Positions 1 through 64,000 of a stretch of DNA of 64,000 nucleotides are shown here, in pieces. Under the pieces are notes generated by a model, which was given only the letters and a program-made list of their open reading frames with translations, ran no database searches and had not been told where the DNA came from. Within the stretch, counting starts at the first letter, position 1; each line of letters begins with the position of its first letter. The DNA comes from an uncultured Clostridia bacterium (lineage in GTDB: Bacteria; Bacillota; Clostridia; TANB77; CAG-508): assembly GCA_947628715.1 (NCBI GenBank), contig CANRAW010000001.1, positions 62,001 through 126,000 of the forward strand. The letters run 5' to 3'. Made by a program: the position numbers and the translations under genes.

Positions 1-404
1 ACATCATCATCTGCTACATTCCCAAAATTTTTCTCTTCTCCTCTTATAATTAAAATTGTTTTTGTTTGTGGAAAAATAGTTTTAAATCTTTCAATATCTT
101 TAATTTCTCTCATATTTATAAATATGCAACAATTTGGATGTTTTGTCAATATTTCAGTTGTTTTAAATAAGACATTCATAAAACTAAAGTCACAATAACT
201 ATCAAAAGCAACTTTAAGGTCATATAAAAACTTTCTACCTTTTTTATTTTTCTTATGATCCCAACACGTAGCCCATGCTATTTCTTTAATTGCGTCTATT
301 ATTGAATAATAAAATATTTTTTCAGACGGAAAGGTTGAAATAATTGTATCAACAAATGTCTGCTTACCACTTCTTCCTTGACCGTTCAAAATAAAAATTT
401 TCAT
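1..404 (-). CDS. dNMP kinase / P-loop nucleotide kinase-like protein (partial, runs off the window start)
   Basis: Reverse-strand translation MKIFILNGQGRSGKQTFVDTIIST...: Walker A-like GQGRSGKQT; paralogous to 3231..3740. Confidence 0.7.
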   Translation of the reverse strand, partial: MKIFILNGQGRSGKQTFVDTIISTFPSEKIFYYSIIDAIKEIAWATCWDHKKNKKGRKFLYDLKVAFDSYCDFSFMNVLFKTTEILTKHPNCCIFINMREIKDIERFKTIFPQTKTILIIRGEEKNFGNVADDD

Positions 405-542
405 TTATATCACCTCACTTATGAACAATTATATCCGCAGAAAATTATTGGCTATTTCAATTGCATCAATGTTGATATTATAATAGCTACCTTCTTTTTG
501 CAATAAAACTAAAATTTTAACTATAAAAATAGAGTAGAACAA

Positions 543-914
543 TTACTCTACCCTATTATTCTCTGCCCATAGTATATCCCTCTTATCAGGATATAACCTC
601 GCATTTTCATCAAACAAACTCTTCCACCTATCATCTAAGAAAAACTCCAATTGAAAAATTTTCCTCTTCAATACTGCAATTTTCTCACTATCAGTTTCAG
701 TTTCCAAACACCTATTATAATACTGATAATCTCTCTCAATTACCAAAGGTATATTCTTATCAAATACCTTATTATTCTTAGCATAACGTTTGGAATCTTT
801 TAAAATCTTATTCCAAAACTTAACTCCAAAAGGACTTTTATAATCATGGATTCTTTGGTTTTCTTTTACTAAATTCTTAATAACATTTTTCTTTGTTCTC
901 TTTACAGGCTTCAT
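543..914 (-). CDS. hypothetical protein
   Basis: 123-aa ORF, no in-frame TAG, RBS-like aggagg upstream. Confidence 0.6.
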   Translation of the reverse strand: MKPVKRTKKNVIKNLVKENQRIHDYKSPFGVKFWNKILKDSKRYAKNNKVFDKNIPLVIERDYQYYNRCLETETDSEKIAVLKRKIFQLEFFLDDRWKSLFDENARLYPDKRDILWAENNRVE

Positions 915-943
915 TATAATTCCTCCTTTTCAATTCTATTAAG

Positions 944-972
944 ATTATAGAATAATTTTGTTAGGATTTCAA
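944..972 (-). promoter_or_regulatory. sigma70-type promoter TTGAAA-N17-TATAAT
   Basis: Minus strand TTGAAA, 17 nt, TATAAT, just upstream of the 543..914 CDS. Confidence 0.6.
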
Positions 973-977
973 ATTTT

Positions 978-1352
978 TTATTTAATTGGTACTGAACCTC
1001 TGTTGCATAGGTCTGTTGCATAGGGAATTGGAGTAAGAGTTTTGTCAAAGGGATAGAGTTGGTAACAGATAGGACTATTTTGAGTGTGATAGAAAACTTC
1101 TCCCTTAAGACAAAGAATATGTTCGTTTTGGTTAATTGGTAGTAAGTTAAGTCTTAGTCTTAACTCGTCTCTATCTTTACTCGGGATTTGTTTAACAACC
1201 CATTCAATTGTTTCGTTTCTATCAATTCGAGCTAATTCTTCTCTTCGTCTAAGACTATTACAATAGAGCATTGCAGCGTAGGAATAGGCTTCGTTATAAT
1301 CGGTAAAGACAAGTTCTTTTTCAATTGTTTTATAGAGGTTATATGAACACAT
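978..1352 (-). CDS. hypothetical protein; open frame continues upstream in frame to the TGA of the 1569..2483 CDS
   Basis: ORF track; frame is open from the TGA at 1569-1571 down to 978. Confidence 0.45.
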   Translation of the reverse strand: MCSYNLYKTIEKELVFTDYNEAYSYAAMLYCNSLRRREELARIDRNETIEWVVKQIPSKDRDELRLRLNLLPINQNEHILCLKGEVFYHTQNSPICYQLYPFDKTLTPIPYATDLCNRGSVPIK

Positions 1353-1568
1353 TCTTTGTTCAAGACGTTTTTCGAGATAGTATTTTGTTTTACCTTTTCT
1401 TCGTAAGTCTATTACATATAGTCCAGAAGGTTTAGGAATTAGAATTTCGTTTTCGATTAACTTATTTATAATTTCGTTAGTTGCAGTTTTTATATTGATT
1501 GAACGTAGTTTTTCAAGTACCTCGTTAGATAGGTTAATTTTTAAGTGACGTTCAATAAAGGGAACTTT

Positions 1569-2483
1569 TCAAGCATCGTTCGCAGGAAAATTATTATCAA
1601 TCTCTTCAAGTTCTTTTTTAGTAAAGGTAAAGTCTTTTGACTTAGTAAAGGAATTGAAAGGCTCACCATCAATTACTTTATACTTGTTAATATCGAGAGT
1701 ATAGTTAGATAGAGCAAGATACTTACCGTCTAAATCGTTTACGGTTTTATCAAGTATTGAGAATTGGATTAGCGAGTGAGGTTCAAAATCTTCAAGCCAA
1801 AGGGCACTTGTTTCGATATAGTAAACAAGGTTATAGGTATAAGGGAGATTTAGGTCTCTTTTAATCTGTAGTGCCGCCACAGTCGAGTTGGTGTGAGGTT
1901 TGATAATAGGATTTGGCGGCGGCATAAAGAGAGAATTGGGGTTAGGATTTTCGTTTTTAGTAATCTTAATTTCTTCTTTAGTAATAGGATTTTCTTCTTT
2001 AGTAATAGGATTTTCTTTCTTAGTAATCTTAATTTCTTCTTTTCTAACTTCCTCAACAACTTTTTCTTTAACTTTAACAACTTCTTTTTCCTCTACTTTG
2101 TTCGCCGCCCGCCCATCAGGCGGGGCGGCGGCAGAACTATCTTCAATCAAGCTATCGCCACCGGCACTACAATCCTCAATCGTATCCTCAATTAAGTCTT
2201 TGGTGGCGGCACTTTGTACCTTATTACCTCTCTTAATACACCCACAAGATTGAACTGAACCACCTGTTAAGTTTGAGGTTGAAACAAGCAAATAGTTTTC
2301 TTGACTACAATCACATTTACATAACCAAGCTAATCTTTGTGATTTTTCTAAGTAACCTGCGGGATAGAGAGCAGTTAAATGTCCGAATTTTTGTCCTGTT
2401 ATATCTTTAAATCGTTTAGACTTAGGAACGATTTTCTCAGGCAAATTCGCTTTATCAACAAGATTTCTCACTTTACCATTCAC
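1569..2483 (-). CDS. zinc-ribbon-like (DITGQKFGHLTALYP...WLCKCDC...SCGC) phage protein with low-complexity KEEIKITKKENPITK linker
   Basis: N-terminal Cys pattern CKCDC...CGC plus G(Q)xFGxLT motif; internal KITK/NPITK repeats. Confidence 0.65.
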   Translation of the reverse strand: MNGKVRNLVDKANLPEKIVPKSKRFKDITGQKFGHLTALYPAGYLEKSQRLAWLCKCDCSQENYLLVSTSNLTGGSVQSCGCIKRGNKVQSAATKDLIEDTIEDCSAGGDSLIEDSSAAAPPDGRAANKVEEKEVVKVKEKVVEEVRKEEIKITKKENPITKEENPITKEEIKITKNENPNPNSLFMPPPNPIIKPHTNSTVAALQIKRDLNLPYTYNLVYYIETSALWLEDFEPHSLIQFSILDKTVNDLDGKYLALSNYTLDINKYKVIDGEPFNSFTKSKDFTFTKKELEEIDNNFPANDA

Positions 2484-3229
2484 CTCTTATCTATAAAATA
2501 TAATTTCTCACAAGCTGATACATAATTATCTTTAGACATTGACCTCAAAACTCCATCTTTACTCCAAACTAAATCAAAACCATCAATTTCGTTTTGCTCA
2601 GAAATAAAAATAGGATTTGTTATTGCTTTTTCTTTAATCCAATTATAAAATTCTTCATAATTGAAATTACTGCAAATTCCATAGGGCTTGGTATTTTTAT
2701 AAGGTGGATCGAGATAAATTAAACTATTAGGCTCTATTTCTATTTCTCTATAATCACAACAAGAAAATTTAATTTTCTTATAATTTTCAGATTGAGATTG
2801 GAGATAGTGATTTTGTCTTACTTCTTTAAAATAGTTTCTTTTTGGTGTTGTTTTTGCATAACCTCTTGGAAATCCACCTCTTGCATAGGAGGAATACCAT
2901 TCAATTGCTCCTATTTCGTAGAGAGGAATTTTAGGATTAACCCAATTAGTTTTTCTCAATCTTTTGTATTCTTTATAAGCATTATCCCAATAATCTCTAC
3001 TACCATCTTCTGGGATTAAAGAAAAATCATCTTGTGCTTGTTTGTGAAGAGCAATTAAAGTCGGAGATAGGTCAGAACATATTATTTCATTACATTCTAT
3101 TTTATCTGCAACATTAGCTCCACCACAAAAAGGGTCAACGAAAGTTTTTATATTGTTTTCTTTTATATAATTGTTAATAATTGGTATTATTGATGATACT
3201 ATTTTATTTTTACTACCCATATACACCAT
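2480..3229 (-). CDS. DNA adenine methyltransferase, D12/Dam-like class
   Basis: MVYMGSKNKI...FVDPFCGGANV...LIYLDPPYKNT (DPPY motif). Confidence 0.85.
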   Translation of the reverse strand: MVYMGSKNKIVSSIIPIINNYIKENNIKTFVDPFCGGANVADKIECNEIICSDLSPTLIALHKQAQDDFSLIPEDGSRDYWDNAYKEYKRLRKTNWVNPKIPLYEIGAIEWYSSYARGGFPRGYAKTTPKRNYFKEVRQNHYLQSQSENYKKIKFSCCDYREIEIEPNSLIYLDPPYKNTKPYGICSNFNYEEFYNWIKEKAITNPIFISEQNEIDGFDLVWSKDGVLRSMSKDNYVSACEKLYFIDKR

Positions 3230-3230
3230 T

Positions 3231-3740
3231 TCACAACAACTCCTTTTTAGTAAATTCTAAAGCCTTATCTTTTAAATCTTCAATTGTTCCATTATTCTCA
3301 ACTACAATATCATAATCATAGTCAAAAACCTCATCATCAGCCATATTTCCACATTCTCTATAATCTCCTCTCTTAATTAAAATTGTTTTAGTATAATTAT
3401 AAATCTCCTTAAACCTATCAATATCTTTTTTCTCTCTCATATCAATAAAGATTATACTATAATTTTTTTCATTATCGATAATTCCTGCTGTTTTATTTAC
3501 AATTCTACTAAAACTAAAATTATTATAATTGTCAAGTAGTGTTTTTAAATTATAGAGAAAAAGTCTATCTTTATCTGTCTTATCTCCACTCCAACCAATT
3601 ACTTTAGCTAAATCTTTAACTGGGTCTATTATCGAATAATAGTGGAAATGGATATTGTTGTAGTAGTCTTTGATAAAGTTTACAAAAGTACCTTTACCAG
3701 AACCCCCTTGTCCATTTACTATATAAATTTTAGGATTCAT
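3231..3740 (-). CDS. dNMP kinase-like P-loop protein
   Basis: MNPKIYIVNGQGGSGKGTFVNF Walker A; paralogue of 1..404. Confidence 0.7.
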   Translation of the reverse strand: MNPKIYIVNGQGGSGKGTFVNFIKDYYNNIHFHYYSIIDPVKDLAKVIGWSGDKTDKDRLFLYNLKTLLDNYNNFSFSRIVNKTAGIIDNEKNYSIIFIDMREKKDIDRFKEIYNYTKTILIKRGDYRECGNMADDEVFDYDYDIVVENNGTIEDLKDKALEFTKKELL

Positions 3741-4611
3741 TATCAATCACCTCGTTACTATTTATAATAGTAAAATTAGATAGGTCTTTTAATTTAATTT
3801 GCTCGTTAAGTATATTGTAATAGCCTATTATATTTGATTTGTTTTTTAAGTAAATTCCAAAGGTATAGAGTTGATTCATTAAGTCTTTATTTTCTTTTAT
3901 TTCTTCAAAATTTTTATTAAAATTATAAATAAAAATTCCGTTTAAATTCTCAACCTTATTTAAAACCTTTTCATTTTCTTCTAAAGAATCAGTTAAGTTA
4001 ATTAAGACTATAGAATTTTCTACTACCTCTATTGAATCTAAGTTAAGAGAACTATCAATATTACCTTTTTCTAACTCAGTATAAAGTTTAGTTTCCTTAG
4101 TTTCAATAATATCGTTCTTAATATAACCAATATGATAAAATATTTGTGCCGCCTTAATCTCTTCTAATGTAAAATTTTGAATAGGATGTACTGTTATATT
4201 AGGGAAATAATTAAATTTTTTCTTGTTCTTAATTACTTGATAAATAGGGTTATCAACTGAAATATAGATAACCTTATTACTATTGATTAACTTATTTAGC
4301 TTTCGTTTAGTAATAAACTTTTCTTTTTTAACATAGGAACGAGTATTGAATTTTCTACCATAGAAAAATAGTTGAAAATTTTTAATATTTGTTATAGATT
4401 TTAATAAACGATAGACAATTAAGCTTATTGTATCGTCTTGGTATTCAAGAATTAGGATTTTATCTTTGGGATTAAAGAAATTGAGAAAATAGTTTAATTG
4501 CTTTTGGATTAGGAAATTGGTTTGAGATTCAAGAGTAAGGATAGGATTAGGATAGTCTAAATTAAGACTATAGTGGAGAAGCTTATCGTTTATACTATTC
4601 ATTCTTTTCAC
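3730..4611 (-). CDS. hypothetical protein, possibly degenerate NAD synthetase/PP-loop-like
   Basis: 293-aa ORF; FTLEEIKAAQIFYHIGYIKNDIIETKETKLYTELEKGN resembles the NadE C-terminal region, SGG motif absent. Confidence 0.45.
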   Translation of the reverse strand: MKRMNSINDKLLHYSLNLDYPNPILTLESQTNFLIQKQLNYFLNFFNPKDKILILEYQDDTISLIVYRLLKSITNIKNFQLFFYGRKFNTRSYVKKEKFITKRKLNKLINSNKVIYISVDNPIYQVIKNKKKFNYFPNITVHPIQNFTLEEIKAAQIFYHIGYIKNDIIETKETKLYTELEKGNIDSSLNLDSIEVVENSIVLINLTDSLEENEKVLNKVENLNGIFIYNFNKNFEEIKENKDLMNQLYTFGIYLKNKSNIIGYYNILNEQIKLKDLSNFTIINSNEVIDNES

Positions 4612-4623
4612 CTCTTTATTAAG

Positions 4624-4652
4624 ATTATATAATAATTATTTAGGGAAATCAA
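4624..4652 (-). promoter_or_regulatory. promoter TTGATT-N17-TATAAT for the minus-strand block
   Basis: Hexamers and 17-nt spacing upstream of the 4611 start. Confidence 0.65.
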
Positions 4653-4677
4653 ATTGTTAATTAAGTTATTTGGATTA

Positions 4678-4706
4678 TTGACTTTTTAATTATTATTTAT
4701 TATAAT
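4678..4706 (+). promoter_or_regulatory. promoter TTGACT-N17-TATAAT, divergent from the one at 4624..4652
   Basis: ttgact/17/tataat. Confidence 0.75.
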
Positions 4707-4809
4707 TAGATTGAAGATAATAATAATAATAATTTATATAAAATATCTTATTTTATATATTATTATATAAATAAAGACTATAATAAAATAACTTTAAAGA
4801 CGTTATCTT

Positions 4810-4864
4810 AGAGTTAAAAGATTCCCTATTGTTCGCTACGCTCACAATAGGAAACTTTTAACTC
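4810..4864 (+). promoter_or_regulatory. long hairpin A in leader region
   Basis: AGAGTTAAAAG..TTCCCTATTGT [loop TCGCTACGCTC] ACAATAGGAA..CTTTTAACTCT. Confidence 0.75.
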
Positions 4865-4866
4865 TT

Positions 4867-4897
4867 GTGTGCCACGCCGCTACGCTCTGTGGCACAC
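4867..4897 (+). promoter_or_regulatory. hairpin B in leader region, sharing loop sequence with hairpin A
   Basis: GTGTGCCAC [GCCGCTACGCTCT] GTGGCACAC, 9-bp perfect stem. Confidence 0.75.
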
Positions 4898-4942
4898 TTC
4901 TTTTCCAGAAAAGAAATAAAGTATAATAAAAGAGGTGATAAT

Positions 4943-5107
4943 GTGTAGTAGAATTTTAATAGTGAGAATTGGTTATTACTTTTATTTTCTGTATTTGGTA
5001 CTAATATGGATAGAGATAAAATAAAAGAAATAGCTAATGAGGTAGGACTTCCAGAAGATAAAATAGACTATTATATTGAGAAAGCTGATGAGTTAAGGAA
5101 CAACTAA
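4943..5107 (+). CDS. small protein (54 aa) MQQNFNSENWLLLLFSVFGTNMDRDKIKEIANEVGLPEDKIDYYIEKADELRNN
   Basis: RBS agaggtgata, GTG start, codons 2 and 3 are TAG TAG, ends TAA. Confidence 0.6.
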
Positions 5108-5111
5108 TTTA

Positions 5112-5140
5112 TTGACTTTATATAAAATTATTTATATAAT
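5112..5140 (+). promoter_or_regulatory. promoter TTGACT-N17-TATAAT
   Basis: attgacttt...tttatataat before the 5165 CDS. Confidence 0.75.
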
Positions 5141-5164
5141 AATTAGTAGGAAGTGAGAATTGAG

Positions 5165-5428
5165 ATGTTTCGTTTAGTATATAAATTAAATAAAGATGTA
5201 GTAGCAAGAGATGCTGTTAATCTTTAGCAAGATTTAGGTTTATTAAAGTCTACAGTCCATATTGTAGCTAATGATAGGGTAATAAATGCTAAGTCGTTAA
5301 TAGGAATTTTATCTGCAAAAATGGAAATGGGGAATAGGATTGAGGTTAATTTTGACGAAATTGAGGACAAAGAAGCAATAATAGAAAGTTTTGATAAAAT
5401 AGGAAAACTGGAGGAGGGAATTGTGTGA
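5165..5428 (+). CDS. HPr-like fold protein (lacks obvious phospho-His site)
   Basis: LLKSTVHIVANDRVINAKSLIGILSAKMEMGNRIEVNFDEIEDKEAI resembles HPr S-x-I...NAKSIMGVMSL...G; one in-frame TAG. Confidence 0.6.
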
Positions 5429-5712
5429 CGAATTATAATTGTGTAAAAGTTAGTGCAAAAGCTAATGAGAATATAATTCCTCTTTTGTTTAAAGGACTTA
5501 CAAATAATGTACCAAGTGGTAACAAATGTAAGGTTAAGTTTGTAGGATTTGAAGATGATGCAGGAACAGAGTTTAAGATAAATGGTTCTCCTAATATTGT
5601 TCCAAGTTAGGGATATTTTATTACACCTTTTGATGGTGAGAGATATTTGGATATTATGTCTTTAAGTTTTGATAAAGGAAAAACAGATTTTAAAATCTGG
5701 TTTATCTATTAA
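5425..5712 (+). CDS. hypothetical, virion-associated
   Basis: GTG start overlapping the previous gene; one TAG; ends TAA. Confidence 0.6.
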
Positions 5713-5728
5713 AAGGAGTTGGTATAAA

Positions 5729-6475
5729 ATGTCTTTTAATCCTTTTGAAGGTAGACAAAGTGGTTCGGGAAATAAATGGTATAATGGAACTGATGTTAGT
5801 GTTAAGAATGGAGAAGAAAGTTCTGAAACTGATGTGGTAGAGGTTGAAGATAAAGATAATAACAATTTAAAAAACGCTAAAGTTGGAGACTATTATCTTA
5901 ATACTGATACTGGTGATTTATTTCTTTGTACAGAACATAAGGAAGGAAAATCAAAATGGAAAAAGGTCTATAGCTTTAGTTCTTCTGGGACTGGTGTAAC
6001 TGCTGTAATTGAAGAAAAAGAAATTAAAAAAGACGATTGGAAAGAGGTTACAACTCCTGTTGAGCCGACACAAATAAGAACTATTGTTGATGAAGTTAAT
6101 GATAATAGTTTCGCTATTGAGAAAGATAAGCAGTATAGCTATGCTTTAGAATCAGATAAAGTTAAAACTGATAATTTAATTACAATTTCTTTAAAAACTG
6201 GAGTTTCTAAGGAAGTTTATGATGACTGCGCCGCAGCAAGAATATCTGCTCACGAACAAAAAGACGGCTCTCTTATCCTTTATTGTAACGGCAAGAAACC
6301 TACAAATGATATACCGTTAATGATTACTTATGAAGTAAAAAAAGACTATGTTACTAAAATAGGTGATACAGTAAATGATGTAATTTTTTAGGATAGTAAT
6401 TCTAATAAATATTATAAATTAGCTATTGAAAAAGGAGAAGTTTTTATTTAGGAAGTGAGTGATGAGGATGAGTAA
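5729..6475 (+). CDS. tail fibre-like protein (FNPFEG...GNKWYNGT...GDYYLNTDTGD)
   Basis: Shares N- and C-terminal motifs with the collagen-like CDS at 10115; two TAG; ends TAA. Confidence 0.65.
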
Positions 6476-6932
6476 TGAGAAATTGTTTTTAGCCAAAGAA
6501 GTTGCAGGACAGATAAGTTCTGTAGAGCCGCCAGTAGAAGATAACGACAATGACGTAAGTAGTGATGAAGATAATATAACTTCTATTGCTATTCAACAAT
6601 TAAAACACTATAATGGTGCTTTTAATTCTAATGAAAAAGGGATAATAGAATTATCTAACAACTCAGGAGTTAAATTTACAACTTCTAATTCAATTGTACT
6701 ATCTGCAATTTGTGCTATAACTTATAATGGCAATTCTAATAGCACTATTTTAATTCCCTTTAACAAAACAGGACAGTGGTATTTAGGTTGTTATACTGTA
6801 TCAAATGAAGGTAATTTACAGCCTATTAAGAATCAAGAAGTTCAATGTTTGATATATTATTACTATACATCAGATATAATCTCGATATGGATGCTAAATA
6901 ATTTTGGAGGAATAATAAATGAAAGTATCTGA
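6462..6932 (+). CDS. hypothetical virion/tail protein
   Basis: 157-aa ORF ending TGA, overlaps neighbours. Confidence 0.55.
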   Translation: MRMSNEKLFLAKEVAGQISSVEPPVEDNDNDVSSDEDNITSIAIQQLKHYNGAFNSNEKGIIELSNNSGVKFTTSNSIVLSAICAITYNGNSNSTILIPFNKTGQWYLGCYTVSNEGNLQPIKNQEVQCLIYYYYTSDIISIWMLNNFGGIINESI

Positions 6933-7467
6933 AATATTTTCAGAATTATCTCAACATTTAATAAAAGGCTTAATGGTACATAGTTAGTTAATGAATTTCT
7001 TTCTTTACTTAGGACTTGAAGGATATGCTTTAATGCACAAATATCATTACTTAGAAGAAAACGAAAATTATATTAAATTGTGTTGTTACTATCTCAAACA
7101 TTATAATACTGTAATAGAGGATAAGAGAGTTGAAGACCCCGAGATAATCCCTAAGAATTGGTTCTATGATAGTAATCACCATAGGACTGAAATATCAGAC
7201 TATGTTGAGTTTGGTGCTAATACTTGGGTAGAATGGGAACAGTCAACAAAGAACCTGTTGTAGTATTGTTATAACGAGTTAATTAAAATGAATGAAGGAG
7301 CGGCGGTACTATTCTTATCGGATTATATTAAAGATGTTGATGAGGAACTTGCTAAAGCTGAGAAAATGATGTTTGAGCTTGAATCGACTAAGTATGATAT
7401 GAGTTATGTGGTTGACGATTCTAAGGAAAAAGAAAAGGAATTTAGTAAAAAGAAAAAGAAAGATTAA
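6919..7467 (+). CDS. hypothetical protein
   Basis: MKVSEIFSELSQHLIKGLMVHSQLMNFFLYLGLEGYALMHKYHYLEE..; two TAG; ends TAA. Confidence 0.65.
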
Positions 7468-7481
7468 GGAGGTGAGGAGAC

Positions 7482-8726
7482 TTGATAAAGGTTTGCTTAC
7501 CAAGTGAAGCTGTTAGTAAGAAAGAGTTTAAGGATTTAGATTTGCTTATTGATGAGGTTTAGCAATTAGCTGAGGAAGGAACTGCAAGAGCAGGAATGGT
7601 TGAGACAATTGTTGGTACAGTTAGTACTAATTTACTTTGGTTAGAAGATAATACTAAAAATAATAACAATTGGACTGTTAATCCTTTAACAGGTATTGTT
7701 AAATATAAAAAACAAAATAATAGTGAAACGAGAGCAATAAGTGAGGGTAAAGAATCAATTATCCTTAATAGTAAATTTAAAGTTAAAGAATATGGTAACT
7801 ATACTTTAACTGGAACTCCTAAACCTAATAATGATACTGCTAAGGGTTATCTTGAAATTAAGGAGAACGATAAAGAAGAAGTAAGTAAAATTCTTAGTGA
7901 GGAAGAGTATAAAGATAAGGGAGATGGAGTTAGCTTTTATCTTAATCCTCAACATACTTATACTGTTTCTGCTTATATAAATGATGAAAATGAGAATGAA
8001 GAGGTAACTTTTAAACCCCTAATTAAATTTACTTCTGTTGAAGATGATAACTTTACTCCTTATACGATGAGTATAGCTGAGGAATTGGCGTTAATTAGAA
8101 CGACAATTGGAGGTTATAAAAGGAATTTACTTGATAAAAATAGTAAATTGGGAGATAAAGTTACTATGGATAGTACCGGAAAATTAAGTTATAAAAATGG
8201 AAATAATCAAGGACAAATTACTTTATATGATTTTTCTGAAAAAGGTTTAGTCTTTGAAAAAGATGTTGCATTATTTTTTAGTGGATTGCCTGCTAACAGT
8301 GAGGTTAAAATAGAATTTAAAAATGCAACTAATATAGCAAAAATAGAATCAGGACATATAATTCCTTCTGGTTTTACAATTGAAAAAATATTGTTACATA
8401 GTACCAATGGTAATATAACTGAATTTTCTAATTTAGAAATGCAATTACAATATACTGATATTATTGATAATAGTTTTAGTTATACTCCAACAACAATTTG
8501 GGAAGTAATTGAAAAACAAAATCAACAAATTACAGAAATTGAAGAAGCTGTTAAGAATGGTATTGGGGGTAATACTATAAGTAATAGACAATTTAATAAT
8601 AAAGATATAACAGTAATTGCTGAAAAAACAAATTTTAATCAAGATAATGAAGATGAATATAAAGTTCCTGCCGATAAAGGAGGTGAAAAGAATGCAACTG
8701 TATCAAGACCACTTTTCCCACTCTAA
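7482..8726 (+). CDS. tail/minor structural protein
   Basis: TTG start with ggaggtgagg RBS; one TAG; GYKRNLLDKNSK...YTPTTIWEVIEKQ typical of fibre/minor tail proteins. Confidence 0.6.
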
Positions 8727-9549
8727 GGGAGGGATTGATGAATTATGTGGACAATTAAGTAAATTCCCTGGTTGGAAAGCGATTATTAAACCTACATCTG
8801 TTGAAACTAATAGTGATGATATTTCTAAAGGTTATGAATGGATTTTTGTAGTTTAGTTAGCTTTAAAAAATAATGAGAGTAGTTCTAAGATTAAAGAAAA
8901 TTTAACCAAAAATGATATTGATGATGATAATTCAATCTATTTAATAGTAGGAGAACATTATACATCTGATTCTGCTCATCATTATAGAATAACTCAACAT
9001 TGTAAGGGTTTAACTGAGGCTTACAAAGAAGAGATATAGAATGAAGATAAAATTTACTATAGAATTGAAATATATGAAAAAACTTTAATTTTTTACTGGG
9101 TAGTGGATACCAGTAGCACAGGACATACTTTTAATGGTGAGGAAAGATCAATAATAGTTTGCGAAGGAATTGACGGTACTGAAAATAAAGATAATGAACA
9201 AATTATGATTTATAGTAATAGCACTACATCTTCAAGCTCATATTTCAAACCTTATACTTTTTTCACTTCTACTACTACTGAAATAAATAGTTTAGCTTTC
9301 AAATATCTTGGAGATTCAAGTTATACAAAAGCAAAATACTCTATTTTTATCCCTTTATGTAGTATAATATCAGATTTCTATGCTCCAGAAGTATTGTTTC
9401 CTATATTAAATCCAACTAATAATAGTTTTGGCACTACAACAATTAACGGTAAAAAATATAGACGTTCAGGTTTTCTATACATATTAGATGAAGACGATTA
9501 TAAAGTTCCCGAAGAATCTCAAAGTAATAAAGAGGAGGAATTAGAATGA
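8692..9549 (+). CDS. hypothetical structural protein
   Basis: 286 codons, two in-frame TAG joining ORFs 8617 and 9103. Confidence 0.65.
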
Positions 9550-10055
9550 ATAGCCCCTATATGGGTAACTTCCAAGTAACCCAAGAATACAAAGGCTCAG
9601 TCCACGATGGTCTCGATTTAGTCGGTCTCGATTCAAAAGAAATCCATGCAACAGTAAGTGGAATCGTCCAATATGCAGGTTGGGAGAATCCTAACGACCC
9701 CTCACAAGGTTTTGGTCAATACGTTTGTATCTATGGACAAGACGGATATTATTACTACTACGGACATCTTAGTCAAATTAACGTCTCATCAGGCAATTAT
9801 GTCAATTGTACTGATGTAATAGGAATTGAGGGTAATACAGGTTATTCCTTTGGTTCACATTGTCATTATTGTATTAGACCTCAATTCTCAGCAGGAAACT
9901 CTTTAAACGTAAGTGAGATTTCAGGTATTCCCAATCAGCTTGGTACTTATAATGATGGATATAGTGGTAGTAGTTAGGTTAATTAGGTTAGTAATGATTC
10001 AATTGAAGTATCAATTAAATTTAATGGTAAAACCTATAATGGAACTTTAAGTTAA
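9546..10055 (+). CDS. M23 family metallopeptidase (peptidoglycan endopeptidase)
   Basis: HDGLDLVG...ATVSGIVQYAGW...YYYGHLSQINVSSG...VIGIEGNTGYSFGSHCHYCIRP. Confidence 0.85.
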
Positions 10056-10065
10056 ACGATTTGCC

Positions 10066-10088
10066 GCCGCAAGTAAATTGCTTGCGGC
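10066..10088 (+). terminator. hairpin terminator
   Basis: gccgcaag taaattg cttgcggc followed by tttaatt. Confidence 0.6.
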
Positions 10089-10114
10089 TTTAATTATATT
10101 GGAGGTGAAGCGAT

Positions 10115-10966
10115 ATGAGTCAATTTAATCCGTTTAACGGTAGTGGTGGCGGTGGAGCGACACAAATCGTTTATTAGAAAGGAGAAAAAGGAGATACAGG
10201 ACCACAAGGACCTCCCGGTCCACAAGGCCCTCCTGGACCGTAGGGAGAACAAGGACTGCAAGGAGAACAAGGACCTAAAGGGGATTAGGGATTACAAGGT
10301 ATAAAAGGAGATAAAGGTGAACAAGGTCCTATTGGTCCGGCAGGTCCGGCAGGTAAGGATGGAGAAGCAGGCGCACAAGGTCCAACTGGTCCTGCGGGCG
10401 CAACTGGTCCAGCAGGTCCACAAGGCCCGGCAGGAGTTGCAGGAGCTAAAGGTGAAGATGGCAATAAGTGGTATAGTGGAACAAATGTGAACGGCAATAC
10501 AGATTCCAGTGGTACAAGTTCTGATAATAATAATTATAAAACAGGAGATATGTATTTAAACACTGATAATAAAGACATCTATCAATATAAAAATGGTGAT
10601 AGCAGTACAAATACTTGGGAAAAAGTTTGTAACATAAATGGAGACATATACGTTATTAAGACTAAATTAAACGGTGAGAATAATAATCTTGTTAAAGTCT
10701 CTACAACAGACAATGAAAATACTTATGAGATTAGTGATAACTCAATTAAAAAGAATAGTGTAATAACAGTAACTCTTGGAGAAAATATTACAAAAGATTA
10801 GTATACCGCAGCATTAAAAGCCTATATAGTTGGTGATACACAGGAAGAAGGCAAATTTAAACTAAAATGTCTTGGTGAGAAGCCTACAAGTGAAATTCCA
10901 ATTGTTATAACTATTGAAAACAAAAATGAAATAACAATTGGAGGTTTGGGGGGGGTTGATTCTTGA
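10115..10966 (+). CDS. collagen-like tail fibre protein
   Basis: Gly-X-Y repeats [28 protein letters not shown]; three TAG codons before and within the repeats; ends TGA. Confidence 0.9.
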
Positions 10967-11625
10967 TAAGAGTTTTAATCCCCGGAATGTACGAAATTTA
11001 GTCTCAGCCTGTTGAAACAGGAGACTATTAGAAAACTACTTTTTATAATGCTAATAACTACGATACTGACAAAAGCACATTTTATGTTGCCGCAGATTCC
11101 CAAGAAGATAGCGAAGCTCATAAAGTAGAACCTCAAACAATTGATTATTATGAAAATGGATAGTCTATTGTTTCTACAGAAGATAATATCAATAATGTAA
11201 TTACACCTACTACAACTATTTTTAATGAATCAGGCATAAATAGATATTTCTTCTTTTCTCTTTCACCTCAAACAATAAGAGAAAAAACTATTTTCTTATT
11301 AAGCTATAAATGTGATGCTGTAATAGACAAGGATTGTTATATTAAGTTAATACCAGAAGATAAAATTATAAATGGTTCTACTGAAATAACTGAAAAAGCA
11401 AAACAAATCTTTGAATTTGCTTAGAAAGAAATTACAAGTGATGAAGACGAAACAGTTTCAGCAGAATATTTTCCAATAGATTTATATTGTGCTTATACTA
11501 CTAAATTTATTACTCAATCAATTTCTTGTGAAAAAATAAATTAGTAGAAAAAATATTATCCTGTGTTAGTATTAAAAACGTATTGGCAAAATTTTAAATT
11601 TTACGATTTCTCAATAATACAATAA
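10963..11625 (+). CDS. hypothetical structural protein
   Basis: TTG start overlapping the upstream TGA; several TAG including a tandem TAG TAG; ends TAA. Confidence 0.65.
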
Positions 11626-11648
11626 TAATAAAAGGTGGTGATAATTAA

Positions 11649-13484
11649 ATGGCTTTTCTACAACCAGATAAAACTTCAACCTTAAATGGTTTAATAGTAA
11701 AAGAATATCTCTTAACCAACCATAATCCTTACAATATAATAATGCCCTCAATTCAATTACCCAAAACCCCATTAGGTATCACAATCCACAATACCGATTG
11801 GATAACAACAGCATCAGGTACTACGCCCGCAGAACAATATACGAGAGCTACAGTCAACGGTAATATGAATGATGTAAGAGTTCATTACTATGTTGATAAT
11901 ATATGTGCTTGGTAGAATCTTCCACTAACTTTAAGCGGCTTCCATGCGGCTGATGGAAATGGAAACGGCAACACGAAAACGATTGCAATAGAATGTATAA
12001 TGTCAGCTAACGGCGGCACAGCGAGCGAGAAGTCAGAAGATAATTGTGCCCGATTAGCAGCCTATCTTCTTAATCTCTACGGGCTTAATGTTGAGAATAA
12101 CTTGTTTACTCACACCCATTGGCTTAACGTAAAAGACGGAATTACAGGAGATAACGATTATCTCAACACGCATTCCCATCCCTATAAGTCGTGTCCTCTC
12201 TATATTTTACCCCATTGGTAGACATTTAAAGCTAAAGTAAAATCTTACTTAGACCAATTGAAGGCCGGCACATCAAAACCCAGTTCTAATTCCTCAACTT
12301 CTACTACAAATCTCTATAGAGTAAGGAAGTCTTGGGAAGATACTAAGAGCCAAATTGGAGCTTTTACAAGTCTCGATAGGGCTAAAAAAGCTTGTAATGA
12401 GGGTTATTATGTTTTTGATAGCAGCGGTAAAGCAATTTATCCAACAGAACAAAGCAAATCTACTACAGCTTCAAGCAACTCTACTATAACAACAGAACAA
12501 AGTATTTACGCCTATCTAAGGCAAAAAGGTTTTAACGACTACTCGGTAAGTGGTATAATGGGCAATCTTTATGCTGAGAGTAATCTCCAATCTACAAATC
12601 TCCAGAACACCTATAATAATTCTTTAGGTATGACTGATGACGAGTATACTAAAGCTGTTGATAATAACCTCCATGATTTTGTAAACGATTCAGCAGGCTA
12701 TGGACTTGCACAATGGACGTATTATAGTAGAAAACAAGCTCTATTAAATTTTGCTAAAGAAAAAGGCAAGTCAATTGGCGATACTGAAATGTAGTTGGAG
12801 TTCTTAATTAAGGAACTTAAAGAAGATTTTAGCAACGTTTATAGCGAACTTTTGAAAGCTACTTCCGTTAAACAAGCTTCTGATTGTTTCATGACGAAGT
12901 TTGAAAGTCCTGCGGATTAGAGTAGTACAATGAAGAATTTAAGAGCAAGCTACGGTGAGAAATATTACAAACAATATTGTGGTACTACTGCCGCCGCACC
13001 AACAGTTGATAGCAAGGATAGTAATAAGAATAACAATTCTAAAGACAATATTAACAACAATAGTACTAAGAAAATCGATATAACCTACTGTGTCAATATT
13101 GGTTCGTGGTTGCCGCCCGTTGTCAATTGTGAGGACGAAACAGAAGATGGCTACGCTGGCATAAAGAATACTTCAATTCGTGCTTTGGCGGCTAAAGTTT
13201 CAGAAGGAACTCTTAAATACCGTGTCCATATCGTGAATGGTGGTTGGTTAGGCTGGATTAGTAACTATAAACTAAACGACTTCTACCACGGCTATGCGGG
13301 ACTTTTAACTGATAAGATTGACGCAGTCCAAGCTGAATTAACTGAAGTGCCAGGCTATCAAGTTGTCTATCGAACTTCAACAAGCTCAAAAGACTACTAC
13401 CCGTGGGTAACAGGAACAAGAGACTATGCGGGTGTGTTTGGCAAGCTTGTTGATAGAGTACAAATGAAGATTGTTAAGCTATAA
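11649..13484 (+). CDS. modular endolysin: N-acetylmuramoyl-L-alanine amidase, phage tail lysozyme-like domain, C-terminal repeat domain
   Basis: GITIHNTDW...HYYVDN...FHAADGNGNGNTKTIAIE; YLRQKGFNDYSVSGIMGNLYAESNL; IKNTSIRALAAKVSEGTLKYRVHIVNGGWLGWI...GYAG; four TAG. Confidence 0.88.
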
Positions 13485-13490
13485 GATTAT

Positions 13491-13517
13491 AAGGGGATTA
13501 TTATAAAAATCCCCTTT
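13491..13517 (+). terminator. terminator after endolysin
   Basis: aaggggatt..aatcccctt then T-rich. Confidence 0.6.
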
Positions 13518-13558
13518 ACTTTTTACTTTTTAATGAATAATTTAAAGGAGGTGCGGTG

Positions 13559-13891
13559 ATGGATAATTTATTAGTAATTTCTTCAAGCAATACAATTGTA
13601 AATTTTGGGCTTATAACATTTCTAACTACAATTATTGTAGAGGTAATGAAGAGTGTTTTGCCTAAGAAATTTCCTACTCAATTATTAACAATATTAGTTT
13701 CGTTATTTTTAACAATTTGTATTGTAGTTAATTCGTCAGGATTATCATTTAATTCTATTGTCTCTGGAATTGTAATAGGTTTTGTCATCTCTTTTATTAG
13801 TATGAACGGATTTGATGCTTTTAAAAATATCTATAGTAGGTTTAATATAGAGGATAAAGGTAGTGATAATGATGGTAGCGATGACAGCTAA
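13559..13891 (+). CDS. holin-like membrane protein
   Basis: Two hydrophobic helices (VNFGLITFLTTIIVEVM; LLTILVSLFLTICIVV), next to endolysin. Confidence 0.7.
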   Translation: MDNLLVISSSNTIVNFGLITFLTTIIVEVMKSVLPKKFPTQLLTILVSLFLTICIVVNSSGLSFNSIVSGIVIGFVISFISMNGFDAFKNIYSRFNIEDKGSDNDGSDDS

Positions 13892-16853
13892 TGATTTTGA
13901 AAAACTATTGGCAGATTTAATTGATGGGTATTAGAATAATAGTGATGTTATAGATCCTAATAACGAAGAAGATAAAGTTTTCAATATTGAAAATTTTAAC
14001 GGAGCGGCATTAGGAGAATATATGGCAGAACAAAATAATTTTTGGAAATTTATGTTGGAAAATGTTGATAGTCAATTGAATGGAGCAAATAATGGAGAAC
14101 ACTATGGAATAAGATGGGGCGATTTTCCAAAAGATTTTGAATCTGTTATGAAATTTATTGCTAATAGAGCTGAATTAGATAATATTGATTTCTTAGAATA
14201 TTGTAAAAAAGTTAAAGATACAAACAATAACCATTGGAATGAATCGATGAATAAATTGATGACTGATTTGTATAACTATCAAACCGATGGTGGTGGGAAC
14301 TTCTTAGTCTATAAAGGAGAAAACGAAGCTGATTCAATAGGTTGGAGAAGGTCTGTAGTAAGAAATCAAGATGCGGGATATGATTTTGATAATAAATATG
14401 TTTGGTTAGAACAAAATCTTGATAAAGAAACGTATCAGCAAGTAAGAAATAAAGATAAGATGATAAAAGTATTATAGGATAGTAGTCAATTATAGTTTAC
14501 TTGCGAACAAAAACCTAATACTAAAGTTAGACTAATAATGCCAAAATATTTAAGGCGAGTTGAAATTGAGGATTTAAATAGAAATTTTTGGGTAATAGGA
14601 CAATCCATCACAGCGCTATGTGCGTTTTTATTCGGTCCTAACAAACCTTTAGTTGATTTACTTAAAGGAATATTAAAAGAACTGCCAGAATTATGGGAGA
14701 ATATATTGTATCTTTGGGCTTAGATTGCTGTTATGTTGTAGAAGCCTAAAATTACACATATTGAGAACATTTTCTTTCCGATTTATAATTCAGAACTGGA
14801 AGCTTATATTAAGTATGATAACTTTTAGGATAGTAAAGTTTCTTTTGATAATGGAAAAGAATTAGAAGCAGTATGGGAAAGGATTAAGAGTATTAAGGAC
14901 AGGTATACGAATAGTCATTTAGTAATAGTACCTGAGATAAGGGATAAGAATTATTATCATAATTATTATAGTAAGGTACACTATCCTGGCGTTATTGTTT
15001 TTGATAGAAATAGTAATAAGGTTAGTTATTATACAATGTAGCTTGAGATTGATTTGACTAATAAAAATGATAGTTTTTTAAAAAATATTGTGGGTATTGC
15101 AAGGAGAGATAACAAATACTATTTGTTGTCTGATTTTACGACTACTGATGAAAATAAAATTCCTGATGAAGAGGAGTATTTTGGCGGTGTAAGAGTAATA
15201 CCTACCATTGAAAGTGAATATAATGAGACTGAAAATAAAATAAAATTAAAAACTTTGAAATTTGACTGTTATGATATAGCACACGATTTATTTAGTTTTG
15301 ATACTAATAATCAAGATAAGAAAATAACTACAATTACTACAACTATAAACGATTCAACAATTACATTGCAAAATAATGTTCAATATACTAAAATTTCTAC
15401 TGATAAATATAATATAATAGGAGAAGAAATAAAGAAAGGCTTATATTTAGGAGAAGTAGTTAGTGTTTTCTATGATATGCCTGAAATTGATTACAATACT
15501 GAATTTTAGTTTGTTAGTTTTACTCCAACTGCCAGTGGTGAATTATAGCTTAGAATGTCTTATGAAACATATGTACAAAATCAACCCTATAATGGTGGGG
15601 AAACGAAAGCCCAAGATTATGTAATGAAACAATGGATTGCATATCTTGATAAAACTTATGGAGAAAACAATATCAAACCACCAATAAATTTTAAGAAAAG
15701 AAGTGCTAAATTTTTAGTTACAAGAATAATGTTTGTATCTAAAGAAAACGAAAATAGTTCTTCTATTGTAGGAACTAATTATCAATGCTGTATATATTTA
15801 ACTATTTTATTAAGAACTTCAAAAGGAAAAATTCTTAGAAAAATATGTAGAATACAAAGCTATGATTATGAAGAGGGTTGGCCTCAGTTCCCTATGGTTA
15901 GTGCAAGTGTAGAAGACCCTGTAGGTAGATTAAGTACAAAAAAGCTTATGGCTATTAAAGATAGTAGTAGAAAGGTAAGTGATTATCAAAATGATAGTAA
16001 TGGAGAAGATAAAAAATTAACACTAATCCACGAAAGCGATTCATCAGTCCACTATCTTTCAATGGCAGAATTAAAAGAAAAAGGACAATTAAAACCATTG
16101 AGAAGAACTTGTGAAAAAGAAGAGGATGAAAAAGGTAACTATAAAAAATCAACAGATGAAAATAAATGTGAATGTGGAGGAGCATCATTAGGAACTTTTA
16201 TATGCAGTAGTCCTAAAATTATCGACCCACAAAATCCCAAGTTGGATATATTTTATTTAATTGTAGTCGATTCAGCAATGCAATTTTGTTTCGAAAAAGA
16301 TGAAGAAGGCAAGATGCTAATAAATCCAGATTATCCAACAGAAATAATAAATCCTTATGCAATTGCATATTATTATAAATGTGAAGTAGACGAAGAAAAG
16401 AGTGTAGTAAAAGCTTATTATAAAGGAGTAGAAAAACCAGATATGGATGATAAATGTGATTATATAGTAAAAGCAAGTGATATTTTAGAAGGAGTTACAG
16501 ATACTACCGAAGAAGATACAGACAATGAACAAAGCTCAGATAGTGAGCAAGATAAGGTTGATTCTGAAAAGAGCAACAATATTCAAGCTGAAAACGATGA
16601 TTCGCCTGAGACTGGAGAAAATAATACTGAGTTAAAATTACGAAGTCCCTTTAATAAATTAGGATAGAAAAAAATTGAAATAGGTAATGGACATACTTAG
16701 AAAGACTTGCTTGTTGCATTCAATATAGGTTGGGGTTTTTGTAGAGGAGCAATAAGAATGTTGGAGGGAGGTGAGTTTGTAGATGATGGAGGAAAAGGAC
16801 CTTTAGACGAGCCAAAGCCTGGAGAGCCTACAGGAGAACAGCCAAAGCAATAA
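13872..16853 (+). CDS. large tail/fibre protein, paralogue 1
   Basis: 993 aa across many TAG, ends TAA; contains RLIMPKYLRRVEIEDLNRNFWVIG. Confidence 0.8.
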
Positions 16854-18939
16854 AGATAAAAAGCTTAAAGAATTGTTAATATCTGAATTAAATTCTTTTA
16901 GTGAGAAAGATAAAGAAAATTTTTATAAAAATCTTATAGAACAATTACCTAAAGAAAAAGAAAATTTACAACAATATTTCTTTAGAGGAAAAGATATAGG
17001 TAATTCTACAGATAATAGTAAATTAGTTGAACTAATCGACAAACAAGCTGACCTAACTGCTAAATTCTTTCAAGATATATACGATGATTATATAGAAAAA
17101 GACTTTCCAGAATATTCCTATTCAACAACACTTCGTAATAAGAATCCTGATAAGGAAGTTTGGAACAAATACTTTAGTGATGCTTTAAAATACTATCTCA
17201 AACATATTGACCCAAAAGGAATGGAAGCTTACGAAGGTAATGACCCTTTATATTATAATAGTGAAACAGGTGAAATCTATACTAAAGACGAAGATTCAAT
17301 AATAGGTTCGATAGATGTTGAAGCCAATGAAAATGGTAAAGTCTATCCTTATCGTTTTATTGATATTAAAAATGCCGATGCTGGCGCAAACTTTGTAAAA
17401 GACCCTTATTACAAAATTGACGATACTATATTTGAAATTCGCTCTCCGTGGGTTATACCGTGGTACAATATAAATGGCAAATCTTATGATACTGTAAGAA
17501 GTAGTGATAAATTGGTTAATGTTTTAGCTAATGATAAAGAACTAACTTTTACAGCACCAAAAAATGTTGAGGACAAAATTATCTATTGGATTCGTTTAAT
17601 AATGCCTAAGTATAAACGAAGAGTTGAAATTGAGGACTTAGATAGAAACTTCTGGGTAATAGGTTAGGTATTAACAGCACTCAACAACTATTTGTTTGGA
17701 GATAAAGGTTATTATGAAATGATAAAGCTATTAGTTGATTAGTTAGCAAGATTATGGGAAAATATTCTTTATCTTTGGGGCGGTGCAGCAATATTGTCTT
17801 AGAAACCAGTTTATAATTAGACTGTTACTAAGATTGTTGTATTGCCTAATAATATTTTTTAGCCTTATATGAAGTATGATGATTTTGGAGAAACGGTTAA
17901 GAATATTGAAGAAAAGGTTAAGGAAGAGGAAGTTAAGGAAGAAGAAAAAGAAGAAGAAACCGAGGAAGAAGAAGTTGAAGGACAAGAAACAGAAGAGGGG
18001 GAAAAAGATGAAAATGCAAATAGGTTAATGGATAAGGATAATAAGCTAACTGAGAATGGGAAAAAGTTAGTTAAAAAACTATTAACCCCTTATATTGAGC
18101 AATATAGTAATTATAATTTATGCCTGTTTCCTTTAATTAGATTAAACAATTATGATAAAAACTACTATTCTGCCGAGTATTATCCCGGAGCTTTTATTTA
18201 CGATAGGAATAAAGATAATCCTGATTGGAATATTGAAGAGTTTCCTATTTTAATTAACTTAGGACCTACTATTGCCGCTGCACCACCAACTGATAGCGAT
18301 ACTTCAACAGGTGATAGTGCCGCACAACAAGCTGATAGTGAGACATCGGATAATGGTGGTGGCACAACAGAAGACAATAATAATAAATAGGAAGATTCTA
18401 ATAATGATATAAAATCAAATCTTCTTTTTATTAGAAAAAATAATCATAGTTATTATTATACAACGATAAAAAGCGATAGTATTACTTTTGAAGTAGACGA
18501 TGAAAATATTGAAGATTATAAAGGTAGATATTATTAGTTATTAAAAACAAGACCAAGTAATATTGTACTAACTAATAATGGATTAACTACAACAAGTGGT
18601 ATTACTCACCCCAGTGTATAGACTTTTGAAATTACATTGTATGACGCTGCCTTTGAAGCTATTAAAAAAGATACAGGAAAGACAGGTCATAGAATTATTG
18701 GAACTTATAAATATACAGGAACTAAATCAGAGGAAGCTAATGAAAATGGTGAGTATACTATAACAGGCAAGGTAGAGTTTACTAAAAGTAATAATATTGT
18801 TGTCATGGATAATAAAATTTTTAAAATAGAAGATATATCACAAGGATTTTATCAAGGCGAGTTAATTAGTTATTATCAAGATATAACTAATGTAGCAAAC
18901 AAATCAGTAACTAATAGTGAGGGAGGTGAAAAGAAATGA
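16783..18939 (+). CDS. large tail/fibre protein, paralogue 2 (5' end overlaps paralogue 1 by ~70 nt)
   Basis: 718 aa across many TAG; RLIMPKYKRRVEIEDLDRNFWVIG; ends TGA in an ATGA overlap. Confidence 0.78.
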
Positions 18940-21900
18940 GTTATAATTTTGAATAGGCTAAAGAAAACAAACCTGATAATTTAACTTTAGCCCAATATTT
19001 ATCTTTAACAACAGACAATTATCCCCACTATTGGGAAGATATAATCAATACTTTATATGGTGAAAAGGATTGGTTAAAACATTATTTTCTATATGACACG
19101 GAGATTAAAGAAAAATCTTTATTTAACGAAATTTAGAAGAATATAGACTTTAATGAAAATGCTTTTGAAGAGTATTATGAAGAATTTTCAAAAAGTAATA
19201 GAGAAGATAATAAAAAGTTTTGGAATGAATCTCTTGATGACTTATATAAACATTTCTATGATAAAATTGATAATGTATCGGCTAATTGGGAACAAGAATT
19301 ATTAAAAGACCCTTATAAAAAAGTTTTTCTTTTTGCTAACGCCGCTTGGGCTTTTTCTCATGATAAAGTTAAAATAGTAAATCCTTATCATAGAAGAGTT
19401 GGAAAAATACTGTCAGACACTTATCATGGAGTAAGAACAGACCTATTAGGAATAACAACCGAATCTGCTGATAATCTCCAATTCACCCATACCCAAAAAC
19501 AACCAGACAATCCTGAATAGTTTATGAAAAAATGGATTCGTCTTATAATGCCTAAATATTCTCATAGAGTTGAAATAGAGGACTTAAATAGAAACTTTTG
19601 GGTAATAGGTAATATATTAGCCCAACTATGTGACTATCTTTTTTCACCAGACCAAAATCCATATATTGATTTATTTAAGAAAATCTTAGAAGAACTCTCC
19701 CATATGTGGGAGAATGTAGCTTATCTATGGGCTGAGTTAGGACTTTTAACTTAGAAAAATAGTGGTGATATTCACGTTGAGTTTGTTCCCTTGCCTTTAA
19801 GTAAATACGAAGACTATAGAAGATTTGATATTTTTGGTGAATTTGAAAACAATGTTGAAAATAGTGTTGATGAAGAAAACTCTGATATTGGAAAAGGTTA
19901 GCTTAGCATTACTACTATTGAAGCATTTATCGCAGCACTACAGAATAAAGAATCCACAATTGAGGAATTAAATGATAAGATTAAAAATTGTAAAGATAAA
20001 ATTACTGAGAACTTAAACTATTTAACCTTTAAATATAGTAATACTGACCTTTGCATATTCCCCTATTTACGACTTAACAACTATGAAGATAACTTCTATG
20101 CAACAGCAATCTATCCTTGTGTAATGTATTATTTTGCCAAGAGTAAAAAATGGTATTAGAAAATAATAAATGTTAATTATAAAAATGAAGACAGTGTAAG
20201 AACAACACTATTATCTTTTGATATAAGAGGAGAGTATCAAAGTCTTAACTATCAATGGAGTATTTATGGTATAAGAGAAAAAGAACAAAAGTATCGTTAT
20301 GCCGCCCCATTAGGTAATATCGACTTAATAAACGAGAATGAGGGTATTACTTGGCGTGATGAACCTGAAACTAAACTTCATAGATATTATGGTTTACTGA
20401 GAATAATACCAGACGTTGAGGTTAATACTTATAACAATGGTGTTGCAATAAAAAATTTAACATTTAAGGTTTATGATGCCGCCGCAAGAACTATTAACAA
20501 CGAAGAAAAATTATTAGTATCTATAGAATAGACTGATGATTTACTTTGTGTTGATAATAATAATGAAGAAATTGAAATACTTTCTTGTAATTGTGATGAA
20601 AATTTGGAATTTAAAGAAGAGTAGAATTTTCTCAATACGAAAGGTTATTGTGGATATTATTAGGGAGAATTGGTAAGTTGGTTTAATAAATCTGCAATTT
20701 TTGAATATGAACCGATTGATTTTTAGATTATTAAAATAGGAGATTTTTATCCTGTTGAATATACAGTTTAGAAAGACTTTTGGAAAATAGGAGCTAATAA
20801 AAAAGGAGAAGAAGAATTATAGTGTACTGTTCCTTTAAGAGGAATTTTCAGAGTTTCATAGTAGTATAAAGGATTGTAGCATGATGGTTTTGATTTGGTT
20901 GGAATTTATAAGGAAAATGTTAAGGATAAGGTTGAAGGCTTTACAGGAGATAATCAAGAAGTAATTGTCTATTCAACAGTACACGGTGTTGTGCGTTTTG
21001 CTAATTGGGAGAACCCCAACAATCATAGTGAAGGATTTGGCTACTTTGTTGCAATATAGGAATTTTTATATGAAGATGAGCTTGGAAAACACTATGGAGA
21101 CTATTATTACTTTGGACATTTGAAACCCGGTTCAGATTATAATTTTAAAAATGGTGATACCGAATATACTGGTAGCAATGAAGATTATTGTTTTGTTAAG
21201 TATGAAGATGAAGTATGGCCCGGTACTCCAATTGGTGTGCAAGGTAGTACAGGACACAGTACAGGCATTCATCTACATTATTGCGCCCGCCCTCAATATC
21301 AATCAAGTAGTGAAAGTAATCCACCAAGAGATATTACAACATTAACTCATATACCTAACGTTATTGGTATGTTTGGTACTGAGGATAAGTATGTTTTTTC
21401 AGTTGTACAAAAGGAGTTAAGTGATAAGCCAAAGAGTGATGAATTAGATTCTTATACTTATGGATTTGGAAGTTATAACTTATCAGACCGCACATACAAC
21501 GACCCCAAATATGGAGATACCCAAGCTGTTTACGAATATAGACGTGCCTTTGTTGAGAACAAAGTTAATAATTGGATAGAAGGACAAGATGAATACTGTG
21601 GTTATTTAAAATTTGTTAGATATAATTTAAAAAAACGTAATAATGGTGGTTATAGTTTTGATGAACCCGATTTTAAATATTATAATGCTGATGATATAGC
21701 ACTTGACAGCGATATAAATGGAGACGATGTAAAAAATTGGGGTAAAGAATATATTGAACAAACTATGTCAACTATTGAAGAAGATAAGAGAAAGAATACT
21801 ATCTTTGTTAGTAAAATTGGAGCTAACTATTGGACAGGAACTTATTCTAAAAAAGATAGTAAAAATATAGGTAGTGGACAATGGAATTATGGATTATTAT

Positions 21901-22622
21901 GTTATTTGTATTATTATGATAAAGAAGAAGCTGTAGCAACTCCTTTAGGTCGAGTTTTAATTTTTGATGGTTTTTGGACTGAGAATACAACAGTATTTTC
22001 AAGACCTGATAACGGCTACCAATATCGCCGCATTTCGTTAAACGGCAATATTCTTTCAACTAAGAAACCTAAGCGCAATGAAAATGGTGAGATTAGTTTT
22101 GATAAAGTCTTTTCTCTTAAAGACGGTACACTAAGATGGTATGACCATCATACTGAAAATGGAGAAGCAAAAGTAAGCGTTCCAATTGAGATTAACTTTG
22201 ACAATGGTAACATTGATGTTGTTGATAATTTTAATGAACGTTAGTATATATTAGGAACAGGAGTTACACCTAATGTAAGCACTGATACTACAAAGGTTAG
22301 TGGTAATATCAACGATTGGGTAAGGGCTGCTGTTAAATATATTACATTAGAATATGCAGAATTTTTTAGACCTCGTGCAACTACTGATGGGCTATAGGGA
22401 AATAGGATTATTAGACTGATACCTGATAAGTCTATGGAAAATGGTTGGTAGATGAATGGTGCAGGACGTTATTGGAATTACGATGGTGGAGAGAAGATTT
22501 AGGAGAAATATAGGTTTGCTTATAGTAAAGATTATTGGAAAGGAGAAGGTTGGGAAGATAATGTTTATTGGGATAATAATACGGAGTTGTTTGATTATAA
22601 ACCTAAGGAAAAGAATGATTGA
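18936..22622 (+). CDS. large tail protein, paralogue 3, with internal M23 peptidase domain
   Basis: 1228 aa across TAG; RLIMPKYSHRVEIEDLNRNFWVIG; HDGFDLVG...YYYFGHLKPG...GIHLHYCARP. Confidence 0.82.
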
Positions 22623-22647
22623 CTTTTGTTAATTTTTTAATTATAAT
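22619..22647 (+). promoter_or_regulatory. promoter TTGACT-N17-TATAAT
   Basis: Overlaps the stop of the preceding gene. Confidence 0.7.
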
Positions 22648-22678
22648 TTAATTAAAAATAAATAAGAGAGGTGAGGAT

Positions 22679-22894
22679 ATGGAAAATGTTTATGATGAGG
22701 AAGTTGGATTACATTAGGAAATTACATTAGATGAATATATGAAATTAGATGAAGAAAAACGAAAATCAGATAATATTTATTTTATTACTGATGTTGATAA
22801 TGAAATAGAGTTGATAAATAGATTAAGTGAGCAAATGAAAATATTACAAGAGGAATTAGAGGAGGTGGTGGCTGATGGGCTTGATAATGCGTAA
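22679..22894 (+). CDS. hypothetical small protein
   Basis: 71 aa, one TAG (VGLHxEITL), good RBS. Confidence 0.6.
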
Positions 22895-25625
22895 TGATAT
22901 TCCTTATGGTGGTAAGGAAGCGATTGATAGTTAGAAGAATGAAGTTATAATTGGTGATGGAAATAAGTGGACGAAAGGTAGTGATTTTTTTACTAATGTA
23001 ATTGTAGGCTACCCCGGTGGAGTTGTTGATACTACTTACGAACCTTTAACTAATTCTTATACCGGACTTTTTTATATAAGAATATCGAGTTTAAAAAATG
23101 ATTTTGTTTTAAAAAGTATTAAAGTTACTGATAAAACAAAACAAGAACAAGAATTGATTACTGAGGATAATGTTACAGATTTAGTAAATAAAGAAAACGA
23201 TTCTGTTTTATTTATAGAAGCTGACGAAATAGATAGCAACGAAGTTACTGGATATACTGTTAAAAAAAATTCTCAAACTTTATTTACTTTTGACTATAAT
23301 CCAGATGATAGTAAAATTACTATAAAAAAATCAGGAGCAAAGTTTCCTATTGAAATAGGTTTTAGAATTGCAAATTTAAATAAAACTAATGGTAAAATAA
23401 TTTCGGTAACAATAGAAGATACTAATTCTCAAAAAAATCTTTTTCAAGTAATAAGCAAAACGAAATGGGCAGGAGATAGTATTATTGTTGAAAGGAAAAG
23501 TACTACAGAGTCTACTATTAACTTCAATACAGATGATATTATCTTTACTCAAAAAAGAATCGGTTCTTTAATAAAAACAGCACAAGATTCTAATTCAACA
23601 CTAATGTTTTGTAGTCAAGTTAAAGATTATGATAGCATAATTGGAAACCCTAATTTATCATTATCTAATAACGCAGAAGTTATTGTAGGTGGTAATGCAA
23701 AAATTTATGCAGATGGAACAACAAGATTTACACTTCATGATAATGCTTGGTTAGATGTAAACCAAAATGCTTAGGTTAAATTTGGTTGGGACGCAAAAGT
23801 TTTTATAGACCCTGATAATAGTTAGTTACTTGACAAAAAGGTTGGAAATATAAATATTCATTGTGGAGTTTTTTCAATGGAATCGGCGGGGGCTAAACTT
23901 GGACATAATCCAGACTTTTTTGGAGATTCAAACTATAATAATATTCCTCATTTACATTTAAGAGATTCTGCTGACGTTAATTTTTTAGACAGTGCATATT
24001 TTAGAATGAATTAGAAAGCTTCTTTTGCTCTTGAAGGAAGAGCAATGATTCATATGATTGATGGATTACTTGATAAACGAAATGACCAATACAGTCAATA
24101 TAATGATGATAAATTTAGTCCTACTATTTTATGTAATCCACGTCAAATTTAGTTTTTTACTGTGAAAAATGATACAAAAAACCGTTGTGCATATGATTAC
24201 AAAATGAGTTCAATACATAGTAATCCTACAATAGAATACAATAATCGTAATTTGTAGACTGTGTCAAATTCTCACACTTCTGCATTAGATATAATACAGT
24301 CTAAAAACTGGTTTAACGATAATACAGAAGGTTCACATTCAGGTATGTTGGAAAATCTTTCACCTTTAATTTGCACTCCCTCTGTAATGATATAGGGAGG
24401 AACAGAAATTGTAATAGGAAGCACACCTAATTAGGAAGAAATTGACCCAACTTCTTTAACTAAAATTATAATTGGGACAGAGAAAGGTGGAAAATTCATT
24501 TGTGATATGACAAGTGGATATAATAGTGAATCAAGTATAAGATATGGTGGAAATGGAAAAGTTCATTTGCATATGGGTGGAGATACAGGTAGCGAATGTA
24601 TTTTTAGATTATAGCCCAGATAGAATAGTTGTTTATATTTAGACGCTTCAACTCCTAATAATTCAAAAGTTTATGTACAATTATAGCCTTCTGAAGAAGG
24701 TAAATTGATGTATTTACTCAATGGTAAAGATATTTTTATGCAACATACTGGACAATTTCATGCTGAATATCATGATAGTTCTACAATTGTAATGCGTGGA
24801 GGAGAACAATTTTATACGTCAAAACAAAAAGAACAACAAGAAAATTTTGTGCCTTTCTCAGAAATAAAACCATGGAACGATGGAGAAATGTGGGTAGGTT
24901 GGAGAAGACCAGTTCCTTCACGAGAGTTAAGTCCTATTATTGGAATGTATGATGGGTCTAATTTTGTGATGAGAGGAGCGTGGAACATTGATTTAGATTT
25001 GCATACTGATAAAACTTTAAAATTTTCTATAACAGGAGAAGATGAGTTAGCAAATAAACAAGACGAAAAAATAAAATTAGATGATTTAAAGAAAAATTCT
25101 GCTTTTCAAGCAGCTGAAAAAGAAAAAAATTGTTATATTACTGGAGCGAGAGAGAATCAAGAAGAAAATGGTTTACAAGTTACAAAAACGCCAAACAACT
25201 CTAATGGATTTGATATAACAGTATCTAATTTTACTTATACAACAAAGCCTCACGATTGGCAGCCACATATAGCACATCAACTTTATCATCCAACTCTTGA
25301 AGTTATAGAGAATGCTGAAATTAGATTAGGAGGATATATTTACATTTAGGCTCGTTCTTATATTGAAAAAGACGGACAACAAATTGATTATAATTTCTTT
25401 AGTAAAAATAATATTAATGAAAATGAACAAATTACAACAGCAATTACAATTGGTACTAATTTACCTAAAAAAGAAACTGAATCTTCAACATTGTCCTATC
25501 CTCCTACTACCAGACAATCTGCAAATAATGAAGATGACGATAAAGTAACCTTTACAATAGAGGATTTAAAAGCACTTAAAAAACTTATCGAAAATGTTAA
25601 AGAATCAAATTCCATTTCTTCCTAA
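22875..25625 (+). CDS. tail spike/adhesin-like protein
   Basis: 916 aa over multiple TAG; GDGNKWTKGSD anchor-like motif; repeated short beta-strand-like motifs. Confidence 0.7.
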
Positions 25626-25629
25626 CAAT

Positions 25630-25658
25630 TTGATTTTCTGCAAAAATTATCCTATACT
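25630..25658 (+). promoter_or_regulatory. promoter TTGATT-N17-TATACT
   Basis: Upstream of GH gene. Confidence 0.6.
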
Positions 25659-25699
25659 AAATAAGTAATAAAACGAAAATCAAATGGAGGTACTCTACA

Positions 25700-26812
25700 A
25701 TGGAAAAAGAAAAAATAAATTTCGGCTCAGACGGTGGTTACATTTCAAACGAATACTATCTCGATACAAAAATCGGCTATACAGATGGTGTTCCTTTTAT
25801 TTCAGCTAACCACCCAATTCCACCCGTCAATCCTGATGAAAAAATTCTCGGCTATACCTATGGCTATATGGCAAATAGAGGAGAATATCGTTCTGAAAAA
25901 TCAGAATAGTCACAAAATCTCCTCTATCAACTTAACAACAACTGGGTTTGTTTAGCAATTACAAACTATCAACCAACCTACAACTCAACAATTATCTATG
26001 CAGACCACCTAAGAACTCCAACCGATAGAGATATTGCTTTTTTCGTCAATAACGCCCATAGTCAAGGAGTTAAAGTTTGCCTAAAACCAATGGTTAATTG
26101 TGATGATTTCGTCTGGAGAGCTTTTATTAGCTTTCCAGAATTTGATATGGCAGAAAAAGACATTTATTGGTCTAAGTGGTTTGAAAGTTATAAAAACTTT
26201 ATCCTCCATTATGCTACTTTAGCACAAGAACTTAATATTGAAATGCTGTGTATAGGTTGTGAAATGTTAGGTACAGAACATAGATACTATGATTGGCTTT
26301 ATATTATTAAAGAAATAAGACGAGTTTATAGTGGAAAAATTGTCTATAATACCAATCACGACCATGAGGGAGAAATAGGTTGGATTGATGAACTTGATTA
26401 TTTAGGTACATCAGCCTATTATCCTGTTGGAGGAAAAAATTGTACTTATAATGAAATGATGAAAGGTTGGGGTAAGGTTAAAGATAGACTTGATAGAATT
26501 GCAAAAGAAAAAGGTAAGCAATATTTATTCATGGAAGTAGGTTGTAGGTCAATTGATAATAATAGTAAAACTCCGTGGGATTTTAATTTAGATTATAATT
26601 GGAACGAGGAAGAACAATTTAATTATTATAAATCTTGTTTCGATACTTTTTTAGATAGTCCTAATTTTGCAGGAGTTTTCTGGTGGGATTGGCCAACGTT
26701 TCAGTATAGTACGAGACAAGAAGCGGAACAAGATAAGGGATTTAATATTCATTTAAAGAAAACAGAAAACCTTGTTAAAGAGGTTTACGGACGTTACAGG
26801 GGATTAGTATAA
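25700..26812 (+). CDS. GH113-like TIM-barrel glycoside hydrolase
   Basis: HSQGVKVCLKPMVN...IEMLCIGCEMLGTEHRYYDWLYIIKEIRRVYSGKIVYNTN...YLGTSAYYPV...FMEVGCRSID; one TAG. Confidence 0.75.
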
Positions 26813-27264
26813 TGGAAGAAGAGAATATTGTTTACAAAGTAGAAGATTCTACAACACAAGGAAATTTACCCACTAATTCTACTAAAGATAAATTTAAATT
26901 TTAGTTTGAGTTTCCTAAGAGTTATCATGAGGGTAGTAAGAAATACATTCTTGCCGCCACCCTCAGTGATAGTAAGAAAATTGAACTTGGTTCAGGACAA
27001 ATTAAAGATACTGCAACTAAGGATTTACTATTTAAGTGGGCTAAATTAACAATCCCAATTCACCAAAATATTCTTAGTGCCGCTTATCAATCTTTAGAAG
27101 AAGAAAAAGATCCTAATATAATTTATTTTATTTAGGATATTGAACCTACAAAAATTGAGGAAATTAGTAAACCAACTATTACAAATTATAATGTAATAAA
27201 TGACGCTATAAATTTAATACAAAAAGTAAAGTCTTACTTAGATAAAAGTCAATCGTCAAAATGA
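26812..27264 (+). CDS. hypothetical protein
   Basis: 150 aa with two TAG; ends TGA. Confidence 0.6.
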
Positions 27265-27271
27265 TTGACTT
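27246..27271 (+). terminator. rho-independent terminator
   Basis: aagtcaatc gtcaaaat gattgactttttt. Confidence 0.7.
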
Positions 27272-27293
27272 TTTTCTTTTCTTATTTTATACT
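27265..27293 (+). promoter_or_regulatory. promoter TTGACT-N17-TATACT
   Basis: -35 lies in the 3' arm of the preceding terminator. Confidence 0.65.
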
Positions 27294-27324
27294 AAGAGTA
27301 TAAAATACAAAGGAGGTATACGAG

Positions 27325-29484
27325 ATGAATCTTAACACACGACAAGAAAAAGTTGTAAATGCAAATGAGAGGAAGATACTATGTTTGAGTTCTGCCGGCT
27401 CAGGAAAAGCAATACTCAATTCTGATTTTGTGCCGACACCAGAGGGTATGAGAAAAGTATCAGATATTAAAGTTGGGGACTATTTGTTTGATAGAAAAGG
27501 TAATCCAACAAAAGTATTGGGAGTATTCCCACAAGGTAAGAAAGAAGTGTATGAACTTGAATTTGGTGACGGTAGAAAAGCTAAATGTTCAAAAGACCAT
27601 ATTTGGTATGTTCATAAAGCTACTTGGAAAAATAGAGATGATTTCAGAGAATTTACTGTTGACCAATTGCTCAAAGAAAAATTGATTAACAATAATAGAG
27701 CAGCCTATTTCTATATTCCTTGTTCAGAAGCAGTAAAGTATACAGAAAAACAATACAAAATTCATCCTTATATAATTGGAGCTTTTCTTGGAGACGGTTG
27801 TTGTAGAGAAGCAAAACTAACCCTTTCCTCAGAAACAGACGAAATTCCTAATAACATATGTAAGTTTTTGGGTAATAATGTTACGCCTTATAAACTTCCT
27901 GCTGCTAACTATAGCTGGGTTTTCTACAAGGATAATGAGAAACTTCCAACTTCAATTCTACCGCCTGAACTTCTTCATTATTCTTATGAAAAAAGAATAC
28001 CAGAGGAATATAAGATAGGTAGTATAGAGCAGAGATTAAGTCTTTTGCAAGGACTTTTTGATACTGATGGTAGTATTACTAAACAGAAGAAAGGAAAATT
28101 ATACACAACTGATGTAACATTTACTTCGACCTCTCTACAGCTAATAGCAGACGTAAAAGAAGTATTAGGCTCTTTAGGCTACGTCTCTACAATTAGAGTT
28201 GATAATAGACCTGAAAAATATACAACAGGAGTATGTTACGAACTCGGTATCAACATTCCCAATAGCGAGAAAGATAAACTCTTTCTACTTAAAAGGAAAC
28301 GTGATATAGCTCTTAGCAACAAAGACCAAAAGCAACATAGAAACTACGACAGAACTTCAATCCGTTCCATTACTGACTTAGGTTATGAAGAAGAAATGAC
28401 TTGTTTTTACGTTGACAATAGCGAGCATTTGTTCTTAATGAGCGAGTTCTGTGTAACTCATAATACCAGAGTGCTAACGGAACGAGTCAGGGTACTAATC
28501 GAGAAAAAGGGTGTTAAGCCCCAAGATATAGTTGCAATTAGCTTTACAAATCTCGCCGCAAACGAAATGAGAGAAAGACTTGGTGATATTGCAAAAGATA
28601 CCTATATTGGTACTATCCATTCCTATGCAAATAAAATCTGCTTAATGAACGGAATCGATACTCAATCCTATATTGAAACTGAAAAATTTGAAAAGATAAT
28701 TGAAAAAGCAATTACAATTCCCTATAACAGCTATCCTAAAGTCGACCATGTACTAATTGACGAATGTCAAGACCTTAGTCCATTAGAATATCAATTTTTA
28801 AGCAAAATCCCAACAAACAATATTTTCTATATAGGCGATAATCGTCAAATGATTTATACTTTTCGAGGCTCTTCGGAAGATTTTATTGATAATCTCTATA
28901 AAGATAATGACTATAAAAAATACTTTTTAGTAGAAAACTATCGTAATGCTCCTAATATTGTTAAATTTGCAGATAGTTTTTTAACCTCAATGGTACAGTT
29001 AAGTCCTCAGACAATACCAATTAAGAAGAAAGACGGTATTATACAAGAATGTCCGTTTAATGAAGCGTTAGACGAGTTAGAATTAAGTGGTAACTATGGT
29101 TCTTGGTTTATTTTAGCAAGAACAAATAAGGAAATTGAAAAAATTCAAGAATTGTTAGACGAAAGAGATATTCCCAATATTACGTTTAAAAAAGGAGACG
29201 TTGATAATTTTCAATTAGAATCGTTACTTAAAGAAAATATTGTAAAAGTCCTCTCAATTCACTCAGCAAAAGGTAGTGAAGCTGCGAACGTTATTGTTGT
29301 AGGGGCTAAGACTTATAACGAGGACGAGAGAAGAATCGCTTATGTTGCTGCTACACGAGCTAAGAACGTTCTCTATTGGTGTCCTACGGTTATTAAGAAA
29401 ACAAGACCGGGGTTTAAAGACCCTCAGAAAAATAAAGCACAAAGACGCTTTGGTACAAGTTTTAACAAAATCGTCATGTTTTGA
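27325..29484 (+). CDS. UvrD/Rep-like SF1 DNA helicase, intein-containing
   Basis: SSAGSGK//TRVLTERV Walker A; VLIDECQDLSPLEYQFL; YIGDNRQMIYTFRG; LSIHSAKGSEAANVIVVGA. Confidence 0.9.
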   Translation: MNLNTRQEKVVNANERKILCLSSAGSGKAILNSDFVPTPEGMRKVSDIKVGDYLFDRKGNPTKVLGVFPQGKKEVYELEFGDGRKAKCSKDHIWYVHKATWKNRDDFREFTVDQLLKEKLINNNRAAYFYIPCSEAVKYTEKQYKIHPYIIGAFLGDGCCREAKLTLSSETDEIPNNICKFLGNNVTPYKLPAANYSWVFYKDNEKLPTSILPPELLHYSYEKRIPEEYKIGSIEQRLSLLQGLFDTDGSITKQKKGKLYTTDVTFTSTSLQLIADVKEVLGSLGYVSTIRVDNRPEKYTTGVCYELGINIPNSEKDKLFLLKRKRDIALSNKDQKQHRNYDRTSIRSITDLGYEEEMTCFYVDNSEHLFLMSEFCVTHNTRVLTERVRVLIEKKGVKPQDIVAISFTNLAANEMRERLGDIAKDTYIGTIHSYANKICLMNGIDTQSYIETEKFEKIIEKAITIPYNSYPKVDHVLIDECQDLSPLEYQFLSKIPTNNIFYIGDNRQMIYTFRGSSEDFIDNLYKDNDYKKYFLVENYRNAPNIVKFADSFLTSMVQLSPQTIPIKKKDGIIQECPFNEALDELELSGNYGSWFILARTNKEIEKIQELLDERDIPNITFKKGDVDNFQLESLLKENIVKVLSIHSAKGSEAANVIVVGAKTYNEDERRIAYVAATRAKNVLYWCPTVIKKTRPGFKDPQKNKAQRRFGTSFNKIVMF
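27409..28464 (+). mobile_element. intein (352 aa) with LAGLIDADG endonuclease, probable class 3 (Ala1, W-C-T signature, Thr+1)
   Basis: AILNSDFVPTPEGMRKVSDIKVGDYL..., DHIW, AFLGDGCC / LFDTDGSIT, TCFYVDNSEHLFL, CVTHN|T; removal restores GSGKT. Confidence 0.9.
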
Positions 29485-29499
29485 TAGGAGGAGATTTTT

Positions 29500-30300
29500 A
29501 TTAAGAAAAAGAAAATTATTAGCTTATTGATTTGTTTATTTTTATTTATTTGCTTAGTTTTAGTTAGCAATTCTACAATTGATAATAAAGACTATAGTAG
29601 AATTGATGTGCCGGCACAGCATTAGACGACATCAACAGCTACTACAATTGGAGATAGTAGTACAACCACAGAGCTTACTATAGGTAATAGTACAGAGCTA
29701 ACTACAGGAAGTTCTATAACCCTAACTCCAGAACTAACTACAACAATTGAAGTGCCGCCAACAACTTCTTTAGCCGAGTTCTCAAACGACTTTAATTCTG
29801 TTCCCTATATCGTCTATAAACCTTCAACTCATTACATCCATCTCTCAACTTGTTATTGGGTTGATTCAACGTGCTATCAAATTTACGATACCTACAACCT
29901 ACAATGCCGCCGCTGTGACGAGTGTAATCCCTTTATTGAGATTGTTGAGGAATATGTTGAACCTTACATTGAGCCGGCGGCGAACAACAATTACGACTAC
30001 AATAAGGAACTATTAGCCCAAATTGTCTACCACGAAGCGGGCTGTGATTGGATTAACACCTATGATAAAGCCCATATCGTCTCTGCTGTAATAAATAGAG
30101 TAAACGATGAGCGTTTCCCAAACACGGTTGAGGAAGTCCTATTACAAGAAGGTCAATTTGAGGGCTTCTATCTCAACTCTTGTCTCCCATCGGATTCATG
30201 TTATGAAGCTGTAGACTACTACTTTAATAACTCAATACTGTTCGACAATTGTAATAGTTGGTATGGTGATGGATTTCAAAATTATTTCTATTATCAATAA
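29500..30300 (+). CDS. SleB-like cell wall hydrolase with N-terminal hydrophobic segment; possible ATT start
   Basis: LAQIVYHEAG...HIVSAVINRVNDERFPNTVEEVLLQEGQF; aggaggag 7-8 nt upstream of ATT; one TAG. Confidence 0.75.
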
Positions 30301-30305
30301 TATCT

Positions 30306-30336
30306 AAAAGAGTAGAGAAAACCTCTACTCTTTTTT
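30306..30336 (+). terminator. rho-independent terminator
   Basis: aaagagtagag aaaac ctctactctttttt. Confidence 0.75.
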
Positions 30337-30338
30337 AT

Positions 30339-30367
30339 TTGACTTAAACAACTAATTATTATATAAT
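30339..30367 (+). promoter_or_regulatory. promoter TTGACT-N17-TATAAT
   Basis: atttgact...tataat. Confidence 0.75.
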
Positions 30368-30396
30368 ACTAAAAAAGTTAAAGAGGTGAAAGTTAA

Positions 30397-30906
30397 ATGA
30401 ATGTTTTTATAACATCAGATTTAAAGTTAAACGATGTCTCAACTGCTACAAAACTTGGTTTAACAGCAGGAGAGTATAACCAAATGATAATTAAGAAATG
30501 GAATGAGATTGTAGGTAAAGAGGATAATGTTTTAATATTGGGAGATTGTGGTAGTCGTAATATAACAATAATAAAATCAATACTATCAAAACTCAATGGG
30601 AAAAAGTATTTAATCGATATGGAATCTAACAACAAATATTCAAGAAAAACTTGGAAATGGGCAGGTTTCGATTATATCTGGAGAATTGCTCCTTACTATA
30701 AAATTGATATTGAGGGAGAAGAGTTTACACTATGGATTAGTAATAGTAAAGAGGAATTAGGAGATAAGGAATTTTGTTGTGTTGGAGAAAAGGTTAGTAA
30801 GGAAATTTTTAACGATAAGAAACTTAATGTTTCTTTAGAAAATTGGGATTATACACCACTATCACTTAATATAATAGTTGATATAATTAAAAATTATAAA
30901 GATTAA
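30397..30906 (+). CDS. metallophosphoesterase-like protein with degenerate metal-site motifs
   Basis: FITSDLKLNDVS...EYNQMIIKKWNEIVGKEDNVLILGDCGS...LNGKKYLIDMESNNKYS; the usual GNHD is replaced. Confidence 0.6.
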   Translation: MNVFITSDLKLNDVSTATKLGLTAGEYNQMIIKKWNEIVGKEDNVLILGDCGSRNITIIKSILSKLNGKKYLIDMESNNKYSRKTWKWAGFDYIWRIAPYYKIDIEGEEFTLWISNSKEELGDKEFCCVGEKVSKEIFNDKKLNVSLENWDYTPLSLNIIVDIIKNYKD

Positions 30907-30922
30907 AAAGGAGGTAATTGTA

Positions 30923-31621
30923 ATGTTAGCAAAAAATTGGTATTAGAAAGGTAGAGTTACAATACTAAGTAACACTGAGGACCAACCCATTTCTTTAATG
31001 GGAGAACTTGCCGCCGTTTGTTATAATTCGAGTAATAGTAGTAATGAAGCGAATTATAAGAGAGGATTAGATTGTTTGAAGAGCGGACATATGCGAGTTG
31101 CAGAATTTCCTAAGATTTACTTTGTCTTAGACGGATGGTCGGCAAAGGTCGTCCGAGAACTCTATACGCACATAATTAGTGTAACCCGTCTCCAAGATTC
31201 AACTCGCTATATCGACTTTACAAACTTCGATTACGTTGTGCCGCCGGCAATTAAAAACAACGAAGAAGCGAACCAAATCTATTGCAACGAAATTAACAAT
31301 ATACGAGCCGCAATGAAGAGGTTGAGCGATTTGGGGATTGCTAAAGAAGATTTAAGTGGACTCTTGCCGCTTAACTATAAAACTAAAGTAGTGTTCTGTA
31401 TGGGGCTTAGAGAGTTCATCAATATTTGTGAGGTAAGGTTGTGTAGTCGAGCCTATCATGAAATGAGGGAGTTAGTAGGCGAAATAGTAGATGCTTTATG
31501 TGTCTATTCAGACGAGTATAAGACTTTGAAAGAGCTTGGTTATTTTAATCCTAAGTGTGTTAGATTGGGGTATTGTAACGAAACTAAAGGATGTGGAAGA
31601 TACAAGAAAAAGGAAGAGTAA
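30923..31621 (+). CDS. thyX: FAD-dependent thymidylate synthase
   Basis: RELYTHIISVTRLQDSTRYIDF (ThyX-like motif); TAG at codon 8. Confidence 0.8.
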
Positions 31622-31646
31622 GAGCTTTATTATAAAGCTCTTTTTC
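31619..31646 (+). terminator. terminator after thyX
   Basis: agagcttta ttataaagctctttttc. Confidence 0.7.
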
Positions 31647-31679
31647 TTTAGGCGGGCGGTGAACAAAGTAGAGGTTAAA

Positions 31680-31756
31680 GTTAATTTGCTAAAGAACAAA
31701 ATTAGTTTTCTAAAGAACAAAATTGGTTTGCTAAAGAATTAAGTTAGTTTGTTAAA
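31680..31756 (+). repeat. degenerate ~21-bp tandem repeat (ttgctaaagaacaaaattag)
   Basis: Four successive copies, e.g. gttttctaaagaacaaaattg / gtttgctaaagaattaagtta. Confidence 0.6.
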
Positions 31757-31798
31757 GAGAAAAAAGTGAGCTGCGTAGCAGCGAACAGCTTTCTTTTT

Positions 31799-31975
31799 GA
31801 TTACTTTTTCTTGGCTTTAAGAAAAAGTAATACTAATATAACGTCATAAATTCTTAATACCTTACTCATTTAATCGTAATATCTTAATCATAAAAACTGA
31901 ATATCTTAGTCATAAATTCTTAATGTATAGTCATAAATTCTGAACTTAATTCTTTAAAATACTTTTTTAAAGAAT
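31799..31975. repeat. candidate replication origin or operator: 13-bp hairpin, about five 22-bp iterons, AT-rich inverted repeat
   Basis: attactttttctt/aagaaaaagtaat; CTTA[G/A/C]TCATAAATTCTTAATAT at 31839-31947; ttctttaaaa/ttttaaagaa. Confidence 0.55.
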
Positions 31976-32028
31976 TTACTTATATTATGAAAGCCAATAG
32001 GCAAATAAAATACTGAGAGGTGACAGTA

Positions 32029-32850
32029 ATGTAGTCAAATAAAAATGTAAAAGGTTTGGCAGTCTTTAGTCAAGAAGAGCAGATAAGGGAAAGAAGCTTA
32101 AAATTATATACTTATTTAGTTTGTCATTCTTATCTTAGAAATGCTCCAAATCAATTTGGTGATAATGTAAGAATATTTAGACAAAGAGACATTAACTTAC
32201 AAGAAATAAAGAGAATTTTAGGCTTTGACCCCGATACAACAAAAAAATATTGGAATGGATTAGAACAAGAGGGATTGATAAGATATTGTCCTCATGATTT
32301 TAAAGAAATTAAATTTGATAAAAACAATATTCCCATTCCTTTTAAAGAAAGATGGAAAATAAGAACCAAACATAAAGATACTTATTATGAAATACCTATA
32401 ACAGATGGACAAATGTTTAGAAAAATTCCTAAAGATACTTTAGTAGAATTGAATGAAATTTATAAAGTTAATGAATTAACAATGAAAATCTATATTACTT
32501 TAGTAAATTATCAAGAAATATCAATTTATAATAATCAATCCGCAAGAAAGTTTACATATCAAGATTTAAGAGATTTATTGGGTTACGAGCCACATACATT
32601 AACAAATAAAAAAATGGAAGTTTCCTTACATTTACTTGAAAGTTTAAAATTGATTGAGATTGACAAAGGTAATTTTACTAATAAATATGGTGTTGTAATT
32701 CCTTGTTTTAGTTTACGTCAAGCTAATTTTTATATTTCTTATGAAATTAAAGATTTTGAAACAGGAGATATAGAAATTATTTCAGAAGAAGCAAAAGAAA
32801 AAATAAGAGAAGTAAATAGACAAAGTTATCCTGAAGCTTTTAAAAACTGA
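32029..32850 (+). CDS. winged-helix/HTH replication initiator-like protein; ATG followed immediately by TAG
   Basis: gagaggtgacagt ATG TAG TCA AAT AAA...; repeated wHTH-like segments (LQEIKRILGFDPDTTKKYWNGLEQEGLI; YQDLRDLLGYEPHTL); next to iterons. Confidence 0.6.
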
Positions 32851-32875
32851 CAAAATTAAATTATTTTATACCAAT

Positions 32876-32910
32876 AAAAAGAAGTATAGCTAACCCCTAT
32901 ACTTCTTTTT
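32876..32910 (+). terminator. rho-independent terminator
   Basis: aaaaagaagtatag ctaaccc ctatacttcttttt. Confidence 0.75.
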
Positions 32911-32926
32911 CATTCTATTATAAAAT

Positions 32927-32955
32927 TTGACTTTCCCAATAAATTCTTCTATAAT
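32927..32955 (+). promoter_or_regulatory. promoter TTGACT-N17-TATAAT
   Basis: ttgactttcccaataaattcttctataat. Confidence 0.75.
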
Positions 32956-32986
32956 AATTATATAAATCTAAAAGAAGGTGATATAA

Positions 32987-33715
32987 ATGGGTAAGCGTAT
33001 TAGTGAAGAAACAAAAAATCAAATCCCAATCCTCTATTCTCAACTCCACAGTCAAGCAAAAGTTGCAGAAAAGCTTCAAATTTCAGTTTCAACAGTTCGT
33101 AAATACCTAAATCTCTATGAAGCAACTCCAACAAAAGAACAACCCAAATCTCCAGAAAAAGTTCAATCTCCTGAAATTAACCAAGACTTAATTAACCAAA
33201 TCAACACTCTCTATTCCCAATGTCGTAATATGTCACAAGTTGGTCGAGAACTCAACATCTCAACATCAATCGTCAAAAAACATTTAACCGAAGAAAATCT
33301 TAACTATAAGAAAAAAGAATTAGAAGATAGAGACGCTCTTTGGTACTATATCTATCGTCTTTTTGGTCAATATTCCGAAGATAAGCCTGTAAGTGATTGG
33401 AATATCGTTCAAATGCAGAAATTTAAACGTCAAGGTATTCCATATAGAGGTCAGCTCTTAACACTTAAGTATTTTTATGAAGTTGAAAAGCACGATATAG
33501 AGAGGTCTAATGGGAGCATCGGGATTATACCATGGGCGATTAAGAGAGCGGAGAGCTACTATCGTGAATTGGCAAAACGAACTGACGAAATGGAAAAAGC
33601 AATTGAACGTCAGCTTGAACAAGATAGAATTGAAATTAAATATAATCCAAGCAACTACATTGGTAAAAAGAGAAAGAAAAGACTTATCGATATAAACGAA
33701 TTAGAGGAGGAATGA
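32987..33715 (+). CDS. HTH-containing protein (two HTH repeats), probable replication accessory factor
   Basis: QAKVAEKLQISVSTVRKYL and MSQVGRELNISTSIVKKHL. Confidence 0.6.
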   Translation: MGKRISEETKNQIPILYSQLHSQAKVAEKLQISVSTVRKYLNLYEATPTKEQPKSPEKVQSPEINQDLINQINTLYSQCRNMSQVGRELNISTSIVKKHLTEENLNYKKKELEDRDALWYYIYRLFGQYSEDKPVSDWNIVQMQKFKRQGIPYRGQLLTLKYFYEVEKHDIERSNGSIGIIPWAIKRAESYYRELAKRTDEMEKAIERQLEQDRIEIKYNPSNYIGKKRKKRLIDINELEEE

Positions 33716-33718
33716 TAA

Positions 33719-34955
33719 TTGATTCAGCTTGATAGAAGAACAGTTGTCCAAGTCTTTGGTGGACTAATGCAGTGTCCTGATTTTTTAAGTGATACTGATA
33801 AATATAGCTTAGACCCAACAGACTTTACACAGCAAATTGATAAATATGTTTTTACAGCAATTTATAATCTCTATATGGGTGGAGCAGAAAAAATCCATGT
33901 ATCTGATATAGATGGTTATTTCCAAGACAATGTGCCGGCACAAAAGCTTCTTAATGAGAATAATAACCTCCAATTTCTTAAAGATTGCGAGACTTATGCT
34001 GATGCGAGTAATTTTAATTATTATTATAATAGACTAAAGAAAATAAATTTAGTAAGAGACTTACAAAGGTCAGGTTATGATACTAATAATATCTATTGTG
34101 AAAATCCTTTAAACGATAGGTATAATGAAATAAATAAAAAATTTGAGGAAATAACAACGCAAGATATTGTTAAGCAAATTAAGATAGATTTAGCTAATCT
34201 TGAAAATAAGTATGTTTATAATACAGTTGTTGAAGAGAGTAAAGCCTATACTGGAATTAAAGATTTAATTAAAGAGTTAAAAGTAAAGCCCGAAGTTGGT
34301 GTAAGATTGCAGGGGGAAATCTTTAATACAATTTGCCGAGGGGGAAGAAAAGGCAAGCTTTATTTAAGGTCGGCATCCAGTGGGGTGGGGAAAACTCGCT
34401 CAATGGTGGGAGATGCTTGTAACATCGCTTACCCAATTCGCTTTGAGCCGAAATATGGTAAGTGGATTGCGACAGGAACGCCGCAAAAGGTACTATATGT
34501 AATGACGGAACAAGACCCAGCAGAGATTCAGACTATGATACTTGCCTACTTAACAGGTTATAATGAAGATATGTTCTTGTATGGAACTTATGGCGATGAA
34601 CATATGGATAGAATTATGAAAGCTGTAGATATAATGGAGAAGTATCAAGATAATATGTTGTTTGCAAGAATCCCCGACCCATCGGCAAATGTAGTTAAAA
34701 ATCTCTTTAGACGATATAATTTTCAAAAAGGAGTTGAAGTGTTTTTCTATGATTATATCTTCTCTTCGCCCGCAATGATGGGAGAGTATCGTGACCTTAA
34801 AGTTCGTGAGGACATTCAACTTAGATTGCTTGCGACCGCAATTAAAAACGTTGCGGTCGAGCTTGACGCTTTTATAATGACGGCGACACAGTTAAGCAAT
34901 GAAGATGATAGCACGAGAAAGAATGGGTTTAGAGATGTTAAAAATATAAGAGGAT
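33719..34955 (+). CDS. dnaB: DnaB-like replicative helicase, exon 1
   Basis: LYLRSASSGVGKTRSMVGDACNIAYP Walker A; VEVFFYDYIFSS; IMTATQLSN; joins in frame to exon 2. Confidence 0.8.
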
Positions 34956-35229
34956 TGAGCTTTGGTCTAATATATCTTTACTCAGTAATGAGGGTTAATT
35001 GTAAAATTAGCTAACGAGGAAGCCTAAGTCTTAATTGATATGGTAATCTCGTGGGAATTATTTGAATAAAATAAAGCCTGTATCGACTATCCCTGTGTTG
35101 AGAGACTGGGAGTAGGGGCATTATAAATGCTTTAACTAAGGAAACGAAGTTAATGAGAACCGAAAGAGATATAGTTTCTTTTAAGAAATTTAAAAATAGT
35201 CAGTTCCTATAGAAATATAGGATTCAATG
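34956..35229 (+). ncRNA. group I-like intron in the helicase gene (274 nt, no ORF)
   Basis: Removal restores ...KNIRG-S-KAIVDVADIACI in frame; 5' exon ends U, intron ends G; core nearly identical to the 39243 intron. Confidence 0.8.
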
Positions 35230-35693
35230 CGAAGGCAATAGTTGATGTTGCTGATATAGCTTGTATAAAGCGGCGGCCAACAAGTGAAGAGTTGAATGTA
35301 GTTGCCAACTTCCAGAAACGCTACAACCTTATGCCAAACTCTATTATAGATATATTTAAAAATAGACGTGGTAGATGGACTATGATGAGTATTTGGCAAT
35401 ACTGTGACTTAGGAACATTAAGAACCTACGATTTGTTTGCAACAACCTCTGATTTAAAACCAATAGAAGATTTCCAAATTGTAGATTTTACAGAAGAGAA
35501 AACCCAAGAACTTGAAAATTTAGAAAAATTATATAATAATAGTATTAAAGAAAACGAAATAAATGAAACGAAAATAGAAGAAAATAATGATTTTAAATCA
35601 ATGGTAAGTACAATTAACGAAGCCTTTAACTCAGAAGAAAGGTCAAAAGAAAAATTAAAAGAAAAAAGTTTTCGAGATTTAATTTAGAATTAA
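35230..35693 (+). CDS. dnaB: DnaB-like replicative helicase, exon 2
   Basis: SKAIVDVADIACIKRRPTSEELNVVANFQKRYN; reads through a TAG, ends Q-N-TAA. Confidence 0.75.
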
Positions 35694-35711
35694 AGATTGG
35701 GGATAGTAATA

Positions 35712-36782
35712 ATGAAGAAAATGGATTTAAAAAAATTAGCAGATAGTTTAACCGAAGAAGATATAATTAGATTAGTAACCGAATTAGGTTCAGACGAATA
35801 TAAAATGACTAATGACGCAATTATTTTTAAAACCATTTGTCATAATATAGACCCTACAAATGCAAAATTAAAACTTTATTATTATAAGAAAAATAAAAAA
35901 TTCCATTGCTATACAGATTGTGGTGATAATTTTAATATTTTTGAACTATTTAAACGTAGGTATCAACTATTGGGAATTAAATATAATTTTTATAACGATA
36001 TTGTTTTAAAAATTTCTAAAGGTATTAGAATTGATGATTTTAATAATTTTTCAAACGGAGAGGAATATAGTTCAGTATATGAGAAATATAAGCAAAATGA
36101 AATTAAAGTTGAAATTCCTACAATACCTAAATCATTATTAAATGCTTTTATCTTTTATCCTACAACAGAATGGTTAAGTGAGGGGATTACAAAAGAAACA
36201 ATGGAGCAGTTTGATATACGATATTCAATTAGTGGCAATAAGATTATAATACCTCACTATAATTATGATGGTGATTTAATAGGAATTAGATGTAGGTTTC
36301 TTAATGATGAGGATATAGAAAATGGTAAATATATGCCTGTTCAGATTGAGGGAGTGACTTACTCCCATCCGTTAGGTTATAATCTCTATGGACTAAATTT
36401 AGTTAAAGATAATATTAAAAAATATAAAATGGCAATTATTGTAGAGGGAGAAAAGTCAGTTTTACTATATAATTCTTATTTTGGTTTTAGTAATAATATT
36501 TGTGTAGCAGTTTGCGGCAGTAGCTTACATAGGTATCAAGTTAATCTTCTATTAAAAGCAGGAGCAGAGAGAATTGTAATTGCTTTTGATAAAGAGGGAG
36601 ATAGTTGGAAAGAGAAAAGCAAATATTATAATAAATTAAATGAAATTTGCCAACGCTACAATAATATATGTCAAATGGGTTTTATTTATGATACTAAGAA
36701 TTTGCTTAGTTTAAAAGATAGCCCTCTTGATAGAGGGAAAGATACTTTTTTAGAACTTTATAAAAATACAATATGGATATAA
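35712..36782 (+). CDS. DNA primase (TOPRIM, DnaG-like)
   Basis: KFHCYTDCGDNFNIFEL; IIPHYNYDGDLIGIRCR; MAIIVEGEKSVL; AERIVIAFDKEGD. Confidence 0.85.
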   Translation: MKKMDLKKLADSLTEEDIIRLVTELGSDEYKMTNDAIIFKTICHNIDPTNAKLKLYYYKKNKKFHCYTDCGDNFNIFELFKRRYQLLGIKYNFYNDIVLKISKGIRIDDFNNFSNGEEYSSVYEKYKQNEIKVEIPTIPKSLLNAFIFYPTTEWLSEGITKETMEQFDIRYSISGNKIIIPHYNYDGDLIGIRCRFLNDEDIENGKYMPVQIEGVTYSHPLGYNLYGLNLVKDNIKKYKMAIIVEGEKSVLLYNSYFGFSNNICVAVCGSSLHRYQVNLLLKAGAERIVIAFDKEGDSWKEKSKYYNKLNEICQRYNNICQMGFIYDTKNLLSLKDSPLDRGKDTFLELYKNTIWI

Positions 36783-36803
36783 AAAAGGAGAGATAAAATT
36801 AAA

Positions 36804-37025
36804 ATGAAGTATGAGAGAAAAACGAGTAAGAATATTAAAGATAATTTTCTTTTGGAATTATTAAAGGATAGAGAAATTTTAGTAGAGGAAAAAGATTATA
36901 ATAAATTTTTCTATCCAACAAAAGATAATGAGATTGATAGTTCTTTACTTGATAATATTGATAAGGCTTGTGAAATGTTACACGAGCATTTGACGAGAGG
37001 TAACAAGATATATTTAGTAGTGGAT
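36804..37025 (+). CDS. recJ: RecJ-like DHH exonuclease, exon 1
   Basis: ...KIYLVVD joins PDVDGYTS. Confidence 0.8.
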
Positions 37026-38177
37026 TAACCATAGGTCAAGGTTCACTTTAAATGGTTTAAACTGCGGGAACACCCTTAGAGCCGACAAAGCTACAACGTG
37101 ATTGGAAACGATGAGCGTGAATGCGGAACTACCATAAAAATTTGTCGGATTTGGGCAACCGAGGTGAAAGTCCTCAGACGCAGCGAAATCTCCTTAACGA
37201 GTAAAGTCGATGGAGAACGTTCAGAGACTATAATACCACTTAGAATGTATAGTCCAATCCCTTTTAAGAGATGAATTTTTTATATTTTTATTCTATCTAC
37301 ATCACTTATATTATGAGGTGATGCTGATGGCAGTTTCAATAAATAATTAGCCTGCTGAAATTTAGAATAAAATCATAGAAGACTACAAAAATGGAAAATC
37401 TATGAGACAAATTGAAAAAGATTATGATGTTTCCAGAGCTTCGGTTGCAAAATTTTTAGAGAAATTAAATATTAAAACATAGCATGGCAACCATTATAGG
37501 AAATATCACCATAACGAAAACTTTTTTGAAGTAATTGACAACGAAAAAAAAGCATATTGGTTAGGTTTTATGTATGCTGATGGTTGGATTCTTGACAATA
37601 CTAAAAGATATGGTCAGGACCATTTTGGAATAGGACTTGACTTAGAAGATGAACAACACTTAATAAAATTCTTACAAGATATTGAAGCAAATAATCCTTT
37701 GCACTATGATGTGTCTAAAGATAGACATATGGTAAAAGTTGAATTGACTTCTCAAAAAACTGTAGATGACTTAATAAATCAAGGTTGTTTTAAATAGAAA
37801 ACAGCAATTTTACAACCACCAAAGAATGTGCCTGAAAATTTATTACATCATTTTATAAGAGGATTCTTTGATGGAGACGGCTCGATTGTTGAGTCAAAAG
37901 GACAGTATTATCAAAAAACAGGACTTTATAAATATAGTATTAACTTTTCTTGTGTAGAATGTATAGGTGAATGGCTAAAAGAATATTTTGGGTTTGGCAG
38001 TGTTGTTCAAGATAAAAGAAAAAGTTTCAGTTATTCTTTTACAATTGGTGGAGATAATTGTGTTGAAAAATTCTATAATGTAGTTTATAAAGACGCAACT
38101 ATCTATTTAGACAGAAAATATAAAAGATTTTAGAATTTCTTAAAACAAAAATACGGTGAAAACCGGGGTACTTAATG
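37026..38177 (+). ncRNA. group I intron in recJ carrying a homing endonuclease
   Basis: Core-like aaactgcgggaacaccc, cgttcagagactataatacc, agaatgtatagtccaatccc; 6-bp P1 GUGGAU/GUUCAC with terminal U.G. Confidence 0.9.
37321..38175 (+). CDS. LAGLIDADG homing endonuclease with N-terminal HTH
   Basis: AYWLGFMYADGWI, HHFIRGFFDGDGSI; multiple TAG; ends TAA. Confidence 0.85.
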
Positions 38178-39242
38178 CCTGATGTAGATGGTTACACATC
38201 AGCCTCCTTTTTCTATAACTACCTAAATGACATTCTCAAACAAGATTATAATTTTGAAATCGAGTACCATGTTCCAGAGGGTAAAGAGCATGGTTTAAGA
38301 ACACTAATGCCTATTTTAGAAAATAGAAAAATTGCAGATTTAATAGTATGTCCAGATAGTTCAAGCAACGATTACGAACAGCATAAAATTCTCCATGATA
38401 TGGGATATGATATACTTGTACTCGACCATCATATTGCAGAATATTATAGTAACGATGCTATTGTAGTAAACAATCAATTATCAGAAAACTACGAAAATAA
38501 ATCGTTAAGTGGTGTAGGAATTGTTTATAAATTCTTTGAGCATTTTGAAAAGAAACACTTAGGTAATTGCTGTTCGCCGCCCTCTCAAAACTATCTTGAT
38601 TTAGTAGCATTAGGTCAAATCAGCGATGTAATGATAATGAATACAATAGAGAATCGTTATATATGCGACTATGGACTTACTCATATAAATAATAAGTTTT
38701 TTAAAGAAATAATAGAAAAGCAATCCTATTCTTTAGGAGAAAGAGAACTAACCCAAACAGGTATTGCTTTCTATATAACTCCTCTTATCAATGCTTTAAT
38801 TAGAGTAGGTTCACCAATTGAAAAGGAACGTCTTTTTGAAGCTTTTATTAACCCTGATAAAGAAGTTCCATCAACTAAAAAAGGAGAAAAAGGACTAACA
38901 GAAACAATCGCAACACAAACTATTAGAAACTGTACAAATGCAAAAGCAAGACAGAAGAGAGAAACAGATAAAGCATTAGAGCTGTTGTCAATTCAAATTG
39001 AAGAAAATTGTCTTAATGATAATAAAATTCTAATTCTCAATGCTGACGACTTGGACGTTTCTAATACTTTAACAGGACTATGTGCTATGGGTGTTGCGGC
39101 AGCATATAAAAAGCCTGTAATGTTGGGAAGAGTTAATCGTGATGGGTATATGAAAGGTTCTATTCGAGGTTGCGGCGAATCAGAACTTAAAGATTTTCGT
39201 CAGTTTTTGCTTGATAGTGATTTGATGCAGTTTGTTGAGGGT
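38178..39242 (+). CDS. recJ: RecJ-like DHH exonuclease, exon 2
   Basis: PDVDGYTSASFF..., ILVLDHHIAEY (DHH), ...MQFVEG. Confidence 0.88.
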
Positions 39243-39490
39243 CAAGAGTGGCCCACTATACTTTTGTCACTTAATCAGTGAGGTTAATTATAAAATTAGC
39301 TAACGAGGAAGCCTAAGTCTTAATTGATATGGTAATCTCGTGGGAATTGTAATAGTAATATTATCAAACCTGTAACGACTATCTCCGCTAAGGAGAGTAC
39401 AATTGTTATTGATACACAATTGGAAATGGGTATACTGCCATAAGGTGGTAAGAAATAGTCTAAGCCTTTTCAAAAGAAAGGGGAGTTTTG
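39243..39490 (+). ncRNA. group I-like intron 2 in recJ (248 nt, no ORF)
   Basis: P1 GGGU/GCCC with U.G; removal restores FVEG-HSNAAGFGL; ~67-nt block nearly identical to the helicase intron. Confidence 0.85.
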
Positions 39491-39964
39491 CACTCGAACG
39501 CAGCAGGCTTTGGCTTGCGAGCATCAAACATAAACAAGCTTATTAACTATGCTAATGAGAAATTAGTTAATATAAACTTTAACGAAGGCTGTTATGATGT
39601 TGATTTTATATTGAATGGTAATTGCTCTTATCTCGCCAATCTAATATCTGAGGTAGATGATGGTAGAAAACTATGGGGTCAAGGAAACCCTGAACCTATG
39701 ATTGCTATCGAAAATATTACGCTTGATAAAAGCAATATTCAGATAATAGGTAGTAATAAAGATACTCTTAAATTTACTTACAATAATATAACCTATATTA
39801 AGTTTAAAGCTACAAATATAATTGATAAATTAAACGAATATGGTAGTAAACTTAATATCAATATTGTAGGTAAAAGCAATATGAACTATTGGGGCGGCAG
39901 AGCAACTCCTCAAATTATAATTGAAGCAATTGAAATTAAAAATAATAGTGTAATGGACTTTTAA
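39491..39964 (+). CDS. recJ: RecJ-like DHH exonuclease, exon 3
   Basis: HSNAAGFGLRASNINKLINY completes the G-H-x-x-A-A-G motif. Confidence 0.85.
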   Translation, partial: HSNAAGFGLRASNINKLINYANEKLVNINFNEGCYDVDFILNGNCSYLANLISEVDDGRKLWGQGNPEPMIAIENITLDKSNIQIIGSNKDTLKFTYNNITYIKFKATNIIDKLNEYGSKLNINIVGKSNMNYWGGRATPQIIIEAIEIKNNSVMDF

Positions 39965-39982
39965 AAGGAGGTTGAGATAGAG

Positions 39983-40705
39983 TTGAGATATTAGGGCGGC
40001 AAATACTACCAATCAAGTACAATCGTTTCCTATATAAATCGTTGTATTAGAGAAAATAAAATTGATAATTACTATGAACCGTTTGTTGGTGGAGCTAATG
40101 TAATGTATAAGGTTAAATGTGATAATAGGTTTGGTAATGATATAGATAATTAGTTAATAGCTTATTATAATCATGTTTGCAACGGCGGCGATTCGTATAA
40201 GGAAGTTAGTGAAGAATTGTTTAATGATATGAGAGATAATCCTTAGAAATATAAAGATTATTAGCTTGGAAACGTAAAATATATGTCAAGTTTTAGTGCT
40301 AAAGGTTTTCAAGCAGGATACGCTAAGCCTGGCAGAAGAACTTAGTATGAAGGTGCTATAAAAAATTTTGAGAAACAGATTCCTAAGATTGTTGATGTGA
40401 AATGGAGTTGTAAAGATTATAAAGAAATTGAGTTTAAAGATAGGAGTTTTATTTACTGTGACCCGCCTTATCATAATACAACTCAATACTATGGACAAAA
40501 TTTTAATTCAATAGAATTTTTTGATTGGTTTAGGGAAATTAGTAAAGAACATTACTGTATACTAAGTGAATATGAAGTGCCGCCCGACTTTAGTTTACTG
40601 ACGAAAATTGAAACAAGATTAAGATTGGACGGCAACAATTCAAGTAGTAGGATTGATAAATTGTTTTATTGTGATGGATTATTTAAAGATTGGTTTGAAA
40701 ATTGA
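39983..40705 (+). CDS. DNA adenine methyltransferase (D12-like), paralogue of 2480..3229
   Basis: MRYxGGKYY...YYEPFVGGANV...FIYCDPPYHNT; five TAG, first at codon 4. Confidence 0.85.
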
Positions 40706-40730
40706 CTTTCTTAAAAAGTTATTATATAAT
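40702..40730 (+). promoter_or_regulatory. promoter TTGACT-N17-TATAAT
   Basis: ttgactttcttaaaaagttattatataat. Confidence 0.75.
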
Positions 40731-40741
40731 AAATATAGAAA

Positions 40742-40984
40742 GTGAGAGAAAAGAAGAGAAAAGCAAGTAGGAGGAATGTACTAATGATGCTGCTGAAACA
40801 GACTGACGAGATAAGAACGGAAACAGAGGAGGAAGCTAAGGCACTTATCGAGAATTATAAAAAGAAATCGTTTGAAGAGGGTTATGAAATAATAAGTTAT
40901 ACCTCAACACTTAAGGAGAAAAAGTGTAAGGGAGAGGTTGTTGAACAATATGTTATAAATAAAATTGTAAAGAGATGGGACTAA
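40742..40984 (+). CDS. hypothetical small protein
   Basis: 80-aa ORF after a strong promoter; start uncertain. Confidence 0.45.
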   Translation: MREKKRKASRRNVLMMLLKQTDEIRTETEEEAKALIENYKKKSFEEGYEIISYTSTLKEKKCKGEVVEQYVINKIVKRWD

Positions 40985-41020
40985 CATTTCAAAAGATAAA
41001 GTTAGAAAGGAGCAATTATA

Positions 41021-41055
41021 GGTCAAGGTATTATTTTAATAATAGTATCTTGACT
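41021..41055 (+). terminator. hairpin terminator
   Basis: gtcaaggtatta ttttaat aatagtatcttgac ttttcttttt. Confidence 0.65.
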
Positions 41056-41078
41056 TTTCTTTTTATTTTTGATATAAT
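41050..41078 (+). promoter_or_regulatory. promoter TTGACT-N17-TATAAT
   Basis: -35 in the terminator 3' arm. Confidence 0.7.
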
Positions 41079-41111
41079 TATTATAGAAAATAAAGAAAAA
41101 GGGTGATATTT

Positions 41112-43499
41112 ATGGAATTTTATGGCTCGTGCCACGACCACACAGATAGGAGCAACTTCCGTCTTAGGGACTCGACAAATCGTCTCGAGGACTTGTGTTG
41201 GTATGCGGCGAAGGAACTTCAACATAATTTTATTGCGATAACAGACCATGAAACTATTGCTACGGCTCTTGATTGTCAAATAGTAGAAAAGAAAATAAGA
41301 AAAGAATATCCTGATTTTAAAGTTATTAGAGGTAATGAAATTTATTTATGCCGCAATGGGTTGAGTAAAGAAAACTTTGTAAAAGGAGTAGACAAGTATT
41401 ATCATTTTATTTTGTTAGCAAAAGACGAAAGAGGACATGAACAAATTAGAGAACTTTCTACAAGAGCATGGTTGAGAGCGTTTGAAACAAATAGAATGAT
41501 GAGAGTACCTACATATTATTCTGACCTACAAGAAGTTGTAGGACAAGATAAAGGTCATGTCATCTTCAGTTCCGCCTGCATTGGTTCAAGATTAGCACAG
41601 TTAGTGTTGGACTACAACAAAGAACCTACAATTGAAAAGTATGAATATATTAAAAATTGGATTAAAAATATAAGTGAAATTTGTGGAGTAGAGAATTTTT
41701 TCTTGGAAACTCAGCCGTCTTTTAATAAAGAACAGATTATAGTAAACAAGACTTACAAGAAGCTATCGGAAGAACTCAATATTCCTGTGGTAATTTCTTT
41801 GGACGCTCATTATATGAAAAAGGAAGATGAACCTATTCACCACGCTTTCTTAACAGCACAAGACGGAGATAGAGAAACTCATGAATTTTATGCTTCGACT
41901 TATATGATGTCAAGAGAAGAAATTCATTCTTATATGGACGATAGTATAGGAAAAGAAACTGTAACAGAATGGATGAATAACACCAAAAAGATATATGATA
42001 TGTGTGAGGATTATGATTTAACTAAGCCAACAAGAATTGTATATCTTCCTAAGACAACAGACAAAATTAGTAAAGATGAATATTTAATGTTTAAAGATAA
42101 GATAAAGGAACTTGAATATTTTTATATCTCAGAACATCAAGAGAATAGAGATTTGGCTGCGGCGATAGTAAGAAAGATATTAAAAGACCCAGAACAATAT
42201 AATAATGAACCTACGTTTGAAATGATAGATGATAATTTAAAGGCAATAAGATTAGCTTCTGAAAAAATGCAAACACAGTGGAGTGCTTATCTTCTGAATC
42301 TTAGAGATTATGTTCGTATAATCTGGGAACAAGGCAATTCATTAACTGGTTGTTCACGAGGTTCAGGTACAGGTTTTCTTCTATTAAATATGTTAGATGT
42401 AACTCAAATCAATCCACTTAGAGAGACAACAAAAACCTATAGTTTCCGTTTTCTTAATCCCGAACGAGTTTCACCTTTGGACGTAGACTTGGATATTGAG
42501 GGAGGAAAACGCCCACAAGTTTACGCTGCACTTCAAAAAGCATATGGTAAAGATAGAGTTTCTAAGGTTTTAACAATTAGAACTGAAAAATCCAAATCAG
42601 CAATCCTCACCGCTTCACGAGGATTGGGCATAGACCCAGACGAAGCGTCATATTTAGCTTCTTTTATTAAAGCAGATAGAGGACAACAAAGAACTTTAGC
42701 CCAAACATATTATGGTGATATAGAAAACGATATGCCGCCTGATTTAAAATTTAAAGAACTTATGGACACAAAATATCAAAAATTGTGGCAAGTAGCTCAA
42801 CATATAGAGGGTTTGTGTTGCGGCGTAGGAAGCCATGCAGGTGGAGTAATCTTCTATGATGAACCGATAACTAAGACTACTGCTTTAATGCAAACTACAA
42901 ATGGTGATATAATCACGCAATATGACCTCCATAAGCTTGAATCGTGTTCATTGTTGAAAATTGATTTGCTCTCTATAGAAGCTTTGGATAGAATTAGAGC
43001 AACTTTAGATTTGTTAGTAGAATATAATTATCTGGATAAAAATAAGAGTTTGAGAGAAAATTATGAAGAAGCGATAGGGATTTATAAGATAGAAAGAAAA
43101 GACCCAAAAATGTGGGAAATGATTCATCAACATAAAATTGAAAGCTTGTTTCAAATGGAAAAGCAAAGTGGAGTACAGGGAATTGAAGTAGTTAAGCCAA
43201 CTTCAATTGATGATTTGGCGGCACTTAATTCTGTTATAAGACTTATGCCACCCGAAAAAGGAGCAGAACAACCGATTCAAAAATTTGCAAGATTTAAAAA
43301 AGATATAAGTTTGTGGTATAAAGAATTAGAAGAGTGGGGAGTTGATAAAAAATATTGGAAGATGTTGGAGGGTATTGTTGGAATTTCTTATGGTATGTGT
43401 ATTCAACAAGAACAATTTATGATGTTGGTTCAGCAAAAAGAATTAGGAGGCTTTAGTCTATTATGGGCTGACAGATTAAGAAAATCAATAGCTAAGTTT
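41112..43499 (+). CDS. dnaE: DNA polymerase III alpha subunit, exon 1
   Basis: PHP domain (GSCHDHTDRSNF), SRGSGTGFLLLNML, DVDLDIEGGKRP; ends in LGGFSLLWADRLRKSIAK. Confidence 0.88.
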
Positions 43500-44766
43500 T
43501 AATTGGCGTTTTAAGATGAAAGTCTTAAAATTATCACAGGGCAAAATCGTTGAAGTCTAAGTAGGAATTGGTACATATTAAATGACAATTAAAGTCAGGA
43601 GGTATGTAGCATGAGAAAAATGGCAACTGAGGAAGAAAAACAAATTTGGAAAGAGAGATATTTAAAAGGTGAAACAGCACGTTCTATTGCACAGGATTTT
43701 CCTCAATATCACGAATCTACAATAAGTAGAAATATTAAAAAAATGGGTATTTCGAGAAATGGACGGGCTTTTCATACTTGCTCTATTGAACAAGATGTAA
43801 TAAAAGATTTTTCAACAGGAAATTTTTATTGCGAAGAATTAGCTATAAAATATGAAGTAGATGTACATACTATATATCGAATTTTAGACGGAGTTAATAT
43901 AAAAAGAAAAACTGGTGTTAAAAGTTCTTGTAATGAAAATTACTTTAAAAAAATTGACACTCCTCATAAAGCTTATTTATTAGGTTTTATTACGGCTGAC
44001 GGAGCTATCACGGGAAAATATAATAGTAGTTGTTCTATTGAAATTCATGAAAAAGATAGTGATTTAATAGATTTTGCAAAATTTGAAATAAATCCATCAG
44101 CTACAATAACTGATTGTCACTACAAAAATAAACATAATAAAAAAATAAGCTTTTCAAGTAAAAAGTTATGTGAAGATTTGGCAAAATATGGCGTAATATC
44201 AAATAAAAGTTTGATATTAGAAAAAGTTCCAATTGAATATATTCCTGATGAATTGTTGTGTTATTATTTTAGAGGTTTAATAGACGGAGATGGTTGTATT
44301 CACAAAGATGGAAAAATTTCTATATATTCAGGTAGTTTAAATTTCATAACAGATGTACAATCAATATTATGTGAAAAAGTTGGAGTGTCAAAGTTAAAGA
44401 TATATCATGGTTCAACTTATTTTGTTTCATGGGGAAGTAGAGCAGACAAAGAAAAATTTTATAATTATTTATATAAAGATAAATTAGATAAAACTTTTTA
44501 TTATAAAAGAAAACACGATAGATTGTATCAATTCCTATATGATAATGACGAGATAACTATTTAAATTGCGAAAGGTTAAATAGTATTGTAGAGCGTAGAG
44601 GGTGAATAAATATAATCCCTCCAAGAGTGTCCTGCTCCCAAACAAAGTAAGATGTGGGAGAAAATGTACGCCGGGCTGGTCTGAATTGACAGACGTATTC
44701 TTAATATAAGATATGAGAGAAATCTCCAGAAGTAAAGGATAAAAAGCCTTTACGATAACAGATCCG
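43500..44766 (+). ncRNA. self-splicing intron (probable group I) in Pol III alpha carrying a homing endonuclease; boundaries approximate
   Basis: Splits RKSIAK...KKNAGEYDELTKEFFE; structured flanks around the HEG; exact splice sites not resolved. Confidence 0.7.
43611..44564 (+). CDS. LAGLIDADG homing endonuclease with N-terminal HTH
   Basis: AYLLGFITADGAI, YYFRGLIDGDGCI; similar architecture to 37321..38175. Confidence 0.85.
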   Translation: MRKMATEEEKQIWKERYLKGETARSIAQDFPQYHESTISRNIKKMGISRNGRAFHTCSIEQDVIKDFSTGNFYCEELAIKYEVDVHTIYRILDGVNIKRKTGVKSSCNENYFKKIDTPHKAYLLGFITADGAITGKYNSSCSIEIHEKDSDLIDFAKFEINPSATITDCHYKNKHNKKISFSSKKLCEDLAKYGVISNKSLILEKVPIEYIPDELLCYYFRGLIDGDGCIHKDGKISIYSGSLNFITDVQSILCEKVGVSKLKIYHGSTYFVSWGSRADKEKFYNYLYKDKLDKTFYYKRKHDRLYQFLYDNDEITI

Positions 44767-46311
44767 AAAAAAAATGCAGGAGAATATGATGAACTGACGA
44801 AAGAATTTTTCGAGATAACACGAGAAAAGGGCTGTGATGAGAAGCTTTGTAAATATGTGTGGCACGTTTTAATCTCCACGAATCGAGGCTATGGTTTTAA
44901 TGCAGCTCACACTCTCGCCTATTCACTCGTGGCTTTGCAAGAGATGAATCTTGCTTATAAATATCCAATCATCTTTTGGAACACGGCAAATCTAATTGTA
45001 GATTCAGGCTCAATGAATTTGACAGAAGAAATTGATTTAAATAATGATAATGATAATAATGATGAAGATAAAATAAAAAACTCCTCAACCGATTATGGTA
45101 AAATTGGTGCGGCGATAGGAAAGATGAAAACGAGAGGATTGAATTTTAGTTTGCCTGATATAAATAAATCTGGAATAACGTTTACTCCAGAAATTGAAGA
45201 AAATAGAATAATATATGGTTTAAGAGGTTTAACCAGAATTGGTAATCAACTTATTAAAGATATAATAATAAATAGACCTTATACTTCAATAGAAGATTTC
45301 CTTTCAAAAGTAAAGGTTAATAAACTTCAAATGGTAGCTTTAATTAAAGCAGGAACATTTGATTCTCTCTACTCAAACAATAGACAACTTGTAATGGACA
45401 AATATATGGATTTAATAGCAGATAAGAAAAAAAGAATAACACTTCAAAATATGGCAACGTTAATATCAAAAAATTTAATCCCAAATGAATTAGACTTTGA
45501 AAGACGTTTGTTTAACTTCAACAAATATTTAAAGAATTTTAAAGAAAATTCTTACTATCGTCTTGATTCAATAGCATTAAAATTCTTCACAAAATATTAT
45601 GACGATTCGGTATTAGAATCTGTAGAAATAAAAAATAATGAACAAACTGCACTAATTAAGCAATCAACTTGGGATAATACTTATAAAAAAGGAATAGAGA
45701 AAATAAGAGTTTGGATGAGAGATAACCAAGAACAAATATTAGATAGTTTAAATAAAAGTTTAATTGAGGAAACATATAATAAATATGCAGATGGCAATAT
45801 CTCAAAATGGGAAATGGATAGTTTAAGCTTCTATTATCATGACCATGAACTTGCAAAACTCCAGAACGAAGTTTATGGAATTAGTGATTGGAACAATCTG
45901 CCAACAGAACCTATTATTGATAGAACTTTTAGAACTAAAGATAATAAGGAAATAACAATGTTTAAGATAACAAGAATAGCAGGTACGGTAATAGATAAAG
46001 ATAAAAATAAAAGCACAGTTACATTGCTAACAACATCAGGAGTTGTAGTAGTAAAAATTTGGAAGAATCAATACGCTTCATGGGATAAGCAAATTTCTCA
46101 AAGAGATAATGAAGGGGTTAAGCATATATTGGAGAAATCTTGGTTTACTAAAGGAACAAAATTGATAATAACTGGAATTAGACGAGGAGATGATTTTGTA
46201 CCTAAGAAATATAAGTCAACAGAATATCCGTTGTTTGAGAGAATTGATGAATTAGATGATAATGGTTTTATTTTGAAATCGAGTATTGAAAGAATTGACG
46301 AGGAGGATTGA
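44767..46311 (+). CDS. dnaE: DNA polymerase III alpha subunit, exon 2
   Basis: KKNAGEYDELTKEFFEITREKGCDEKLCKYVW...GYGFNAAHTLAYSLVALQEMNL. Confidence 0.85.
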   Translation, partial: KKNAGEYDELTKEFFEITREKGCDEKLCKYVWHVLISTNRGYGFNAAHTLAYSLVALQEMNLAYKYPIIFWNTANLIVDSGSMNLTEEIDLNNDNDNNDEDKIKNSSTDYGKIGAAIGKMKTRGLNFSLPDINKSGITFTPEIEENRIIYGLRGLTRIGNQLIKDIIINRPYTSIEDFLSKVKVNKLQMVALIKAGTFDSLYSNNRQLVMDKYMDLIADKKKRITLQNMATLISKNLIPNELDFERRLFNFNKYLKNFKENSYYRLDSIALKFFTKYYDDSVLESVEIKNNEQTALIKQSTWDNTYKKGIEKIRVWMRDNQEQILDSLNKSLIEETYNKYADGNISKWEMDSLSFYYHDHELAKLQNEVYGISDWNNLPTEPIIDRTFRTKDNKEITMFKITRIAGTVIDKDKNKSTVTLLTTSGVVVVKIWKNQYASWDKQISQRDNEGVKHILEKSWFTKGTKLIITGIRRGDDFVPKKYKSTEYPLFERIDELDDNGFILKSSIERIDEED

Positions 46312-46315
46312 TATA

Positions 46316-47254
46316 ATGATTGTAGGACTTTATGATATTGATTTGTTCCATAGTTCAAAGTTCTATCCTAATCTTGAACTAATGAAAGTTTTTAATTACC
46401 TTAACAAGAATAATCATAAGGTTATAATGATGAAACCTAAAGAAAATGAGGGGAGATTTAATAAGATTATTTATTTTAAAGATAGTAAGACAAAAATACC
46501 AAAAGATTTAATAATAAGTGGAGATAAAAAGGATTATTATGGATATGGCTTTTATCAAAAAGCCTATCCCCTTAGTCCTGAGATAGCTGTAGTGCCGCCC
46601 TCTTACGTTCCGTATGACCCTTATGCTTATAAAATTAAAAATCAAGATTTTTATTCTCAATTAAAAAAATCATCTTATATTAGATTTGAGACTAAAGATT
46701 TTTCAGATTATAGTAAGTAGAAAAAACATATATATGTAGCAGACCACGACTTCTTAAACATTGAGGGGGCGGCGAACTATGTAAAGGAACATTCTAATCA
46801 TCAATTTCATTTTCTTCATGGTTTGATAGGAAATAGTGAAGAAGTTGTAGAAGAGATTATTAAGTACAATTATCTATTTAAAGAGCCTATTAAAATTAAC
46901 TTCAATTATAATGAAGATTTTTTCTATAAAAATTATAAGAATAATTTAATCTTTACTGAAAGAAGAGATAATGAAAATGAAGTTAATTTTATAGAAAGAA
47001 TGCTGAAAATTTATTTATGGTATAAGAAAAATAATATTATTGAACATTATCGTTTATTTGATAGAACAATCCCAGAATCAATTAAAAATTGGTTTCATAA
47101 AGATAAGGATAAAAAATCATTTATTGATTATTATTCTAACGATAAGATAATATTAAGAGAGGTTAATAAAGCCCCTACAGAAATTAGGCTTTTACTTAAA
47201 ACTAATCCTGAAAAAGTAACAAAAGAAAATTTAAAACTTTACAAAAATTTATAA
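46316..47254 (+). CDS. hypothetical protein
   Basis: MIVGLYDIDLFHSSKFYPNLELMKVFNYLNKNNHKVIMMKP; one TAG joins ORFs 46286 and 46823. Confidence 0.6.
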
Positions 47255-47262
47255 AAGAATTG

Positions 47263-47291
47263 TTGACTTTTTCTCAAAAATATACTATAAT
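47263..47291 (+). promoter_or_regulatory. promoter TTGACT-N17-TATAAT
   Basis: ttgactttttctcaaaaatatactataat. Confidence 0.75.
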
Positions 47292-47327
47292 ATTATTATA
47301 GTAAAAACAAAAAGGAGGTTTGATACT

Positions 47328-47504
47328 ATGGATTTAAAAGAAAAGTATACAAATATCTGTTTTAGTATTGATGAAAAAATTAAAGAATTGGAAAACTTTA
47401 GGGCTGATATTTTTACCCTACAGCCACAAGTATCTAAGATTATAGAAGAACTTACAGAACTTGAAAAAGAAAAGAAAGAATTGGAGGAAAAGATAAATGG
47501 GTGA
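47328..47504 (+). CDS. small coiled-coil protein
   Basis: MDLKEKYTNICFSIDEKIKELENF..., aaaggagg RBS. Confidence 0.6.
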   Translation: MDLKEKYTNICFSIDEKIKELENFRADIFTLQPQVSKIIEELTELEKEKKELEEKING

Positions 47505-48198
47505 AATGGATATATTTGATATAAAAAATCCTGATGGTAGTATAAAGACTAAAGAGGAATTTCTTGAAGTATTTGAAGAAATCTACGATGAAGTTCTGGA
47601 AGAAGAAAAAGATTGTATCGGCTTACATCAGTCAACAGATATTGACGAGATTATAAATAATTTTGATTTTTCAGAACGTACAGTCTATATAACTGATGAA
47701 ATAACACAAGATACAGCAAATAGTATTTTTACTCTAATAAGATTTTGGAATACAGTAGATAAAAAGAATAATCTTGCTAAGGAAGCGAGAAAACCAATCA
47801 AATTCTATATCAATACTCCAGGTGGCGACCTCGATTCTGTATTGAGTATAATATCAACAATGCAGACTTCAAAAACTCCAATTTATACCTATACAGTAGG
47901 AATAGGTTATAGCGGTGGATTCTTTATAGGAATTTGCGGTAGTAAGAAATTTGGTATGCCTTACAGTTCATATCTATTCCATGAAGGTTGTTCAATGGAT
48001 AGCGGCGATTCTCGTAAGTTTATCCAGAGAGTTGATTTCTATAAAACTAATCTTAATAGACTAAAGAAAATTGTTCTTGCTAATACCTCAATAACAGAGG
48101 AAGAGTATAATGAGAAAATTAAGGACGATTGGTTCTTTACTGCCGAGGAAGCTAAACGTTATGGCGTAATTGATGAAATAATAGAAGAAATTGAATAA
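47497..48198 (+). CDS. ClpP-like serine protease
   Basis: IKFYINTPGGDLDSVLSIISTMQ...VGIGYSGGFF...YLFHEG...EEAKRYGVIDEI. Confidence 0.85.
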   Translation: MGEMDIFDIKNPDGSIKTKEEFLEVFEEIYDEVLEEEKDCIGLHQSTDIDEIINNFDFSERTVYITDEITQDTANSIFTLIRFWNTVDKKNNLAKEARKPIKFYINTPGGDLDSVLSIISTMQTSKTPIYTYTVGIGYSGGFFIGICGSKKFGMPYSSYLFHEGCSMDSGDSRKFIQRVDFYKTNLNRLKKIVLANTSITEEEYNEKIKDDWFFTAEEAKRYGVIDEIIEEIE

Positions 48199-48213
48199 GG
48201 GAGGAATAATGAA

Positions 48214-49002
48214 ATGAATAAAAATATAGAAAGAGTAAACAGTATTATGAATAACGGTACTGAGACTAATGAGTTTATTAAAATGATGACAATGCCTGAT
48301 GACGAGTTTAAAAAGGTTTATGATGTTTTTAAAGAAAATATGGAGGAAGCCTTTGATACCAAAGAGTATAGAGAACAGGTTATAAACTTAATGAAAAATT
48401 ATCCTTCGGGCAATATTGACGGAGAACTTGCGGCAATGGAAGATGCGATAAAAGATTTTACTACCTCAATAAATGAAGATGAGGAACTGTCTAAAGAGAA
48501 AAAAGATGTTCTCTCACTTGTAATAAATAAATCTTTTTCTTCACTCTCTAAGATAATGGAAAATCCTCGTAATATGGTAAAAGTTAAAGTTCAGCGTCTT
48601 AAAGATTCAATTAAGCTTCCTACTTACGCTCACCCAACAGATGCAGGAGCAGATATTGCCGCCGCTGAAACAGTTACAATCGAGCCTAATTCAACAACAC
48701 TAGTCCCTACAGGACTTAAATTTGCAATTCCTAAAGGTTACGAAATTTCAATAAGACCTCGTTCAGGACTTAGCTTAAATACTCCATTGAGAATTGCCAA
48801 TTCTCCTGCGACAATAGACGCTCAGTATAGAGGAGAAGTTAAAATAATAATGACTAATACAGGCGATAAACCTTATACAATTAACGAGGGTGATAGAATT
48901 GCACAAGCTATAATAAATCCTGTTCCTATGATAGAGTGGGAGGAAGTTTCAATTCTTGATTCTACAGATAGAAATGATAAAGGTTTTGGTAGTACAGGCT
49001 AA
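48214..49002 (+). CDS. dut: dUTPase fused to N-terminal extension
   Basis: HPTDAGADIAA...PRSGLSLNTPLRIANSPATIDAQYRGEVKI...GDRIAQAIINP...RNDKGFGSTG. Confidence 0.92.
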   Translation: MNKNIERVNSIMNNGTETNEFIKMMTMPDDEFKKVYDVFKENMEEAFDTKEYREQVINLMKNYPSGNIDGELAAMEDAIKDFTTSINEDEELSKEKKDVLSLVINKSFSSLSKIMENPRNMVKVKVQRLKDSIKLPTYAHPTDAGADIAAAETVTIEPNSTTLVPTGLKFAIPKGYEISIRPRSGLSLNTPLRIANSPATIDAQYRGEVKIIMTNTGDKPYTINEGDRIAQAIINPVPMIEWEEVSILDSTDRNDKGFGSTG

Positions 49003-49015
49003 TAGGTGAGATTAA

Positions 49016-49753
49016 ATGAGTAATAAGATAACAATAGAAGAAATTTAGAATAGACTTAAAGAGAAAAATTGGAATTTAATCTCAGATACCTATACTAATT
49101 TAAAAACAAACTTAGAAATAGAATGTCCAGAGGGTCATCGTTGTTTTCTACCTTATTCAAAAATAAGAAAAGGAAATTACGATTGCCCTATCTGTAAACA
49201 AAATCAATATCATAATAACAATGGAATTGTTGTAAAGAAAAAAGGTTATAGAATTTTAGCTCTTGACCAAGCAAGTATTACAACAGGTTGGGCTATATTT
49301 GATAATAAAGAATTAGTAAAATTTGGTAGTCAAACAACTAATGGTTATAATAGTGTTGATAGAATAGCAAAAACAAAAAGTTGGGTAGCTTCAATGATTG
49401 AAAATTGGAAACCTGATTCAGTTGTTATAGAGGATATTCAACTACAAAAATTTAAAAGCCAAAGTGGTTTGGAAGGAGATGCTGTTCTTACCTATAAGAA
49501 ATTAGCCCATTTACAAGGTGTATTAGAAAACTATTTCTATGAAAAAGGACTTTTATATTAGGTTGTGCCGCCTGCAACTTGGCGAACCTATTCCCAAATA
49601 AAAGGTGTTCATAGAAACGAGAAAAAGAAAAGTGCTTAGATGAAAGTTAAGCAATTCTACGATATATCAATTGATATAGACAGTGCAGAAGCCGTTTTAA
49701 TTGGTCGGTGGGCGGCAAATAACAACACATCACAAGAAATTATAATGTTTTAA
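49016..49753 (+). CDS. RuvC-like Holliday junction resolvase with N-terminal zinc ribbon
   Basis: ILALDQASITTGWAIFD...SVVIEDIQLQ...VPPATWR; CPEGH..CPIC; several TAG. Confidence 0.75.
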
Positions 49754-49760
49754 TATAATA

Positions 49761-49790
49761 AAAAGGAGTAGCATTTAAGCTACTCCTTTT
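49761..49790. terminator. bidirectional terminator between convergent blocks
   Basis: aaaaggagtagc atttaa gctactcctttt. Confidence 0.8.
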
Positions 49791-49793
49791 TCT

Positions 49794-50168
49794 TTAATCT
49801 GAAACATAATAAGCGTTCCAAATATATCTATCTGACGGGTCAAAGGTATCATAACATACCCCATCAATAACACAAGTAATATGTCCTGCCATTGTAATTA
49901 ACCAACGACCCGGTAATTCTAAGTCTAAGAAATCCCCAAGCGTTTTTACTTTACTATTCTCTTTAGGTTTATATCGGGTATAACGCTCTGCTAAATAATC
50001 ATTGATAAATTCTACTTCTGAAAAAGTAATACCTTTTTCTTTAGCAAAGTGAGACAATTTTTCAAAAGTCTAATACCAAGTAGTGCCTGTGGCAAGTGAG
50101 ATTGCTCTCACGCTACAGTCATTAACCATTCTATTCAAAGGATTTGCATTGTAATATTTAAATCTCAT
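49794..50168 (-). CDS. papain-like/C39-like cysteine peptidase domain protein
   Basis: MVNDCSVRAISLATGTTWYxTFEKLSHFAKEKG...GHITCVIDGVCYDTFDPSDRY; one TAG. Confidence 0.55.
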
Positions 50169-50174
50169 AATAAC

Positions 50175-50702
50175 TCAAATCTTTTTAATCTTATTAACAT
50201 ACTTCCTAACAATTTCTTTCTCTTCGGAAGTCTCAGCGAAATCAACAAGAGATTCAATAAAGGTTGTAATAGCTGCCATTGTCATTTCCATACCCTCAAC
50301 CATTCTTTCTTGTGAGCCGCCGTCCCTATAACGACTTCTTCCTTCGTCATAGTTTTCCATTCCCTCTCTCATACGAGTAAAGTATCTTTCTATACGGTCG
50401 TCAAGGGGATAGTGACCATAGTTGCCATTGTAACTTCCTCTACCTCCTCTGTTACCTCCACGGCCACCTCTTGCACCGTAATCATCGTAGTCCCAATCAT
50501 CGTAGGAATCACGATAACGTCCATCTCTACCTCTGCTTCGAGCATTGTACATATCTCGCTCACCTCCATCTTCACAACAAGCTTCTTTAAGTCCTACATA
50601 AATATCGACTAACTTTTTTGTTGCGTCTAAGTTTGAGGAGGAGATACCTTTATCAGCAATATTAGTCAATTCTTTCTTAACATTCTTTAATAATGCTTCC
50701 AT
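50175..50702 (-). CDS. RG/RGG-rich low-complexity protein with helical flanks
   Basis: ARSRGRDGRYRDSYDDWDYDDYGARGGRGGNRGGRGSYNG. Confidence 0.65.
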   Translation of the reverse strand: MEALLKNVKKELTNIADKGISSSNLDATKKLVDIYVGLKEACCEDGGERDMYNARSRGRDGRYRDSYDDWDYDDYGARGGRGGNRGGRGSYNGNYGHYPLDDRIERYFTRMREGMENYDEGRSRYRDGGSQERMVEGMEMTMAAITTFIESLVDFAETSEEKEIVRKYVNKIKKI

Positions 50703-50737
50703 TATTACTAACCTCCCATTATAATTATTTTAATATC

Positions 50738-51172
50738 TTATTCTGCTGCCGCAGGAATAGGTAATGAAGCTGCGGCATTAGAGTTGTTACGTTTACAATT
50801 ACAGCAGTTAATATTGCCTAATAATTGGAATACTCCAGAAGCAATATTTGTAGCAACCCTTGTTGCATAACGAGTACGAGTTGAAATTGCAGAAGCTTGG
50901 ACGTTTGTTCCGTTACAATTTATTAACGGATAGGTCGTTTCGTCATCTCCAATTGTAAATACTACATTAGCTGTAATAGTTGTTTCAAAAGGAATAGGCT
51001 GTCCTATTACAATACAATACTTGTGTCCATTAGCATATGTGCCGGCAGGCAGGTTGATTGCTAACGTACCCGGAGTAGTTGTCGGAGCTTCCCCGGCAGC
51101 AAACGTAACTGATTGAGATATTACAATATTATTACAAATGGGCTGTATATTAGAACAAGCCATTATACTCAC
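50738..51172 (-). CDS. hypothetical virion protein
   Basis: 144-aa ORF in structural block, Cys-containing. Confidence 0.55.
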   Translation of the reverse strand: MSIMACSNIQPICNNIVISQSVTFAAGEAPTTTPGTLAINLPAGTYANGHKYCIVIGQPIPFETTITANVVFTIGDDETTYPLINCNGTNVQASAISTRTRYATRVATNIASGVFQLLGNINCCNCKRNNSNAAASLPIPAAAE

Positions 51173-51181
51173 CCCTCTTTA

Positions 51182-52035
51182 TCAATAGCCGAATCCGTTA
51201 CCACAACAACTATTGGTATTGCAACAACCTGTATTGCAGCCGCACGAGTTAAGTGCATTCACAGCATAAGACTGGAAAGGCGAACCTACTACATACGCAG
51301 GTCTGGGAGTGGGTAGTAATTGGTTAATAATATTGCTTGTCTGAGAGTTCTGAGAAAGCTGGAATTGTGCGGACTGAAGCTCGGTTCTGAGAGCGTCCAT
51401 CTCAGATTGTACGAGGTGGTTGATAATTCTATCAGTCTGTCTATCCTGATTTACAGTTATATCACAAACCGCTCTATCGAGTGCGGCACGAATACCTTGT
51501 TGTCCATTCTCAATATTGCAGCAACAAGACTGGAGTTGATTTACTACAGAATTAAATCCAGACTGGTTGTTGAAATTAGACTGCATTATTGCCTTGTCTG
51601 TTTCACAGCAGCAATCTTTCATATTGTAATTAGTTTGAGCAATCGCAGAATTTACACCATTAAATCCTTGACAAAGTGAGGATTGGAGCTGATTAAATCC
51701 TTGCAGATTAGCTCTATCTGTCGAGCAGAATCCCTGCTGCATTTGAGTTCCGAGGTTTGTTATACCGAGGTTAGTTGTGTAGAAACCATCACACATTCCT
51801 CTTTCAAGACCTCTTATACCGTTATCAAGTTGGTTGAAGTTAAAAGCGTCTGTCATACCTTGTGCTGTCGCAGGAGCACAACAAGGACCATATCCGCTTC
51901 CACCAAAGCCGCCACCAAAGGCGTTAGTAGGAATTACAACAGTATTGGTGCCGCCACTATTTCCATTTCCACCGTTACCATTGTTGCCCCAGTTGTTTCT
52001 TCCAAGTCCGAGGAAAAGAATGAGTATTATTACCC
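51182..52035 (-). CDS. Gly/Cys-rich virion-associated protein, exon 2
   Basis: WVIILILFLGLGRNNWGNNGNGG...CCCETDKAIMQSNF...CCCNIENGQQGIRAALD. Confidence 0.75.
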
Positions 52036-52282
52036 CAATTATGTTATCATATAGGCTTTTTATCCTATATTTCTATTACTTACTAATTCGTAATAGTTCG
52101 GCATATCTTTTCAACCTTAAAAGGCTGTTGCGGACTCGTGGGTAGATTATATCTTTTCACTACCTATGCTCTGCCCCTGGCTTAACTTTGTTAAGCCTTC
52201 GGTTCGGATTAGCATTCCAGCCTCCCCGCTTAATTCCGCAATTTTTCAATATAAGTTACCTTATAAAGTGGCAAGTATCTTT
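52036..52282 (-). ncRNA. self-splicing intron (group I-like, 247 nt, no ORF) in the Gly/Cys-rich gene
   Basis: Removal joins ...GGNGAW-W-VIILILFLGLG in frame; 5' exon ends U, intron ends G; P1 UGGU/GCCA with U.G. Confidence 0.75.
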
Positions 52283-52385
52283 ACCAAGCACCGTTTCCTC
52301 CGAAGGCGTCATTGTTACCGTTACCGTTGTTGCCACCATTACGAAGAGCAAGAGCGTCTGCAACAGTTAAACCATTTTCTCCCAT
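52283..52385 (-). CDS. Gly/Cys-rich virion-associated protein, exon 1
   Basis: MGENGLTVADALALRNGGNNGNGNNDAFGGNGAW. Confidence 0.7.
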
Positions 52386-52425
52386 ACTATAACCTCCAAA
52401 ATTATAAAAATTTATTTAATTGCTT

Positions 52426-52659
52426 TTACTGTAATAGTTGCATAAAGGATTGAAATTCGTTATTAAAATCCAAGCCATTATTCTTCATTACAGTTGAAGC
52501 AAGATTAACTAAACTATTAGTATCACCAGTTTGGGCATACTGGACAAGTTGAGATATTACAGGGTCGTTTATTTGTTGACTCTGTAATAGTTGCATTACT
52601 AATTGTTGAGGGTTTTTTCCTTTAAGCAATTGAGCCATTTGCATTATATTCTGGTTCAT
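52426..52659 (-). CDS. hypothetical small phage protein
   Basis: MNQNIMQMAQLLKGKNPQQLVMQLLQSQQ.. Confidence 0.6.
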   Translation of the reverse strand: MNQNIMQMAQLLKGKNPQQLVMQLLQSQQINDPVISQLVQYAQTGDTNSLVNLASTVMKNNGLDFNNEFQSFMQLLQ

Positions 52660-53129
52660 ACAGCAAATTCACTTCCCTTTTTCTTAGATTTAATTTCTTC
52701 TTCAAGAGCAGAAATCTTTTCCATACAAGATTTTATTTGATTAGATAATTCTGTAATTACTTCGGGTGTAATAGTAGCAACATTAGTATTGTTACTATTG
52801 TTGTTATTATTATTGTTATTAGTCTCTACCTCATTACTAAAAGGTAAAATTCGATAAGGATAAAAAAGAGGATTACCATTTTGCATTGTTTTAATAAACA
52901 TTACGTTTTCGGGCATACACAATGCAACTGATACTCCTGCTCCTACAGGCACATTTGCTACCTCTAAGGTTGAGTTTATATTGTAAACATTACCTTGCGG
53001 TTGAGGAAACAAAGGCTGTATATTTTGAGTAGGTGACATTTGATTAGGTACAACTTGCTGATTGTAGGTAGAACCTTGTGGCGTATAGGTTTGGCTCTAC
53101 GAATTTTGTGTGCCGTAACCATAGTTCAT
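52656..53129 (-). CDS. hypothetical protein with poly-Asn tract
   Basis: MNYGYGTQNSxSQTYTPQG...ETNNNNNNNNSNNTN; one TAG. Confidence 0.6.
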
Positions 53130-53197
53130 ATTATCACCTCCTGCCATTTAAGCATTTAATAAGTAAAATTAGTATAGAAACTTTATAATAAAATGTG

Positions 53198-53557
53198 TTA
53201 GTCTTTAATAAAAGGAATAAAGGATTCCAGTATAGACCAAGAGATATTACCGTTGTTAAGCTCGTCAAGAGTAAAGGAAATATCGGGAATTGACACGGTT
53301 TGTTCATTAAAATCATTAAGCTCCTATTGAGCGACCGTTATCTTGTCTTTTCTGATAGAAATATCGCCATTTTCAGAAATTTTTCCATATTTAGAAATAA
53401 AGTCTTGGAACATTATATTATTATATTGAGATTCTTTTGAGAGAATTTCTTTTATTTTTAAGACTTTATATTTCGTTGTTATTGAGAAATTTTCGTTCTT
53501 TTCTAATAAAGAAATGTTGTTTAGGATTGGGATTATTTGTTTTCTTTTAATTTCCAT
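53198..53557 (-). CDS. hypothetical protein
   Basis: TAG read-through extends ORF 53324 to ...SWSILESFIPFIKD TAA. Confidence 0.6.
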
Positions 53558-53564
53558 TTAGCTA

Positions 53565-56500
53565 TCACCCCTATACATCAATTGGACCATTGACAGAAAA
53601 ATCTATTTTACCCAACAGTTCAGAGAGAGAATGAGCTTCCATACTCCCCGTTACCATATTACTACTGCCATTTTTAAGACAAACAACCTATATATCATCA
53701 TAAACACTTGTACTGAAGCTATGTCTATGGTCTATTAAGCCAATTTCTGCTATCGCCGCACCAATCTTATTTATCTCATTTTGAAAGTAAGATAAAATAT
53801 CTGTACTACCTATAAATAATCTACCCTATGAATCTATACGAACAGTATTTTCTATTGAGTAATCATAATCAAATCTTAGAAAGTCACTTAACTAATTTAA
53901 TGGAGTGTCATTATTAAAATCATGAAGTGGTATCATTCTACCGCCTATATACAACTCACCATTAGAAAGAATTGAGAATAAGTTATAAGTATCTGCACCA
54001 TTTCTTTTTAAACAGCTAAATACTCTTTTATGATATAAATATCCGCTACCGTCATATCGAGCATTAAGTGGGTCGTTGGTGGCGGCATTATGTACAAATA
54101 CTGCAATTGAATCTTCTCCGCTATTACTTGTTGAAATGTTGGATTCTTTATCTTCATAAAGATAAATTATACCGTCATCAAATTCATAGTATGTGTTTGC
54201 TTCAATTTCTTTTAATTCACTTTCATTACTATCTTCATAATAAGAAATAGTTGAATTATTTTTTTCTTTATCAATAGATGTAATACGACTGCTAAATTCT
54301 TCGTCTTTTATTTTAATATTACATGGTGATTTAGAATTAGAAGTTAATAAACTACCATTATTGATTGTAACAACTGTCGTTGCTGCAAATCCACTTCCTG
54401 AAACAGTTAATGCTTTAGTTTTATAATATTTGTCTTGATAAAGACAAGCATAATCCTCTCGTTTATAAAATGATAACATTACAGTTTCTTCTCCTTTTTT
54501 AAACTCAATTGATTCTTCCTCTGTACTTCCATTGTTTAAAATAGATTTACAATACTCAGTTAATTTGGTACTATTTTCACCATCTTCATTGTTATTTTTG
54601 GTATAATTATCCCAATCGTCATCTAATTCTTTCATAACAGGAATCCATTGTTTTATTATTACATACTATAGACTATTATAAGTATAATAAACAGTCTCAA
54701 CACTGTTTAAATAGTTAGTAGCTAATAATTCTCCATTTAATTCAATTTTTGCACTATCATTTCTCTTATTATCTTCCTAACCATTACCCTAATTATTATT
54801 TGCTCTTGTAGAGAAAATAGCATTACCTCTATTATCATACAAATAGAAACCAACATCTTTACCAGTACTATCTTCTGTACCATAGTCTCCATTTGTACCA
54901 GAAAACGAATATCCTGCTCTCAATTTAATCTTACCATCTTCAACTAACGATAACCCATACCTATTAAAAACCGCAAAGTCAGAAAAACTTGTATCTCCTG
55001 CTTCTAAACTTGTTGGGTCACGAAATGCAACAATTCCATCTTTATCCCATAAGAAGTATAAGTAATCACTATCAACAATCCTTATCTTTCCCGCATCGAG
55101 TGTTCCTACCTTAATATAATCAGCATTGATACCACCTGGACCTACACCAATATCCCAACTCTATCCACCGTTATTAGAAAAGAACATTCCTTGTCCATTC
55201 AATTTATATTTATTACTATGGTTGTTAATATCACTACCTTGTTGTCCTTGCTTATCAATTTCAATATTACTTTCTTTAGTCTTTAGCAATGTAACATTGT
55301 TATTGTCAAGTGTTCCCTATAGACTATTCTCAGTAATATTCTAATTTGATGTAAAGTTAGAAGCTCTTTTATAAATATTCTCATTAAACGATAGTGACTG
55401 AACGCTTGCTGTAACTTGCTCAAATAAGTCTTCAAATTGTGTAGTAAAATTCTAAACCTAAATTGAATTATTAGTACATTCGTCAAAGTCATAGTCAATT
55501 TGAGAGATTATAACCTTTAATCTATTAGGTAGTCCTGTTATTTTGTTAATACCAAACATACCTATATCTTCAACATAGGTTGTATCAGCAACATCAAATT
55601 TATAATCTTCATATTCAGGTAAAGTATAAAGGTCAACGACAGAAATATTATACTCAACTTTAGGTATAGCTCCCTCAGCAGAAACTTCACAAGCTCCAAA
55701 ATAATAGGCATTATCAGTTAAATAGTTACTATCAGACCAAGTACCTTCTTTAATATAGGGTTCATATTTTTTAAAGAATTTTAACGATAATTGGTTAATT
55801 TCTTTAAGATAGCTTGCTTGTTGTTTTCTCCAAAATTCAAGCTAATTAAATTCAGCATTATACTATCCTAACATTCCTAAAGAGTACAAATGTTGTTTTA
55901 CTAAATCAGACTTCTAAAAATCATCAATAGTAATATCATTAAAGTAATTACTATAATCTTCTGTGCCGCCGCCAACTGTTTCATAGCTTTCAAAATCAAT
56001 ATAGTTATTATCTTCATCACAAAGAGTTTCCCTAATCAATCCATTTAATATTGCTAACTACTCATTATACTTTGTTTTATAGTTATTATAAGTAGTTAAT
56101 TTCCTCTCATCATCAGTATCAACCTTATATTTCTCCATTTGCTTTTTAATTTTATTTAACTATTTCTAAGCAGTCTCAATACCTTCCAAATTAACTTGAA
56201 TATTTGCTTCTAATTCAGTAAAAGATTCAGAAGATAAATTGATTATCTAATTAGAAATTTTATCATACTAACTATTATAATAACCTAATTGCTTTAAGTA
56301 ACCTAAATCATTCTAATTAACACCATATAGGTCATTGTCAACCATTGCTTTATCTAATATGCCTTTTGTAGTATAATAAGAAAAATTATAAATAGCACTA
56401 TCTTTAGACGGATTATCTTCCGCTGTTTTTATAGAACATAGTCCTGTTTTAGATAATTCACTATCAACATCTTCAACATATAACTTTGTAACAATCTCAT

Positions 56501-59294
56501 CGCTTTTAATAGTCCTTGATATATCAGCTAAATTCAACTCATATCTAAAGCCAAGTTTATTCTCCTAACCTTTTTCGGTTATATAGAATAACTTTTTATC
56601 CATTTTCTCAATTTTTTCACCATTATATTCTGTTTCAATCTTTGCAATTTTTCCCTGCTCTGTATGGTGAGTATAGTAAATAGGATAGACTTCAAATACT
56701 TTACTAAGTTCCTAAGTTAAATTAAACCTATTAGACTTTTCTCCATTTAAAGTCCTAATTTTACGACAATGTTTTTCTGTTTGGAATAGATAAGGACAAT
56801 AGCCATATTTCTAATAAACACAAATTTTATCAGCTTTACCATTTTCACAGCCAAAACAACAATCACAATCATGAGCCGCCGCTCCTTGTGTAAAATACTT
56901 ACACTTGTTTAAGTCAATATATTTGGTAGAAATAGTTAAATCATTTTCTGTAAAATCTTTAGCACTATAAGGTAATTGATGTTTGCTTAGATTAGTATTT
57001 CTAAACTTATATTCCAGTCCATTCTCACTTAATAATTCTTTACTATTAAAGGTATCTGCAATCTATACTATTGTTTCACCATTACTAATTGTTTTAGCCT
57101 AAACCTATTGAATGAAATATTTACGATATTCATATGTATCGCCTGGCATTACGTTATCTTCAAAAATTATATAGTGTCTCATTTGTTCGTTAGAAATAAA
57201 ATCACTAATAAAGAAATTGTCTTTATCAGTAAAATTAACCCATGAAACAGAGAATAATTCTCTGCCACTATATTTGTAGAACGCTTCATCATCAAACTAA
57301 TCAATTCCTTTAGTATAAGCTTCAAAAAACCACATTTCATTTATTTCAAGCTCTATTTTGGAACTTATTGCAATATAGGGATTTTCAATTGTATTTTTGA
57401 ATCTTATTAAACAAAAATCATTTATTTCATCTGCACCAGTAATAGTAAATTCAATTCTATCTTCGCTAATTGTATAATCACCATCTGAAATTAAACCACC
57501 TTCACCAATTATAATTTTAATTTCATCGGCATTATTTAGAAATTTGGCTTTTAGTCCAAAGCAATAATATTTATCAACTTCTATCTTTGCTTCTTGTGCA
57601 ACTAAGCCAAAGTTTACTATAGTATTAAATTCCTCTATTTCTTCATCGCTATAATCTTTTTTTAATTGTGCCGGCACAAAAGTAATACCAGACGGAGATA
57701 TAGTATCAATTGATTCTACTTCTACATTACTCTTTTTAAAAGTAAGTGAAGCAGACGATTCGGAAATTTCTTCGGTAAGCTTAGCAATTTCCCAACCATC
57801 TGCATTTTTAATATTAACACCATTCTAAACTAAATTGCGTGATAACTAAGGAATTATCTAACGAGTATCAGTCTTAGAACAAACTCTATAAGACTTATTA
57901 AACTCTTCATCACCATCATCAATCCATTGTCCATCAGGATTTGAATAATAATCATCATACTCATCACAATGGTTATTATAGACAACAACATACTAATCTA
58001 TCTCAGGTGTTATATTGATTGCGGTCCTATCAGTAATTGAAATCTTTTTACCATTTAATACTTCAATATCGCCTAATTTATTTAAATAACCATTGTAATA
58101 AACTGTCCAGTTTCCTGTTATTTTCTATTCTGATTCAGTTAAATCTATTTTACCATTAACCTTTTCAATAAATTTTTTGTAAGGTTTTGTTCCTAAAGGA
58201 AGAAACTAATAGAAGAATTGGGACTGCTCTTTAATCGCATTGTTCCATTCCTCAACAGTCATTACATAAGTATAATCTTTATTGACAATAAGCCCTGATT
58301 CATCTATTTCAATTTCACAGTTTGGTGGCAAAGCAATGAACTAAATTAAACTATTCGGGTCAACAGTTTTTGGAGCAAGAGCATAAGATAGTTCTTTATC
58401 ATCAACGATATAAGATTGAACCTCTTCCGTAGCAGTTAAAGTAATATCATTTTCGTCTGTTGTTGTTTTATAGCAAAAATCTAAACAAGAATAGGGAACA
58501 TAAATAAAACCGTCAGTTACAACATCACTAATTTCATTAGAAATTAAAGGCAATTCTTTCTTATAATTACCATTTTCGTCTTTGTTATTACTATAGCCGT
58601 CCCAATAGCAATTAAGTTCTCTTGCTAAATCATCACCTATTTCAACAGGTCTTTTTTTCTTAGTAAAAACATTTTTAATTTCTTCTGTAGAATTGGTTGA
58701 GTAATTAAGCTTATGTCCTTTTACTGTGCCACCAAAAATTTCTATAGGAATCCTAAATAATTTTTCCTCTAAGAACTCTGTAAAATCACCCCAATTATAT
58801 CGTGGTTCATATTCCCAAATACTATCCTCTAATATAATTTCTGAAAAAGTTCCTATCTCCTCAACATTATTATAAAGTTCAGTATCAAAAACTATATCAT
58901 ATCCATTTCTTGCTAATTCATCAATAAAAGCATCAAAACAAGTATACTCTTTAATATACGATTTAAAATTCTTACTCTCACTTACTTCTTTAATATAAAA
59001 CTCATACCATTCTCCTTGAAATTTAAGTTTTATTTTCCTCTCATTAAACAAATTATCTACAAACTCATTACGAACAAATTTGCCAAGCTTACTATCAAAA
59101 TACTTATCAGGCATTTCAAAAGTAAGTTCATGTGTACCATTAAGTTTCTTACTAAATTTAACATTTGTGGCTTTACCTAAAGCCGTCATGTCATTTGCAC
59201 CTATTATATTCTCCTTTATTTCGATTTTCTAACCGTTTTCCCCAAGTGTTTCGTGCCAAACACTCAATTCATATTCTTGCTTACGAATACTCAA
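53565..59294 (-). CDS. giant tail protein (tail-associated/endopeptidase-tail type), 1909 codons with numerous TAG
   Basis: ORFs 59189, 57677, 56537 and 54635 are co-frame; N-term GANDMTALGKATNVKFSKKLNGTHELTFEMPDKYF...KFQGEWYEFYIKEV resembles phage Tal N-domains; TGA stop. Confidence 0.82.
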
Positions 59295-59308
59295 CCTTTT
59301 ATCACCTC

Positions 59309-61798
59309 TTAATAAAATAATGGTACATATTTAATCTATAGTTCGTTAAGTAAATCCATATAACCCCAATAGAGAGGTGGAAAGTTTGCCCAGATATAGT
59401 TACAAGCATACCACCACCAAGAACTTAGTTCCTTACCTTTTTTAAGCTTATTAGTATCTTCATCTTTATTCATAGCAATCCAAAAAGAACTTAATCTCTT
59501 TAAGAAACCATATTCAGCATCTTCATTCATTTTATGATGGAGAGTGTTGAGAAAACAATTTTTATCAGGTTTTACATAGTTATTTGTAATAATAAAATTA
59601 TTGGTATATAAGTCGTTAGTAGTTTCTTCTCCATACCAACGTCTGAATTGCATACATTCTTCAAGCTCAGGTAAAGTATAATTATCAAAATTAGTATGGT
59701 CTGTTTTACCAAAAGTTTTTATTATAGTATCTGGACAATAACTATTTAAATAATCTTTTGCAGCGGCAGCGTAGATTTTATTAAATTCTTTTCTATCATC
59801 CTCTGATGTTTCGCCCCAATCAAAAGGTCTACCATCTTTCCACAATTTTCCGCCCCAACGAGTTTCATCAATAACAGGACTTATATCAATTAAAGACCAA
59901 CCCGGAGGTAATTTAAACCACTTACCCTATACAATACTTTCATTGCGTATTGTTTTTAAAGGCTTATAGTTATAGAAATTATCAAAATCATCGTACTCGT
60001 CCCATAGTTTCTCTTTACCATACTTCTCTCTTATCTCATTAAACTTAGCCCTATTCCAACTTGGGGCATCAATATTATACAACATTCTTTTTTCAGTATC
60101 TAAGAAAAGATTAGGTGGTATTCTCTATTCTCTATATTTCTCAGAAGAACCACTTGTATCTTTTTGTTCGCCGCCCCAATCACTGGCTTCAAGATAGTCT
60201 TCTTTAACTTCATCTTTATCCCATAAATATTTTGTAGTAATTTCAAAATAATCATCAGTTATATAAATAGGTAGTTTACTTAAATTAAAATCAAACTAAT
60301 CATATTTTCTATTAAAATTACTATCTTCTTTAAAATACTCAGGTGGATAATTAACATAGTTACTGTAAAATTGCTCCAATTCAGTCTCGTTTAAACTAAA
60401 GACTTTTTTATATTCTATAAAAATAGCAATTCTCAAAGTTTCCCAATATAGTTGATATTTTTCTAATTCAGTAATACATAATTTATACAATTCTTCATAT
60501 CTATTGGCAATATCAATCCCTCTCATATACTCATTATAAGCACCGCCAAATATAGTATTATCAAAAAATCCTAATTTATACGATTGCCAATAAAACATTT
60601 TTATATAGTGTGCTAATCGTTCTCTTGGAATAGGTTCAACATAGTAACAATGTTTTGGGTGAGCATTTTCTAATAAACGATATGTTAATTCGTCTTCTTC
60701 CTTTTCAAGAATTTTAAAGTATCTATTACCATATTTATAATCCTCTTCTTCCTTAGGGTTGGTAGGTTTCAAATTAACCCAATCTACTGCACAAGGAATA
60801 GGCAGTCTCTACACATTATATCTACTAATTCTAAATCTATAATCCCCATCTTCTGCACGAAACCTTTTCTTTAAATTACCTATCTTAATCTCAAAATCAA
60901 CAGGTATATCACCGGGATTATAAACCAAAATTCTACTACCTATTAAACCCTAATCATTATTAAGTCCTGTTTCCATATTCATATAGTTAATTTTATTATA
61001 CTAAGGTAAAAAAATTAACTCTCTATCATAATCAAGAGTTGGAGTAGTTAATAATTTAGCGGTACTCTCCCATTCAGGTACATTCTACCAATATCCTCTT
61101 ACATCAATTAGTAATTTCTTTTCTTTAGAATCAGGCAAATTAAAATATAATTCTCCTGCTTGTACCTGTTCAATTGTAGGATAGCCGCCTTTCCACGGCG
61201 TTCCCATATTGTAATAAGTATTATAGTGGTCTTTTGTAATCCTCGGTAATATTTTGGGCTTTTCTTTTCTTTTATAAGGATTAACTTCTATAGAATTAAC
61301 AATTATGTCTTCTGGCATTGTACAACGATAATAGTCTGCCGCCCGCACAACATATTTATTAAATCCAAAAGCATAAGGAAAATAACAAATAAATTCTAAT
61401 TTTCCTTCCCCTTTATAAATACGTTCTCCAGTATGTTTATCTGAAAAACAAATAAAAGTAAATTCTGGTTTCTATTTAATTTTTGCCTTATAAGTCTTAT
61501 ACGGCAATTCATCAAAAACTAAGTCTTGTAAACTATCTGTGGCAAATAATTGTGCAATTTTTCTAAAAATCGGTTCACTTACTTTATCAAAAGCTACACT
61601 TACTGAAAAAGTTTTATTCTAATAAGTCTAACCAAAGTAATACTATCCGTCAGAACCTGGCACATCAGTTGTATAATCCTGTGGTTCAGGTAGTAAATTC
61701 TTCTCATATCTATTACTGGAACTAACTACAACAAGTTGTAAATCGCTTGTATGAATGTTGCCAAATCTAAACCCACAAAAATCTCTATACTTAGCCAC
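59309..61798 (-). CDS. distal tail protein (Dit)-like, extended
   Basis: GTG start; MAKYRDFCGFRFGNIHTSDLQLVVVSSSNRY...DVPGSDG; multiple TAG; TAA stop. Confidence 0.75.
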
Positions 61799-61817
61799 CT
61801 TATCACCTCTTATAGAC

Positions 61818-61850
61818 AAAACCCCTCAAAAAATAAATTTGAGGGGTTTA
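61818..61850. terminator. hairpin between tape measure and Dit genes
   Basis: aaacccctcaaa aaataaa tttgaggggttt. Confidence 0.6.
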
Positions 61851-61856
61851 TTATTT

Positions 61857-64000
61857 TTATTTTCTTAAAATTACAGAACTACCAACAGGTTGAGATACTT
61901 TAACGATTTCCTATTTCATTCTTGCTATCATCTAATCTACACTATAGTCGTCAGAAATTTTATCAATATTTAAGTGAATTTGTATATTAGTATCTCCAAT
62001 GTTTGAAGATATTGAACTATTAGTATAACCTTGCGAATTGAAGATTGGTAATTGAGAAAGAATCTTTGCCGCCTCACCTATTCGAGCTGTATCTTCGGGA
62101 TTGAGGAATGCTTCGGGGCGATTAGGCTTACCATCTACCCACGCAGGACCAGTGTAATCTACAAGACCACCTTTTGCATAAACCTAAACATCTTTTCTAA
62201 CAGAAGCAGAAGCCGCAGTATTGTTCTTACTAAATAAGTCAGCTTGATATTGAGCTTCTTCTTCGCTATTGTAAACTCCCATAAGTTGAGAAGGTCCATG
62301 AGCAGGATTTATCCAAACTTGATAACGTTCTGCGGTTAAAGTACCACCACGTTCAAGTTCGTTTACACCAGAATATCCAACTTCTTTTAGGCTATCATAA
62401 GCTCCTGCTACAATCTTACCATTCACGGTTAAATTGTTTTGTTCAGCCCACTCATAAATTTCATCAGCAGAAGAACTTTGGTCTAAATTAGACCAGTTAA
62501 TTAAAGTGCTCGCTGCATATTTTGAAACATTTTCAAAGCCTGCACGAGTAGCGTCTACCATTGCATTGATTGCTGATTGATGAAGAGCTACACTTTCGTC
62601 CTCTGCGTCGTCTAAAGCGTCTTTAGTTTCTTGAATTTTGGTCTTAGTATCTTCCATTTTAGTCTTAGCGTCTTCATAAGCTTGATTAGCAGTTTCAATA
62701 GCTTCATTAGCAGCGTCAAGAGCTTTATGTGCGGAATCAATAGCTTCATTAGCAGCATCAACAGCAGCCTATGCGGCGACTTCAGCGGCTAATTGAGTTG
62801 TTGTTCCTACATTAGAAACATTCTCGCTTACATTATTATATAAGAAATCAGTTTCGTTAGCAACTTGTTCAGCATCAGAACTCATATCATTTTTAAGCAA
62901 GCCGGCATATTTAGCATAAGCTTTATAGTCATCACCCAATTCATTCATATATTGTTCTGTTTTCTCAACAGACATATCCTAAACATCAGGATTATTCTAT
63001 AAGAACCAATCTTGCATTATTTCTGTTGAAGTCCATGAAGCCATTATTGACCTTGCCCAATCATTAAAATATTGAGCATTTTCAGTAACATCTTCCATGT
63101 ACTCAATTTCAAGGTCTCTTGCTTCTTTTTGTTTTTCATAAAGTTCCTTTAAGTTATCTACTACATTATCAATTGATTCATCTAATAATTTTTCTCTATC
63201 GTCTTGGACTTCTTGTTCTAATTGAGCAACTTCTTTAGCATTAGCACCAGAAGTATCTCTTTGGAGTAGCGATAATTTCTTTTCTTTAGTAGCTAATTCA
63301 TTCCATTCATTTTCTTTATCTCTCAATTCTCTTTGTTTGTTGATAGCATCTTCTAAAGCGTCCAAATACTCACTATCAGCTTCACTCATAGCGTCATATT
63401 TGTCTTTAGTAATATCAACCTCTTCTTGTGCCTAATTCTTTAGTATATCAATTACTTTATCCTAAAGAGCTACATAATCATCTAATGCTTGCTTACGATA
63501 TTCTAAACGTTCTTTTTCTATTTGTTCAATTTGCTTATTATTCTCTGTTTGTTTGTCTCTATATTCCTCATACAAGTTATATTCTTCTTCAAAAGCTTTC
63601 TTTAACTCATCATTAGCGTCCATATGGATATAACTAAAGTCAACCTGTGCCGCACCACTGGGGTCAAAAGAAATATAATCTCCATAATTAGATTGCATTG
63701 TTGAACGTAAATTAGCTAAAGCGTCATCTATTACTCTATTTTGAGCCTATAAATTAGCAGTCTGTCTATCGTAATTATAATCCAACGAACCATATAAACT
63801 TGCGGCTTCATCAATGTCGTTAGTATCTTCTAAAGAATTTTTAATATCCTCAATTGCATTATTAACATCTTTTAATTTTGTAGTATAATTTGTTAAGCCA
63901 TCTAAGCTACTTGCAAAATCATCTGTACCATGAATTGCTTCATCAAGTTGTGCATTAGCTTCATCTAATTGTTTATTAGCTTCATCAAGCTATTCATTAG
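61857..64000 (-). CDS. tape measure protein C-terminal part (runs off window)
   Basis: Long helical repeats (DAANEAIDSAHKALDAANEAIETANQAYEDAK) and VYAKGGLVDYTGPAWVDGKPNRPEAFLNPEDT; multiple TAG. Confidence 0.85.

Follow-up and report, generated by a model that had tools for sequence, protein, structure and literature searches.

TAG-recoded (genetic code 15) phages of the gut include crAss-like phages, phAss-1 (PMC10607447) and Lak phages, and the recoding literature has emphasized structural and lysis genes (PMC9523058, PMC10136315, PMC10879173). The contig described here (C1) resembles these gut phages in a TAG codon apparently read as glutamine, a phage-encoded tRNA with a CUA anticodon, and TAG use that is heavy in the late genes, whereas the early genes avoid it. 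It departs from the published emphasis in that replication-initiator-like genes bear TAG, one of them (R94) at codon 2. Lambda bar minigenes are AUG-stop minimal open reading frames (ORFs), in which a stop comes directly or almost directly after the start codon; R94 differs from these in that its frame runs on over another 271 codons and that the phage uses TAG as sense. SPbeta-like phages use the standard code. Their DNA polymerase (about 36-38% identity) and DnaB-like helicase are related to those of C1; unlike the polymerase and helicase, the initiator had no relative in phage records, and no near DNA match was found there for the window's first 25 kb. Rep_3 iteron plasmid initiators (RepE, PF01051) have two winged-helix domains, as predicted for R94, and, as on C1, iterons spaced 21-22 nt upstream of the gene. 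R94 is distinguished from them by the absence of a sequence match to the family (none to the PF01051 model in Pfam even at E up to 10), and C1 by four modules per phage and an extra two-hairpin element.

Phage contig, glutamine codons and suppressor tRNA

The window (the whole 64-kb stretch of DNA that was analyzed) comprises bases 62001-126000 of C1, a 166,779-bp contig within a 1.67-Mb bin. Genes were called on the contigs with a simple purpose-made caller. C1 looks like a phage, with a TAG-poor early block, TAG-rich late blocks and a replication block between them. With early and late assigned from gene blocks, the early minus-strand block of C1 contained 12 TAG vs. 342 CAA/CAG codons (12/354 Gln codons), and the late blocks contained 63 vs. 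154 (63/217) and 88 vs. 194 (88/282). The fraction of sequence covered by long ORFs in one late block rose from 0.43 to 0.94 when TAG was taken as sense. Phage genes for both gyrase subunits (A and B) and for an anaerobic ribonucleotide reductase were also observed in the early block (L006:11492-18684 (-)).

A tRNA with a CUA anticodon is encoded at C1:41065-41142(-) (= L006:1065-1142 (-)), adjoining a tRNA-Gln. ARAGORN returned a full cloverleaf with CCA for this tRNA; the Rfam tRNA model gave no match to it, a point against the reading favored below, and did match the neighboring tRNA-Gln. The phage suppressor tRNA invoked by the original prediction is thus present on C1 but lies outside the 64-kb window, within which no suppressor tRNA was found. 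The bin encodes RF1, and on its other contigs 9 of 46 long ORFs end in TAG, so that UAG should terminate translation in the host unless suppressed. The bacterium of the bin is presumably the host of phage C1.

One clear relative of C1 was found among the ~1,480 genomes searched. Of the 189 called C1 genes, 89 have a match on this contig, D1 (CADAWN010000001.1; 163,214 bp), which also carries a CUA tRNA-like gene at 131997-132070(-). When C1 TAG codons were aligned to D1, 55 of 131 fell on Gln (TAG 32, CAA 18, CAG 5), 14 on Glu and 11 on Lys; in the opposite direction, 74 of 206 D1 TAG codons fell on Gln codons of C1, and Gln was the top partner both ways. Codon alignments and tRNA content indicate that phage C1 reads TAG as glutamine (genetic code 15) in many genes, via its own CUA tRNA.

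Start region of R94

R94 had been proposed to start at an ATG followed directly by TAG and preceded by a ribosome-binding site. The adjacent ATG and TAG were confirmed in the sequence (Table 1), and the frame after the TAG is open through to a TGA. The Shine-Dalgarno (SD) sequence was also borne out, with a duplex energy of -10.1 kcal/mol (medians: called genes, -9.1; all ATGs, -1.0). The TTG named as the next in-frame start is indeed the sole early in-frame alternative to ATG 32029 and lacks an SD. Both related ~165-kb phage contigs were scanned for an SD, ATG and TAG followed by a long open frame, and R94 was the only instance; no other good-SD gene of at least 60 aa on C1 or D1 has TAG at codon 2. 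RNA folding near the R94 start was unconvincing (z -1.7), and a Rfam scan at the start gave no match. A short leader ORF at 31987, ending immediately 5' of the R94 SD, was considered and rejected, as it has no SD of its own. The R94 protein most simply begins Met-Gln-Ser-Asn.

Table 1. Features of the R94 region and of the C1 initiator-like genes. Positions are those of the window unless prefixed with C1.
Feature	Position	Strand	Remarks
ThyX gene	30923..31621	+	5' of R94; one in-frame TAG, at codon 8
Two-hairpin element	31766..31833 (C1:93766-93833)	+	Common to four modules; covariance-model matches
Iterons (TCATAAATTCTTAAT-like)	31844..31945	.	Upstream of R94; 22-nt spacing
Shine-Dalgarno GAGGTGA	32017..32023	+	5 nt upstream of ATG 32029
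R94, initiator-like gene	32029..32850	+	273 aa with TAG as Gln; two predicted winged-helix domains; TAG at codon 2
Start codon ATG, then TAG (read as Gln)	32029..32034	+	ATG 32029-32031; TAG 32032-32034
Alternative in-frame start TTG	32056..32058	+	No SD; SD score 0
DnaB-like helicase gene	33719..35014	+	TAG-free
R12, initiator-like gene	C1:11759-12451		TAG at codon 65 of 230, inside the helix-turn-helix stretch HKTR-TAG-TVSKRF
R16, initiator-like gene	C1:16040-16882		TAG at codon 275 of 280, six codons from the end
R29, initiator-like gene	C1:29219-29998		TAG at codon 7

Were translation to start at TTG 32056, or to re-initiate there, the protein would be nine residues shorter and ATG-TAG would act as a start-stop leader lowering expression before the code switch. 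This TTG lies immediately before the conserved domain, all of which would be retained, a counterpoint to the ATG start; R29 likewise has a TTG at a similar position, and the N-terminal tail of R94 is unconserved and predicted to be disordered. The missing SD argues against a TTG start, as does the R29 ortholog on D1, which is free of an N-terminal TAG and nevertheless has a strong SD at the upstream ATG and retains the tail. We consider initiation at the TTG improbable.

The reading that we favor, with good though not full confidence, is that R94 is one of four iteron-type initiator-like genes of a code-15 phage and starts at ATG 32029, with TAG at codon 2 serving as an ordinary Gln codon and with synthesis following the code switch. 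The CUA tRNA of phage C1 would decode TAG as Gln in many genes, and translation of R94 from ATG 32029 would read codon 2 in the same ordinary way. In an RF1-bearing host, R94 would be made from this ATG only after the CUA tRNA had accumulated, which would place its synthesis after the code switch. With the TAG downstream of the natural start, a CUA tRNA gene on the phage, RF1 in the bin and TAG apparently read as Gln, full-length R94 should need suppression. To this extent the proposal that full-length initiator synthesis depends on amber suppression stands; a selected switch was unsupported. Dependence of R94 synthesis on the suppressor tRNA is likely. If R94 is a replication initiator and cannot be made without the phage tRNA, the code switch extends back to DNA replication; the two states of R94 differ by one codon.

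Repeated modules and the initiator-like family

The two-hairpin element gave four covariance-model matches in the whole bin, every one of them on C1, and paired substitutions were found at 4 base pairs in 3 copies. A likeness of the element to Lak phages was rejected, as it was confined to a T-rich stretch and the hairpins were absent. R94, R16 and R29 each have the two-hairpin element upstream, followed by iterons spaced 20-22 nt and in helical phase. When 377 upstream regions of C1 and D1 were scanned for iterons, the five module genes all ranked within the top six. R16 and R29 are paralogs of R94 on C1 (35-36% identity); the fourth copy of the element precedes the winged-helix gene R12, which is at most distant kin of R94. 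In the other initiators, as in R94, the conserved domain is preceded by a short N-terminal tail of variable sequence, a point in favor of the reading given above. Between two of the initiator modules lies a gene (L004:13220-14155 (-)) whose product joins a GIY-YIG endonuclease domain to winged-helix segments.

The R94 protein had no match to Pfam, PHROG or PDB sequences. Its predicted structure (pLDDT 69) contains two winged-helix domains and a disordered N-terminus; a second model, built with four sequences, was worse. Among its fold matches in BFVD were a 'replication protein O' (3e-4) and a 'replication initiator protein' (2.8e-3), and those in the PDB were to RepE and another Rep at E about 0.3, which is not significant. 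Domain architecture and iterons suggest that R94 is a replication initiator, and we infer that the four C1 modules are putative iteron origins with their initiators. Whatever the role of the TAG codons, the repeated origin-like module, which has a hairpin element of its own, offers a further lead.

The same genes could encode winged-helix regulators of another kind (DnaD- or ScpB-like), the repeats being operators in their own promoters. PHROG matches of related module genes point in this direction (R12 to ScpB, 4.8e-9; a D1 gene to a DnaD-like loader, 1.6e-6), as does the missing Rep family match of R94. However, four loci with helically phased iterons and a conserved two-hairpin element have the usual build of iteron origins, and the names of the BFVD matches speak for replication; a regulatory role for R94 is considered doubtful.

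Single TAG codons in initiator-like and early genes

Each of the four C1 initiator-like genes contains exactly one in-frame TAG (Table 1), and only R16 would yield a near-complete product without suppression. In the early block of C1, TAG occurs in 3/3 initiators vs. 7/73 other genes (p 0.0017). No TAG occurs among the roughly 115 Gln codons of the nearby genes for helicase, primase, RecJ and polymerase. Among C1 genes with a single TAG, the TAG falls within codons 1-8 in 6 of 21, with 1.4 expected (p 4e-4; test chosen post hoc). All of these counts would fit selection for initiator TAGs as gates, each delaying its origin until the suppressor tRNA builds up, with R16 acting first and R29, R12 and R94 later. 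Other counts weigh against such gates. Calculated per Gln codon, the excess in initiators (3 TAG and 27 CAA/CAG vs. 10 and 322 in the others) was not significant (p 0.08). The N-terminal enrichment, besides being post hoc, was weak in D1, where 3 of 11 single-TAG genes had the codon within the first eight (1.2 expected; p 0.09) and no enrichment was seen across all TAGs (p 0.36).

The relative contig bears on the same question. No R94 ortholog was found in D1, which has a single initiator, an ortholog of R29 (76% identity) with a start position identical to that of R29. At codon 7, where R29 has TAG, this ortholog has CAG, which fits the glutamine reading, and the codon 8 TAG of ThyX aligns with CAA; the N-terminal TAG positions comparable to that of R94 are thus not kept in D1, which counts further against gates. 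The D1 ortholog of R29 has three TAG codons at other positions, two of them over R29 Gln codons. By contrast, TAG is shared by C1 and D1 at codon 5 or 11 of two genes from TAG-using families. The simplest reading of the aligned codons is that TAG and CAA/CAG replace one another as Gln codons, and initiators may be less strongly TAG-avoiding than other early genes. Selected gating by the initiator TAGs as a set is judged unlikely; for the codon 2 TAG of R94, a role as a selected gate is possible. A related model, in which the four iteron origins differ in their need for suppression and the code switch changes which of them fire (R16 before; R94, R29 and R12 after), fits the TAG pattern. It was built post hoc, and staged origin use of this kind is regarded as unlikely.

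Further features were observed among the neighboring replication genes. Codons 30 and 34 of the DnaB-like helicase gene of D1 (L026:11439-13154 (+)) are TAG, whereas the helicase gene of the window is TAG-free. Another helicase gene (window 27325-29484) encodes a LAGLIDADG domain and has N-terminal matches to terminase families; its D1 ortholog is 310 aa long and aligns only from residue 410, and the gene looks like a UvrD/Dda-like helicase with an intein. The DnaE-type polymerase is apparently split, with the catalytic part at 41103-43502, a helix-hairpin-helix part at about 44944-46311 and a 317-aa ORF between them.
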